Source of the DNA: Siderastrea siderea
Lineage: Eukaryota; Cnidaria; Anthozoa; Scleractinia; Rhizangiidae
Assembly (NCBI GenBank): GCA_964030785.1
Contig: OZ034972.1
Coordinates: 19,917,183-19,981,182 of the forward strand
DNA length: 64,000 bases
Reading direction: 5' to 3'
Positions 1-64,000 of this stretch are shown here, piece by piece. Each line of letters begins with the position of its first letter. The first letter of the stretch is position 1. The notes under the pieces were generated by a model. That model saw only the letters and a program-made list of their open reading frames with translations. It was not told where the DNA came from and did not search any database. A program made the position numbers and the translations under genes.

Positions 1-440
1 GACCCCTCAGTTTTTTTGCATTTCTGACATAGGTATCTCATTATCTGACTGTAGCCAAAGTATGAAAAAAATCTGTGTTGTAGAAGTTTTTCGCACGAAC
101 ATCCTTAAACACACCAGTATAAGATGCTCGTGGTAAGCCTCTTTCAGACATTGCAAAGTATTCTAAGCCACCCTATAAACAAAATATTAGCTTAAAATAA
201 ACAGCCACTTCCAGAAACAAGGAGATATAGTCAATTTTGGACAAAAAAAAAAAGAGTCAATAAGTCAATGCATCAGTTGTTTAGAGTATGCAAATCGGGC
301 ATTTTTGTAGTGTGGCAACGGAATGCAAGTCACCATTATTGGTTGACTGGTCATGCCGGGACTGGGGTGAGCAATCAAATGTTGTTGCTTTGTTCATTCG
401 CAAAGCAAACTGAAATGGAGGTTTTAGCGAATTCTTGAGC
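1..440. other. Non-coding stretch, nothing recognised
   Basis: Reading all six frames gives only short open stretches without a domain I recognise. It leads directly into the HIRAN-like remnant and may be part of the same decayed copy. Confidence 0.4.
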
Positions 441-447
441 TGTTTCT

Positions 448-757
448 GGCTATCTTGTGTACAAGGATATTTGGAAGCCATCCAATGGACAAACTCACCT
501 GTGAAAGCGAGTTTGATAATTGCTTTGACAAATTTGCCGTCAAAGTTGTCAACAAAGGAGAAACATTGGGCCACTTACCACGCAAGTTCTTGAAGATAGC
601 ATGGTGTTTTCTCGCTCGTGGAGGATTGATTTCTGTTGAAGTGACAAGCTGTCGGCAATGCTGCAAACAGCTTTGTGGTGGGATGGAGATTCCTTGTGTA
701 GTGACCTTAAGCTGTTCCAGAAAGGCAACTTTAAATCATTTGAAAGACCTGTTATAG
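448..757 (+). pseudogene. Broken HIRAN-like domain fragment
   Basis: The piece starts in one frame with GYLVYKDIWKPSNGQTHL (448-501) and continues in another frame with ESEFDNCFDKFAVKVV followed by GHLPRKF, ending with the motif GGMEIPC. The order (aromatic start, REP-x-N-x2-D-x2-A-like segment, GH-x-PR, basic tail) is that of HIRAN-like domains. I also recall similar stand-alone proteins in many copies in cnidarian genomes. HIRAN domains are linked to DNA-end binding in helicase-type repair enzymes; the role of stand-alone copies is unknown to me. A frame change near 500 and the lack of a clear start make this a pseudogene. Confidence 0.45.
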
Positions 758-767
758 ACAACAACAT

Positions 768-1557
768 AACAGGCTTTTACAAACGGCTCCTTTGGGAGCC
801 ACCAAACACGTAAAAGCAGTGACTGGAGACTTTATTTTGGGGATTACTCGTGGAAAATTACAGATTTGTTTCCAGATGTTCTTGCAGATAAGCTGCACCC
901 CCAATTTTGAGCGAAATTTTAGGGTAAAAAGGTGCGGCTTATACGCCAGTGTTTGCAGTAAACAGATTTCTCATAAAAGCTTGTCTAATCTCTTCTAGGT
1001 ATGTGATGTTGTGCTGAAACATTACTTAGGCTGCTGCATCCCACATAGATAAGCTGCTTGTTCAGCTGAAAGTCCAACATAAATTCTGCACATCATTCCT
1101 GCGAAGTACGGGTTGTCAGGTTGCTTTTCATGCATTCTTTTGGTGGCCAAAGAAAGAGTGTTCCAGCAAGAACTTCAAACGTATAGGAGTCCTTGTCCTC
1201 TAATTTCCACTGGTTCTTGTCTGAAAATCCTTTGGCCACTACAAAAAGTGCTCCAAAGCTCTCATCTGGATTTCTTGGCATTTGAGCTTCCAAAACGTTT
1301 ACAGAGTTATCATTCACTCTCCTACTGTAAATTGCCTTGCTTTGGATGGAAGTTGAAGTTTATCGATGGAAATTAAATGATAGACAGCAGCATCAAGGCA
1401 ACAGAAATAATAAAAGAAAGGAAGAAAGAAATAACTAACTGACTAAATAAATAGAGAGATGAATTAAAAAAATGATTAAGTTAATATTTAATGCCTACTA
1501 ATTCAAAAGTCAGTACAGACCTCATGATTGATTACAAAAAACGGAGAATTTCAAGGT
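768..1557. other. Non-coding; possible short relic at 1093-1317 (minus)
   Basis: A 74-residue open frame on the minus strand (1093-1317) has a non-random look (segment ESFGALFVVAKGFSD) but matches no family I know. The rest shows stops in all frames and ends in an A-rich, TAAATAAATA-like stretch around 1420-1500. Confidence 0.3.
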
Positions 1558-1990
1558 TTAACCCTTAAAGGATCACGGGGGTCTTATTATTTTTGGGGGG
1601 TAAAATATGAGTGATCTTGTTAAAAGCAGTCATAGTCAAGATTGTTTTTATTTAAACCATATTAACCAACATATATTTGAAATCAGTATAAAATTGACTA
1701 TCAATTTTTGTTATACTTATGGGATATAGTGCAATCTGTGAGATCATGATTTGCATAATTAGCATAATTATGCATAATTTTGGGCAAGTCCACTGTGAAA
1801 TTGTTCTTTATGAGAAAAATCCATAATTTTGACTTCTTTTCAATAAATTCAAGATCTATAAATACATTTCAAATCATTTTCAAATATCTGTTACTCATTT
1901 GCACTGAACAGTGGTCTATCAGACAATTAAAATTGAATAAATTTCCATGTATTAAAGTGAGATCTGGTTTTCAGTTTATAGTGTAAGTTT
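1558..1990. repeat. Candidate piggyBac 3' terminal region, TTAA|CCC end
   Basis: TTAA (1558-1561) is followed by CCCTTAAAGG and a G-rich run. Downstream lie a 'tatgggatat' block and several 'gcataatt' repeats around 1720-1780. The same arrangement (TTAACCCTTT, G run, 'tatgggatat', 'gcataatttgcataa') recurs at 19296-19490, in both cases beside the 3' end of a minus-strand piggyBac-like transposase of one family. TTAA targets and CCC-starting ends are typical of piggyBac. The opposite end was not found. Confidence 0.5.
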
Positions 1991-2058
1991 CCTGAAACCT
2001 TCAGTGTCTCACAAAGCATTTCGGCCTGAATACGTTACTTCAAACATGTCCTTTGTGT

Positions 2059-3800
2059 CTACCAATGTTCAGTGTGTAGAATTCGTCCTCTTCCCTGTGT
2101 TCGAGGCTTCCCCCTTCCTGCCTTTAGACGTCTAGGGCCTTCACGATCTTCATCATTGAAGTGGAAATCTCTCAGGGTGTGGTACCTTTGGAAACAGGGC
2201 TCTGGGCACATACGTACACCACACTCTGAACAACTGTGAATGGTATCGACACGTTGGAGGTGCACCTTGCACGTGGATCTTGGTACTATGGCTCACAAGG
2301 CGGTGAAAATGATCCTGGTTAAATCGGATCTGGGGAATGGGGGTTTGAGGTGACCTTGCGTCTTTCCTGAGACTTTTGTGTTGAATAAGCTCAGAAATCA
2401 ATGACCTTCTGAGCTCTAGACTTAGTATGAACTAGAGATTTTCTTTCTAAAATATGTGCACTTGAAATGCACACTTCTATAAGATAGGAAAACACCTTAT
2501 CGTACCACACTGGACCCCTTGCAAGCCTGGAATATGCAGTGACCCTCTGATCAGAAACATCAACACCTCCCATGTAGGTGTTATAGAGGTTGATGACACC
2601 AGCACCAGCAAAGTTTTTCTTTTCCCAGTGACCACTAACTTTCAGAGACCTTTCCACTTTATCAGAATCTGCCTCACTTGTGGGAATAATGGCCAAAACG
2701 CTGACAACTTTTCTGTTATGCCATGTCACGCAAGTCAAAGTTCCCTTCTGTTGGAACAAAGACTCGCCTCTTTTGAGTTGTTTTACTTGCCTAGGCTTCA
2801 AATTGCAGGTTTCACTTGGAAGGCCTACTCTGTTGGACCTTACAGTCCCAGTTCTTTCCTCTAGCTCCTCAAACAAACCAACAGAAGTGTAATAATTGTC
2901 CATGAAAAGGTAATACCCTTCATCTAGGAAAGACTCCATCAAAGACATGATGGCTTGTCTCCCTAAATCTTTCTGGACAATGCCAGCCTCCTTTCCAGTG
3001 TACACCTTGCTTCCTAGGACATATCCACTGGTTGATTCGGCAAGAGTGAAGGCCTTGATTCCAGATCTGCTGGGCTTTATTGGAATGAACTGCCGAAAGT
3101 GAACTCTGCCTTTGAATTTTATCAAGGTCTCATCAACAGCAAGTTCCCTCTCAGGATTGTAAACTGCCCTAAACCGTGGTGTGACCAGATCTACGAAAGG
3201 CTGCTGAATTTTGTATGGCTTGTTGAACTCAAGTGAATCAGGTTTGGGGGCTATGATGTTATCAACAAAGTGTAGGTAACACAGAATCTGAACGAATCTT
3301 GTTCTTGACATAGTGGCAGGAAAGAATGGAGTGGATAGTATTGAGTCATTACTCCAGTAAGATTTAATCTTTGGCTTATTTTAGAATACCCATACACAAA
3401 TAAAGAGCTATCCAACCTTTCATTTCTTCTACTGACACTGGTTTCCACGCTGATTTTTCTTAAGGTCCTTCCTTCTGTTCTGCATACAAATTAGTCTGAG
3501 TCACTAAAAGCTGCCATACCTGATCAGTGGTGAAGAGTTCAAAAAAATCTTTGCTCGATTTCGGGGATCTAATGTCCACATTTCCTGCCATCCCAGTAGC
3601 TTGATTGAAGTCGATATCAGTTGTTGTGGTTAATTCTTTGCTCCAAGTTGATTCCTCTACCTCCAGATCTTCACCTTCCTCGCTTTCCAACTCTTCCTCT
3701 GACTCACTACCACTAGATTCTGAGAAAAATAGGAGCCAAGCTCTTCTTCCAACTCTGGATGCCCAATAAAATGATTCCCCAAATGAATACAAGCTAAAGA
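2059..3800 (-). pseudogene. piggyBac-like transposase (DDE_Tnp_1_7), decayed
   Basis: This is a piggyBac-superfamily DDE transposase, which would cut and paste its element at TTAA. The core frame (2391-3311) keeps the three catalytic aspartates: ELAVDETLIKFKGR (about residue 60), YLFMDNYYTS (about 138) and YMGGVDVSDQ (about 251). Upstream in other frames lie an acidic Ser/Glu-rich N-terminus (SESSGSESEEELESEEGED) and the segment TTDQVWQLLVTQTNLYAEQ. Downstream, again shifted, is the C-terminal cysteine-rich finger CSECGVRMCPEPCFQRYH. Frameshifts on both sides of the core show it no longer encodes one protein. It is the same family as the copy at 19777-21234. Introns in the N-terminal part are possible but cannot explain every shift. 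Confidence 0.85.
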
Positions 3801-4034
3801 AAGGTTGTCCTCGTCAATAATTCCACAGGAAAATCTGGTGTTGGAGCTCTCCTGGAAGTCGTCATATTTAAATGCCTGAACAAGAAAAACTAGACTAAAG
3901 CGGCTTTCACACATCAAACTCAGTGCTGTTCTTTGGCATTTCAAAAATGGTAAACATTGTCCTTGCTAGGAGCCACACTGACAGTGATAGGGTTTACTAT
4001 TCCACATGCTTTCCACAAGAAAGACCTATCCTTT

Positions 4035-4345
4035 ACTTTAAAGGAGAAGGTCACTCCTGAAATGGTGTATTTTGTGAAATCACCAATAAAAAGATAACAC
4101 TAAGTTGAGTTACTGACTGTGGTTTTAGCTTCTAAAGTGCGTCCGATCCCACTGAAATTCCTCTCCAAAGAGGGCCAAAATTCAACACTGCGCGCCGCCG
4201 TTTTGAATCTTACTGAGCAGCCTGGCCGCTTATCCGTGACGTCAATTTGTTTAACAAGACCAGCGGTCGGGTAACGTGGGCTCTGGGAACAACATTGTGC
4301 AGGGGGAGGGGGTCTTCTCCTCCTCGTCAACATAAACAACTTGAA
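4035..4345. repeat. Left inverted repeat of a THAP-containing element
   Basis: The segment 4120-4340 recurs, inverted and about 90% alike by eye, in two blocks at 8690-8834 and 9487-9565. It contains a CCGCTTATCCGTGACGTCAA core and a G-rich tract. The THAP gene starts about 90 bp inside it, so it probably also carries that gene's promoter. The outer edge may be at TTTAAAGGAGAAGGTCACTC near 4037, but the matching outer edge on the right is lost under retroelement sequence. Confidence 0.55.
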
Positions 4346-4426
4346 ACTGGCGGGAAATTTAAAACCCAGCTGGTATAACGTAGCTATAGGTGGCTGTTAC
4401 TGTTACAAATTGCCTGCACATGTTTC

Positions 4427-4774
4427 ATGCCATCATGTTCAGTTCCGGGTTGCAATAACAGGTCCGAAAAAGATAGAGTGAGAGGAGTTAGTTTTCACAG
4501 CTTACCTGTGAAGAAACCGCTAGTGGCAAACAGTGGCTTGACCAGATTTGTCGTGACGAGGTTCGGCCTGCCGAAGGCTAAACATGTGTATGTATGTAGC
4601 GAGCATTTCACTCAAGATTGTTTCGAAACGGAGTACCGTTTTCAGTTTCTTGGTGGAAATACCCACATAAGATCTCTGAAAACTGGCTCCGTTCCAACAA
4701 TATTCAAATGGAAAGCACCTGTAAAAGTACCGGACATCAGCGAAGCTGAACAAGAGCGAAAGGAGGAATGCTAA
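4427..4774 (+). CDS. THAP-domain protein (possibly first exon of a larger gene)
   Basis: The 115-residue frame is nearly all one THAP zinc finger. It has C2CH ligands in CSVPGCNNR near the start and VCSEHFTQDCFE about 50 residues later, the FHSLP element between them, and a closing SVPTIF (the AVPTIF-box position). THAP fingers bind DNA and are common at the N-terminus of P-element and Kolobok transposases as well as in host regulators. The frame stops soon after a charged tail (SEAEQERKEEC). Either this is a short stand-alone protein, or an exon whose partners were lost when the Harbinger element inserted 340 bp downstream. The first ATG agrees with the usual THAP start (MPxxCxxxxC). Confidence 0.8.
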   Translation: MPSCSVPGCNNRSEKDRVRGVSFHSLPVKKPLVANSGLTRFVVTRFGLPKAKHVYVCSEHFTQDCFETEYRFQFLGGNTHIRSLKTGSVPTIFKWKAPVKVPDISEAEQERKEEC

Positions 4775-5114
4775 GAGTAAAAAAAAGCAGTATTTTTTTA
4801 GTTGCGTGTTCTCATCTGCAGTAAAATAAAGTCATGTAAATCCTATATCCGTGAAAGAAATCATTCTGCGCTAAAAGGGTTTGGTTCGCGGGTTCGTTTT
4901 TCCTCCACCTGTCGCATTTCTTTGCCTGCAGTGGAGGCTAATGAACTTTGTAAGAAAAGCAAATTCTTTATAAAATTAAGTTTAAAATTTCTTCTCAGAA
5001 AAAAGGGTCTTCGAGTAAAGACGTGGAATTTGCAAAACAATTAGTGTATTGTATTCTCTATTGTGTGGTAGGGCATTGTTTTCCCCTGTTCATTGTTTTG
5101 AGTTTATGTGTTTA
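4775..5114. other. Spacer between THAP gene and Harbinger insertion
   Basis: No coding potential was recognised. It runs from the THAP stop to the TTA target site of the Harbinger element and would be the 3' region of the THAP gene. Confidence 0.5.
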
Positions 5115-5279
5115 TTAGGGCCGGGTCGCATTTGAGTCGTGGTAAATTTTCTGTCAAGTTTCAATTGTACAAAAATTTGAAAGCGCAACCGGAAATCTGA
5201 GAATTGATCAAGCCTGACTGAGGTCGCATTAGAAGGGGCATAAGAAAACAGAGACTTGACAGCTGTCACTTGCACTTTC

Positions 5280-5342
5280 AAAAGTACACTAAAAGTGCTT
5301 TAAAAAGTACACTAAAAGTACTTTAAAAAGTACACTTTTACC
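5280..5342. repeat. Subterminal direct repeats of Harbinger element
   Basis: About two and a half copies of a ~25-bp unit with the consensus aaaagtacactaaaagt and a cttt joint. They lie between the left TIR and the nuclease start, where Harbinger-type elements often carry binding sites for their Myb-like protein. The binding role is inferred. Confidence 0.6.
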
Positions 5343-5383
5343 CGCGTAAATGTTCCGCGAACGGAGTGTAGACAAACGTAAAA

Positions 5384-6605
5384 ATGGATCGAAATCAAGC
5401 CTTCTGTGTCGCTTTTGTGATACTTCTTCTGAATATCAGCATTCAGCAGCAACAAATGGTCGCATTTTTCACATTATATATGAGATGGATGCACAGTTGC
5501 CAGGCAATGCTAAATATCGCGGTTAGGCTTCGGCAAAGGAATCGGCGATTACGGCGACAACGCATTGGCCCCTATACATGGAATATTCCTCGTCCCGCTG
5601 AATCTTGGTTCGACATACACTATAATGATCCTGCTATACCACAAGAGTACTTTCGACAGCAGTTACGTGTCAACAAGAATACGTTTGATATTATACGGAA
5701 TACTCTTGGTGCGAGGATCAACAGAGAAAATTCAAAATTCCGAGATTGTTTGCCACCGGAGAAAGTGTTAGCTTTGGGACTTTATCGACTAGCTCATGGC
5801 AATTCTTACTCGACGATTGCTGCAGTCTTCAACGTTGGTAAATCAACTGTCATTGAGGCAGTCCAAGATGTTGTTAATGGTCTCTATGAGATTAGGAACG
5901 ATCACATAAAATTTCCAGAAACCCTGGCAGAGGTGACTACGTCGATTGAAACATTTGCAAACTTGACTGACCTACCGAACGTTGTTGGAGCAATTGATGG
6001 CTCACATGTCAGAATTAAAGCACCAGTCGACAATGCCCCAGACTACTTTAACCGGTATCAAAAGCACGATTTTATTATTCAGGCCGTTGTCAATGGAAAG
6101 AAGTATTTTCTCGATTTTGCCTGTGGATTCCCCGGTAGTATGCACGATGGTCGCGTTCTAAGACGAAGCCGAATATTTGCAAGGGCAGAACGCAGAGAAA
6201 TCTTAACCATTCTAACTGTAAATGTGGCTGGCCAAGAGATAGGACCATATCTTGTTGGCGATAGTGCCTATCTGCTTAGCCCATGGCTTATGAAACCTTT
6301 TCCAGAGGGAACACGAGATCAAATTTAACAGACAATTATCTTCTGCGCGAGTAAAGGTAGAGTGTGCTTTTGGCATCCTCAAAAATCGATGGAGAATTCT
6401 TATGAAGCGATTTGACAGTTCAGTTGCGTTTGCAATCCGGTGCACTGTGGCTTGTGCAGTTTTGCACAATATATGTTTACGAAATGGCGACGACTGGGAT
6501 GAAGGAGATGATGATGAGGATGGAGATCCGAGCCCTCCGAATTCAGATGGCGATGTTTTGCTTGATGGAGACGACATTCGAGACCTCCTAAAAGAAACAT
6601 TGTAA
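5384..6605 (+). pseudogene. Harbinger DDE nuclease (DDE_Tnp_4), one frameshift
   Basis: This is the catalytic subunit of PIF/Harbinger transposition. An N-terminal hydrophobic and basic segment leads into a helix-turn-helix-like part (SYSTIAAVFNVGKSTVIEAV, about 141-160). The first catalytic Asp lies in VVGAIDGSHVRIKAP (about 205) and the second in YLVGDSAYLLSP (about 293). The frame stops at 6328, but the protein plainly continues one frame over (6325-6605) with ARVKVECAFGILKNRW, which holds the third acidic residue, and an acidic tail. A small deletion near 6315, where about one codon-and-a-bit of the usual loop is missing, separates the catalytic Glu from the rest. As written the product should be inactive unless this is a sequencing error. 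The intact relative at 62789 serves as a guide to the family. Confidence 0.9.
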
Positions 6606-7027
6606 GGACTTTTTCATTTTTCACTGTTGTCCTACCCTAATTTTTTTGCGAAATGAATATACTTGTTGGATTAAAATTACAAATATAATGCCCTAGATCT
6701 AGCTGAAAACTAAGAAAATCACTGTCAAATTAATATGCGTCAAATCATACGTTTTCATTTGGGCATGTGCGTTCCCTTTTATCAGTACTTCGAAAGATTC
6801 ATAATTGTGTACAATATATTATTGTAGAACTCAGCTGTTTCTGATTTGAACGATTACATAGATATCAGTATATAAATCGTAAATTTATAACACATTTTAA
6901 CTTCGGGTTTTGCTGAATCAGTCATTACAATCGTGCTTACAAAAACAAATGCTTCTCTTTACTATCACATTATGCACAGAGTTCAGTTCAAGTTCACCTT
7001 AAAGTTTCAATCCTTTGTTTATAAGTT

Positions 7028-7861
7028 TTAGCTTTTGTTTTGAGTTAAAAAGTTGGTCAATGCCCCAACCAGTGAGTTCATAGTGTTGGACTGTTGTTCC
7101 TGGGACCTGGTGAATGCTCTCATAAAGTCCCTCATCTCCTGTCTCTGCTCTTCAAAGGTCGAGAGAGCGGCCTGCATGAGTTTTCTCTCCTCCTCTTTCT
7201 CTTCCTCTTCCTCACGTTTTCTTTTCCGTTTCCGTTCGGCGCGGTTTGCTGGACTTGTTTCGATCTCCTCAGTGCCATTCTCGGCAAAATTATCACTGTT
7301 CTTGCTATCTCCGGCCTCAGCAACATGCCGCAGCGTGACGATGTCGCGGCATCCAAGAACTGCGTCGATCTCTTCGTAGAACAAACTCTCTTTTCGGTTG
7401 CCTCCCGACTGCTTAGCGTTCCAGTCCTTTGCTGCCTTGTACTTCTCTATTAAGTATTTGATCTTCGCTTTGCATTTCTCAACTTTTCTCTTCGTGTTGA
7501 ATTTGGCATTTAGCTTGCATACAATTTCGTCCCAAACTTTCCGGTTATCCTTGCTTTCAAGTTGATCGTGCCGATCAGCCCACAACCGGACCAGATATTG
7601 TTGCTCCGAATGTGGCCACTTGTCGTAGGTCGACTTTTGTTTCCTCGTGTTCTCTCCTTCGATTGTAGGGCTACCACTAGAAGAACTTCCCGCGCTATCT
7701 GGGCTCCCGCTTGTACTGTACATGCTGAAAGGTGTACACGATCTTCCAGCGTTGCTGGGTTCACCACACATGAGGGGATGAGAGAAGTCGTGCTGCTGTG
7801 CCCCACTAGGCCCAGGTACATTAAATGCATAAGGGAAATCGCGAGGATCGTAAAAATTCAT
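7028..7861 (-). CDS. Harbinger Myb/SANT-like (trihelix) DNA-binding partner
   Basis: Intact 277-residue frame, starting at the minus-strand ATG 7861. A Pro/Ser/Gly-rich N-terminus (about 1-80) precedes a Myb/SANT-like trihelix domain (about 82-155). Its spaced tryptophans are visible in KWPHSEQQYLVRLW, KVWDEIVCKLN and KAAKDWNAK. A basic nuclear-localisation-like stretch (AERKRKRKREEEEEK, about 205-225) and a long C-terminal coiled-coil-like helix follow. In Harbinger elements this second protein binds the element ends and carries the nuclease into the nucleus. Position and convergent orientation relative to the nuclease fit. No damage seen. Confidence 0.85.
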   Translation of the reverse strand: MNFYDPRDFPYAFNVPGPSGAQQHDFSHPLMCGEPSNAGRSCTPFSMYSTSGSPDSAGSSSSGSPTIEGENTRKQKSTYDKWPHSEQQYLVRLWADRHDQLESKDNRKVWDEIVCKLNAKFNTKRKVEKCKAKIKYLIEKYKAAKDWNAKQSGGNRKESLFYEEIDAVLGCRDIVTLRHVAEAGDSKNSDNFAENGTEEIETSPANRAERKRKRKREEEEEKEEERKLMQAALSTFEEQRQEMRDFMRAFTRSQEQQSNTMNSLVGALTNFLTQNKS

Positions 7862-8174
7862 GTTTCCTTTTGAAAAGACCCGCGCTTTCTTGAATCAACT
7901 CGTGATCTTGCAGCCTACGTGGATCATATTTCTGTGCAGTGTTTGCTTTCAGTTGCCCGTTTTTGTTGTCACTTCTTTTGTTTCAGGTCGATTTTGAAAT
8001 TTCTACCAGCCCCACCCATACACTTCGGCATCATTTGATGTTTGAAGAAATTTTGAACTTTCTGCTGGTCGCAGAAATTGCCGGTCACATATGTGTATGC
8101 TGTATGTTGACAGCTTTTGTTGTCAATGTAAACAAAACCCTGCAGAAATTTATCATAGTGCAACCCGGCCCTTA

Positions 8175-8460
8175 TTTTGCAAATTTTGTGTCTTCTACCT
8201 GAAATAAGAGCCGGGAAAAATACCTTGTGCAGAACATGCCTCAAAGCAACTTTCCGTAAAGTTGTGAAATGTGCCTATTTGAAATCTACAGGTTCTAAAA
8301 TCGTTGTTGACCCTAAAATCTTCCACTGATGCGACATCGAACAAAGTAATGGAAGCTGACGACGACGAAGTGGAACAAAAACTAAGGCTCAATTTGAGCC
8401 TACTGTTTAATTTAATTTATAAAGCGATTTACAGGTGTTAAAATAGTTTTCTACTCAAAC
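8175..8460. other. Spacer right of Harbinger
   Basis: No domain recognised. It may contain a further exon of the minus-strand cysteine-rich gene that starts at about 8690, since before the Harbinger insertion this stretch joined 5117. Confidence 0.3.
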
Positions 8461-8504
8461 TTTAAAAATGACTATGATTAATTAGTGCCAATGTACCTTC
8501 CATC

Positions 8505-8690
8505 TTGTTTTCCGATTCTGGATGCTCAACACGACATTTACACTCTTTTGGCGTTAACGTTACTACACATTTTCGGCAAGAACACCAGAATGTGCTCTCC
8601 AACCGCTCGTTCAATTCATCGTCTTCACTGCTTTCATCATCAGCTACATTGCGGACACGTTCTGACTCAAAATGGTAAGGTTTAAGCGCT
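8505..8690 (-). CDS. Exon resembling P2X7 cytoplasmic (ballast) domain
   Basis: On the minus strand an acidic stretch (DDESSEDDELNERLE) is followed by STFWCSCRKCVV and then KECKCRVEHPE. The W-C-x-C-x2-C pattern after an acidic hinge is what I know from the zinc-binding P2X7 ballast domain, which in invertebrates also occurs in many stand-alone, element-like proteins. The open frame ends at about 8462, but AAG|GTACAT near 8505 would be a natural splice donor. No transmembrane or channel part is present, so this is not a purinoceptor. It starts just inside the right inverted repeat, mirroring the THAP gene on the left. Confidence 0.45.
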
Positions 8691-9565
8691 ACCACTTTTA
8701 TGTTGACGAGGCGGAGAAGACCCCCCCAGCGCAATCTCGTTCCCAGAGCCCACATTACCCGACCGCTGGTCTCGTTAAACAAATTGACGTCACGGATAAG
8801 TGGCCAGGCTGCTCAGTAGGATTCAAAATTGTTGTGTTATTGAACTTTGACCCTTCACGTGTCACTCGTTCGTAGTTTTGCATTTAGCATGCGCACTTGT
8901 AGCACGCTAGAAGGGATTAAACATGGCTGTTCGTTGTATGCCTGAAATCCCATTCTTTTGCAAAATGAGTGAATTCGGCTGATGCATAATGTGGGCCATT
9001 GTCACTTCTTAGTTCTTCTGGGATTCCATGCCTTGCAAAGATTGCTTTCAGGGCTCTAATGACTTCATGGGATTTGGTGGTCTTTTGCATGGCAGCTACC
9101 TCAATACAGCATGAGAAATAGTCCACTACTATTGGATAATTCAGGTTATCGTGCTCAAAGAGGTCGGTGCCGATCATCTGCCAAGGACGTTCAGGAAAGG
9201 GTGTTGGCATGAGTGGCTCAGCTCGCTGCTGTTGGTACTTGGCACAAACTTTGCAATTTTCAACCATGTTGTGGACTTCATGGCTGAAACCAGGCCACCA
9301 AACAGACGTCTTCGCATGTTCTCTGCACTTAACTATTCCTTGGTGCCCTTCGTGCATCTTGTCTAAAACTTGCAGTTTCATGGCTGATGGCACTACGATT
9401 CTTAATGACTTCATCATTATTCCATACACTACGGTGAGCTTTCCTCTGACTGACCAATAAGGCTTAAGTGTATCGTTGAGGTGCATGGCGGCGCGCAGTG
9501 TTGAATTCTGGCCCTCTTTGGAGAGGAATTTCAGTGGGATCAGATGCACCTTAGAAGCTACTCAT
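8690..9565. repeat. Right inverted repeat of the THAP element, split by Gypsy sequence
   Basis: 8690-8834 is the inverse of about 4190-4340, and 9487-9565 is the inverse of 4120-4192. In the left copy these two pieces are contiguous. Here they are separated by about 650 bp holding the integrase reading frame, and more retroelement-like sequence follows 9566. This shows insertion or rearrangement after the repeat pair was formed. Confidence 0.7.
8917..9486 (-). pseudogene. Ty3/Gypsy-type integrase fragment
   Basis: The frame holds the zinc-binding HHCC module (HEGHQGIVKCREHA, then CKVCAKYQ) and the start of the rve core. The first catalytic Asp is in MIGTDLFEHDN and the second in RSDNGPHYAS. 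The frame ends at TTNSHV before the glutamate motif, so the E and the C-terminal domain are missing. The first residues of the longest open frame come from the host repeat (9487 onward), not from the element. No LTRs or reverse transcriptase are attached. It is a dead retrotransposon fragment. Confidence 0.85.
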
Positions 9566-9740
9566 TCTGAAATCGGCAAGGAATCCTTTCAAATGCCTGA
9601 TGTTCTACATTCTCCTTGGATGCTGGTCAAAAATTTCCCTGAGCTGCCTCACAGTCCACATCTTCAGTGGGAGTGTCCGCATAACTCAGAGGGATGAGTT
9701 TGTCCAGCTGATTGACATTTAGTAGGCCTCGTGACTTCAT
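9566..9740 (-). pseudogene. Possible further retroelement fragment
   Basis: Minus-strand reading gives LNVNQLDKLIPLSYADTPTE and then a stop-broken continuation. It directly abuts the second piece of the split repeat and may belong to the same Gypsy copy upstream of the integrase, but I cannot assign a domain. Confidence 0.3.
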
Positions 9741-9921
9741 CTTAACATGGCTGTTTTAAAGAGGCAGTTTAAGCGCATTTCGCAACTTCTCTTTTCTCTT
9801 TCAATTTGATATTTGCAACTACCGTAACAAACTACTTTCGAAATTCTAATCATATACTTATCATACTTACCAGGAAAAATTGTCTGATTTACTTGCACAT
9901 GGTCACCAAAGTTGCGTCTCA

Positions 9922-10335
9922 TCAGCTCATCAGGTGTAAAGAAGTGCCACTGGTTAGCACCATCGTCGCTTGGCCTATTTCCCCCACATTTTCATGGACT
10001 AGGCACTTAAATGGGAGAAACTCTCCCTTGCAAGCGTGTTCGTGAACCAATAATTGGTCGAACCTTGTATGCAGATTTTCTGTGGGCTGACGATAGTGAT
10101 CCAAGAGGATTTGTAGATCAGCATTAGTTGATCAGCTGGAAATGATGCAGGCTTCGAAGATCGTCATAGTTGACAGAAGATCAAGGTTAGGAAATCGTGC
10201 TCTCAGATTTGCCACAAGCTGGTCAATGAACAGAACCCTGACTTGTTCAAATCGCCTCCATGGATCATGTTCACCTCGCCTCGGTTGAAGGTCGACAACA
10301 ACATGTTTTGTGAGTTCTTTCCTTTTTGAAGTCAA
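9922..10335 (-). pseudogene. hAT-like transposase C-terminal fragment
   Basis: Two minus-strand frames, one after the other, read FEQVRVLFIDQLVANLRARF and then DHYRQP, HACKGEFLPFKCLV. A conserved 'FID-x2-x3-L-x2-RF' helix followed by a 'C-x2-E(W/F)-x2-FK' segment is typical of the region before the dimerisation domain in hAT transposases of the zinc-finger-862 type. The catalytic part and the dimerisation motif are absent, and stops separate the pieces. Confidence 0.45.
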
Positions 10336-11030
10336 ATTCTTGATTGGCTAAGCTTTTCATTGTTTTGTGCTCTGTCAGGATTTGTTTTGTATTGACTTGA
10401 AAATACTTTGTTAGTCTTTCCTAACATGTTTTGTGAGTTAAAAGACCTCTTTTTGAAGGTACTCTCTTCTATGAAAGTGTGAACACTTTCTTTCCTTCTT
10501 GAAGACAATTTCTTGATCAGTCAAGCTTTTCATTGTTTTGTGCTCTGTAAGGATATGTTTGCATTGAGTTGAACATACTTTTAAGGTGTTAATCCTAACA
10601 TGTTTTGTCTGTTTAAAAAAATACTCTTTGAAGGTACTCTCTTCTATCAAAGTGTGAACACTTTCTTTCCTTCTTGAAGACAAATTCTTGATCGGCTAAG
10701 CTTTTCATTGTTTTGTGCTCTGTCAGGACATGTTCTGCATTGACTTGAAAATACTTTTTTAAGTCTTTCCTAACATGTCTTATGAGTTAAAAGACCTGTT
10801 TTTGAAGGACGTCTCTTCGAAGAAGGTGTGAACACATTTCTTTTCTTCTTGAAGACAAATTCTTGATCGGCTAAGCTTTTCATTGTTTTGTGCTCTGTCA
10901 GGATATGTTTTGCATTGACTTGAACACTCTTTTTAGGTGTTAATCCTAACATGTTTTGTGTGTGAAGAAAAACCTCTTCGAAGGAACACTTTTCATCTTT
11001 GTTGAACACAAATTCTTGTTCAGCTGCATA
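10325..11030. repeat. Tandem array, ~175-bp monomers in A-B-A-B order
   Basis: Units start with ttcttgatcggctaagc at about 10337, 10510, 10685 and 10860, with a remnant at 11013. The spacings are 173, 175, 175 and 153 bp. Units 1 and 3 share 'acttgaaaatac...agtctttcctaacatg' and 'gagttaaaagacct'. Units 2 and 4 share 'aggtgttaatcctaacatg' instead. The array is therefore a ~350-bp dimer repeated twice. No convincing gene lies in it. Confidence 0.85.
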
Positions 11031-11265
11031 TGTATAATTCGAGTTAAACTTATTTTAAGATGAAATGCTTTCATTGAACATATAACGTTCAGAGGACACA
11101 GTGAAAATTGAAATATAACAGCTTATTGTTTGAAACAGACACTTTGATACACCAATCCTTGTAAATGATCAGTTTACATGTAAGCAATTGTGGGCGCAGA
11201 ATCAGCATAATCAAATGAGAAGCCTTAAGGTGATACATGTATAACTAAAAAACTGAAAAATAAGA
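11031..11265. other. Non-coding spacer
   Basis: AT-rich sequence without features that I recognise, between the tandem array and the next transposase remnant. Confidence 0.4.
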
Positions 11266-11269
11266 ATGA

Positions 11270-12620
11270 TTCACTTTGCTGACCGCTGCTTTATTACATG
11301 TGCTTCCTTTGCGATTGCACAGAGCTTTCTCCTGTATAAGTCATTTGACAATGCCAACATGCTTAATATTTTCGTTGTTGATGTCTCTGAGAGTTACGAC
11401 AGAAATACCGAGATTTACCTGCTTGTTGTCCTGCTTGTTGTCCACAGGCCAGTGATGTGCTTGCACTGCTCCATCAACCACACAGTTGTGTTGTCACCAT
11501 GAGAAATCAGAAATTCCCGCTTGAGTCAGTTCGATGCAAAGTTGTGACTGAGACACATTTGGGTGGCTGTCTGCTTCCAGCATCACAGTATGTGCATTTA
11601 TAACACAAAAATCGATACAAAACCACAGCAGATGCCGCCACCCACTTCTTTGCTCTTGGAGAACACTCATACTGGCGGTTTTGGTCACTCAGATCTACTC
11701 CCCGCATGTACTTGTCTCAGAGTTGAATAACTGGAACTGTGGGCACTTCAATAATTGTCCTGTCCTTTTGCTTTTGTGATACTGTCATTTTGTTGCACTT
11801 CACAGTGAGTGCTGAGGAAATGTACAAGTTTCTTGTCCTGCCAGATAGTGGCAACAATGTTGTGATTCTTCTCATTGAAGAGCTTTTACCACAGCCTTGT
11901 TTGGTTTCAAGCTGGGTGGAAAGTCGGTTTTGTTAGAATGAGTGCTGCCACAGAGATACAACTACCAACAGATCTTCAGCAAGACAAACTGAGGTAAAAA
12001 ATATCAAAATAGATGATAGGTCTTTCCACGTAGATCGGGAACAAGGTCAGAAACGTGACGACGAAGGGCATGTTCGGTTTGGCATCCTTACTTCCTGGTG
12101 TAAACTTGCACTGCGCAAACAAAGCCATTTGTTACATCCGCACAGACCCAGACTTTAATTCCCCTTTTCACATGCTTTAGCAGCAGATATTGTTTTAAAT
12201 ACTAGCCTTCCCTTTTATTTAACCATGGCCTCTTCCACAGAAACGTTCTTCAAAGGCTTGTATTCCTCATCCAACAGTGGCCACAATTTGAACAACTGTT
12301 GTCATATGTGGGTCTCCTTGTGGCAATGCATTCCCACGCTGTTTTAACGAAGGTACTGGTCAATTTTTTGATGTGATTTCTTGGCAAGACTTTTTGCATG
12401 GGTGGGATGGGAAGGAATGAATTTTTGGATCAATAAAGCCATGTTTCAGGTAAAGTTTTGATCCCAAAGAAGATGTTAATGGTGACAAAAGCACACATTT
12501 TTTCATATGTTGGGGATACCAGTATGGTGCTGGCTTTGTTTGTATCATCTATTCAACATTAAGGTTTGTTTCTCTGATGAGAAGTTGAGACAAATTCTCT
12601 TTGCTACTGGACTCCATTAC
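11270..12620 (-). pseudogene. Second, distinct piggyBac-like (PGBD4-type) transposase ruin
   Basis: Read on the minus strand from right to left, fragments in several frames line up with a piggyBac transposase. First comes VSVEEAMVK-stop-KGRL (about 12230, the first catalytic Asp position now a Glu). Next is NGFVCAVQVYTRK with LRGKTYHLF (about 12010-12130). Last is MRGVDLSDQNRQYECSPRAK (about 11640-11707, the third Asp region) and SHPNVSQSQLC. Numerous stops and shifts show an old copy. Sequence detail differs from the two copies at 2.1-3.8 and 19.8-21.2 kb, so it is another lineage. Confidence 0.7.
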
Positions 12621-13600
12621 CTTTTTTCAATTACAGATTGTGGGAAATTTTCGTATGGCAACCTACCTCGTGTATGGTATCCATACAAACCTAAGAATGT
12701 CTGCTGTTGGTTGAACTATTGGCAAACTAATGCGGTAACACTGTATTCAAGAACGAAAAGAATTGAGGAAGCATAAATCGCTGTTACGAGCTGAAAAATT
12801 AAGAGAAACTTAAAAGGGGTGTCTGTTCAACAATCGATCGTGCCCAGTCTCCCATTTAGTGTGAATGAGCACAAATAAGCTCTTGTTCATCCTTGGAAGC
12901 CTCGCAACTGAACTTGAAAATTGCAGTTGACTGAGGTGACTAATGTAGTGACCAGTGGACCACGTAGGGGAAATGCCTTTACACCCGTGCACGGAGTATT
13001 AAATGTTATCCCTTGAGCTCGTTAGGTTGTGTAGTGTGTCAAAGAGTACGAGAGTACGAGATCCTTGATCTAGGAGTGTTTTTTATTCTTGGCATTGCTT
13101 GTTGAGGTTTGATCTATGCACTGTATGCCTTACAGCAAAAGATCCCACAGCATTACCACATTTCTTCAGTGTAATATTTCTCAATCATATCAAAACTGGC
13201 AGAATTGTGTTGTTGACATTCAGGCAACCAACCTTCCTTGTGCTGTTTTAAATCAGAAATGTTTTTGAGATGAATCTGCTTCGTTATTCATCGTTTTTTC
13301 TAAGGATGTGCGTTGCAGCAAAGCCGCCATATTTTATCTTTGCACAACAGGATCTCATTGGCTTCAATGTTCACTTGGTGTAGCCAGTTGTATCAACTGC
13401 GCTCAGTTCCATCTTTACTCTGACAATCGTTCTCACTCAGAGTGGAAAAAGGGGCATGCCATACTTTATGATAGGAAGTTGTTGTGTGACTAGATGTTGC
13501 TTCTGGTCGATGGGAGCATCAATGTATTTTGAGCAGTTACTGGAAGTTTCTTCAGCAGATAGAAGGATCGCTATTCTCATGATGTGTGATACAAGAGTCT
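12621..13600. other. Long stretch without recognised gene
   Basis: Only short open frames; none shows a domain. It may hold the N-terminal remains of the piggyBac-like copy on its left side. Confidence 0.3.
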
Positions 13601-13690
13601 AGGATGCACCTCCAAGGCAATAACTCCAAAAGAGTAGACATCCACACTTGGTTTGGTAGATTTACCCAACAAGGCAAATTCTCATTTCAC
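13590..13690 (-). pseudogene. Small protein-kinase-like fragment
   Basis: The minus strand reads KSTKPSVDVYSFGVIALEV, which matches the subdomain VIII-IX signature of protein kinases (S-x-K-x-DVYSFGV). The frame ends at a stop about 10 residues later and nothing upstream extends the kinase fold. It is probably a captured or degenerate exon; a chance match is not excluded. Confidence 0.35.
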
Positions 13691-13699
13691 TAACAAAAT

Positions 13700-14756
13700 T
13701 TCAGAATCATTTTTTTGTTGATTACAGTCACTCCATGATTTCTTCTCACGTACACTATTATTTGTTATGCAGCTTATCCCACCTACAAAAATACGAGTTG
13801 TTCTGAATGTATGATAAATGTGTCCGTTTTCAAACAATAGCTGTTAATTCTGGTTCTTTTCATATGAATAAATAACTAATTATTACATGATAGTTGAAAA
13901 TGTAGTTGATACACAATATTACACAAAGATCTCTTTCCCAACAATGAAACCACATTAGAACATTAACACACTCTTGTTCTCGTTTTTCCTTATTCATCTA
14001 ATGTCATTTTTAAAGTCATTGTTGGCTCTGGTTTGAGTTGTTGTTTGTATTGTAGATCTTCCAAGCAAATTCCCTTCTCAGTGTATCTTTTCAGTTTCTT
14101 TAGGGCTTGTTCTGCACGGAAGTGTTTCTTCTGTAGACCAACTGACTGGGTTGTAGGGACGTTTTCTAGTCTGGGGTAGCATTTTGGGTCCTCTAGAGGT
14201 CACTTTTTGATGGCAGCATTTGACACTGAGATATTTGGCTGCTGTTGAGCTTCTCTCTGTTGTCTTTATCTGTAAGGTCGGATTTGCTGCTGCCAAGTAC
14301 TTCACCCTAGCATTCCATGGATTCGTCTTTGGCATTTTAATCATCATGGCTTTTTGAGGGGGCTGCTATTGTAAGCCTGTGGCTTGTAAGTAGGTGTTGC
14401 AACATTGCTCTGAATGGTCAGGCAATACCATTGTTTCGGTCCTAATCCTCTGAACCTTGATAGTTGTTTACATTTGAAAATTTAAAGAGGTGAGCTTTTG
14501 GTGTCTACAACACTCACCGGAAATGTAACGTGCGGGTCAAAAGCAATATGGACTAAGTAAGTTTACTCGGTGAGGGTAAACTTTACTCTAGATAGCCAAT
14601 CAGAGAGCTGTAGTTTTTCGCCATCCCGCTGAGTAATGTTTACCCTGTGCAAGTAAACATGACCAACAGCTGTTTGTGAAATAAGCAACGTTATCCAGAA
14701 ATAACCGATATAATTCTAACTTAAAAGAATTCTTCTAATTGTAATAGATTTTGAAA
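13700..14756. other. Stretch with one unassigned minus-strand frame
   Basis: The frame 14078-14347 (minus, 89 residues, basic) matches no family I know. Around 14520-14670 there are repeated 'gtaaac/tttact' words that suggest a small old inverted-repeat element, but no clean ends are visible. Confidence 0.3.
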
Positions 14757-15009
14757 AACATTTCAACAAGAAAATCAACGATAAAAATGTAACTAGACGT
14801 TTTGATGACTTCATGTCATCATTATCAAAAGTGGAATGTGGAAAAAATTGACATAAAGATATACATACAAAAATAGAAGTGTGAAAAAAAGAAATACATA
14901 ATCTGATAAAGCATGATTAGCATGTATTTAAATTTAAACAAAGTTTCGCGTGAATCGAGTCCGCTTGAGTGGACTTGATTCCACGAAAATGATTCGCCAA
15001 AAATGATTT

Positions 15010-16100
15010 CCTAGTCTCAGATGATGTCACAGCGCTCTTCACAAATGTTCCACTGAACGAGACCATCCATCTCCTGGTGGATAAAGCTTTTGACGACAAT
15101 TGGTTTAACAACACTCACAACTTGGACATCACCAAAGACGATTTAATTGAGCTGCTGAGCGTCGCTACAAAAAACCAGCTTTTTCAGTTTAATGGAAACC
15201 TGTACGAAAAGATCGACGGCATCGTGATGGGTTCATCATTAGGTCTGCTCATGGCAAATGTGTTTATGTGCTCAGTGGAAGAGAAACTCCAACACGAGAA
15301 ACAACGGCTTACCATTCATTGGTATGGAGATCATCAAAATAGACCACTGCCTGGAAACCAGTGTCTGCAGAAAGGAGATGAATAAAGGACTTCTCCTGCA
15401 CCTCGAGAGTCATGTCGACAGCAGGTACAAACAACCGCTTACCATTCATTCGCATGGAGATCATCAAAATAGACCACTGCCTGGAAACCTGTGTCTACAG
15501 AAAGGAGACGAATAAAGGACTTCTTCTGCACTTCGAGAGTCATGTCGACAGCAGGTACAAACGGTCACTTCTGAGAACTATGCTAGACCGTGCAAAATGC
15601 TTGTCGTCTACACCGGAGTTCCTTTCGCAAGAATGTAAGAACTTGAAGGGGATATTTTTGAAAATGAAATATCCAGAGAAGCTCATCGACTCGGCTATCA
15701 ATCATGTCCATCACCCTCCAGACCTAATTCACACACCATCTGACAGCCCATACGGATCATTATGCCTTATAAAGATCAGAAATCTGCCGATGTGGTTTGC
15801 AAACAACTTCACGACCTTGCAAGAAAAATCGATCATGAATTGCAGCCAATCTTTACGAGCAAGAAGATCGATGATGACCTGAGAGAAACGGAATTGAAGC
15901 CTCCCATAGTTAACCAGCAGAGCGTTGTTTATGAATTTAAATGCGATTTGTGTGATACAAATTATATTGGGTACACATGCCGCCGTCTACGCCAACGCGT
16001 AGAGGAGCACAAACATTCCATGATCAGAAAACACCTTATGGACGAACATAATGTAAGGCCTTCCAATCTCTGTGAGAACTTCACCATTTTTAGCCAATGA
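15010..16100 (+). pseudogene. Penelope RT + GIY-YIG endonuclease, rearranged
   Basis: RT motif A appears as LVSDDVTALFTNVPLNET (15013-15066) and motif B as GIVMGSSLGLLMANVF. The expected Y-x-DD motif C is missing: after EEKLQ the sequence jumps to LPFIGMEIIKIDHCLET. That thumb-side segment occurs twice because of a 130-bp tandem duplication. It continues with HVDSRYKRSLLRTMLDRAKC. After a frame change comes the GIY-YIG part, VVYEFKCDLCDTNYIGYTCR and RLRQRVEEHK (about 15926-16010), in which the GIY position reads 'NYIGYT'. Without motif C the polymerase cannot work. This gene would reverse-transcribe and insert the element. Confidence 0.88.
15308..15560. repeat. 130-bp tandem duplication inside Penelope RT
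   Basis: The block starting cttaccattcatt occurs at 15308 and again at 15438 with few mismatches. Because 130 is not a multiple of three, the second copy continues in a different frame, breaking the gene. Confidence 0.9.
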
Positions 16101-18012
16101 CGTCACGTTAGTGACGTCATATGGCTACTGTCAGAGGCTAAAAATCAACGATAGACGTCTGGATAGATGTTGTACGACGTACGTGAGACAGACGTCTGTC
16201 TTACGATTTTTGAGGCTGGGGGGATATTCTGTGAGACGATGGGTGGGGGTGTGCACCGGGACACTGAAAGTCTTACCTTATCAGCGGCACAAACCCATAC
16301 AGCTAATGTTATGGGAGTAAGACCCCCGGGCTTTGAAGTGTTTTGCATTCGCAAGTGTGGATCTACTTCGAATGCCTGTTTTGTGTACGTGAGGTCTGGC
16401 AGGATTTTATTCGCGTTGTAGTCCTGTGTTTACTTAGCTGAAGTACATTTTTCCACAGCAGCAAATACAAGATGGACTTGCCAATTTGAGATGTTGTATG
16501 AACAGAACGTGGAAATTAACGTTACATCGATCCCTAATTGTAACAGTGAAAGAAACAATATTTAAAGCCCAAGTTTATAACGATAGTGAAAAGAGTAGAG
16601 TAAAACAGCATAAAATTTTTCGGGATTATCTCTCGGTAACAGCGAATCTAAAATTTGCAGTGTCATTTTTGTGTGCGTGTTATAAAACATGAACCCAATT
16701 AAAACTAAATCGGAAATTGCGCGGCTTGTTGCTAGCTATTCTTAAAACTGAAAAACTTGAATGAAACTAGTCTTAAAATCCAAGTCACAGTGGTGATCAA
16801 GGAATTAGAGGATGGATGTAGTAAAATCTTAACAAGATACTAAACGTTATTTCGGGGTTATTCATAGCTCAAAGTGTAAAGCGTATGTTGAGAAATTTGC
16901 ATAGTTGACAGCTGTAATTTCAGCCTTAGAAGGAATGTAACGCAACACTTGAAACATCTCGAACCGACCGAAACAGTACCGAAAGATTAACAACAACAGA
17001 TATGTGACAAAGCATTCTAACAGAGACCTGTTGGATCTACTGGAAAGCGAGCTGAATTTGAACATTTTCGTACTGTTCGAAGGTAAAGCAAACGAAATTT
17101 ATTCGGCTGTAGGTTGAGACTCCAAATAAACACGTGAGCTAAAAATAACTTTGTACCGTGGGAAAGTTACAAATGTAAACACACTTTGGTCGATTTGTGA
17201 AGCAAAAAGACGAAAATTATTATAGCCGACTTGATTACAAAGCAAGCAACTTCAAATAACAGGGGAAATAAATATAGTTGCAAAACTATTTCAGTCGTGT
17301 TTATAAACGCTGGTTCAAACCGATTTCGAACGAAAATATTGTGGATACAAGAAACGCCGTTTGATGGCAGACTCCTGTTTTGACAATACAATGTACTAAG
17401 AACGTAAGTGGTTGCCTGAAACGTCTGAAACCTTACAAATTAAACAAAGTAAAGCGAGTCGCGTGTCACGCAAATCACGCAGAGCGTCAAAACGGCACCC
17501 TTTAGAAAGTTGACCGTTTATGAGCACTGAAAAGTATTGGATATTTGCCGGTAGAAGTAAGAAATTAAAAGGTTCAACTGCAACTTGCATTTATTTTTGC
17601 ACTGATCTTTGCCTAAATTATGTATGCAATATTTTACGACGGTGAGTTTAAGTTTAAGTTTACTTGTTTTTGTCTGTGTTCTTTGAAGAACTGTGAAACA
17701 AAGAGCTTTCTTCGGTTTTTTTTTTTACTCCGCATAGTCACGCTGCTGAATCATTACCAGGTTTTATAGTGGATAACCACAAGATGTTTTTGATGGTGGT
17801 GGTGGGGGGGGGGGGGGGGGCTGAGGGTTTAGGGTGGGACTTACTGGAGGTGTAAAGTCCCATAGGTTGTCAGGACAAATTTTACCATATTGTGAAAAAA
17901 AATGTCATTGGCTCTGCGCGTATTACGCGCCTATGTTTAAGAAATGCCGAAGCAAGCTTGAGTGCGTAATCTTCGAAATGTTACACATTCGAAAGAAAAG
18001 ACCGAAACTGAA
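16101..18012. other. Non-coding distal part of the Penelope-like element
   Basis: Contains palindromic 'gacgtc' words near 16100-16190 and a G run at about 17800-17820. No protein domain seen in any frame. Confidence 0.4.
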
Positions 18013-18222
18013 CACTCAAGCGGACTCGACTTGTGCGAAACTTTTTGTTTAAATTTAAATACACGCAAATCAGGCTTTAATAAATTATGTATTTCTTTTT
18101 TCACACTTTTTGTATATATATCTTTGTTAATTTTTTCCACATTCCACTTTAGATAATGATGACATGAAATCATCGAAACGTCAAGTTACATTTTTATCGT
18201 TGTTTTTCTTGTTGAAATGTTT

Positions 18223-19080
18223 TAAAAAGAATGCAAAAATGTTTATTGTCTTTGAAGTACAATGGCACGCTTTTTCCCTCAGAAAGTTCAAGAGCAAATT
18301 TTTTCGGGTCAATAGTGTTATATTATCCCGGCCCAAAGGGAATCTGTGTTGGCCGCATGTTATTGACAATAACTATTTTCAGTCATGAAATCTGAAAGAT
18401 TCTTGGTAATAGTAGATATTGGTTTGTGAAATGGTTGTTAAAGTTCTACTTCGATGAAAATCGCACATCTTGGTTTCCTGACTGTCTGCCTTAAGTAACA
18501 AATGAAGAATTACAACTTGCTGTTTTTGAATTTTAAAAGATAACTTATCGCAGGCAAGAGTGTAATCACTAGATCTGATTTTACAGGTAAAAACATTCTA
18601 AGTTTTTCAAGTGTAATATTTAGTTCATTTAGCATAAAATCACAAATGTTAAGGTAAATTATTTTACCAATGTTGGCAACTCTGAACACTTCATTAGTTT
18701 GTAAGGTGACCCTACCGTAATTTTATCCGTGAAAACTAAAGTTGATATACAATAGTTTCCTATCAAGTACAACTGAATAAATGGTATAATTCCTTGAACA
18801 ATGGTTTGTATTGGAGTGATTGTAAAAACACTGTGTTGTCAAATGCTCAAGGTCCAGAGAGCATACGTCATAGGTAATAAAAATAATTTGGTCTCATTCA
18901 TTCGCTTCTTAAATTATGTTCGTGGTCTTCTTAAACTGTACAAACAGAACAATAGATTGTTGTTCTCCGCATAATGCCAGTATAAAGAATTGACTGTTTG
19001 CAAAGTCCTCAGTTCATTTTGCTTGTCTAATCTCAGACATATGTTACAGTGGAGACAGTTCCAATCGAACTTAAGTTCCC
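18223..19080. other. Non-coding AT-rich stretch
   Basis: Frequent stops in all frames; no repeat or gene recognised. Confidence 0.4.
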
Positions 19081-19490
19081 TTAACCCTTTCCTGCCCAAG
19101 GGAGACAGATGCTGTCGACCACCCCTCCTCCCCAAGGCAAATTGACCTCCGATATGTTAAATAAGATCATTGCACGTTTTATTAAATATCTCAGAAACAA
19201 GGCATTTATAGGAAAAACATTACAGGAAAACATTGCTCTCAAGACGATGAGATTTCTAATGCCATAAAAATCTTTCCTTTTCAGGTATATGCCGTTTAAC
19301 CCTTTGTATACCAAGGGGGTGGTATTCATTTTTGACAAAAATGAGCACACATTACAAGAATGCTTGTCAAGCCTTTTCTTTACAACAGAATCCTATGAAA
19401 CCATCAATTATAGAAATTATGGGATATATCAAAATTGTGACGTCATGACATGCATAATTTGCATAAATATGCAAATTTCTATATGAACCT
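19081..19490. repeat. Two TTAA|CCCTTT piggyBac-type ends in tandem
   Basis: TTAACCCTTTCCTGCCCAAG begins at 19081 and TTAACCCTTTGTATACCAAG at 19296. The second is followed by the same 'tatgggatat...gcataatttgcataa' block found at 1558-1780. The inner one is the probable 3' end of the transposase copy next to it. The outer one suggests a second, related end, for instance from a nested or truncated copy. Confidence 0.5.
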
Positions 19491-19789
19491 TGAAATCACT
19501 AGCCCTTAACAAAACGTTCCAACTTTTGACTTCTTATTGCAAATCCTAATCAACTTTTAACAATGTTTCAAGGGATAAGAAATTATATTTTGGTCAATAA
19601 AAGCCTAGCGTGAGAATTTAAAACAGTTTTTTAATTGCTCATCACAAAGTGAAGATTTAGAAAAAAACGGAAATAAAAAATATTGAAAACATGGAAAGAG
19701 TTCCTGTATGGGTCATACAACCATAAGTCAAGTGCTTCAACAGCACATAATAATTGCTCTTTTACACAAAGAAGAGTTAATTTCTCAAA

Positions 19790-21234
19790 GGTTTTCTTCT
19801 TCCTCTTTGACATGGCCTCCCTCTCCCTTCCTTTAGCTGCCGTGGGCCATCATGACTTTCATCATCATAAAAATAGTTTTGCAGTGTGTGGTACCTTTCA
19901 AAACAAGGCACAGGGCACATTCTAACACCAGAAATAGCACAGCTGTATGTTGTCTTAACTTTCTGCACATGGACTTTGCAAGTTGACCGTGTATCATTGA
20001 TCACAGGGTAATGGAAATGATTCCGATTGAACCTTATGTCAGGGATAGCAGCAGGAGCCCGCACGAATCCTGTGTCCTTTCGAAAGCACTTGCCTTGAAC
20101 TAAAGCACTGACCAGCTCCTCTCTGAACTCTAGAGCTCTTTTATTGGAATGATTGGGAGATTTTGTATGGAGAATAGGTGCATTGGATACACACACCTCT
20201 ATCATGTAAAAAAACACTTTGTAATACCAGACTGCTCCCTTCATTAGTCTGGCATATGCAACGGTTCTTTGGTCAGACACGTCTACACTGCCCATAAAGG
20301 TGTTATAGAGGTCAATTAGACCTGGTCGATGGAATTCTTTCTTTTCCCACTTCCCATTTGCTTTAACTGACCACTGCACTATGCTCGAGTCCTCTTTACT
20401 GGTGGGAAGAGTAGCTAAAACACTAACTGGCTTCCTGTCACGTCATGTCACGCACGTCAAATTTCCCTTTTGCCTGTACACACTCTCCTCTTTTGAGATC
20501 TTTCACTGCCTTTTCTTTCAAGCCACAAATCTCTCTTGGCAAGTTTACCCTGTTGGACCTAACTGAACCACATGCAAGGGTCTTCCTTTCTTCCAACTCT
20601 TCAAACAATGCTACGGAGGTATAGTAATTGTCCATAAAGGCACAGAGGCACAGAATCCTTTATCTAGGTGAGGTTGCATCACAGACATAACTGCCTTCCA
20701 TCCTAAATCTCTCTGAACTTCATTGTTTTCTTTGCCAGTATAAATCTTGCTGTTCAAGACATAACCACTACTTGATTCAGCAAGAGTGACAGCCTTTATT
20801 CCGAATCTGCCTGGCTTTATAGGAATAAACTGCCTGAAGTGAATTTTGCCTTTGAACTTGATTAAAGTCTCATCTATGGCAAGTTGCCGCTCAGGTGTGT
20901 ACTCTTCCTGAAACCTGGCTATAACCAAATCTAGGAAAGGCTTTATTTTGTACAGCTTGTTGTAATCTGCGGAGTCACGCAGGGGAGCACAGCTGTTGTC
21001 AGCAAAGTGGAGGTAGGGTAAAATTTGAAGGAATCTTGTTCTAGACATCACAGATGGGAAGACAGGATGAGTACTCCAGTAACAATTAATGTTTGGCTTG
21101 GTTATCAGCCCCATATTTAGATAAATACTAATCCAAGCTTTCATCTCACCCTGTAACTGAATACCAACTGTTCGAATGGGGGTGGGGTGGGGGTAGTTTT
21201 GCACCCAGGCTAAGAAAACCTCGGAAAAAACCAT
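19790..21234 (-). pseudogene. piggyBac-like transposase, sister of the 2-4 kb copy
   Basis: Three consecutive minus-strand frames make one transposase. The first (20611-21234) has the catalytic Asp in LAIDETLIKFKGK and the preceding MSRTRFLQILPYLHFADN. The second starts at MDNYYTSVALFEELEER (second Asp). The third has FMGSVDVSDQRTVAYARLM (third Asp) and ends in the C-terminal finger with RMCPVPCFERYH and a basic tail. The breaks are near 20640, where a short duplicated 'ggcacagag' lies, and near 20450, where one base is lost and TGG has become TGA. Residue-level similarity to the 2.1-3.8 kb copy (IHFRQFIPIKP, SSGYVL) shows one family. The acidic N-terminus seen in the other copy is missing upstream of 21234. 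Confidence 0.85.
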
Positions 21235-22649
21235 ATATGGGTGTCATGTGATAATGATCCACATCTTCATGGGTGTGGCGTACCACAAGAAAAGACATAC
21301 CTTGTGACAAGTAAGGTCTACCACTGACTGTCAGACAGCTTACACCAACGAAATTTTCTTTGCAATATTGCCACCTTAATACATCTGTTCTTCAATTAAG
21401 AATGCTGAAAAGGCCATTTTATATCTGTTCTTGTTTTCACGGTAACAGTTATCCATTTGCAGCAGAGAATATTCTGGGAGACAACCACTTTCCTGAAACA
21501 ATTAAGTTTTAAAATAAATGTACGATCCAAAAAATTCTAACAATCACACGTTATACAATCTGTAACCATACATATCCAAAGTTTCTTACACAGGAGTAAG
21601 AAGAGTAAATGTGCAGGTTATTAATTACTTCTTTTAGTAACAAAACATGAGAACATGTAAGGTATTCAGAAACTCCCTGATGACAAGGGAGTGACCCTCA
21701 TATTCCATAAAAGGTTTAGTGTATAGGCAACTTGAAAGCATAATTTATTTAAATACAAAAAAATGGTACCTTTTTTTCAGGTCAGTAAATATGTTGAAAA
21801 GTACATTGATTGCTGTCATTGTAACAGATCAATGATGTGTTTTTCCTTCTTTTGGCCATGGCAAATCGCTCCAGTGATATGTGACTTGACAAAATGGGGT
21901 GGTTCAGTCTGGGGGAAAAACAGTAAAGAGCGTTGATTACCAATTACCAATGCTAAGTAGTTAAACTATGTAGAAGAAAACACTTCTTTCGAGGGCATAA
22001 TGTAAGTGTAAAAACATTGTCGTGCTCATCTTGCTGTCAATTCGATATCATTATCATTATTGTTATCCCGATTTATCTCAGTGAGCTCTTTATGTGCTGT
22101 TGTACTTAAGCTATGTTTGATAAGTCTTGCTTTGTCTTTAATTTCCAGTTTAATTGTAGTTGAATCATATGTCAGAACAAATCAGACAAGGATCGTTCCT
22201 GTGAATGTGGGGGTTTTGGTATTCTTACAAGTCATTTACACTGATAAATACAAGTTACATGTATGAAAATAAATTCGCTATTGATACGCTGGTAAAGTGA
22301 GGGATGTTAAATTCGCCTGATCCATTCCATCTATGATCACAGATACTTTTGAGGTTGCTGTTCTGCTGGAAGGCGGTTACTGTAGTAATGGTTTTGTTCG
22401 GTGCTCTAGCACATCAAATAGGATGTTGGATCTAGTAAACTTGTTGAGTGAATGCCACAAGGTTCATTGTTTGGTTTGATTTGCCAAGAAGTCAACAATA
22501 CGGTGTGAACAGTGCAGGATCACATACTCCCATGGAAAGTGTGGGTGTCATAGTCGTGGAGTGAGAAAACTACTCCTACAGTGAGCTATCAGTAGCCATC
22601 GTTTCTGTACGACTGATGCAGGATTTTTTAAAAAACGTACCTTTCAGCT
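21235..22649. other. Non-coding stretch
   Basis: No domain or ordered repeat recognised; short frames only. Confidence 0.35.
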
Positions 22650-23228
22650 TCAGTTTCCTTTGGGTTGAGTCTTATTGGTTGGGCACCCAGATACTGTCGT
22701 CCCGAAATAAATATCTGCTTTACTGGAAGGAGTTTTTGTGACTTTTGTGGTGCTATGGGAGATTCGCAGGCCTAACAGATTGTAAAGATGTACTAGCTCA
22801 CAAAAACAGATTCTATGTAACCTACTAAGACGTATCAGAAAATTCATAACCTGGTCTTCTCTTTTTTGGTACTGTACCTCTGCTGGGACAAATAGAGTCT
22901 CCTCTTTGTGGTTGAAGTATTTCTCATTTCCTCTTTTTCGGTTGTGGATAGGCCGTGCTTCAGTAAAGTACATACACCATTCTTATTGAACTTGTTCCCC
23001 TACAAACAGGAAGACGAGATAATGTCAGTAATAAAGGTGCCACCTACCTTTGTGAGCAAACTGCATGTGCACTTTGTACACTCAACGGCTGCTTTGGTCG
23101 CATAAATAAAACCAAGTATTACTGTGAGAGCATCTTTACTTTTTATTTGTATTTTACTCACCGTGGGAATAATAACATTTTTGAAGTTTTTCTGCCACAT
23201 CTTCATGGAAGATGACCACAAAATTGTG
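22650..23228 (-). pseudogene. Unassigned remnant interrupted by the Ginger-like element
   Basis: Minus-strand frames at 22650-22973 and 23000-23221 have protein-like composition (FVPAEVQYQKREDQ, CTKCTCSLLTKVGG) but I cannot name them. Sequence of similar character resumes beyond the insertion at 27359-27600, so the Ginger-like element seems to have landed in an older gene-like remnant. Confidence 0.3.
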
Positions 23229-23232
23229 CCGG

Positions 23233-23360
23233 TGTCACAGCGGATTTTGTCCCCCGCCGATTTTGTCCCCCCGGACCAAATCCGCTAGCGGATATTGTCC
23301 CCCCGGACAATATCCGCTAGCCGATATTGTCCCCCCTTCGCCGAATTTGTCCCCCCCTCA
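23233..23360. repeat. Left TIR of Ginger-like element, modular palindromes
   Basis: Repeated 'attttgtcccccc' words and two imperfect palindromes centred on gctagc (ccgctagcgg type). The right TIR at 27195-27354 carries the same words inverted. Confidence 0.85.
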
Positions 23361-23704
23361 ACAATTGTTATTTAAGCTTTGTTTCCCTCTTACTCAGTAA
23401 ACTTTCCATTTGCAAACTTTTTTGCAACGTTCCCTCGAATGACAACACAAAACGTGTTATAATTCTGCCATATTTATTATAGTAAATATAGTCACTTCTT
23501 ATAATAGCGATGCAATTTTGCGTTCTATGCTGGTCTCTAAGTTATTTCAGAAATTTACTATAATTCATTGCAAAGCTTGTCGTAAACAAAAGACCTGACT
23601 AAACACAGCGTCTAACTACGGTTCCTGTTAGCAATGAATCGAAAACGTTAATCTTAAGCTTGTTTGAGTTGCGGCTTTAATAATCGCTCTAAAATGATTT
23701 TTTT

Positions 23705-23940
23705 CTCCGTTCTATCCTTATTTTACGGCTTAATATAGATAAACTAACGGTACTTAATCTTAGAAAATCGTGATCTCCGTTCTATTCTTATTTTACCGCT
23801 TAATAAAAATAAACTAACGGTAGTTAATCTTAGAAAATCGTGATTTCCGTTCTGTTCCTATTTTACGGCTTAATATAGATAAACTAACGGTACTTGATCT
23901 TAGAAAATCGCGATCTCCGTTCTGTTCCTATTTTACAATT
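23705..23940. repeat. 70-bp tandem repeat, about 3.4 copies
   Basis: Units begin ctccgttct at 23705, 23775, 23845 and 23915, exactly 70 bp apart, with the shared core taaactaacggta. They lie between the left TIR and the 3' end of the protease-PHD gene. Confidence 0.9.
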
Positions 23941-25063
23941 TAACGCGTTTATTGTCTGGTGGTCTGCATACGCGACAAAGCCACTCGCCCTCTGGGGCAG
24001 TCTCGAGTCCTTCGCAAGCAAGGTGGAGCCATTCGTCACACAATTCACATTGAATCATGTCGTCCCAACATTCTGGTCTTAAACATGAACAGAACAGTCT
24101 AATGTCACAGTTTTGTCTTTTGCTGAATCTTGGTGTTGCTTTGTCCCGCGGGAAAGGTTCAAAGTGACCCCTTTCTAAACACCTCACTAAATGCTCGCGC
24201 ATTTTTCCTTGTTCAAAAGAGACGTCCGAAGGGTTGTTTCCAGCGGCTAGCTCGTAAGCGAAAGCGATAGCAAACAGGCCACAGTCCACCCCTCCTCGTT
24301 GGACCTGCGCAGGAGGAAGCTCCACAGCAAGAGTGCTACCTGTTGCCAAGTTCTTATAGCATTCGGCTAGCTGAACTTCCATTGATGACGTGAGCCGTTT
24401 GGAGGAGGAGCTATCGTACACTCTCAGGTGTCCATCGATGGATGTGGAACAGACCCAATGATTCTTGCCCGTGTGGTGGATTTGGATCGATTCTTCGGCA
24501 ATAGTGGAGAATGACGTTTGTGACAGAACTGTGTCTTGCCAGCCGCCAGTGTTCGGGAATTGTTTCATTAGAATATTCTGCGCTTGATTGATGACGTTGT
24601 CGTCGAGGCGATGGTTGCCAATGATCGTTTCACGATCCTTTCCTGGAAGATTAGCCTTAAGAGACGTAACTGGCTTTCGTGCGGTGTTCTTTGCAACTTT
24701 TTCGGCGGTAGATTCGGCAGGCTTCTCTGCAGAGGTACTCTCCTTTGGCTGTGAGTGTACAGGCTGATAATACACTTTCAATCTTGAGCTGTTGTATGAT
24801 GTTTTTAGTTCGGTTCCGTCCTGGTTTCGTAGCCTGTATAGACCTTTTGGGAGGACCTTACTGATGGTGTAGGGACCTGACCACGGCTGCTGTAGTTTTC
24901 CTCCTTTTCTTGCCTCGTTACGCATGTTCCGGAGCAGCACGACATCACCCTCCTTGAATTTCAGTGGTTGGTGTTTTGCATCGTACGACTTCTTTTGCCG
25001 CTCTTGTGCTTTGTTGATGTTCTGCATCGCCTTAGCCTTAACTTGGTTGCGAACGTTCATCAT
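23933..25063 (-). CDS. Ginger integrase C-terminus + Ulp1 protease + PHD finger
   Basis: Intact 376-residue frame. Residues about 1-100 are the C-terminal part of a Gypsy-like integrase (ERQKKSYDAKH, GDVVLLRNMRNEARKGG, GPYTISKVLPKGLYRLRN). Residues about 145-300 are a C48/Ulp1-type cysteine protease with His202 (KNHWVCS), Asp217 (RVYDSS), a Gln before the nucleophile and Cys261 (GGVDCGLFAIAFAYE). Residues about 325-366 are a PHD finger (FCSCLRP, MIQCELCDEWLHLACEGL, WLCRVCRPP). Ulp1 enzymes cut SUMO-type conjugates and PHD fingers read histone tails; both are known passengers of Ginger-type transposons. Upstream codons (LLDFDEKVRI) extend the integrase frame to about 25090 and then stop, because the catalytic core is gone. 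Confidence 0.88.
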   Translation of the reverse strand: MMNVRNQVKAKAMQNINKAQERQKKSYDAKHQPLKFKEGDVVLLRNMRNEARKGGKLQQPWSGPYTISKVLPKGLYRLRNQDGTELKTSYNSSRLKVYYQPVHSQPKESTSAEKPAESTAEKVAKNTARKPVTSLKANLPGKDRETIIGNHRLDDNVINQAQNILMKQFPNTGGWQDTVLSQTSFSTIAEESIQIHHTGKNHWVCSTSIDGHLRVYDSSSSKRLTSSMEVQLAECYKNLATGSTLAVELPPAQVQRGGVDCGLFAIAFAYELAAGNNPSDVSFEQGKMREHLVRCLERGHFEPFPRDKATPRFSKRQNCDIRLFCSCLRPECWDDMIQCELCDEWLHLACEGLETAPEGEWLCRVCRPPDNKRVKL

Positions 25064-25172
25064 AATGCGGACTTTCTCATCAAAGTCAAGGAGAAGGACA
25101 AGAGCATAAAAGTTATTAACAGATAAATTAAACTAAATAAATAAACATAATTTTCAACACAATATCAAAATT

Positions 25173-25478
25173 CTAGACAAACATCATTGCATGGATGAAT
25201 TTTGTACAAACCTTTTCTCGTGTCTTGTCACGGCCAAAGTGCCCGGCAAGTTTGTCATAATGACAAGCTTTCAGGATTTTCTCTTGCTCGTCTGTGTTGT
25301 GGACCCATCTCTTTGGTTGGCTGTTCTTTTTACCAACAAAAAACAACGCACCATCGTCCAAGACGAAGTTTTGCGCTTTTCTACGTATAATCCGTTTTTG
25401 GTCTTTAGTAAAATCATCGGGATACTGGTTATCGCGAAGATAGTAGAATACTTCATTGTACGCTTTCGTTTCCGCCAT
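25173..25478 (-). CDS. Ginger integrase N-terminal zinc (H2C2) module, truncated
   Basis: The 101-residue frame begins MAETKAYNEVFYYLRDNQYP and runs to ILKACHYDKLAGHFGRDKTR, the first half of the H2C2 zinc module that precedes integrase cores. It then ends in an unrelated tail (TKFIHAMMFV). Only about 80-110 bp separate it from the integrase C-terminal part, far too little for the two cysteines and the ~150-residue D,D-35-E core. A deletion, or an intron-like scar, has removed the catalytic domain. Confidence 0.8.
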   Translation of the reverse strand: MAETKAYNEVFYYLRDNQYPDDFTKDQKRIIRRKAQNFVLDDGALFFVGKKNSQPKRWVHNTDEQEKILKACHYDKLAGHFGRDKTREKVCTKFIHAMMFV

Positions 25479-25499
25479 GGCTCACAGTAAGGAAGCACG

Positions 25500-27194
25500 A
25501 GACTAATGTTAATTTTAGCAGAAATAGTGACCCTTTTTATACATAACGCAAACAATAGATGCAGTCCAGATAAAGTAAAACAATAGAAACAGTCCAGATA
25601 AAACTGTTTGTTGTAGGCGGAGCTGAAACTTCATTGTGAAGGACGTATTAACAATAACACAATCGCTATCACACGTTCCACTAACGCCTCGCTCAGTTAT
25701 TCAGAAAAATTAACAAACAAGCAAATGTTATTCGCAGGCTATAACTTTTTAAAAAGAGCATTTACTTTTAATAAACTATTGTTATCAAATTTTGCAGAAT
25801 TTCGGTTGATGAGGATAACCGTTCGAAATTCGGAAGGCGGACTTTAAAAAATGGTTTACAAAATGAATGATGAAGTCAAAATAAAAATGAATTATCAAGT
25901 CAGTCAAAATGAATTATCAAATCAGTAAAATACGCGGTAAGCATATTTTTTACTTGTTTAACTTGCTTTTTAACTGTAACAGTTAACTTCATTTTTGCGC
26001 TTTAGGCGAACCCCTTTTTCTAACCACTGTCTACACGCTTGCGCAGGCAGCTACTGAATAGCCGACAAACTTGCTTTATCGGAACTGCTACAAAAAAAAC
26101 TTTTTAACGAAGTCGCGGAATCTCTTTTAAAAAAAGTTGTGAAATGTAAACAAAAAGACAATGTAATTAGTCTTTTTGAGCGAGTAATTGTCCATGCAGT
26201 AACTATTGATTACTCCATAATGATAATTTGTTCAAAGTGGAGTAAACTAGAAAAAAAAAACGCGCTGTTAGCAACTTTATTTAATTTGAAACTAAAGACA
26301 ACGAGAGAATATTAAACACACAACAGTAAATGTGTTTTTACACTTTCGTTATAAGAATAATTATCATACCGTGAACGCGTATTTACTCTAGTTTCACAAC
26401 TAATTCAAAGAAGGGATAAAACTCGCGTTTGCGCTTTTTGTGAAAATCTTTTTATTTCAAGTTTACAACTTTTAACAAAGCTTATGCAACAAAAAACACT
26501 TCTTACGCTGCAAAAGTCGAGAAAACTGCTCTTTGTTTTATCGGCAAGCGAAAAACTGTTTAATGTCGGAAGCTATTTAAAAGAAATCTATTGTCTAGAG
26601 TAAAAGTCGAGAAAACTGCTCTTTGTTTTATCGGCAAGCGAAAAACTGTTTAATGTCGGAAGCTATTTAAAAGAAATCTATTGTCTAGAGTAAAAGTCGA
26701 GAAAACTGCTCTTTGTTTTATCGGCAAGCGAAAAATTAATTAGAGTCCAGTAATCTTATTGTCCTGTATCTTTTCAGGTTTTTGTAAATTCACTCAACCG
26801 AACATTTATTCTAATAAACAAACTTGACACTGGGACTTGTTAGCCGAACATTGTTTATTAGTCGAAAGTTATGTGCAACCCTCGTAAAACAAAGTTGATT
26901 TATTTAATTTCAGACGTATACAACAAACTAACAAAAAAAAGCAATTGTAAATTTGGTTCTGCACTTTAGCCTAGGATCAACAAAAATGACACTTGATTTT
27001 CGATTGGAAAACGTTGCTTCGGGCCGTGTTGAGAAAAACATAGCTTTTCCAATGCGGTGTTTGGTAAACACCGAGACTTACCTTGTCTATTTCGTCTTTT
27101 CAATGTTCATGAAATATTCGTATTCACATTTAATCGTCTTTTCTTTTATTCGTTTACGACTCCAGGAGTACGATAGCGAAGTATGATCACTTTT
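25500..27194. other. Non-coding right half of the Ginger-like element
   Basis: AT-rich. Holds the 90-bp tandem repeat at 26512-26738 and short direct repeats at 25875-25925; no gene recognised. Confidence 0.5.
26512..26738. repeat. 90-bp tandem repeat, about 2.5 copies
   Basis: aaaagtcgagaaaactgctc occurs at 26512, 26602 and 26692 with near-perfect identity, so the duplication is recent compared with the 70-bp array on the other side. Confidence 0.93.
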
Positions 27195-27358
27195 GACGGG
27201 GGGACAAAATTCGCGAAGGGGGGACAAAATCCGCTAGCGAATATTGTCTCCCGGGGGTCAATATCGGCTAGCGGATATTGTCCGGGGGACAATATCCGCT
27301 AGCGGATTTGGTCCGGGGGGACAAAATCCAGGGGGGACAAAATCGGCTAGGACACCGG

Positions 27359-28180
27359 TTTCATCTTTCAAGGCAGTGATATCCTCTTTCTACAAACAAA
27401 ATGCCTCCGTCTGTGACTTGCATGAGGGCAAGCAGATTTTAAGTGATGTGACAGGAAGTCTCCATGGTGTCCTATGTGATCTGTTGGTTAAAAGAAGCTG
27501 TTGAGCTACTTTTCTTCTAGATTTTAAACGAGGCATTGGAATAGAAGTATAGAATAAAGGCTTACTTTTCAACCATGCAATCGCCTTGTTCATACCTTTC
27601 GATGTCTAGGTGTTTCCTTGCCTGGCTCTTGTCGCTAATACTCAGCCCTGTTCCATCTCCTTCATTAGTTTAAAGAACCTGGACATTCAAACAAAATTGA
27701 CAACCCATGCAAGCTAATTATGAACGTTTAACTAGGGAGAGTGCATTTGACAAAGCATGTTAATGCATATAATTTTGAGTCCAGCATTTTGTGACATTCA
27801 TCCTGAGCTTTATTGATGGCTTAACTTTTCAAGAAGTAAATTTCTGACCATCCGAAAAGGAAGCAGAACGATAATAAACAAACATCTCCCATTTTTGAGG
27901 CTAGAGTTTCCAGCCACGTGATGCTTTACTCGACATCACAGGGATACTACAACCGTTTAAATGGAGCTGACGTTTACCAGTAGTACAGTCTATAAAAATA
28001 TGTTGAATTGGCAGCTGTAGCTGGGTGTCTAGGGAGTGTCACAAAATAGTCTGAAACCCCACTTACAGCTAAGACATGCAGCAGAGGCAGTGACCTACCG
28101 TGTAGTCCTCATTCATGGTATATGAGGCTGTCCCATATGCTGGGCAGTGGGGTCTAAAATTGTTATATTTTCACTCAGCT
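27359..28180. other. Stretch without recognised gene
   Basis: Its left part probably continues the remnant interrupted at 23228; the rest shows nothing I can name. Confidence 0.3.
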
Positions 28181-28181
28181 G

Positions 28182-28640
28182 TTATCCCACGTACACAACT
28201 AGCTTTGTGTTATTGTCAAAGATTGGTCTTCCACACAAGGGGTCAACTACTTGATGAGTTTTGTGCGTGTGCCAGACATTAATTTCTCCACAGTCTGGAT
28301 TACAGCATAGGGATCCTAGTCCTGACAGCATTTTGTCGGTAGTATTTGACAATTTCAGTGGCTCAGTACACGTTTTACATCCACTATCAAGCAATTTAGC
28401 GAGCAAGTCAAGCTCTACAACACGCCTACCATTCCTCTTGCATGCATTACCGTAACCCAACTCTTGACCATCCTCAGGCAAGCTCTTATTTGAAACTTTT
28501 TCAGTTTTTCTCTGCAATTTATTTCTTTAATAGAGCGAAATCGCCCTTTTCTATTGTGGGGAAGGCCGGCTTTTTTCACAAGAGCCACCATCTTTGAGGT
28601 CTCAATGTTATGTGCAGTAGCGATGCACAGTGCCAAACCA
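28182..28640 (-). pseudogene. Mutator-like transposase domain fragment (invertebrate type)
   Basis: Two overlapping minus-strand frames. The downstream part reads NGRRVVELDLLAKLLDSGCK, TCTEPLKLSNT, SGLGSLC, NPDCGEINVWHTHKTHQV and RPIFDNNTKLV. This order (R-V-V-(D/E)-x-D-x-L..., C-x2-C, S-GLGS-L, C, then R-P-x-FD-x-NTKL) is what I recall for the 'Mutator-like transposase domain' found in many invertebrate multi-copy proteins. The basic N-terminal frame (28415-28636) precedes it after a shift. No catalytic region follows. Confidence 0.55.
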
Positions 28641-29236
28641 GGGAATCACCTTAGTTGTCTTCATAATCCATTGGTAGAACTACACAGGTATAAGTTGCTT
28701 GCTTGGGCAAAGACAAGCTGTATGTGATTGCAAGTTCATAGACAGACCTGGGTTGATCCAAAATAAGGGAATTGTTGACAGTTATAACAATTTCTGCAAA
28801 ATTATTTTATATTCCAGTTAAGGGTCATATAACTCATAATAATGTGTTCATCTGTACACAAAAGCCAATATTTTGCTTGTGATTAAATGGTCAGATATGA
28901 ATTGTACAAGGCAGTATGCACAAAACCTTTAACCTGGAACAAAACAATTTGGCCAGCCATCTGTTACCAGGGCTCGTTTTCATCTCGGACTTTGCTTCAC
29001 ACAATACTGAGTGAACGGCAGTATTAATAGTATGAACCCTTCAAAGTGTTGTAAACCATTGGTCTAGATGGTCAACAAGTGAATAACAAAGATCTTTGTT
29101 TGTCAGGCACGCATTAAGAGGTGGACATCTTTCAGTGGCTGATATTTGATGACATGACCAAAAAGATTTGTGCAAAGAACAGTTTGCCAAGAGACTCCGT
29201 TAATGATAACTTACCGACACAATATTAGCCAGCTGT
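28641..29236. other. Non-coding stretch
   Basis: No domain recognised; it may hold decayed C-terminal remains of the remnant to its right. Confidence 0.3.
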
Positions 29237-30716
29237 TCACCAGTTTCCAAGTTGTTTCCAAGACTTACCCAACGAACAATTTGATGGGTTATGTGGGCAA
29301 AGTGGGTGTCCAATTACTGTTTTTTTCTCTCCAGCTTGAAAATTATTGTAATCAACTAAGGTCAGATTGAAGGCTTCAGTCATTGCAGTCAAATAAACCA
29401 ACAAACCAGTGTTGTGATAATACAGCCAATTATCTGTGAACAATGAAGTAAAATAACACTAGCTTAGTCCTGGTTTTTGAAAAGAAAATCAAAACGACAA
29501 AATGATGAAATAGCAGATTGAGGCAAGCATTGGTTTTTCCACAGCCACGTGGTAATGGAAATTCACTTTTTTCTCCCCAAAAAATTGCTTTGTGCCATAT
29601 GTACCAATTAAAAGGAAAAAAGGACAAGCCGCTCTCCATACAAGAGAGGACAAGAGCAGAAAAAAGAGAGAAATTGCAAAGCTATTATATTTATTCCCTG
29701 CGCAAGCAATTCAAAGAACTTTTACCATTATTTGTTCCAACATGTGGTAACTAACTCAAAACAAAGCTAAACTTACCAGAGAACAACTAGACCTTGAATC
29801 CAGGAAATGCAGTCTCAAGCCAGTGGAGGCCAACATCCAGGGCTCTCTGAGAAAACCAGGTGTCTTGTGTCCTCACTCCACATGTCTATCACTTCAGCAG
29901 ATCGCTGGTCAGGCAAAACTTGTGCAATAACAAAGAATCCATGGAAGGAAATGCCCCCTTTCCCATACCAGTCGAAGTTTTAACTTCATTTTGTAATCCA
30001 TTACCACAACATATTCTCGAGGTTTCAAGCTCTTGAGGTCATACCTGTAATAGTCTGCTTGATGCTTTGTGCGCAAGAGATGGGACACATAATCACAGTG
30101 TTCACTGATGGTTTCTTGGAGTTTTTGGTCAAGCTTCTCTCTCTCTCTCTCAACTGCATTTGATAAATTCTGGATTGTTAAAGAAGTTGTCATCAGCCAC
30201 ACAAAACTCTGTCATTTCATACAGGCCATCAGGGTGCTACTCAGAACTCCTCAGGCGTGTGTCAAACAAAGCTCCAAGCAAGAAGAGTGCCTCTCCTAAC
30301 TTTGGAAACTTTCTTTTGAGAAATGTCTGGTGATTCCTCGTCTGCTTTGATAGACAGGCAGGGTCAATAGTTATTTCTCCTCCTCCCAAACTGGCAATTT
30401 CTTGAATAAGCTCACACGTGGTATCAAAGTTTGAATGACCATACTCATCACACAAATTGCACAGGTTGGCAAGCACAGTGTTCATTCAAAAGTTTTGTGG
30501 CAATTGGATGTAAACAAATGTCGTCTTGACACCATCAGGATTTCCAAAAGGTATTGCTGTACAATGTTTTTGAGGGAGTCTTTTCAGTAACACACTACAT
30601 CTTAACTAATCAACTCGTTTATAGTGGTGGCTTTTCAATGTTGGAGGAAGCATTACCGCTCTCTTCCCGTTTTCTTCTGGTATACAGTGTAATTTTACCG
30701 TCCTTTCCAGCCATTG
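29237..30716 (-). pseudogene. Decayed uncharacterised DDE-like transposase (QAGK type)
   Basis: Minus-strand reading from about 30716 (ATG: MAGKDGKITLYTRRKREES) goes through four blocks. They are LCNLCDEYGHSNFDTTCELI, then SHQTF-like NHQTFLKRKFP and EFCVADD-like CVADDNFFNNPEF, then CDYVSHLLRTKHQADYYRYD with VVVMDYKMKLKLR (30000-30190), and last YYHNTGLLVY with LTLVDYNNFQAGEKKTVIGH (29290-29410). The final block resembles the 'GCYHN...D-x2-QAGK-x2-CDR' region of large uncharacterised proteins that I recall as repeated in cnidarians and molluscs. MDYKMKL may hold one catalytic Asp. Frames are broken throughout. Function as transposase is inferred. Confidence 0.4.
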
Positions 30717-31282
30717 CCTAATGCAGGTAGTTTGTGGGAAAAAGAATGGAGGCTAGAATTAAGCTGCCATCCACCATCATGCGATATGCTAATCTTCACT
30801 TTCCCTAGTAAGGTTACTGCAGAATATCCCAGACTGTGCTGAACGCTATTAGCGAATTAATCTCTTCAAATGTCAAATTCACACAGGTACCCATTGGTAC
30901 TGTCTGTCCCACCACATTTTGATGCCCTGTTTGATGGGCTTATGAGTACATGGTTTGAGGGATATCATTCATTTCAGAAATATGAACAATTCCTAAATTA
31001 TTTCTTTAGTGTCAATATGTAGAGACGTATTTTACAATGTCTGTTCTGTGCGTATCACTAGAAAATAATTGGATTCTGAAGATTTGTGGTCATAGCACCT
31101 ACTGTCGACAATTCATTAACACTTCCATCTAAGGACAGTGGTATTACTTAAGTATCTGGAAATTCCTAATTTTGTTTATGGGTCTTTCAACGTCAATTCT
31201 CTTAGAAACAATTTCTTGTGTTACAATAACTTCAGAAATTACGATTTTGCTGACATCTGGTTCCAACAAACAACTTAGGATT
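30717..31282. other. Non-coding stretch
   Basis: No gene or repeat recognised up to the start of the terminal repeat at 31283. Confidence 0.4.
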
Positions 31283-31620
31283 TAGACTTGCTCCAAGTCG
31301 ACCTCGTATAAATCGTTAAGCGAGCGACAAAAAAAACATAAAAAAGCGAGCGTTTGCGAGCGTGCGTTATAGCAAGTGACAAAAAAAACATAGAAAAAGC
31401 GAGCGTTTGCGAGCGTGCGTTATAGCGAGCACGGTCGCAAAGCGACCGTGCGAGCAAACGAGGTTGCAAAGCGACCGAGAGGGAGGTCGTGAAGCGACCG
31501 AGCGAGCGACGCAGTCGCGAGCGAGGTCAACTTGTTTCGCCTGAATAGATTTGAATCACATTAAAAATTCACGCGCGAAAAATGATTGACGTATGCTTTG
31601 TTGGGAGTGGCGTCAAATAA
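31283..31620. repeat. Left end of the DUF6589 element
   Basis: Begins tagacttgctccaagtcgac, followed by tata and a dense series of gcgagc/gaccg words to about 31530, then 'ttgtttcgcctga' and 'attcacgcgcgaaaa'. The MITE at 34899-35432 starts with the same terminal words and repeats the 'cttgtttcgcctgagtgg' to 'gtggtgtcaaat' segment in the same order. Exon 1 of the DUF6589 gene begins 65 bp further on. Confidence 0.75.
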
Positions 31621-34600
31621 CTTCAAATGGTATCACACGTGCCGCGAACTTCGCGGGTAATAACAAACTGTTGTCAGTCGGCGAATGGAAGCGGCGGGTT
31701 CTACTCCCACCAAGTCATTTTGTAGGCTATCTCTCACTCCAAATTCGAAGAACTCAGTTTGTTTACAGTGTGGCAACCGGATTGAGATCGCAGACAGGCG
31801 AAGGAAGCTTTTCGACGGTGGAGAGAAAACACAGTTTTGCAAAAACCTTGACAGGATCTTCGCTCTCAGTTCACCACACGCGGGTGATATTTCGTACTTC
31901 TCAAACATTATCTGCCGTCCGTGTTCTGACAGGAACATAACACTTTTAAAAAAAGTAGATAATGCTGGCAGAGTTCTAACTGAAACCCAAGATCGCTTGT
32001 CAAAAGAAAGAGGCGAAACCATAACCAAACGAGGACTTTCTTGCGAAGGTGAAGAAACTGCTGCTGAGTCGGGTGCATCTAACACTGGTGGCCGTGCAAA
32101 AAGAAGAATCGCACTCTTTTCAGAGGCGACAACAAATTCTTATTCTCCTGCAAATAGTGTAAAGGATCAAGGAACTCAAACTGATCAGGAGGCTAGCTCA
32201 GCATCAGTCAGTGTAAGTCTTGTATCTAGCATTATAAATCTCGTCCGTGAGGACTGCGAGTATTTAGAAGCCGTTCGTCACAATAAAAACATGTGAAGTA
32301 GTTTCTCAGTGCTTTCAATACAAATTTTGCTTATGACTCGAATAGATTTTAACATGTGTTCCAGCTTATTCCTAACTAACTATACCGCAAGCCTGAAAAA
32401 TTAAAAATTGAACTTAATGTTTGAATTAAAATGAAAGCAAAAAAACTAATGTCCTTTTGGGCGAATCGAATGCTTCATGCACAGCACAGAAACAAAAATC
32501 ATGTGAATCATTACGACTTTACTTGACATAGAATGCTGTTTCTCGTTTTATGAGATTTAGATTATTATTATAATTACTTTTTGGGGGGAGGGGGGCTTGG
32601 TTTTGGGTAATTTTCCTCTGGGCAAAAAAAAAAAATTATCTTCACGTTGGACAAGTTTTTTTTTTCAAATATGTAGGTTTTATTTTTTCATCCGAGGCTC
32701 CCTTTGTTCGATTTTGTTTTTTCGTCGGAGTGTTTCTGTGTGTGTGCGTGTTTATTTTTATTTTTTGCTTTGAACATTTAATCCCAAGCTAATAATATCT
32801 TTTGTCCTCTGTTTTAGGTTGTAATTAACTACCCCAACAGTGCTAGCAAATTAATCCACCTCCCAAGTCATTATCATCAGCTGTGTAGGCAGTTATCCCT
32901 TGGCACTCTGAAATCTGTTGCTGCAAGTGTGGTTAAAGTAGAAGCTCTCAAAACAGAAATTCTAGAGCAATTTTCTGTTGTAATCAAGGATGAGCTAAAG
33001 CAGCTGTGCTCAACAAACAATCCCTCTGTCTTGAGAAAAACAAGTAAGGAAGATCTTATTAACTTTTCATGGGATAGTGTACACAAGGAACTACAAGAGA
33101 AAACACCAACTGTAGAGAGATTTGCACTAGATTGTGTGGAAAATCCATCCCAATCCAGAAATCTCCACAAGAAGGATGAAGCACTTATTCCAGGCATGTG
33201 TGATGCTGTCTGCCAGCTCATATCGATTTTCAGTGAGGGCATGAATCTAACCAGAACAGTGAAAAGTGTGATTTTGAAGAAATGTGGGCTTACGAAGGTT
33301 GGATTTAAAAGGCCTGCGTCTGTGAATGTGTGTATGGGTTACAATGCAACTAACAGTTTGTTTGAGTGCTTTGGTGAGGACTTTGATAAGGAACTGTTGA
33401 AATGGAAGGAGCAGGTTGAGGAAGATGTTGAGAAAGAGAAGGAGATATCAGAGAGAATAGATCAGTTGGAGGAGGAGCAGGCTCCAGCTCATGAGATTGC
33501 AGAGGAGTGTGAAAGACTGAAAGCTCACAGGGAGAGTATGCATCCAGGATACTCATTCACTGGTGACAATGTCGATATGATGATCAAGCCTCGCCAAATG
33601 ACACAGGCAAATCAGAACAAGGATCATCATATGTTTCAGTATGTTGCATACGAGAACCGAGTATCCCCGAACCACCTCCCAGATGATGCACCGATAGGTG
33701 ATGTCACCAAGGTTCCCTTCACCACCTTCCTGCCCAGTACCGCAGAGCAAGAGCTTTTGTCAGAGGAGCTTGCCCTAGTAGTGTGCCACATGTGGGCAAC
33801 ACATATTCCCTCCCTCAGCTGGTTTGCCGATTGTGTTCCTACAAACATCCCACATAAGCACATGGATGATATGAAGAAGAAGACCAACAAAGTGAATTAA
33901 AACATATCATTTTTTATCTTGTTTGTACTCAGTGCTGACAACAAGCTTAGTGTTCAAAAAATTATCCAATCTGAAAAAACAAGGTACTCTTTCTGTGTAG
34001 ATATTGGAAACTAAAGTTTGAAATGAAAATGCTTGTCAGTTGTTTTTGTTCTAATCTGATTGTGCAGACTCCCTTTCTTTCCCCTGCTTGGTATTTAAAT
34101 TTTGGTTTATTCGGGGGAGCAAAAGTTATGTTTTGAATAATTTGTTTTATACCAAAAATTAATTAATAAAAGAGAAGTTGCTTTAATGTACTATAGGAAA
34201 ATGTGTTGTTTCAGAAAATATCCAAGCCCCTCCCACAGGAGGATTTTTGTTGTGAATTTCCACACTCCTCTGGAAAGGTCACTTAGATCCTATACTTTCT
34301 ATTATAGAATTTTGTATTTTGAGACCCTCACCCCTTCAGAAATTTCAATGACCTTTCATCAGTTTAGATGGATATTTTGTAGATTTTCACAATAGTAACC
34401 CTACATCATGGATAATGCAACAGATGCACATGCAGCTATCAGCACAAAAAGTAATGCAAAAATAACTATTTTTTTTTTCAAAAATAACAGGTGCACTTGG
34501 GAGTTCTCCGGAAAAATGAACAATATGAAGAAGAGATGGTTGATCTCCTAGAATGGCTTCATCAGTAGTTCCCGGCCATGATGAGGAAAATGTTGAGGCG

Positions 34601-34865
34601 GTACCCGTCAAGACTCTCAATGGTGGAGATTACCTTACATATGAACGCCACCAGGGAGCGCAGTCTTCAATGCAAGATGCTCGAACACCATCCACACAGT
34701 TGTCTGGTCTATTGGGAAAGTTTGAGGACTTCCATACTCAGTGTGAATGGCTTAAGGTAAATAAACTTCTACTGATAAGAATAGCATTCTGTGCTATCCA
34801 GAAAAAAAAAAACAGGAACTTACATTCTTAAAAATACTTACACTACACTAAGCAAACTGGTCCTG

Positions 34866-34883
34866 CCCCCCCCCCCCCCCCCC
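34866..34883. repeat. Poly-C tract
   Basis: An uninterrupted run of about 18 C directly before the MITE insertion point. Length in the assembly is uncertain. Confidence 0.9.
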
Positions 34884-34898
34884 AAACACACAAAGAAA

Positions 34899-35432
34899 TA
34901 GACTTGCACCAAGTCGACCTCTCATAAGTCCCTCGATCATCTATCGCTCGTCGAACGAGCGACGAAGTCACGAGAGGTCGACTTGTTTCGCCTGAGTGGA
35001 TTTGAATCATATTATAAATTCACGGGCGAAAAAATGATTGACATATGCTGCCTTGGGAGTGGTGTCAAATATCAGACACGTTACGTCATGCAAAACTGTC
35101 ACTCTCCTATTGGTCAATTGTCATGATGTCACCGGTGGAATTTCCGACCGGTGAATTTGGCGCCAAACAGGTATGAAAAGTCCTTTAAAATGGCCAATCA
35201 ACAAGAAAAAAAAATTTAAAGGACTTTGAGAAAGTCTAACAAAGAAAATACTGCACTGGTTTTTTAATTTGTAAAAACCTACTGGACCCCCATTGTAGAC
35301 TTTCTCAAAGTCCTGTTAAATTTTTTTTTTGGTGCCCGGTTGGTTGCTTCGCTTGCTCCCTCTCGTTCGAAGCAACCGTGCTTGCTATAATGCTCAATAT
35401 GTTTTATACGAGGTCGACTTGGATTAAGTCTA
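34899..35432. mobile_element. MITE derived from the DUF6589/RecQ element
   Basis: About 530 bp with inverted ends: tagacttgcaccaagtcgac on the left, and gtcgacttggattaagtcta on the right, which is its inverse with a few changes. The left 200 bp match 31283-31620. The middle ('attggtcaattg' to 'gactttgagaaagtct', 35112-35240) matches 45440-45578 just upstream of the RecQ gene. A further inverse copy of 'gactttgagaaagtc...ggtgcccggttggttgc' lies at 35297-35345. It sits in the last intron of the DUF6589 gene. Confidence 0.8.
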
Positions 35433-36984
35433 ATATCCTTGTGGCATGTGTGTTTAACCTAGGTCAGCGTTAATATTCAGTCAGTCAAATAACAACATGC
35501 AATATGTGTCTTGGATGAGAGTTTGCATGCAATAACTAGACATGGTTGCCCCCCCCAGGGGGGGGGGTGGTATACCAATGTACCAGAAAAACATGTATCA
35601 GGGCATGTACACAGTATACCCGAAATTTCCCCTCAAAAACAAAGATAAACACATTATACATAATAATAACAATAACACGAATACACCTATTTAAATTCCT
35701 CCAGATTACCCATATATAGAACCCTGGCTGACCATATCTCAGTCAAATCTGACGTAGGTTTAATGCTATATGTCTCATATAAATCTTGCTATTTCATCAC
35801 AATAACAGTCACATCCCATTTTTCTCAAAGGTGATTTGGCATCATCTGTACAGTACATCCTCTGCAAGGGATATCGGCACCCTATATCAAGCGAGAAATG
35901 CTATTAATGCAAGGAATGTCACCAAAGATCCACATAGTAATTACTATGCAGCAAGTGAGTTTCTGGACAAGGTACTGAAGGCCTATGTTGTTGCTGGTGG
36001 CTTGGAGCATTTTGGAATGGCATGTGTGGAGGATGAGCCAAAAGCGAACATCTTCAGTGGCAATCCATTAGACAAAGAAATGAAGAAAGAGTATGTGTTG
36101 AATGAAGCCAGGCAGTTTGTAAATAAACGTGTAATGCATCAAATACCAGAACTTGACACAGCTGCACCAACCAGCAACGACTTGGTGTGTCAGTTTTGCG
36201 TCAAGCGGTATAAACGTCAGGCATATCTTCACAAGCACGAAAGAGAGAAGCATGGTCAACCAGGACCTTCTGATCTAGACACACAGCAGACTGTTTCCCA
36301 GAAGGAGGATAAGGTATTTAATTACACCCACAACCTTCTAGTTTTGCTGCTGTTGCGAGAAAACCACAATGATGCAATAAGGCTTTGGGATGGAGAGAGA
36401 GTTGTAAGACTTTACAAGTTTTACACATTGTTCTTTAAGATTTCCAAGTGCCCCAAGTATGCACTTGCTACTCTGGAGCTTCAAGCACAGCTGAACTGCT
36501 TGCTTACACCTAGAATGGCATACTCCCTGACATGGAATCGATTTGTTAATCACAAGGGCCAGGTAGATTCCAATCATCCCATGGATTTAGACCTTGAACA
36601 TGATAACAAGTACTTCAAAACCGACATTCACAGCTTCAGGGGGGAAATTACAGACAAGAGCATCACAAGAGTAAGCAGAAGTGTGGAAGGTTCACAGGCT
36701 GTTCTGAGTAGCTTTGACAAGTCATCTTCTGTGGCAAAACCTTCTGGCAGACACACCCGATTGTCTACAAAGGATGATGTCTTAACTCTGGTGGAACATT
36801 TGGTCCAGGCACAAGTGTTCAGTTATGTTTCTGATAGGCAACACTCTGCATTTCCCAAGATGAGGCACAATTTGTTAGATAGTTTAGACATGCAAAAGCT
36901 CAAGTCATGGATAAGCAAATCTTTGAAGAAGTTTAGCACCAAACATTATTACAGAGTGCAATGAAACATGTGCTTTATTTGAAA

Positions 36985-37165
36985 CTTTTTAAATGCTACA
37001 CACAGTTAAAACTACTCAGCAGACTTTTTCAAAACTTTTTAAAGGCTAGTTAAAACAACTCAGCAGATCTTTTTCAACACTTTTTAGATGCTGTTTAAGG
37101 CAACTCAGCAGATCTTTTTCAAGACTTTAAGTTGCTGGTTAAAACAGCTCAGAAGATATTAGATC
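36985..37165. repeat. ~45-bp tandem repeat, about four copies
   Basis: Units with 'aaaacaactcagcagatctttttcaa'-like cores begin near 37014, 37058, 37103 and 37147. It lies in the 3' flank of the DUF6589 gene. Confidence 0.75.
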
Positions 37166-37583
37166 AAACAGGTGTATATTTTTAATCACCTTTGCATAAA
37201 TGATAAAAAAATATCTTTTTTAGAAAAAAGCCCACATAACTAAATGATTTCCCTTAAATTCAACTCAGTTGTTGTTGTTATGTGAAGGCTGAAGGCTTTG
37301 TTGAGAAAAAGCTGAACAATTTAGTTTCCAAAATACTAATGCTAACAGTAAATCAAGCATTGACTTAAGGTAAACAACAATTACAATGTATACATAACCT
37401 CAACACAGGGCTGCATCAAGGTCATACTTGACCAGTTTTCAAAACAAATTGTTTATGTTTTAGTATGCATGCATGGTGGAGAAAACTATTTGCCCACTTT
37501 TGTCAGGTTCACTTCAAACATGACTGTATGGAATTCACATGATGCATTAAATACGGGATATACAAATCTTGTCTCCATTTAAT
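37166..37583. other. Non-coding stretch
   Basis: No gene recognised between the tandem repeat and the TTAA element. Confidence 0.4.
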
Positions 37584-38935
37584 TTAAAGTGCCTATGAAC
37601 TAAAAATTTTTTTTGCACATTTTGGTAATTCATTATGTGTTAATTCCGAAATGGCAAGAGAAATTGGATGGCAAGAAACAAAAATCCGTTTTTTTGCCGT
37701 TGAAAGTCCCTAAAATGACCAAAATCGTGTCTCCGAAGACTGGGAACGAGTTGGCCGAGGAAGCGGGCCGTATGACGTCACAAATCGCGCAGAATGTTTG
37801 TCTCTTTGGTCTTTGTCAAGTGTTTGAGCGATGAAACTTACATTTTCCTTGCTAATATTGATATACAATGAAAGCTACCGACGACTGAGGAAAGCGCTAA
37901 GATTCAGCTCGAAGCGATTTCGAAGATGTGCATTTTTGGGTTTGTCGTCCGTGGATAAAGCCTAAACAACGACAACAACAATCTTGCGCGAAGCAAGATG
38001 GCGAATTGAATTGTTGGGATTGACTAACTTTCAGCTCTACTGGCTTGACTGGTCTTGAAGGAAAAGCTTCTAGAATTGAATGGTCAGTACTTTTATGTGT
38101 TAATAACGAGAGATTGACGCAGCCTTTACTTTACTTCTTTTGTTAAGAGCGTCGTTGTATGTGCTTCAATTATTTTACTCAAACCGATACCAGACAAGCT
38201 CAAGTTTACGGTGTACTTGTTTGTAACTTAATTTGTTCATCTTTTCATAGGTTTTCGCGCCAAGAGAAAGATAGACTCAGTTGTTCGGCTCTTTCGAATG
38301 AGGACTTTTGCAGAGAGAACACTGATATAAACTTATTAGTTAGCAGGATTTTGAACATTGAAGATAAGCATACCCAAAATTTGCTTGAAATATTACATGC
38401 CTAATGGCTGAGCCATCAATAGTAATTTCTAAAGAGCGTGTTTTATTTATTATAATCAGCAGCTACAAATGATTTTCAAATAAAAGTGGAGTGCTTGTAT
38501 TGTAATTTCAAGCCATTTATGAGGGAGCATCTCAAAGCAAATAAATAAGAATTTTTGAGTATGGTGCTCATTTGTGGTCTTTTGCTCCACCTGGAGGTGC
38601 TATGAGGATGACTGTGATAAATAAAGATGGACATTGTATGATACGCGTGCAAACTCAGACTAGTGTGACTTCAGCTTTGTCCTTGTAATAATCCGTCGCT
38701 TCTGACTACATGAACTGGTTTAAGTAATTGCCTACACAATATTAGACCAGCTGAGATTTTTGTCCTTCTGTTCAGCAATCTGCTTTAGGATTTTGGTTCA
38801 TACCAATTTTGTGGAAACATGCTATGGCAGGTGAGAGCTAGTGTGCTGAGTTATTACAGGCTTTATGTGATCACTTGTACTTTCATGATGCTGGTCTCAT
38901 GTAAATAAACTTAACCATACCTGTCCAGTTACACT

Positions 38936-39046
38936 GGCCCCAGTTGTTCAAAAGTTGGATAGCACTATCGACCGGATAAATCTCTATCCAGTGGATAATG
39001 CAATTGGTTTCCCTAACTCTTATCCACCTTTTGAACAGCTGGGGCC
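38936..39046. mobile_element. Small hairpin MITE (ggccccagttgttca ends)
   Basis: ggccccagttgttcaaaag on the left is the inverse of ttttgaacagctggggcc on the right. The interior has the repeated 'ggata' words (gaccggataaatc, tatccagtggataatg). I recall this element as frequent in anthozoan sequences. A more diverged relative is visible at about 41170-41300 (attggatagtgctattgatg ... aaaacagctgggga). Confidence 0.75.
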
Positions 39047-39724
39047 TGGTCTGAGTTCCCTTTGTATACTGGTCTCATATGACAATAACTCCCTTGGGTC
39101 AATCTCAACACTAAGATGAATATGTAATTTGTTCCAGAAGTACATTTTGAAGTGCCATTTTCATTGAAACATACACCCATTCCAATTCCATGAAGTATGG
39201 CAGAAATCAGTGTCAAGTAGAAGTTGCCCTCCTTGTGTGTGTAGTTTCTCTTCTTTTTTTGTTATTTTTGTTTAAGGAGGGGGGTGGGGTGGGGAGAGGT
39301 TAAGGCAGCTCCCTTGGATCCATAAACCCTTCAAATTACAGTACCCTCCCAGTACACTGTACACATGCGTGTATTAGCCGTTTTTGTTGTTAAGAGATAT
39401 GCTCTTCAGTTAAAAATGTCTAAGAGTCTGTGTTCGATCAAGCTCGCATAATCCTTTGAATTCGCCCAACACTCTCGTGTTTGCATCAGGCTTCCGCTAT
39501 GTAACCATGCATGCCACTATTAATGTTTGAAGATATGTATTTTACTATCTTGGGCACTTATTTAGTAACAGAACCCCCTTTGTTACCAGTGTTTTTACAC
39601 TGATGGGGCTATCCTGTGTATACATCATTATTATTATTAAAGCAGTACAAGACGTTTATATGCTATGTCCCTAAATAGCATGCATAGGGCGGGAACATAG
39701 CCTATGCAGCTAATTTTCAGAAAA

Positions 39725-39776
<52 letters not shown>
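39725..39776. repeat. (ATT)n microsatellite
   Basis: About 17 uninterrupted ATT units. Confidence 0.97.
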
Positions 39777-39777
<1 letters not shown>

Positions 39778-41103
39778 AAATTAAAGGTGGAGAACGAGAT
39801 CGAAAAGGCCCATTTTGAAACCTCATTATTGATTTTCTGTTGGCGAATTAGGTGGCTTGTGTGGTAGCTTTCTTGGGTACAGGGAATGAGTCAAGAAGAG
39901 ACTGAGACAATTCAGTGTGTGAGGAATTTCCAATACAAAGCCTGCTACAAAATTAAATAATGGGAAATGAAGGTCACATTTTCATTGCCCTTCAGTAATA
40001 AAAATGATTAAATAACTTATGCCATAAATTCAAATTAAACCTACATCACCAAGACTGTACTGCAGCAGGGTCAATTAGACAGTGTTAAGTGTGATATGTG
40101 AAATTTCATATTATATGGTCCTCTTGAGATAACAGGAGGGTCAACAAGAAGAGAGGCACAAATCTGTTTGAAATGTGTGGTGTTTAAAGAGAGGACCACA
40201 TAAATCAAATGCAGTGGAAGCAGAGTGACTTGCAATAAAAATTATCAATGCTGAGCTGAACTGCTTCCTTTTATTTGACGAAACATCACTAGGGATTTAT
40301 AAATATTCCTATAGCTATCTCTGATTAACTAAAACGTCTTGTGTCGTCGTCGGTCAAGACAGTTCTGTTCATTGTTATCCCTTCAAACTCTATGGTGAAC
40401 ATCCAGTTTGAGAAACGTATTGCATGTGGTTTCCAAAAAAACCGGAGATGTAAACAAAACTTTGTAGCTCAGTTATGTGTTGTAGATCTTGGATGCTTTT
40501 AGGTAAGGTGGACAGATGCATATAGCAATAGTTTTGTGGCCAAATATTGAAAACCTTCTTTATCTCGGTCTTTAATCTTGAATTGCGATAGTTGCTGCTA
40601 GTGGAACTAATCCACCAGTAGCAGAAGTTACAGATATTAATGCGACATTCAAATACTGCGGCTTTTCCTAGAAGCAGCTCTGTAATGCGGGTCGAATCGA
40701 ATTCTTACCGAGTCGAACACGGGTTCAAATGATGTCCGCTTCTCTCCCTAATTCGTTTCCTTTTGAGAAACGACACACACATGCTCTCATTGTGCGAATC
40801 CTGCCCTTGTAGCTTACAATCCTGGGCCCACCAGTCACTCCAAAGTAATTTCTCTTCTGGAAACCCTCTTGTCAGCCATCACACTCTTGTCCTCTGCGCG
40901 ATTTGTGACGTCACAGCCTTGTAATGTGATCGTTTTGGCCGCGCGCAAAATGGAGACACATTTCGGGTGCCAAATTCGAACTTTGCGGCTGGAAAAATAT
41001 CCCATGCAAAGGTTTCTACTCAGCAAAACTTACATATTTAGACTAAGGGAGTCATAAACTATCATATTTAGGAGAAAAATTTTTTAGTTCATAGGCACTT
41101 TAA

Positions 41104-41934
41104 GTGAAAGCCTTAGCAAATTGAACCGAAACTTGGAACAAGTTTTACTTTCTTGTGCAAATGAAGGTCTCAATGATTGGATAGTGCTATTGATGGGACA
41201 AAACACTATCCAGAGGATTCTTTTTAGGAAAATCAATGGCTTTATCCTGTGTAGAGGTTTAATTGGCTGATAGCTCTAACCAAAATTTAAAACAGCTGGG
41301 GAGAGCTGACTTTCATCTGAATAATTAAGCCATTTTTCACCTTAAGTTATGGTAGAAACCTATAAGCATACTAAAACAAATGATGTGAACTGGTTAGCTC
41401 ACAAAAACACCATCCATTGAGTGAGAAATATTAACTTTGAACAAAGAAGAAAAATAATAATACCGGTACATTTTGGAATGAAATTAAAGTAAATGTGGAA
41501 ATCGGTTTCAACTTCTACTCATTGCACAATAATCCCTGGGGGAAGGGGTACTTGGAATTCAAGTGACAAGGATGAACAAATGATGTCACAACTCAAGGGC
41601 CCAACAAAACCCCAAAAAACCCTGGAACAAAAATTATGCCCCCAAAAATCTTGTTTGGAATCCTACCAGGATTGTTAAAATTGCTTAAATGACTATAACA
41701 ATTATTGTTGTTTAATTTCTACTTGCGAAATTTTCCTACACCAAAAAAACCCTGACACTTGGAAATCCTAAGTATTCCCTCTGAGACAATAACTGACCAA
41801 GCAGAGCATGTCACAAAAAGCTTTTAGTGTGGCAATAACAATAAAGAAAAGAGAATTGGCCAAGCCTGACCAAAAAATACACATATACCCTGATATGTGA
41901 CACATTAATTGGGAAAACAATGCCACAAGTTCAC
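41104..41934. other. Intergenic stretch with a relic hairpin MITE
   Basis: Contains a diverged relative of the 38936 MITE (about 41170-41300). The rest would be the 3' flank of the RecQ gene. Confidence 0.4.
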
Positions 41935-44900
41935 TTAATCAGAGTCTCCTTCAGATGAGCTTGCATCATCAGAAAAGACTATTCCAGTTATCTTCTGTTT
42001 CCTCCTCCGGAAAACTGGACTGTCAGAGGTGCTGGAATCATCAGTGGAACTAGTATCAACTTCTGACTCATCACTGGTGTTTGAATTGTTACTTTCACTA
42101 GAGGCATCACTCATCTCTTGATCATCGGTAGCTTTCAAGTGGCACTCCAAAATCTCCCATGTTCTAGTGACATGATCCTCAGAGTAAAATGCAAAATTGT
42201 TCTTCAAATACTCTCTGTCTCTTATGTAAGCAATACGAGAAACAATGCCATCAATCAATTGCTTACTGTACCCTGTGGCAACATCAATTCCTGTAACCAG
42301 CTTGTCCTTTGCCTCTGCTGCAAGGGATGATCTATAGTCCATGAGCTGTTGCCATATTGTTTGAACAGTTTCGCGAGGGAGAGCGTTGACTTTGTCACTA
42401 TGGTCATTAAGACTGGTTTCTCTGTCCAGCAGAAACTTCTCTATTTTTGATAAGTGCTTCTCCTGTTCACACTTTGGGTCACAAGAACAATCACTGTCAT
42501 CACAAAAGCAAAGACACTTACATTTCATGGCACACACATCACAACATGAATGCAGCACTCTGTCCTTTGGAGCAGATGACTTGAATTTGGACAATAACAT
42601 CTCTCTCCTACACTGAGTTGTGTTATTAACATAACTTCTCATGTCCTTGCTGACGTTTTTTGTTCCTGTGCAGTTCTTAAATTTAAGCAACACAGCATGA
42701 CTCATCTTTGTTGAGTCTCTTCCGATTCTACCTGTCTCTTGCAGGTAATCGTCAAGGTCAGCAGAAGGCCCTACGTGGATGTCGAGGTAGATATTCCTCA
42801 CATTAACCCCCATGCCAAACGCAATAGAGCAAAAAAGCACCTGAACTGTACCATCTGGCTTACAGAATTCCTTCTCGATGGTCTCCTTTACGAGTTTCTG
42901 GGTTCTTTTGTGGTACATTGCAAAAAGTCTACTACGGTCATCCTTTGGCTCTGTGCCAGTGGGGCGATAGTAAGACTTGTCACCCAAGTGTTCAGCAAAA
43001 AGCTCATAGAGCTCCTTCATGTGTTCTTTCCGCCGGCAGAATATGATCACCTTTTCAGTTTTTTGTTGTTCTGCCTCTAGTTCTCTAATGAGCCACTCAA
43101 ACCATCCATACAAGCTGTCAGTCTTCGGTGTTATGATGGCATACTTGGTGTTTGGCCTGTTTGGGTCACTGCCCACAACAACACAATCCTCCATGCACAG
43201 CTCCTTTATGATAACATCCCTTGTGGTATCTGTTGCAGTGGCTGTCAGGCAGATGAAGGGCACATCTTTCTTTAGAAGTGATCTCAGTTCTCCTAGTCGG
43301 CCATAGTCTGCTCTGAAGGCAGCAGCACTTTTGTTCTCTTTACCCCTATGAGAAATTATAATAAAACACTAAATTGTCTACAATTCAGATTGGTTAACCT
43401 TGTTCACATGACATGAAACCCGGTAACTCAACCTTGGATAATTCGAACACTCGGCTAACCCAAACTAACTTCCAATTCCCTTGGATTTGACCCCACTTCT
43501 AAGACAGTTTTACTTGGTTAACTTGAACACGGATAACTAAACTTGCCCGCTAACTCGAACTAAAATTATTGTTTCCCTTAATCAAAATTTGGGTAAAATT
43601 TACCCAGATGACTCGAATTATGGTTCTTGCAACTCGCCACGATTGCCCATTGATTACTCAGAGCAATGAACAGATCACGTAGTTGACAGACATTTACCAC
43701 TAAGAATTTACTCATAAGAATGCAGGGATGTAAATAATAGGCAGAAGGCGGAAAAATAACCACCTGAATACTTGAATTTTCTGACTAAAAGACTGTGTCT
43801 GGTTAGATCTTTCCTTAAAATGTGACCCAAATTTTCTGCCTGTGATCAAGAAAATTTCACCTGTTGGAAATCTTAGCTACAGTACATTCCTGGAATGTAT
43901 CATCGTGTTAGAATTTCTTACTTAAAAAAAAACTGTAAGTTTAAATTGCACTGCACTGTATACCGCTGGAGTGCTAAAAAATCGGCAAACTATCAATTAT
44001 TTACTTGGAAAAATAAATAATCAATTGACCCCTTTAACTCTAAATCCCAGTTTGAGTTACTAGGGTTCAAACTGTTGTTTTACCTGCAGAAGCACACTAT
44101 CAGCCCATAGGTCCCAGCTAAGGAAAATACTGGATAGTCTATGTCCATAAGCACACATGCAAGTGCAAACAAAACCATAAGATGTGACCCAAAGCATCAG
44201 GAGCATAACCCTAAAGCAAACATTAATTTCTTGCATTTATGTCCTTGGTAATAGACACAAGCACAGGGAGAATGCAATTTTTTTGATTTTCTTATGTGTA
44301 ATTGAGAATACAGAAAGAAAGGGACCTCATACATCGTGCTTGAATTCAAGTGGAACAGCCCAGAAATTACCAAAGATAAATTACAGGTATAAAAACATTA
44401 AGACAGAAATTGTCAGCAATTTGAGTAATTTAAAAAAAAAATCAACACCCTGACCGAAGTGGTTAAGACTCTTTCTTCAATACGATCACTACATTTTTCA
44501 TTTAAGAAATTACAGAGGGTGTCGGGTCCAAAATGTTTGAAGTATGGAATTTTTAGAAAAAAACAATTGACAACAACTAGCAAAAAGTTCAGTATCAAAA
44601 CCTTGTCCAAAAATTAGTATAAGATTCAATCGAAATTATTTTACCTGTGATAACATCATTCCTGAAAATTTGACATAACTTTTTCCATCTACCAAAGCAA
44701 ATTGACATTGGTTTAAATACAAAGATAGATTATAGATTTATCGATTTGTGTCAAGTGTAATTTGCTTTGAAATTATTCTCATCTGCAAGGTTAATTTTTG
44801 TCCATTCGATATTAAAATTACTGTTTCCTGATAGTTTCTGTCTTAAGCCTCTCAACCTCATGCTTACCATTTTGCAATACAGTGACTTTCGTCGACAAAA

Positions 44901-45382
44901 ACAGCTTTGATCGAGTCCTTTAAGTCTCGAATGACAGTTCTGTGGGAGTTCAACAGAGCCTCAGGACTGCCAAACAAAAGGTTGAACCGACCAAGTCGAA
45001 TGTCGTTCATTTCGGCGACAGTACTTTCTGGGCCGATAATGGCTGCTGCTATGCCGCGACTTTTCAAGCCAGCAACTTGGTCTTTCATTAATGACACGAG
45101 AGAGGCCACCACAAGACAAACGGAGGATATATACGTTTGCTTTTCTGCGTTATCGACTCCCACTACAATTCCCTCAAAGACAAACGGGGCAATCTCAAAG
45201 CACAACGACTTGCCCGATCCAGTCGGAGAGCAAAAAAACACGTCCTTTCCAGTGAGAAAAGCCTCCACGACACTTTTCTGACCGTCTCGTAACTTACTGT
45301 ATCCTAATTTCTGCAGGCCAAAGTTTAAAACCCCTTCCATGTCTTCCAAATCGTCATCCATGCTTCGAAGAAACAAAAACAA
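41935..45382 (-). CDS. RecQ-like SF2 helicase, two exons, intact
   Basis: Exon 1 is 45361 (or 45382) to 44868, ending AAATG|GTAAGC. Exon 2 is 43345 to 41935, preceded by TCATAG. The join gives a TGG codon and about 634 residues. The order is a Q-motif-like KLGYSKLRDGQKSVVEAF, Walker A PTGSGKSLC, motif II VFVDESHCIAKW, motif III LTATATDTT, FCRRKEHMKEL and motif VI LQETGRIGRDS. A cysteine-rich zinc module follows (SCCDVCAMKCKCLCFC) with a Ser/Asp-rich tail. No RQC or HRDC part was seen. RecQ enzymes unwind DNA 3'-5' in repair. Here the gene lies convergent to the DUF6589 gene, and its upstream 200 bp are shared with the MITE, so an element-borne helicase is likely (inference). The 1.5-kb intron has repeated 'aactcgaac/ggttaac' words, perhaps a small relic. 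Confidence 0.85.
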
Positions 45383-45580
45383 AGATGGCGTCTTTCTCGA
45401 GTCTCAGATTACTTCATGACAAAAACCCGTCGCTCTGCTATTGGTCAATTGCCATGACGTCACCGGTTGAATTTTCGACCGGTGAATTTGGCGCCAAACA
45501 GGTATGAAAAGTCCTTTTAAAAGCGCAACCAACCGGGCACCAGAAAAAAAATTTAAAAGGACTTTGAGAAAGTCTACTTA
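45383..45580. repeat. Segment shared with the MITE, upstream of RecQ
   Basis: 'attggtcaattgccatgacg', 'ccggtgaatttggcgccaaa' and 'gactttgagaaagtct' occur in the same order at 35112-35240 inside the MITE. Its position directly before the helicase start suggests the promoter side of the right end of the parent element. The right terminal repeat itself was not found in the next kilobase. Confidence 0.75.
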
Positions 45581-46700
45581 GGATTTTAAATTTGTCAATT
45601 TAGTACTTAGGGTTTAATTAGCTTATTCATTCATATTTAACTCATTACCGGCCGCGTGTTTTTTGATCGATTCGCTAAATTAGCAGTTGGTAATAAACAA
45701 CCCCATGTGCAGTACGAAACGACAATTTATAGGCTCGAAAACACAACACTCACTTGATCTAGAATAGTTAGAATTTCTAACTTTCGAATAAAATACACCA
45801 GTTGTCAATTAAGAATTAGCCAAAAATACAATCTTGAAGTCAAAATTTTGAAAATTTACGCAAGAGATTCACATGTTGTCTCGCGCGTGAAATCAAACCA
45901 CAACAGAGGATTTGTGTGTGTTTAGGTCAGATTACTATTTTTGGAAATTTTATGAACGAAGATTCGCAGAAGAGGAGACAGTAAGCTTTTCTAAATAACA
46001 CATTTATTAATACACGCCTTTATTCGTTTCTGAAAACCAAATGCGTTCAATTCTTTCTTCGAGGGAAGCTACGCGCAAGCGATTTCGCTCGATGTGCAAG
46101 TTATTTTGAAGAGCATTTACTGATGCGAACTGTGCACGTTTTTCAAAACTTTTATGAAAACTTTAAGAAATACAGAATCCTTCAATTAAGAAGTTATTTC
46201 GGTAAAAATTTACAATCAAATGTGTAATTTACTCTACCGTAGACTCGTAGAAGTGCGTGAGCATTTCCCAGAAAGTCCGCAGTTCGAAAAATCTCTTGCG
46301 ATGCAAGATCGTCCTTTGCTTTGACAAAACAGCTGTTCGTCCTCGAAAGATGTTTTCTTCGCTCTAAAAGCTCTAAATTCCATCGCTTAACTTGTCGAGT
46401 GTTCCTTAGAGCTTCTTCTTTCGATTTTTAAGTTTCAAAAGGTAATCCTTCCTTCCGAGAGCGAGATATTGCCATCTTGAAAATTCACGCGTGAAGAGCA
46501 CGGCAGCCATTTTGAGTGAAATGTGATCTTCTTGGAGAGTGACAAAAAGTCTTCCCTTCTAGGACCCCCTCAAGCCTTCAAATATATGTGCAGTTGGTGG
46601 ATTCTGATTGGTTGAACATTCCCAAAGACAACTAGGACAAAAGGGGACCAAAAAAGCCTTTCTAGGGGAGGCTGGGGCCAAAAGCGAACACGCGCAAAAT
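45581..46700. other. Non-coding stretch
   Basis: No gene recognised. Searched by eye for the expected right TIR words (gtcgacttgg, aagtcta) without success. Confidence 0.4.
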
Positions 46701-46710
46701 CAAGGCCGGC

Positions 46711-47035
46711 TCAGGCCAGCACGGACGTTAACCGGTTAAATTTATCATATGCATGTGGGCTGTACTGCTGTTGGAAGCGCTGTTTTAGAGCTTTGACCAG
46801 AGGTCTCACTTTGTACAGCTTGTCAAATGCTGCGTCTCCTCGAGGTGGCATAGCTTCATTGTCATTGAAATGTAAGTACCTTAGAATGACCAAGAAAGGA
46901 TCTCTTGTCATTATTGAAGCAAATGCTGGCACTCCAATTTGGGGAAGCTGATGAATTCCCATTGCAATCAGAAGCCTGAGCCAAGCTTTGAGTTCTGAAA
47001 CAGTCAGAGGTTCTTTCCACTATGGATTTCTTCTT
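46711..47035 (-). pseudogene. piggyBac-like N-terminal fragment
   Basis: Minus-strand reading gives PLTVSELKAWLRLLIAMGIH, then MTRDPFLVILRYLHFNDNEA and FDKLYKVRPLVKALKQRF, the conserved block before the first catalytic Asp of piggyBac transposases. It stops at KFNRLTSVL and no catalytic part follows. Sequence differs from the other three copies. Confidence 0.75.
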
Positions 47036-47049
47036 CCAGCTTTTGTTTG

Positions 47050-47980
47050 ACTTTGCTCTACAAATCTGTTCGTTTCATGAACAAGACATTCAAGCAGTTC
47101 CGTGTCAAAAAAGAGCTGAACAAGAGTCCAAGGCAGATGCTTGCTCGGGTTGTTCCATTTTCGGTCCTGTCGGCTGTACACAAGGTGGAGGAGGACTTAT
47201 TTCAGCTTCAGGTTCTTGCCATTCAAAGTCCCAATTTGGAAAGCCAACAAACTCCTCTTTGTTGTCATTATCCAAGAACAAATGCAAAGGACAATTGCTC
47301 AGGTTTTCAACCCAGTTAACGCCTTTTCTTCCCATTTTCAAGCAGTCATACTCTATTTTAGTTCTGAGTGACCTGTGGCTTCGCTCTGCCTTTCCCTGCA
47401 ATTGTAAATGAAAGGGTCGACTGTATATTACCGTAATGATCATGTTGCAACCTAGTCTTTTGATGGCGCCTTCAAATTCACCACCCTGATCACTTTGAAC
47501 TACATGCAGTGGTCTGTGCTCTAAGTAGATATTCTGCCGTTTGTCTGCGATTACCTTGCTACTTTTTTACTAACTCCATGGAGCCAAGTGAAGCGACTAA
47601 ATACATCAATTGCTGACAATACATATCGATATGACTTTCCATTGTACGATGCAGTTCCGCTCTTGCCCATTTCCATTGAATCAGCTTGATGCCCTGTTTG
47701 AACATCTTGGGCACGAATGGGTGAGTGTAACCTTGTTGAGAAATTTTAGCATTTCTTTAATATAATAGTGTCATATATATAATACAAGACATTCTTCTCA
47801 TTCTTCTTTTGAACTGTCATTGTTCCCTTCGCCCTCCAGTATCTAACATATGCTGATCTTTCTGCGTTGGTTCTTTCTCTCACCAGTGGAAGAGTTGCAC
47901 CTTTTGCAATCTTGACCATACATTCATAAATCTTGTCTGGAATTGCCGTTGGCTTTCACTTTCCTCATACTTTCCCTGCA
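47050..47980 (-). pseudogene. Retroviral-type integrase (KRBA2-like), broken
   Basis: Minus-strand fragments in different frames: LSAIDVFSRFTWL-like (first Asp, about 47600), VVQSDQGGEFEGAIKRL (second Asp, about 47480) and LQGKAERSHRSLRTKIEY (Glu, about 47380) with GVNWVENL. This D,D,E order and the 'GK-x-ERSHR-(S)LR' signature are those of stand-alone rve integrases common in invertebrate genomes (KRAB-A-domain-2-like). At least two frameshifts separate the acidic residues. It abuts the piggyBac fragment, so one may have inserted next to or into the other. Confidence 0.65.
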
Positions 47981-47984
47981 CCAC

Positions 47985-50375
47985 AATTCTTAAGCAACAA
48001 AATGAAGACTAAAGTAACAGAGATGACAATGTGTTGCATCTTTGTTTAGAGTATTTTCAAAACTCTCTAGTCCCGATTCTTCTTGCTGCCACATTACGCA
48101 CTGCCTTCAACGCTTAGACTCTGCATGCTGTATAGACATCAGCTAATTTTACTACCTGCATTGTTTGAAAAATGCAGATTGCAGGGTGTGGCAGTGAAAA
48201 AAGTGAAAAATGATGATGCAGATAAAGCAAGTAAATGAAATATAAAATAAAATAATAGTGATATAAAAATATGGGCAATAAAAAACGAAAGTGAAACATA
48301 ACTATTTCACGTGCACCTGGTTTGCTATCAAACATTTCACTTGAACAATGTGCGCGAACCTAAGAAAGCTGGCCATCGGTGCAATGCTGTCTGTCAATGG
48401 ATTTTTCACTGTAAATGTGCAAATAGCTTTTCTTTATTAAAATGATTTATCTCAAAATCAACCTGTGGAAAAAAAAAACAAAGCAACAAAGAAATATGAC
48501 AAAATACCCTGCCTTTTGTGTTCTTTTGCCAGCCAGTGTAACGTTTTTGTCATGGCTTGCTTTTCAGCTCAGTTGAAGGTGGAGTTTTCAATTGATATGA
48601 TGAATACATCTAGTCTCACAGGGCGTTTAGATTGCTTCTTTTTATGTAATAGGACGTTTGGTTATTTGTTTGCTTGTTTGTTGTTTTTTTTGTTTCAGAA
48701 AGTTTTTCGCATTACTTGGCATCATGTTGGTGGCACTTTGCCCTCTTTTATTCTGGTCTTTTTCTTAATGCTATGGCGGGTTAATGTCAGTTGTTGACCA
48801 CTGAGTGCATTAAATTTCGATGAGCGATATATTTTGTGAAAGCTTCTAAGGTTTCTAGTTATTGCGGTCAAATTTCCAAGCTTGACTGTAAACCTTCTTT
48901 TTCATGGGTAGATACCAATCAATTTCGTTTTCGTTAAATCACGTAATTTTGTTGATAGCTGTTTATTTGTTTACCATCGCAGACTATCTACTTTTTCCCA
49001 TTCATTGGATGCACATTGTTTTGAACCATTAAGTTTTTTTAAACGTTCTTTCTTTTAGTCTGTTCCAGAAGTCTATGGCTTAGCTTACAAGATCTGCCAA
49101 AATGTAAGAAGCTGTTAACAAAGACAATAAGATTACTTAATGCCGGTATCCAGCAGCCATCCATCGCCACCTGCTTTGATTCCATCGACCCAAAACTGAA
49201 ACAAGTTAAGGATCAATCTTATTAAAACCATGAAAAACTCGTCATCTATAATTGTTGCTTGATAATTTGATCGTACTCCTTAAGCAGTGAAGGATCTCTT
49301 CTCAACTTTTGATGCAAGGACCTTAGACGACTAAAGCATAATTGATATTCACTTTTCTCAAAGCGTGACTGATACAGAACGTGGAAAGAAGGTCTCGAGA
49401 ACATCTCTGAAACAGGGAATGTCTCTGAAGAGCCTTGTGTTCAGAAGAAGGAGATCCTTTTTTCATACAATACATTTGTCCTTGCACGACGGGATGAAAC
49501 ACCTGAATATCTTCACAAAACCAAATGCGTTTCAGGGTTTTTTTTACAAATGAAATTCTTCCAGTTCATGTCTTAATTGTTCTACATTCTCAGGCAGACA
49601 TAAGGTATGGTTGAACAAAGCATTGATTTCTTTCTCAGTCTTTTCATTGATGACTCGGGAACTGACCATGGCACTACTTTGAGCTAAGGGTAGGTTTGGC
49701 GTGCCAGGGGAGGAACTTGGTTTCTAGGATGACCTCGCCTCAGCCATTGACATAGAAATGAGAAGGATGGTACCAGGTTTGGGTGGAAATGTCAAAGACA
49801 AACACTTAAAGCAATATCTATGGCCATTTGCATCGTCTGTCCTGTCCCCCCTTGGAGTTGTTTGTGACTTTTCCAATTCTCCAAAGGCCTAGAGAGCCGC
49901 GATAAATTATGCTGTAACTGTTGACGCACGTAACCACCCTTGCCCAAGTTTTCAGTGGCTTGTTGCACGCAAGGATCTGACAGGACCAAAACGAGCAGAA
50001 AGGGGGTTAAGAATTTGCTGCGAGGGTGTTGAGGTCCACTTGAATCCCAAAATGTTTGCCCAAATCTTTAGCCAGTTGATCCACCCCGTCTGCTCTACCC
50101 ATATAAAGCACATATCTACTACCAATGGAAAGCCCCATGTCTCCTGCCATCATGTAAATGTTGGGTGGCATCCTCTAGGAAAATGTACCCTGTGTTTGGC
50201 CCTACAATGGCCAGAATCTCTGCTTGGTTAACTTTAAGGCCAAAGCAAAGTCATTGAGGTGATGATCTCGACACTGCCCAAAGGTGAACCCAGCAGCTAG
50301 ACCATGCTTGACACGTTTGGCTAAATGATCTTCAGTAGTGGCTAAGTAATCTTCCGACTTCAAATCTTTGTAGTA
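47985..50375. other. Long stretch without recognised gene
   Basis: Short frames only (for example 48465-48797, plus, without a domain that I know). No ordered repeats seen. It ends at the MULE target site. Confidence 0.35.
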
Positions 50376-50384
50376 GTTCATAGG

Positions 50385-50665
50385 GGGTTTTGCTAAACGC
50401 AGGCCCGCGGCCCGGCGGCTCACGGCCCGGCGGCCCACAGCTCACGGCCCACGGCCCGTGGTCCACGTCATGGCCCACGGCACACCTCACAGCCCGCTGC
50501 CCACAGATTTTTGGTCAGTGGTATATTAAAGCGCATGCTCAGATAGGCATCGGCGAGTGTGGTCGACTGTCGTCTAAAATGGACGATGGTGAGTTTTTGG
50601 TTTCTTCACAATTTCAATTATTTTAATCCTCTGTAATCCTTGCATCTCTTTGATGCTTTTCGCTC
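50385..50665. repeat. Left TIR of the MULE
   Basis: Inverse of 58470-58734. The GC-rich outer part (repeated cggccc words) has diverged and differs in length. The inner part, down to 'tgatgctttt', is well kept. Confidence 0.9.
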
Positions 50666-51780
50666 AGGGAATGTACTTCTATGTCGCGTACGAGTACGTA
50701 CTTCTATATCGCGGGTTGGCCCACAGAATTTTGTCTTTTGTCAACACAGCGGACGTTTGTCCTACAACGATGTAAGTTTTAACAGAATTGAAACTCTTAT
50801 GTAATGAACTATCTCGTGTGTTTCGTGTTTAGTTGTTTTTGCAAGTTGTATATTGCCAACATGGCGACAGGTTAAGGTGCAAACACCCACCATTAACAAG
50901 TACATTGCAGGTTCATAGCAATCCCACAAGGGAGGGTTCCCATGTACAGTGGAGACGAGAAGCACATACTTTTCTTGGGGGGAGGTGTGAAAAAGCGTAT
51001 TGAATCCTTTTTTTCTCATTTTTACCACTGCTTTTTTTAGTACCGGGAGTACCTTCCGGCAGTTTGACGTTTAGGGGTTTGGTTTTAGCCTTTTTTGGGA
51101 GAAGGGGGGTAGTGATGTGGCATCATTTGCCGAAGCAAAACTAGTCTCAAGACCTTTTTAAAAATTGTATACTCGATAAACCAAAACAATGCTATTTAAT
51201 GACTTGCTTGCTTACAATGCTCGTTTTAGGTCAATAAACAATACCAAAGTTTACCTCAATAAACAAAAACAAAACATCTTTGAGTCATCTTTTTCACAAA
51301 GGAGCTAATAAGTTGTTACTACGCGCAATATAAGTATGCAATCTTTTGTTCGCCATACTTGTTGTTATGAAGACCGTGGCAAATAAAGCGTTAATTAATT
51401 GAACTTTTGGGCTTGAACGAAAAGCCGGATCGAAAAATGAATACTTCTTAGCAATTTCCAACACAACGGTGGTAAAAGAGAAAGTGTTACTCAACTTAAA
51501 TAAACTCTAAATCGTTCCTTTTTTTGACAGGGTAATCATGTCAAGTTCATGTGCATCCAGGATTAGGAGTTCTTTATCCCTGCTTGGGTCAAAGTCCATG
51601 AGCAAGTTTTAAGTTTGTGGATTCTTCCAAAAGTCTGGATGACATTCAGACGTCTTATGTGGAGCCGTGCAGAATAAATCGTTCGACTCAGAAACTGACT
51701 AGCTTGGGCGAACTTGGCGACTTCCAAAACAACGATGCACGGGTACAAGCCAAAGTGTAACGCAACTTAAAGAAATGTAA
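50666..51780. other. Non-coding 3' region inside the MULE
   Basis: No gene recognised. Two diverged copies of a block with 'agaaactgactagc/acaacggtgg' words (about 51290-51500 and 51640-51790) suggest an old local duplication. Confidence 0.4.
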
Positions 51781-51788
51781 ATCATTGC

Positions 51789-54700
51789 TTATTCTGAAGG
51801 GGGAATCATGTGAAGGTCAAGTGCATTCACGATCAGGTCTTCTTCTTCCTTGTTTGGGTCAAACTCTTTCACCAATTTTGAGTTTTGTGGATTCCTCAAG
51901 AAGTCTGGATGTTGTGCTCTGATACATGCTAAGTTCAGGTGATACCCTCTTGGATTGTCAACTGGAGTAACTTTGTCAGTTCCTGCTCGCCAGTCCTCCT
52001 CTCTATGGATTACTATGATGTCCATTTCTGGAGGACTTTCGTCAAATTCTTTTCGGCATCCCGGACACTTTTGCACGCGTTGCTTTTGTTTTCTTGTTAT
52101 AACAAAAGGCTGGCAGGACTCGCGCCACAGATAAGTTGAAGTGCGCTTTGGGAATTCGGATCCTTGTACAGGTGATCTCCTTCGTGCCCTTTTCTTTTTG
52201 TGGTTGGCTTTCTTCCCTGCATCTGGTTTTCCATAACACAGCGCATCCAAGCTTCCTTTGGGATTTACCTTCACAAGAAGTTGAATGTGACCTTCCAAGT
52301 TGTTTGCCTTTCTCCTTTTTCTTTCCAGTTCGGTCAGGTTGGCATTTATCAAGTGGTCTGCACTCTTTGAAACGAAGGGACGAAACTCCTCCAACACTTC
52401 ATACGGCGAATCCAACCCCACAAGGGCTCTTGCAACGTCATCTTCTTCTCTTGTCACCAGTTCCTTCAAATCCAGGATAAAGGTGTCGACTTCACTCTCT
52501 TTAAACCCTGTCCAATTCTTCAGCATGGCGTTACCAGACTCTGATACATTCTGTGTGTAGAGGACTTTACTGAACTGCGAAAGCCTGCAAGTTCTGCATT
52601 TCCAGCCATCACTCTGTCACGAATCACTGAGATGACAAAACGCAAAACATATGAGCAAAAGCGGGTCATTGGCTCCTTAAAACCAGCATCAGCAGATTTT
52701 TGCCAACTTTCTACAAGATTTCCTAAATCTGCTCCAGATTCTCGTGTTGACGTCAAACATGAATTACACATCTCTTCAGTGCAGCTTTCAACAGTAGCCC
52801 TGGGAAGACCTATCTGCCTCGCTTTCTCTCAGACGTCATTGAAAAGATTAGCGCATCTAAATCGGTAGGCTTGTTGAAAGCTGGAATCCAAGGCTTTTTC
52901 CACATTGATCTCTCCATCCGACCCAGAGCCTTTTAAAGACTGAGAAAGGGAGGGCTCTTCTGAAACCAGAGCTTCAAAGAGGTGGCTGTAAGACTTTTCT
53001 GTCTTGTCTTTAACTAGAGCGACAGGCTCGATCATTACTGGATTTTTCTGCTGGCCTTTGCGTCTCAGAATCAGGTTCTGGTATGTTGTCACCAACGCCT
53101 AGAATGGTCCCAGTTTAAAGGTTACATCAACAGAAAGAACGGAACTCTTGCCGAACTCTGTGCAGAAGCTTTTGATGTCATTCACCTGCCTGTGGTTGAA
53201 AAGGAGATGTGTAGTACTACCAGCTGTTTTAATAAACTGCTGGTGGAAGCGATCTTGGTCATCTTCCATTTCCATTGAATTGAGGGACCTAAATAGAGGA
53301 TCTTCTCTGATGCTTCCCATGGATTTAGGTTTCCTGCTTTTCATATTAGATACCTGCTTTGTGTTTCGTGTAAGGCCACCAACCTTTTGTTCTACGTTAT
53401 GAAATGCCTTTCTAGCAGAGGCCACACCATCAGTCTCCTCCTTCAATAGCTGCATGGTTGAAGGATTAACCCTTACATATGGCGATTGGCTCTTCCTTGA
53501 ATCGGTACTGAATAAAAAACGCGTGAGAACTGCTGTTCTTCTGGTTCCACAACGGCCTTGACAAGATCTTTGCATGCTTTGTTTCTGTAGGTTCGTCTTC
53601 GCACGACCCCTACACTTCTTGGCCTTTGTTTTGCTTAACTTCCAAACGCCCATAGCGTCAATAGCAGCATCCGATGGACTCAAGTTCTCTGTGCTAATCA
53701 GGAAGCTGATGTTACGTGAAACCCGTCTCACTTGAATGCTGGAGTACACATGCCTACTTTCCTCAGAAGCCATAACTTCCACCACCTCTTCGTTTGTTAA
53801 CGGTTCCTTTCTCCCATGAAAAATTCCAGGTACATGCTGATGGCATGGTGATAAGTCACTAGTAATACACGACCTGGTAATTATAAAATGATTAAAGATT
53901 ACAATTGTAACCAGTACATCCTTTCAAAAGTTGAATTTACTTTAAACCAGGGTTCAAAATAGGAGCCGGCTGCCGGTGATAGCCCGTACTTTGGCCACCC
54001 TTGCCGGCGATTTTTCACCCAGGAAATAGAAAAAAATGACATCCCATCCCTTGATCGGCAAAATCAATGTCCCTGGAATGTCACAGTAAACGTTTCATAT
54101 CAGAAAGTAATGCAGCCATGAAACACTTACACACATACCAAAAGTGAATTAGATTGCGTTTTAAAAGCTTTCTTAAAAACAAATCAACAACAAATTACAG
54201 AACGTTAACAATTATTGTCTCGATTCTTGTAAATCAAGTCTTCGTTCTAGCGACTATCTCTATTTGACGGCACTCTTTTTTTTCTGGCGTGGTTTCGTAC
54301 GTGTTCAACAACGCGACTTTGGAGGAAATAGGCCAGGCACAGGGTAGCAGTGTCGCAGCAATTCAGTTCTCTTAGGAACCGGGCACATTTTCATCCATGA
54401 TTTCTTTGTTACCAATGCGTCTTCGATCCTGCTTCACTTAGCACCTTGTCACTTTTTTCGCATGCTTTTGCCTTCTCGTCCAATTTAATTTGCTGGAGAC
54501 CAAAGGAAATGTACCGTTGCGTTGAAAATCAGCATCACTGTTGCAGCATTTATCATTTTCAAAGGCCTGATCTAAATAATTTTGCGAAATGCCAGCAAGC
54601 GACCCTGCCAGTCCACCATCGACGAGATTTCCATAGTCAAGACAATATGTTGCAATATGTTGCAAAAGCAAACATCGCTCCCGACGAGGAGCTTAAGACA

Positions 54701-57700
54701 GAAATACACTCCATAACGCAACAATGATAAGTTGCGAAGAACAAAATCTGATAAATCTAGATCAAAGAGAGACACTGATTGGGCTTAGCATAATGCCACA
54801 TGCTGAGTCAAACAGTTGTACAAATGTTCTACACTCTTCTACCACTTGAGTGGAAAAGATACATCAATGACACATTCTTGCTGTGGAATGTTGACAAACT
54901 AGTGAAGGAGATAGAAGAGTTTATTCTCCTAGCAAACAGTCACCACCCGACAATTAAATGTACGGCTGAAATCCCAGACAAAGAAATAAACTTCCTGGAC
55001 ACCACTGTTTTCAAAGGCGAAAGATTTAACTAGCAAGCAATCCTTGATATCCCTACACATTTCAAGCTGACAGAAACTTTCCAGTACACTCACATCTCTT
55101 CCTGCCACCCACTAGCGGTTAGAAAAGGGTTTATCGAAGGTGAATCCCTACGACTTCTAAGAATAAACTCTTGCGGAGAATATCACCCAATTCAAACACG
55201 CCTCAGTGCGAGAGACTACCCCAACAGTCTGGTAGAAAGAATAACGTCCAAAGTTAAATTCAGTGGAAGGAAATCATCGTTTCAACAAAGAGAGACAGTG
55301 CAGAAAAAATTCTGCCTTTCGTAACAAAGTTCCACCCAGCTGTGCCTAATTTTAAGAACATCCTCATAAGCAAACGGCACTTAATAAAAAATCAACCATT
55401 GCTAAGAGAAATATACAAACGCTTTAGCACGAGCATATGAGCCGTGTTTGGCCTGTCAACATTTTATTCCATACTTGGTATAGGTGCTTGTTCATTCTTG
55501 TTGACAGCCGGCTAAAAATCAGCCTTGAGAAAAAAAGCCGTCAAATTCAGGCTGAAACCTCTAATTGTATTTTGAACCCTGTTAAACTTAATAAATAACC
55601 AGTTTTAACCTCTTGGATTTTTCCAGTTATTGTAACTGTACACCCTGCATGACTTTTGTTATATAAATTCTTTCTAGATGTCTTCTCAGAGAATCGTTGT
55701 TTATGATCAAACGTTACTAAGCACCAATATATAACAATTCCATTACCTTTCTGGAGAGCTGTCCAAGCTTTTAAATGCACTGTTTGAGCTGTCAGAACGT
55801 TCGGAACTGTCTCTGAAGAGCTGTCTCTTTCTGTCTTCAAGAGTGTTGTAATAGGCAAGCAATAATTTCAGTTGCATAATAATCTCTCCCCTTTTCATGA
55901 GCTACAGCAGATAGGTTCCAGTGAAGACACTGTATATGCAAGGGCACCAAAAGCTTCATCCCATACCTGCAGAACCAGAAAACAATCTCACAAGCCTTTT
56001 TTAACAACTCACCAAGGGAATGATGAATCTGATGTACGGTCATCTTTAGATGGAGAGCTTAGTCCTTGAAAGGTTTTATTTAGTTCATTAATGGAGTCAT
56101 CACTGTCCTGTAGAATAAATTAATAAACTGTCTTGTATAGTGAATATAAAATAATCAATTTCTGTAAACTTTCAACCCTTGTCTCAATAAAAAATCCATT
56201 ACACAGTGTTCAAAAGATATGAACTTGAATTTTGAAAGTATTTAGTGATTGCAATTAGACATTTGAATGGCACTGTTCTGAACATACCTCCTAACTAAAA
56301 ATCGACAATGTGAATGATTAAGGATCGTACATTTGTCATGAGTAGGAGATTACAAAGTAGGGTGTGGGTTACAAAGTAGGATAAAGCCAAATAAATTCGC
56401 TTAAGGAGCTTAAAATAAAATTGTCTACATATATAGTGAAGGGCTGTCACTTGAAAAGACACTATAAGTGCGGAGGGTCAAATTAACCCACTTGTGCTGC
56501 TTGTGCTTTCCAGAGAATATTTGTAGTACTGTTGAGATTTTATTGTGATGCCAGCAAGAGTAAATTTGTGATCCTAAATTTGAGTTGGGAAGGAGGGAGG
56601 GGATCAGTCACTGAATATGACCTGATATGCAACACCGCTTATATAGGCCTCAAAGGGTGACCTCTGCCAGGCTCTCTATCAGTGCGGAGAGTGCAAGAGA
56701 AAGTGGGCGAGCGAAGCAAGTGAAGGAAAAAGAGGGGGGAGTGGGAGAGAGAAGGAGAGTCTGTAAGCATTGTTTAAAAGCCTCATTCCAGTATACCAGC
56801 TCCTGGTATACCCTGTTTTTGGTTAATTTTTGACAGTTTACATCAACACACAGAATAAGTTGTTTTAAATAATGCTTAAAGGGTTTGCGCCATTTTGTTC
56901 TCTCTCTCTGTTTCCCCTATTTCCCCTTAGGCACTTTCGCTTGCTTCACTCGACAGACCAAGAGCCTGGAACACGCTAAATTACATGTTTTATTATATTC
57001 CTTTTTTCTCAGCACATACTTACAAACCTGTTTTACTGGACATTAAAATAATCAATTACAGATGATGTTTTTGTAACAACTGAAGTAAATTTGTCTCACC
57101 GTTCCATCACTGACTATTATTATATCAGGATCAGGTTTGCAGGAGGTTCCAGGGACCATTGGTTGCTGAAGTAAGAACATAACACCTTCATTAAATTACA
57201 TTCTATATGAATATAAAAGATGCTGCAATCTTTGAAATGAATAAAAAATACTTTCCGGTGAGCACTGTTTCTTAATACCTGGTTTGGTGTAAAGAAATAA
57301 AAAGCTTCATAAGTGCATTGTACTGAGTACTTACAGAAACAATAGTGGGACATCTGAAGTTTCCATGTGCATCGCTAAAATGATAAAAAGAGTAAAGTTT
57401 AGAGTTTTGAAAAAGTTAAGATATGCTTCTCACTGCAAAATGTCATTTACCTATTTTCTTCAACACTCAATGCTAGTGCTTTCCTGAGAGCTTCACTTTC
57501 ACAGTAAGGACCATTGATGCTAAAGGTTAAAGTAAACATCAGTTCACACAGGTTATGGTAAGTAATCACGAATAAATGGTAAGTAAATATTTCAGTTTAT
57601 AGGGAAGGTGCTTAAGAGCAACACAAATATTTTTCATTTTATAACTGCAAGTCAGTACCTGTCTTTCCATAGCATCTGTGGATTTGAGACATTTTCGCCG

Positions 57701-57851
57701 TTTCCCTTTAGCAAGAAAAAGCATCGCAATCAAAAACTGTATGCAAATATTGGACGTAAAGTGAAGTTTACAGAATTCCCAGTTATCCCAATGTACATGA
57801 ACGAAAGCAACAAAATTTAACGATATTCAACGCCACAACTTACGTTTTCAT
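51789..57851 (-). pseudogene. MULE transposase, many exons, two stops and frameshifts
   Basis: By eye the gene starts at ATG 57851 in an 8-nt coding end (57844-57851). Short exons follow in frame at 57451-57519, 57335-57374, 57100-57165, 56038-56107 and 55747-55885, all with GT-AG borders. A large exon runs from about 53874. It holds the MULE catalytic residues: Asp in SVLSVDVTFKLGPF, Asp in GSDGEINVEKALDSSFQQ, and Glu in VSESGNAMLKNWTGF. The C-terminal zinc-ribbon-like part is KCPGCRKEFDE with HLNLACIRAQHPDF. Damage: a frame change at a T6 run near 53817, an in-frame TAG at 53099, a TGA (probably from CGA) at about 52829, and a frameshift near 52580. This enzyme would excise and insert the surrounding element. 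Copy is dead but recent enough that introns and TIRs are clear. Confidence 0.75.
54780..55440 (+). pseudogene. Penelope-like reverse transcriptase fragment
   Basis: The plus strand reads KRYINDTFLLWNVDKLVKEI (motif C, with N in place of the first Asp of the YxDD box), then IKCTAEIPDKEINFLDTTVF and, after a stop, THFKLTETFQYTHISSCHPL, FIEGESLRLLRINS and FVTKFHPAVPNF-like pieces. This is the palm-to-thumb part of a Penelope-type RT, without fingers or endonuclease. It lies in the large MULE intron (53874-55747) and is a separate insertion from the 15-kb element. Confidence 0.75.
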
Positions 57852-58050
57852 CGGCGTCTTTGTGTACACGTCTGCCCGGCAGAGAAAAAAAATATTTGAG
57901 AAGCGAGTAAGTTCAAAAATTATAAAGAAAGAAACAAGCGTTTTCAGTCTGATCTGTTGAAACTTACATTGTTTGAAAACAAACGTTCACTGTGCTATCG
58001 GGTTCTGTTAAAATAGATGGATGTGAATACTAACAATCAAATGTTTAAAT

Positions 58051-58205
58051 AAATGTAAAGAAGATCCTCGCAGTTATTAACGCAACTTATGCAGTTGCGA
58101 AAAGAAAGCCTGAAAAAAAAAAAAAAAAAAAACTGCGAGGATCTTCTTTACATTTATTTCTTCATTCCGCAGTTCAAATATATGAGTTTCATATATTCAC
58201 AATTT
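58051..58205. repeat. Rearranged SINE tail, inverse plus direct piece
   Basis: 58051-58112 is the inverse of the SINE tail (aagaagatcctcgcag ... aaagcctgaaaaa). After a poly-A run, 58132-58205 repeats the tail in direct orientation (ctgcgaggatcttctttac ... ccgcagttcaaatatatg). The two together form a hairpin. Confidence 0.8.
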
Positions 58206-58260
58206 CATCTTCATCTTTCCCGGGTATATTACAAACCAATCTAATGACCAGCTCCCAGTT

Positions 58261-58455
58261 GGCTTGTTAGCTCAATTGGTTAGAGCGCTGCACCGGTATC
58301 GCAGAGGTCAGGGTTCGAGTCCCGGCAAGCCTGGTTTTTTTTTTCAGGCTTTCTTTTCGCAACTGCATAAGTTGCGTTAATAACTGCGAGGATCTTCTTT
58401 ACATTTATTTCTTCATTCCGCAGTTCAAATATATGAGTTTCATATATTCACAATT
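58261..58455 (+). mobile_element. tRNA-derived SINE
   Basis: The head 58261-58332 folds as a tRNA: acceptor strands ggcttgt/caagcc, D arm gctc...gagc, anticodon loop ccggtat with anticodon GGT (Thr), and T loop ttcgagt. It is one base short in the T stem/acceptor joint. The box A-like tagctcaattgg and box B-like gggttcgagtcc Pol III signals are present, with a T run right after. The tail 'caggctttcttttcgcaactgcataagttgcg' to 'ccgcagttcaaatatatgag' follows, and is repeated nearby without the head. I recall this tail from anthozoan SINEs. Confidence 0.75.
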
Positions 58456-58743
58456 TAATCAAATGTTTGTTTTTGAGCATAAAGCATCAAAGAGATACAA
58501 GGATTGCAGAGGATTAACATGATTGAAATTGCAAAGAAACCAAAAACTCACCATCATCCATTTTAGACCAGAGTCGACCACACTCCGCTGATGCCTATCT
58601 GAGCATGCGCTTTAATATACCACTGACCAAAAATCTGTGGGCCGCGGGCCGCGGGCCTAGAGGTGGCTGCGGGCCGTGAGGTGGGCCGCCGGGCCATGGG
58701 CCGCCAGACCTCGGGCCTGCTTTTAGCAAAACCCGTCCATAGG

Positions 58744-59381
58744 GCCGAATGAAAAAAGTAAAGGGATATCCGACTTAAATAGCTACAGCTCAACCAAAAC
58801 TGACCAATGCAGAAAGACTTGACCCTATTTGGACAGCAGATTTGACCAATTGGAGGAAAGATAACCTGACCAATGAGGGAAGACTTAATCTTATTTGGTT
58901 ATCACGTGATTCTCCCATGCACCAATCAGAGTGAAGATGACCTGACCAACCATGAAAAACATGACATTATTTGGTCATCAGGTGATCCCTAAATGGACCA
59001 ACTGGAAGAAGGCAGAAAGAGTACAAGAAACAAGAAGCAGGTTCTTGATTTACATAACCAGCAATGTCCACCTCGTGGGAATATGGCAATGTCTTTCCAG
59101 CTCGTTATCCAAATCGTGATTGGAAGAGAAAACCTGGTACTGCCAAAGGCGCTGACCCTGCCAGGAAGAAAAAGAAGGAGAAGAAGGAGGCTGAAAGACC
59201 TGTGATTCAAAATATGACACCCGTGGGTTTGGACGCTTTCAAGAAAAATGAGATGACATGTTTGGGCCAAATGCCTGATGCTGCCTCGTACCCAGGCGCC
59301 TCTCTCTCTCTGACATAGAGCGCGCAAGGGAGGAAGGGAAGGCGAAAGGAAGAGAGACGCCTGGCAGATTATGTTTTCAAG
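58744..59381. other. Stretch between MULE and RecQ gene
   Basis: Repeated 'ctgaccaa(t/c)' words at 58790-58990 look like an old small repeat. A frame at 59064-59318 (basic, KKKKEKKEAERP) is not assignable. 'acccaggcgcctctctctc' (59289) and 'gaagagagacgcctggcag' (59350) form a short inverted repeat just before the RecQ gene. Confidence 0.4.
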
Positions 59382-62021
59382 ATGGCGGAGAGTTTAATGG
59401 CGGACGATTATGCAATTTTTAAAAATGAGTTTAGACCTGTTAATTTTGCGTTTTTAGAAGAGAAAATCGTTTGTGCTCATCCATCTTGTGAAGGAGAAGC
59501 TGTATTTTTTCAGAAAAACGGACTTCAGCAACATTACAGGATTCGACATCCAGAAACAAGTTTCCAGCCGAAAATCGAACAAGCCGCTTTGGTTAAAATG
59601 AAAAAATTGCATGCAAACGAAACAAGGAACGTCTTGGATAAGCTTTTTGAGACCCAATCACGAGAGGTCAGTAGTTCAATACATATTTATATATATTTAT
59701 GAGAATATTCGTTTCGTTTCGGTCTATGATTTTTGCATCCATAATTAATGAAGTTGAAGCTAATATATTTCATTCACGTTTATAGGTACCAAGCGACGAA
59801 ACTATTTACTCGGTTGGAATGGCAAACGACAAACTGCGAATTGTCGCAAAACGGCCACACGAAGCTGCCAAGATGTTTGCCATGTTTTTGCTTCACGCCG
59901 GTGTCTTGTGTGAATACTCCAAAGGAAACAAACCAATTATCATCACAGTTTCCACCGCCAGTTTGTTTGTTAATTTTAAAGCTTGGTTCAGCAACAGACC
60001 ACCAGGCACAGTTATAATTCTAGAGCCATGCTTTGTGAAGAAGGTAAAGGTTTAAAATCAATTACATTTAGATTTTAATTTCACGAGATTTGTACATTTT
60101 TGCTGTTAAATTAAATTAATCTTTTGAAAAATGATTCAGAACGAGCTATATATGTTCAGTGTAATTTGCTTTTTTTTTATCAGTTTCGAAAAATTGTCCT
60201 AATATTATCCTGTTTAGCAAAGTGTAATGGGATTCACTGCTCTGTAATAATCATTTTTCAGAATTGAATTACCCTTTTTTAAATTGCATGTGTTTTGCTA
60301 TAAAGCACTTTCATTAGGAAGTTCTGACATTAACTAGTTATGGTTGACATAAATAAATTAATTGCTTTGGTTACTTCATTTTAAGGTGATGGATAATTTT
60401 GTCACCCCTCTGGAAGAACCCACAGTTGTTAACGAGTCACCTATGTCAACAAGCCAGACTGGAGATGTTGCCCTAGACACGTTAAAAAATGTGTTTGGTC
60501 ATAACAGTTTCCGTGGGAAACAACAGGATGTTGTAAATGCAATTTTACAAGGACATGATTGTATAGCATTATTGCCAACTGGGGCTGGAAAAACCATCTG
60601 CTATGCAGTTCCAGGAATGATTCTCCATGGAGTGAGTGTAGTGATAACACCCTTGATTGCCCTCATCCTTGATCAGGTGCAGAGACTGCGGGGAGCTGGA
60701 GTAACAGTAGCTTATCTAGTCTCAAGCATGAAGGATGAGGAGAAGGAGGTTGTTCGACACAACCTTAGCATGCCCAACCCATCGTACAAGTTTCTTTTCA
60801 CCACCCCTGAAACAATAACGACAACAAGTGTGAAACGTTTAATTCAACTCATGTGTGCAAATAAAACACTGGCCCAATTTGTAATTGATGAGGCCCACTG
60901 TATTGACTACTGGGGATTTAATTTCCGTCCCAGTTATTCCAGCCTGGGTACACTTAAAGATTATGATGTACCCATTGTTGCCCTGACAGCAACAGCCACT
61001 GACAGAACTGTGTCTGTCATAAGTCTACAGTTGCGGTTGCAAAACCCAATTATCATTGCCCAGTCATTTTTAAGAAGCAACCTGCATTTTAGTGTAGTTT
61101 CTAAGAAGTCTTCTGTCAAAGATGACATTGCCAAACTCATCAATGAGAACTTTTCAAACTGTTGTGGAATTATCTATTGCTCGGAACGGAAAGATACCAT
61201 TGAAATGGCATATACCTTAAACTCCAAAGGTGTTAATGCAACATATTTTCATGGTGCGCTGGATCCGTTTGAGAAAAAGGAGACAAGTTCTGCGTGGCTA
61301 GAAGGACGAGCATTTGTAATGTGTGCAACGTCTGCCTTCGGAATGGGAATTGACAAACCAAATGTTCGCTTTGTTTTCCACTTGACACTTCCTAAATCTC
61401 CTGTGGAGTACTACCAAGAAGCTGGCCGGGCTGGCCGAGATGGTGCTCAATCAACATGCACAATATTTTTTAAATTTGAAGACGGGCAAACAGCTAAGAA
61501 TGATTTCTTCCCTTGCTGATAACGAGCACAAAATTTTAGCACATGAAAGCCTCAATGCCATGTCTATGTACTGCATCAGTAACAACTGTCGAACCAAGCA
61601 GTTGCTTCAGTATTTTGGTGAAGTAGTTCTTGACTGCAACAATTGCGATGCTTGTCAGAGGGCTGATCACCAGGCAAGTAGGGATGCCTCTGAAGATGGC
61701 AAAAATGTGATCCAGTGTGTTCAGGGCATGTTGCAGCTTGTCCCCAAGGTCACCTTCAAAGTCACTGTTCTTACCTTTGTTGGATCCCGCAGAAAGGAGG
61801 TGACAGCAAAGAAATTTAATCAGGTGGATAAATTTGGGGCAGGCAAAGGGAAATTTTCATTCCAGTCTGCTTCAAAGTTCATTCAACTTCTCATTGTCAG
61901 GAACATTTTAAAAGAGGAACTTCCAAGCTCAACTGAATCAACCAGCACTACCACAATTGTAGTTGGTCCTGAAGCAAGGGCACTCTTACAAGATGAGATA
62001 AGTGTAAATAGACTAGAGTGA
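59382..62021 (+). pseudogene. Zinc-finger + RecQ helicase gene, three exons, one frameshift
   Basis: Exons 59382-59666 (GAG|GTCAGT), 59786-60043 (TTATAG before, AAG|GTAAAG after) and 60386-62021 (TTTTAAG before) join in frame. Exon 1 encodes a C2H2-like finger (VCAHPSCEGEAVFFQKNGL, QQHYRIRH). Exon 2 is an unrecognised domain (RPHEAAKMFAMFLLHAGVL). Exon 3 is a full RecQ helicase: Walker A LLPTGAGKTICYAVPG, DEAH box FVIDEAHCIDYWG, LTATATDRT, MCATSAFGMGIDKPNVRF, QEAGRAGRDG, then the zinc module (NCDACQRAD) and an RQC winged helix. One extra base at about 61489 shifts the frame between motif VI and the zinc module. A 3'-5' DNA unwinding role is known for the family. It is of a different lineage from the minus-strand helicase at 42-45 kb. 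The single shift may be a sequencing error. Confidence 0.8.
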
Positions 62022-62612
62022 TGTTTTGATTCCATTTCACAATAATTTATTTTCATTATTGGATTTTCTTCTGCACTGGTGTGTGGTTAATTGTGACAAA
62101 ACACAACAGGAATTGGAATTTTCTAATGGCAAACTCGACCCGTAAAATTCACTTAGTGTAGTTGATTTATTTCATAAAGTTGAATCCTGATAACTTGAAG
62201 CTTCAAGGGAAATTGAAAATGATTCCATCTGTTGGGAAGTCAAGTCATCCGGGTAAAAATAATTGGTAACAAAATGACCTGTAAAGTTTGACAAATCAGA
62301 AAAAGATTAAGTTAATGTAGAGGTTTGAGTTGCTGTGGGTACAAATTATCAGGATTCTTTTTTTTAGTCAGTGATTTTGCAAGCAATGATAAGAAGTTGA
62401 ATTGGTTTTGGAAAAACACCTGTTTGCAAGGTTGAAATTAAAGTTGGTACATTAAACTCACTATAAAGAGACAGTTTTCCTCAAGAGGAAAATGATAAAT
62501 ATGGAGAGATAAAAACTTAACTATTTAGAAGCAGGTTTTTTTTTAAAAAAAAAATCAAAAAAATCAATTGTGTTCACTTCTTGAGAAAACAGCAAAATTG
62601 AAATTAATATTG
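62022..62612. other. Intergenic stretch
   Basis: AT-rich, no gene recognised. Confidence 0.5.
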
Positions 62613-62740
62613 GCCGCGGCCGCACTTGGAGAGTTGACTGGGTTAATTTTCTAGTAACCCGGTTAAAAATTTCCTCTCAACTTAACTCGGTTAAGTATGG
62701 TTACGAAAATTAACTCGGTTAATATTTTTTTAGCGGCCGC
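62612..62740. repeat. Imperfect palindrome, candidate left end of the second Harbinger
   Basis: gcggccgc occurs at both edges. Within, 'gactgggttaattttctagtaac' words at about 62634-62656 are the inverse of 'ggttacgaaaattaactcgg' at 62699-62719, and aactcggttaa is repeated directly. The left edge ggccgcggccgcacttgg could be a Harbinger TIR, but the right end lies outside the window. Confidence 0.5.
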
Positions 62741-62788
62741 ATTATACAAAACCAGACTGAAGTGACGTGCTATTTATAAACAAGCAAA

Positions 62789-64000
62789 ATGGCCGGCTTC
62801 CGTGATCACGCTATCATTTGCACCATTATTCTCCTTCTGTTTGGGTATATTTCAATGCGTTCTCGTCTTATCCAGTTTTTTTCCTTCTTATTGCGTTCAA
62901 CTCAAATATCAAACGCAGTTGCTTCGAACATGTTGTTGATTTTACGCAGACGTCGTAGGGCCCGACGCCATCGAAATCCGCCACAGGTTTGGGTTTATCC
63001 AAGGAATCAGCACTGGTTTGAAGAGATCATCAGGAATCCTGCTATGCATCGGTTTTGGAAAGAACACTTTCGTATAAACTTAGATTCATTTCAAGAGCTT
63101 TGCCGAGTTCTGGCACCCCAAATGATGAAAAGAGAAACTCGCTTCCGAGCAGCAGTACCACTAGAGAAACGCGTGGCTATTGGACTGTGGCGTTTAGCAA
63201 CTGGCGAAAGTTACCGCTCCACATCGGTTACGTTTGGTGTTGGGAAATGCACAGCCCTTAACATTGTTCATGAATTCGTTCGCGCTTTGATTCACGTGAG
63301 AGAGGATTATCTCTCCTTTCCATCTAACGGAAGGGCCTTAGAAAATGTAATGCAGAAATTTGAGTTAAAGCATGGCCTTCCTCAAGTTGCAGGCGTAATT
63401 GATGGCAGTCACATAAAAATTAAGGCCCCCGAGAAAGATCATGAGGCATACTTCAATCGAAAGCAATGTTACTCCATTGTTCTACAAGGGGTGGTTGACT
63501 CAGAGAGCAAGTTCTTAGACGTCAGTACGGGCTTCCCAGGGAGCGTTCATGATGCGAGAATTTTTCGTAGAAGCGCACTCTACAGGAACATTATTGCGGG
63601 CGATATAATGGCAGGGGCGAGGGTGGTCGCCAATGTTAACATTAGACCATATTTGATTGGAGACACTGCGTACCCCTTGAGCCCTTACCTAATGACGGCC
63701 TATCGCAGCGGCCGCTTAACCCCTGCACAGGAAAGGTTCAACAAAATCCTAACAAAACTACGTGTTGTTGTGGAAAGGGCGTACGGAAAATTAAAGATAC
63801 GTTGGCGTTGCATTCTTAAGGAGTTAGAGGATGATACACAAAGGGTTGCTGACATTACACTTGCTTGTTGTATTTTGCATAACTTTTGCATCATCATGGG
63901 AGACGAATTCGATGAAGATGACGATGATGATGACAGTGATGATGACGAGGATGATGAGGAGGGGCAGGAGATAAGACGTGCCCTTACGGAATACCTGTCA
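62789..64000 (+). CDS. Second Harbinger DDE nuclease, intact as far as visible
   Basis: Open from ATG 62789 to the window end (404 codons, no stop reached). An N-terminal hydrophobic stretch (AIICTIILLLFGYIS) and a basic stretch (LRRRRRARRHRN) precede the nuclease. GVGKCTALNIVHEF is the helix-turn-helix-like part. The first catalytic Asp is in GVIDGSHIKIKAP, the second in YLIGDTAYPLSP, and the Glu in VVVERAYGKLKIRWR, all in one frame. A long Asp/Glu-rich tail (GDEFDEDDDDDDSDDDEDDE) follows. It belongs to the same family type as the copy at 5384 but is clearly diverged. No Myb partner is visible before the edge; it would lie beyond 64000. Confidence 0.9.
   Translation, partial: MAGFRDHAIICTIILLLFGYISMRSRLIQFFSFLLRSTQISNAVASNMLLILRRRRRARRHRNPPQVWVYPRNQHWFEEIIRNPAMHRFWKEHFRINLDSFQELCRVLAPQMMKRETRFRAAVPLEKRVAIGLWRLATGESYRSTSVTFGVGKCTALNIVHEFVRALIHVREDYLSFPSNGRALENVMQKFELKHGLPQVAGVIDGSHIKIKAPEKDHEAYFNRKQCYSIVLQGVVDSESKFLDVSTGFPGSVHDARIFRRSALYRNIIAGDIMAGARVVANVNIRPYLIGDTAYPLSPYLMTAYRSGRLTPAQERFNKILTKLRVVVERAYGKLKIRWRCILKELEDDTQRVADITLACCILHNFCIIMGDEFDEDDDDDDSDDDEDDEEGQEIRRALTEYLS

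Follow-up and report, generated by a model that had tools for sequence, protein, structure and literature searches.

Two genes of a single DNA transposon, or two repeats that came to lie side by side: this is the question raised by a locus of Siderastrea siderea in which a DUF6589 gene on the plus strand converges on a RecQ helicase gene on the minus strand. We analyzed the window, i.e. the whole stretch of 64,000 nucleotides, together with the genome searched (831 Mb in 402 contigs), for which the names of close protein relatives point to a probable cnidarian. The locus is one unit with defined ends and 9-bp target-site duplications, it encodes DUF6589 and RecQ genes in convergent orientation, and internally deleted derivatives of it have moved. 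Specifically, the element occupies 31283..45576 of the plus strand (14,294 bp, later insertions included), begins with TAGACTTG and ends with AAAGTCTA, and flank comparison showed both edges abutting 9-bp copies of CTTAGGATT (31274..31282 on the left and 45577..45585 on the right). These boundaries are given by the ends and the duplication, and a copy on contig C2 aligns end to end. The first-pass annotation had postulated one parent element with both genes and had missed its right terminal repeat; the repeat is present, ending at 45576, the element has CTTAGGATT on both sides, and an element without a right end is thereby ruled out. Both gene assignments were confirmed by Pfam matches, namely PF20231 (DUF6589, E 1.4e-22) on the plus strand, and DEAD (E 3.2e-16) and Helicase_C (E 5.7e-13) on the minus strand.

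Further copies of the parent element were detected in the genome. Three near copies bearing the same ends were recovered via the DUF6589 exon (protein 95-99% identical). The C2 copy is 10,346 bp long, its alignment to the window reaches from 31283 to 45576 with DNA pieces 98-99% identical across shared coding parts, and it has its own exact duplication GGGCTACAG. A copy at 0.57 Mb on C14 shows the duplication GAGAGAAGA/GAGAGATGA with one mismatch, its right end being located by string match past a run of N. In another at 25.0 Mb on C14, 5,946 bp long, the RecQ part is gone and the flanks show no matching duplication. Ends of the same design also enclose a diverged C8 copy of 8,887 bp (duplication AGGCGACAT), whose identity to the window is 56% for the DUF6589 exon and 46% for the RecQ exon. 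In two other diverged copies (C2 at 29.4 Mb and at 71.7 Mb) and in a C9 copy, no TAGA/TCTA pair was detected that is bordered by a 9-bp duplication (at most one mismatch); for the 29.4-Mb copy, the listed matches include a right-type end some 1.5 kb away from its RecQ match. Among other RecQ-DUF6589 families, two near-identical left stretches of 3.5 kb were alike nearly throughout, with no boundary inside. Between both genes the window element contains a TTAA-flanked insertion of 3.5 kb with imperfect inverted ends AGTGCCTATGAAC... (37588..41099), which is missing from the C2 and the C14 0.57-Mb copies. No frame of 120 aa or more occurs in it among the listed open reading frames, and its TTAA and 5'-RR/YY-3' ends fit the Kolobok description (PMC9587614).

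The idea of a common parent had been derived from a 530-bp MITE described as carrying, in order, sequence from the left flank of the element and from the flank on the RecQ side. This order holds for 34899-35238, but the single 530-bp unit does not, and it was resolved from ends and flanks as two elements. MITE1 (34899-35238, plus strand, 340 bp) is an internally deleted element inside an intron of the parent, in which the left end of the parent is joined to its right end; it is made of the parent's own two ends, and an independent repeat in its middle was not seen. Flank comparison identified its duplication ACAAAGAAA (34890-34898 and 35239-35247), and the site is unoccupied, with a single ACAAAGAAA, in the three other near copies. 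MITE2 (35296-35432, minus strand) is an inverted miniature derivative with no clear duplication; its two flanks of 9 bp mismatch at 5 positions. Whole copies were found only in the four near copies of the window element's family, the window counted, and at a single locus on C5, where the right end of this family is present as well (14 of 14 candidates scored). The ends of MITE2 are of the same kind as those of MITE1, and it is the older of the two miniature elements. A genome search with MITE1, in which 40 of 82 candidates were scored, returned at least 56 matching pieces, and 20 loci were taken from these; 19 are full length, including the window's own, and one with a missing left end (L058) was left out of the duplication count. 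Exact 9-bp duplications flank 17 of the 19 full-length loci, and the other two show one mismatch. Since two loci (L050 and L051) share their flanks and represent one insertion in a duplicated segment, the number of distinct insertions is 18, with 16 exact. Identity to MITE1 is 96.8-98.8% for 17 full-length loci and 87% for one. Short derivatives of the parent, in most cases with about 98% identity to MITE1, have moved.

The two genes are also associated genome-wide. Matches to the RecQ exon (at least 97) merged into at least 94 loci (95 of 500 candidates scored), and 68 of these 94 lie within 15 kb of a DUF6589 match, all 68 convergent, where a simple density estimate predicts 0.4. With 28 further DUF6589 loci, at least 73 of the 94 pair, again all convergently (0.5 expected by the same simple estimate), which supports one parent element with both genes; the genes are not in unrelated contexts. 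The DUF6589 searches scored 102 of 418, 106 of 379 and 72 of 811 candidates, the 28 new loci coming from 75 matches of the last, and the pairing counts are lower bounds in which same-family copies and duplicated segments count as separate loci and not as independent events. A chance neighbourhood of two unrelated repeats, for which only the high repeat content speaks, is vanishingly improbable given these convergent pairs and the shared ends and duplications, and was rejected. Seven loci of the best-scoring DUF6589 subfamily (L001-L003 and L005-L008) showed no RecQ within about 1.5 kb; open frames of this subfamily reach up to 639 aa.

RecQ family helicases have 3'-5' polarity. The RecQ gene of the element consists of two minus-strand exons: exon 1 (44868..45361) starts from ATG and encodes a Walker A motif GSGKS (45206-45220) and DESH (44882-44893), while exon 2 (41935..43345) encodes Helicase_C, a RecQ zinc-binding region just under the cut-off (RecQ_Zn_bind, 24.1 bits against 25) and an acidic tail. 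It could be argued that the element picked up RecQ as a passenger that plays no part in transposition, since 21 of the 94 RecQ loci have no DUF6589 partner within 15 kb among the matches listed and one near copy is RecQ-less. We find this improbable: in the window, C2 and C8 copies RecQ is enclosed by the target-site duplications, both of its exons have open frames in the window copy and in C2, and among the closest pairs the similarity of RecQ declines along with that of DUF6589, as judged by eye. The claim that the element encodes its own helicase is upheld.

For the DUF6589 protein the earlier reading of an unknown catalysis can be replaced by that of a likely DDE transposase. Pfam lists DUF6589 without a known function, and no paper found by our literature search names it. 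The gene comprises four plus-strand exons. Exon 1 (31685..32293, end approximate) shows a CxxC...CxxC layout where relatives have zf-AD, a domain without a Pfam match in the window's own exon 1. Exon 2 (32818..33891, both ends placed by splice-like sites) contains the first candidate catalytic Asp, of GDNVD (codon 33565-33567), and exon 3 (34530..34756, start approximate, end placed by a splice-like site) the second, of GGDYLTYER (codon 34628-34630); the exon 3 frame is broken in the window copy and unbroken in the three other near copies. Exon 4 (35831..36964, start placed by a splice-like site) encodes the PF20231 match, a C2H2-like finger (36182-36256) and the candidate catalytic Glu (codon 36596-36598). 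Directly past the stop codon, 44-45 bp tandem repeats occur three times (37024-37157). The D, D and E are conserved and, with the caution that helical models call for, P element, hAT (Hermes) and RAG1-Transib transposases rank best for the predicted fold. Foldseek returned no match at E <= 0.001 for this predicted fold, and no PDB chain matched the DUF6589 profile by sequence at E <= 10. P and hAT elements duplicate 8 bp and Transib 5 bp, in contrast to the 9 bp of the window element, and to our knowledge none of the three carries a helicase gene. The DUF6589 elements might represent a separate DDE superfamily that lies closer to P/hAT than to Academ and gained RecQ in an event independent of AcademH. 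Because we know of no solved Academ structure, the fold ranking cannot separate these readings.

This separate origin is rather unlikely, since a 9-bp duplication and an element-encoded helicase in an animal match the description of AcademH (PMC10045372). AcademH, a lineage of the Academ superfamily, is described in the title of Kojima 2020 as DNA transposons of animals and fungi that encode a helicase, and its target duplications are given as 9 or 10 bp (PMC10045372); a helicase-encoding unit is therefore not unprecedented. The window element likewise has a helicase gene between its ends, and exact 9-bp duplications are found at the window, C2 and C8 copies as well as at the 17 full-length MITE1 loci, with one near copy lacking a duplication. 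A DDD/E transposase is suggested by the conserved D, D, E and, with the same caution, the fold ranking. The likeness is one of described features, and the available parts of the AcademH descriptions do not mention DUF6589 or palindromic ends. RecQ helicases are also encoded by the DDE transposons KolobokH and Kolobok-1_CCri (in the latter on the complementary strand); KolobokH is reported only from fungi and the Kolobok target duplication is TTAA, as opposed to 9 bp of varied sequence here (PMC9587614). By analogy, the window element appears to work like AcademH, and we regard it with good confidence as an AcademH-type two-gene cut-and-paste DNA transposon. Helicase-carrying elements of such kind are already in print, and the link to DUF6589 and the palindromic ends may be new.

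Each end of the element is a palindrome, TA-GACTTG-CTC-CAAGTC on the left (31283..31299, plus) and TA-GACTTT-CTC-AAAGTC on the right (45560..45576, minus). Of the end sequence previously taken as shared, TAGACTT and the palindrome are common to both ends, and the 13-mer CCAAGTCGACCTC is a feature of the left end; allowing up to 2 mismatches, the window contains six occurrences of it against a mean of 0.75 in shuffles, one of the six outside the element (50031-50043). The pattern TAGACTT-N5-AAGTC without mismatch likewise has six occurrences in the window, which coincide exactly with the ends of the element and of both MITEs, and the same palindrome search finds arms of 6 in 0.9% of random 26-mers. 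MITE1 has both palindromes as well, and so does the C8 copy, there with other loops; the left-end palindrome of MITE2 is imperfect. Across the 19 MITE loci the left ends are identical and 17 right ends agree; the 87% copy has GATTTT-CTC-AAAATC, changed on both arms, and one other a one-arm change that breaks the pairing. Genome-wide the left form TAGACTTG-n-CAAGTC was counted 964 times (12 for the reversed control), the right form 657 times (108) and the mismatched form TAGACTTG-n-AAAGTC 43 times (63). On contig C1, among the first 100 places of each pattern, 18 of 89 left forms face a right form within 2 kb and 20 within 15 kb, compared to 1 with flipped orientation, and 5 of 89 face another left form. 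Because facing pairs exceed the flipped control, left and right forms are the two ends of many elements. The 964 left-form places, with several loop types (CTC, CAC, CCA and CCCA among those inspected), hint that related transposases mobilize many MITE families.

Paired changes may have kept each end palindromic in this lineage, its own RecQ opening the ends into hairpins recognized by the transposase. We hold this to be quite doubtful: the paired difference between left and right forms could be one ancient event inherited by all, and repeated compensation rests on one MITE, the genome-wide counts of mismatched forms covering TAGACTTG-n-AAAGTC. A literature search on terminal palindromes and hairpins found no paper.

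For the AcademH-type element, the N-terminal CxxC module of the DUF6589 protein would bind both palindromic ends, as symmetric site or hairpin, and its DDE active site would cut and join DNA, a staggered target cut yielding the 9-bp duplication. The RecQ helicase might open the ends, or help repair or resolve intermediates after cutting or joining, and MITEs with neither gene would move by DUF6589 and RecQ proteins supplied in trans. If the hairpin reading is true, this would be helicase-assisted, structure-guided end recognition by a DDE transposase. With its two-gene parent, the MITE1 family offers a way to test if a eukaryotic cut-and-paste transposon depends on a helicase of its own. Furthermore, if DUF6589 is indeed a DDE transposase, many "uncharacterized" cnidarian and mollusc proteins would become transposase genes, and if it often travels with RecQ, annotators should be aware that many RecQ-like genes of these genomes may not belong to the host.
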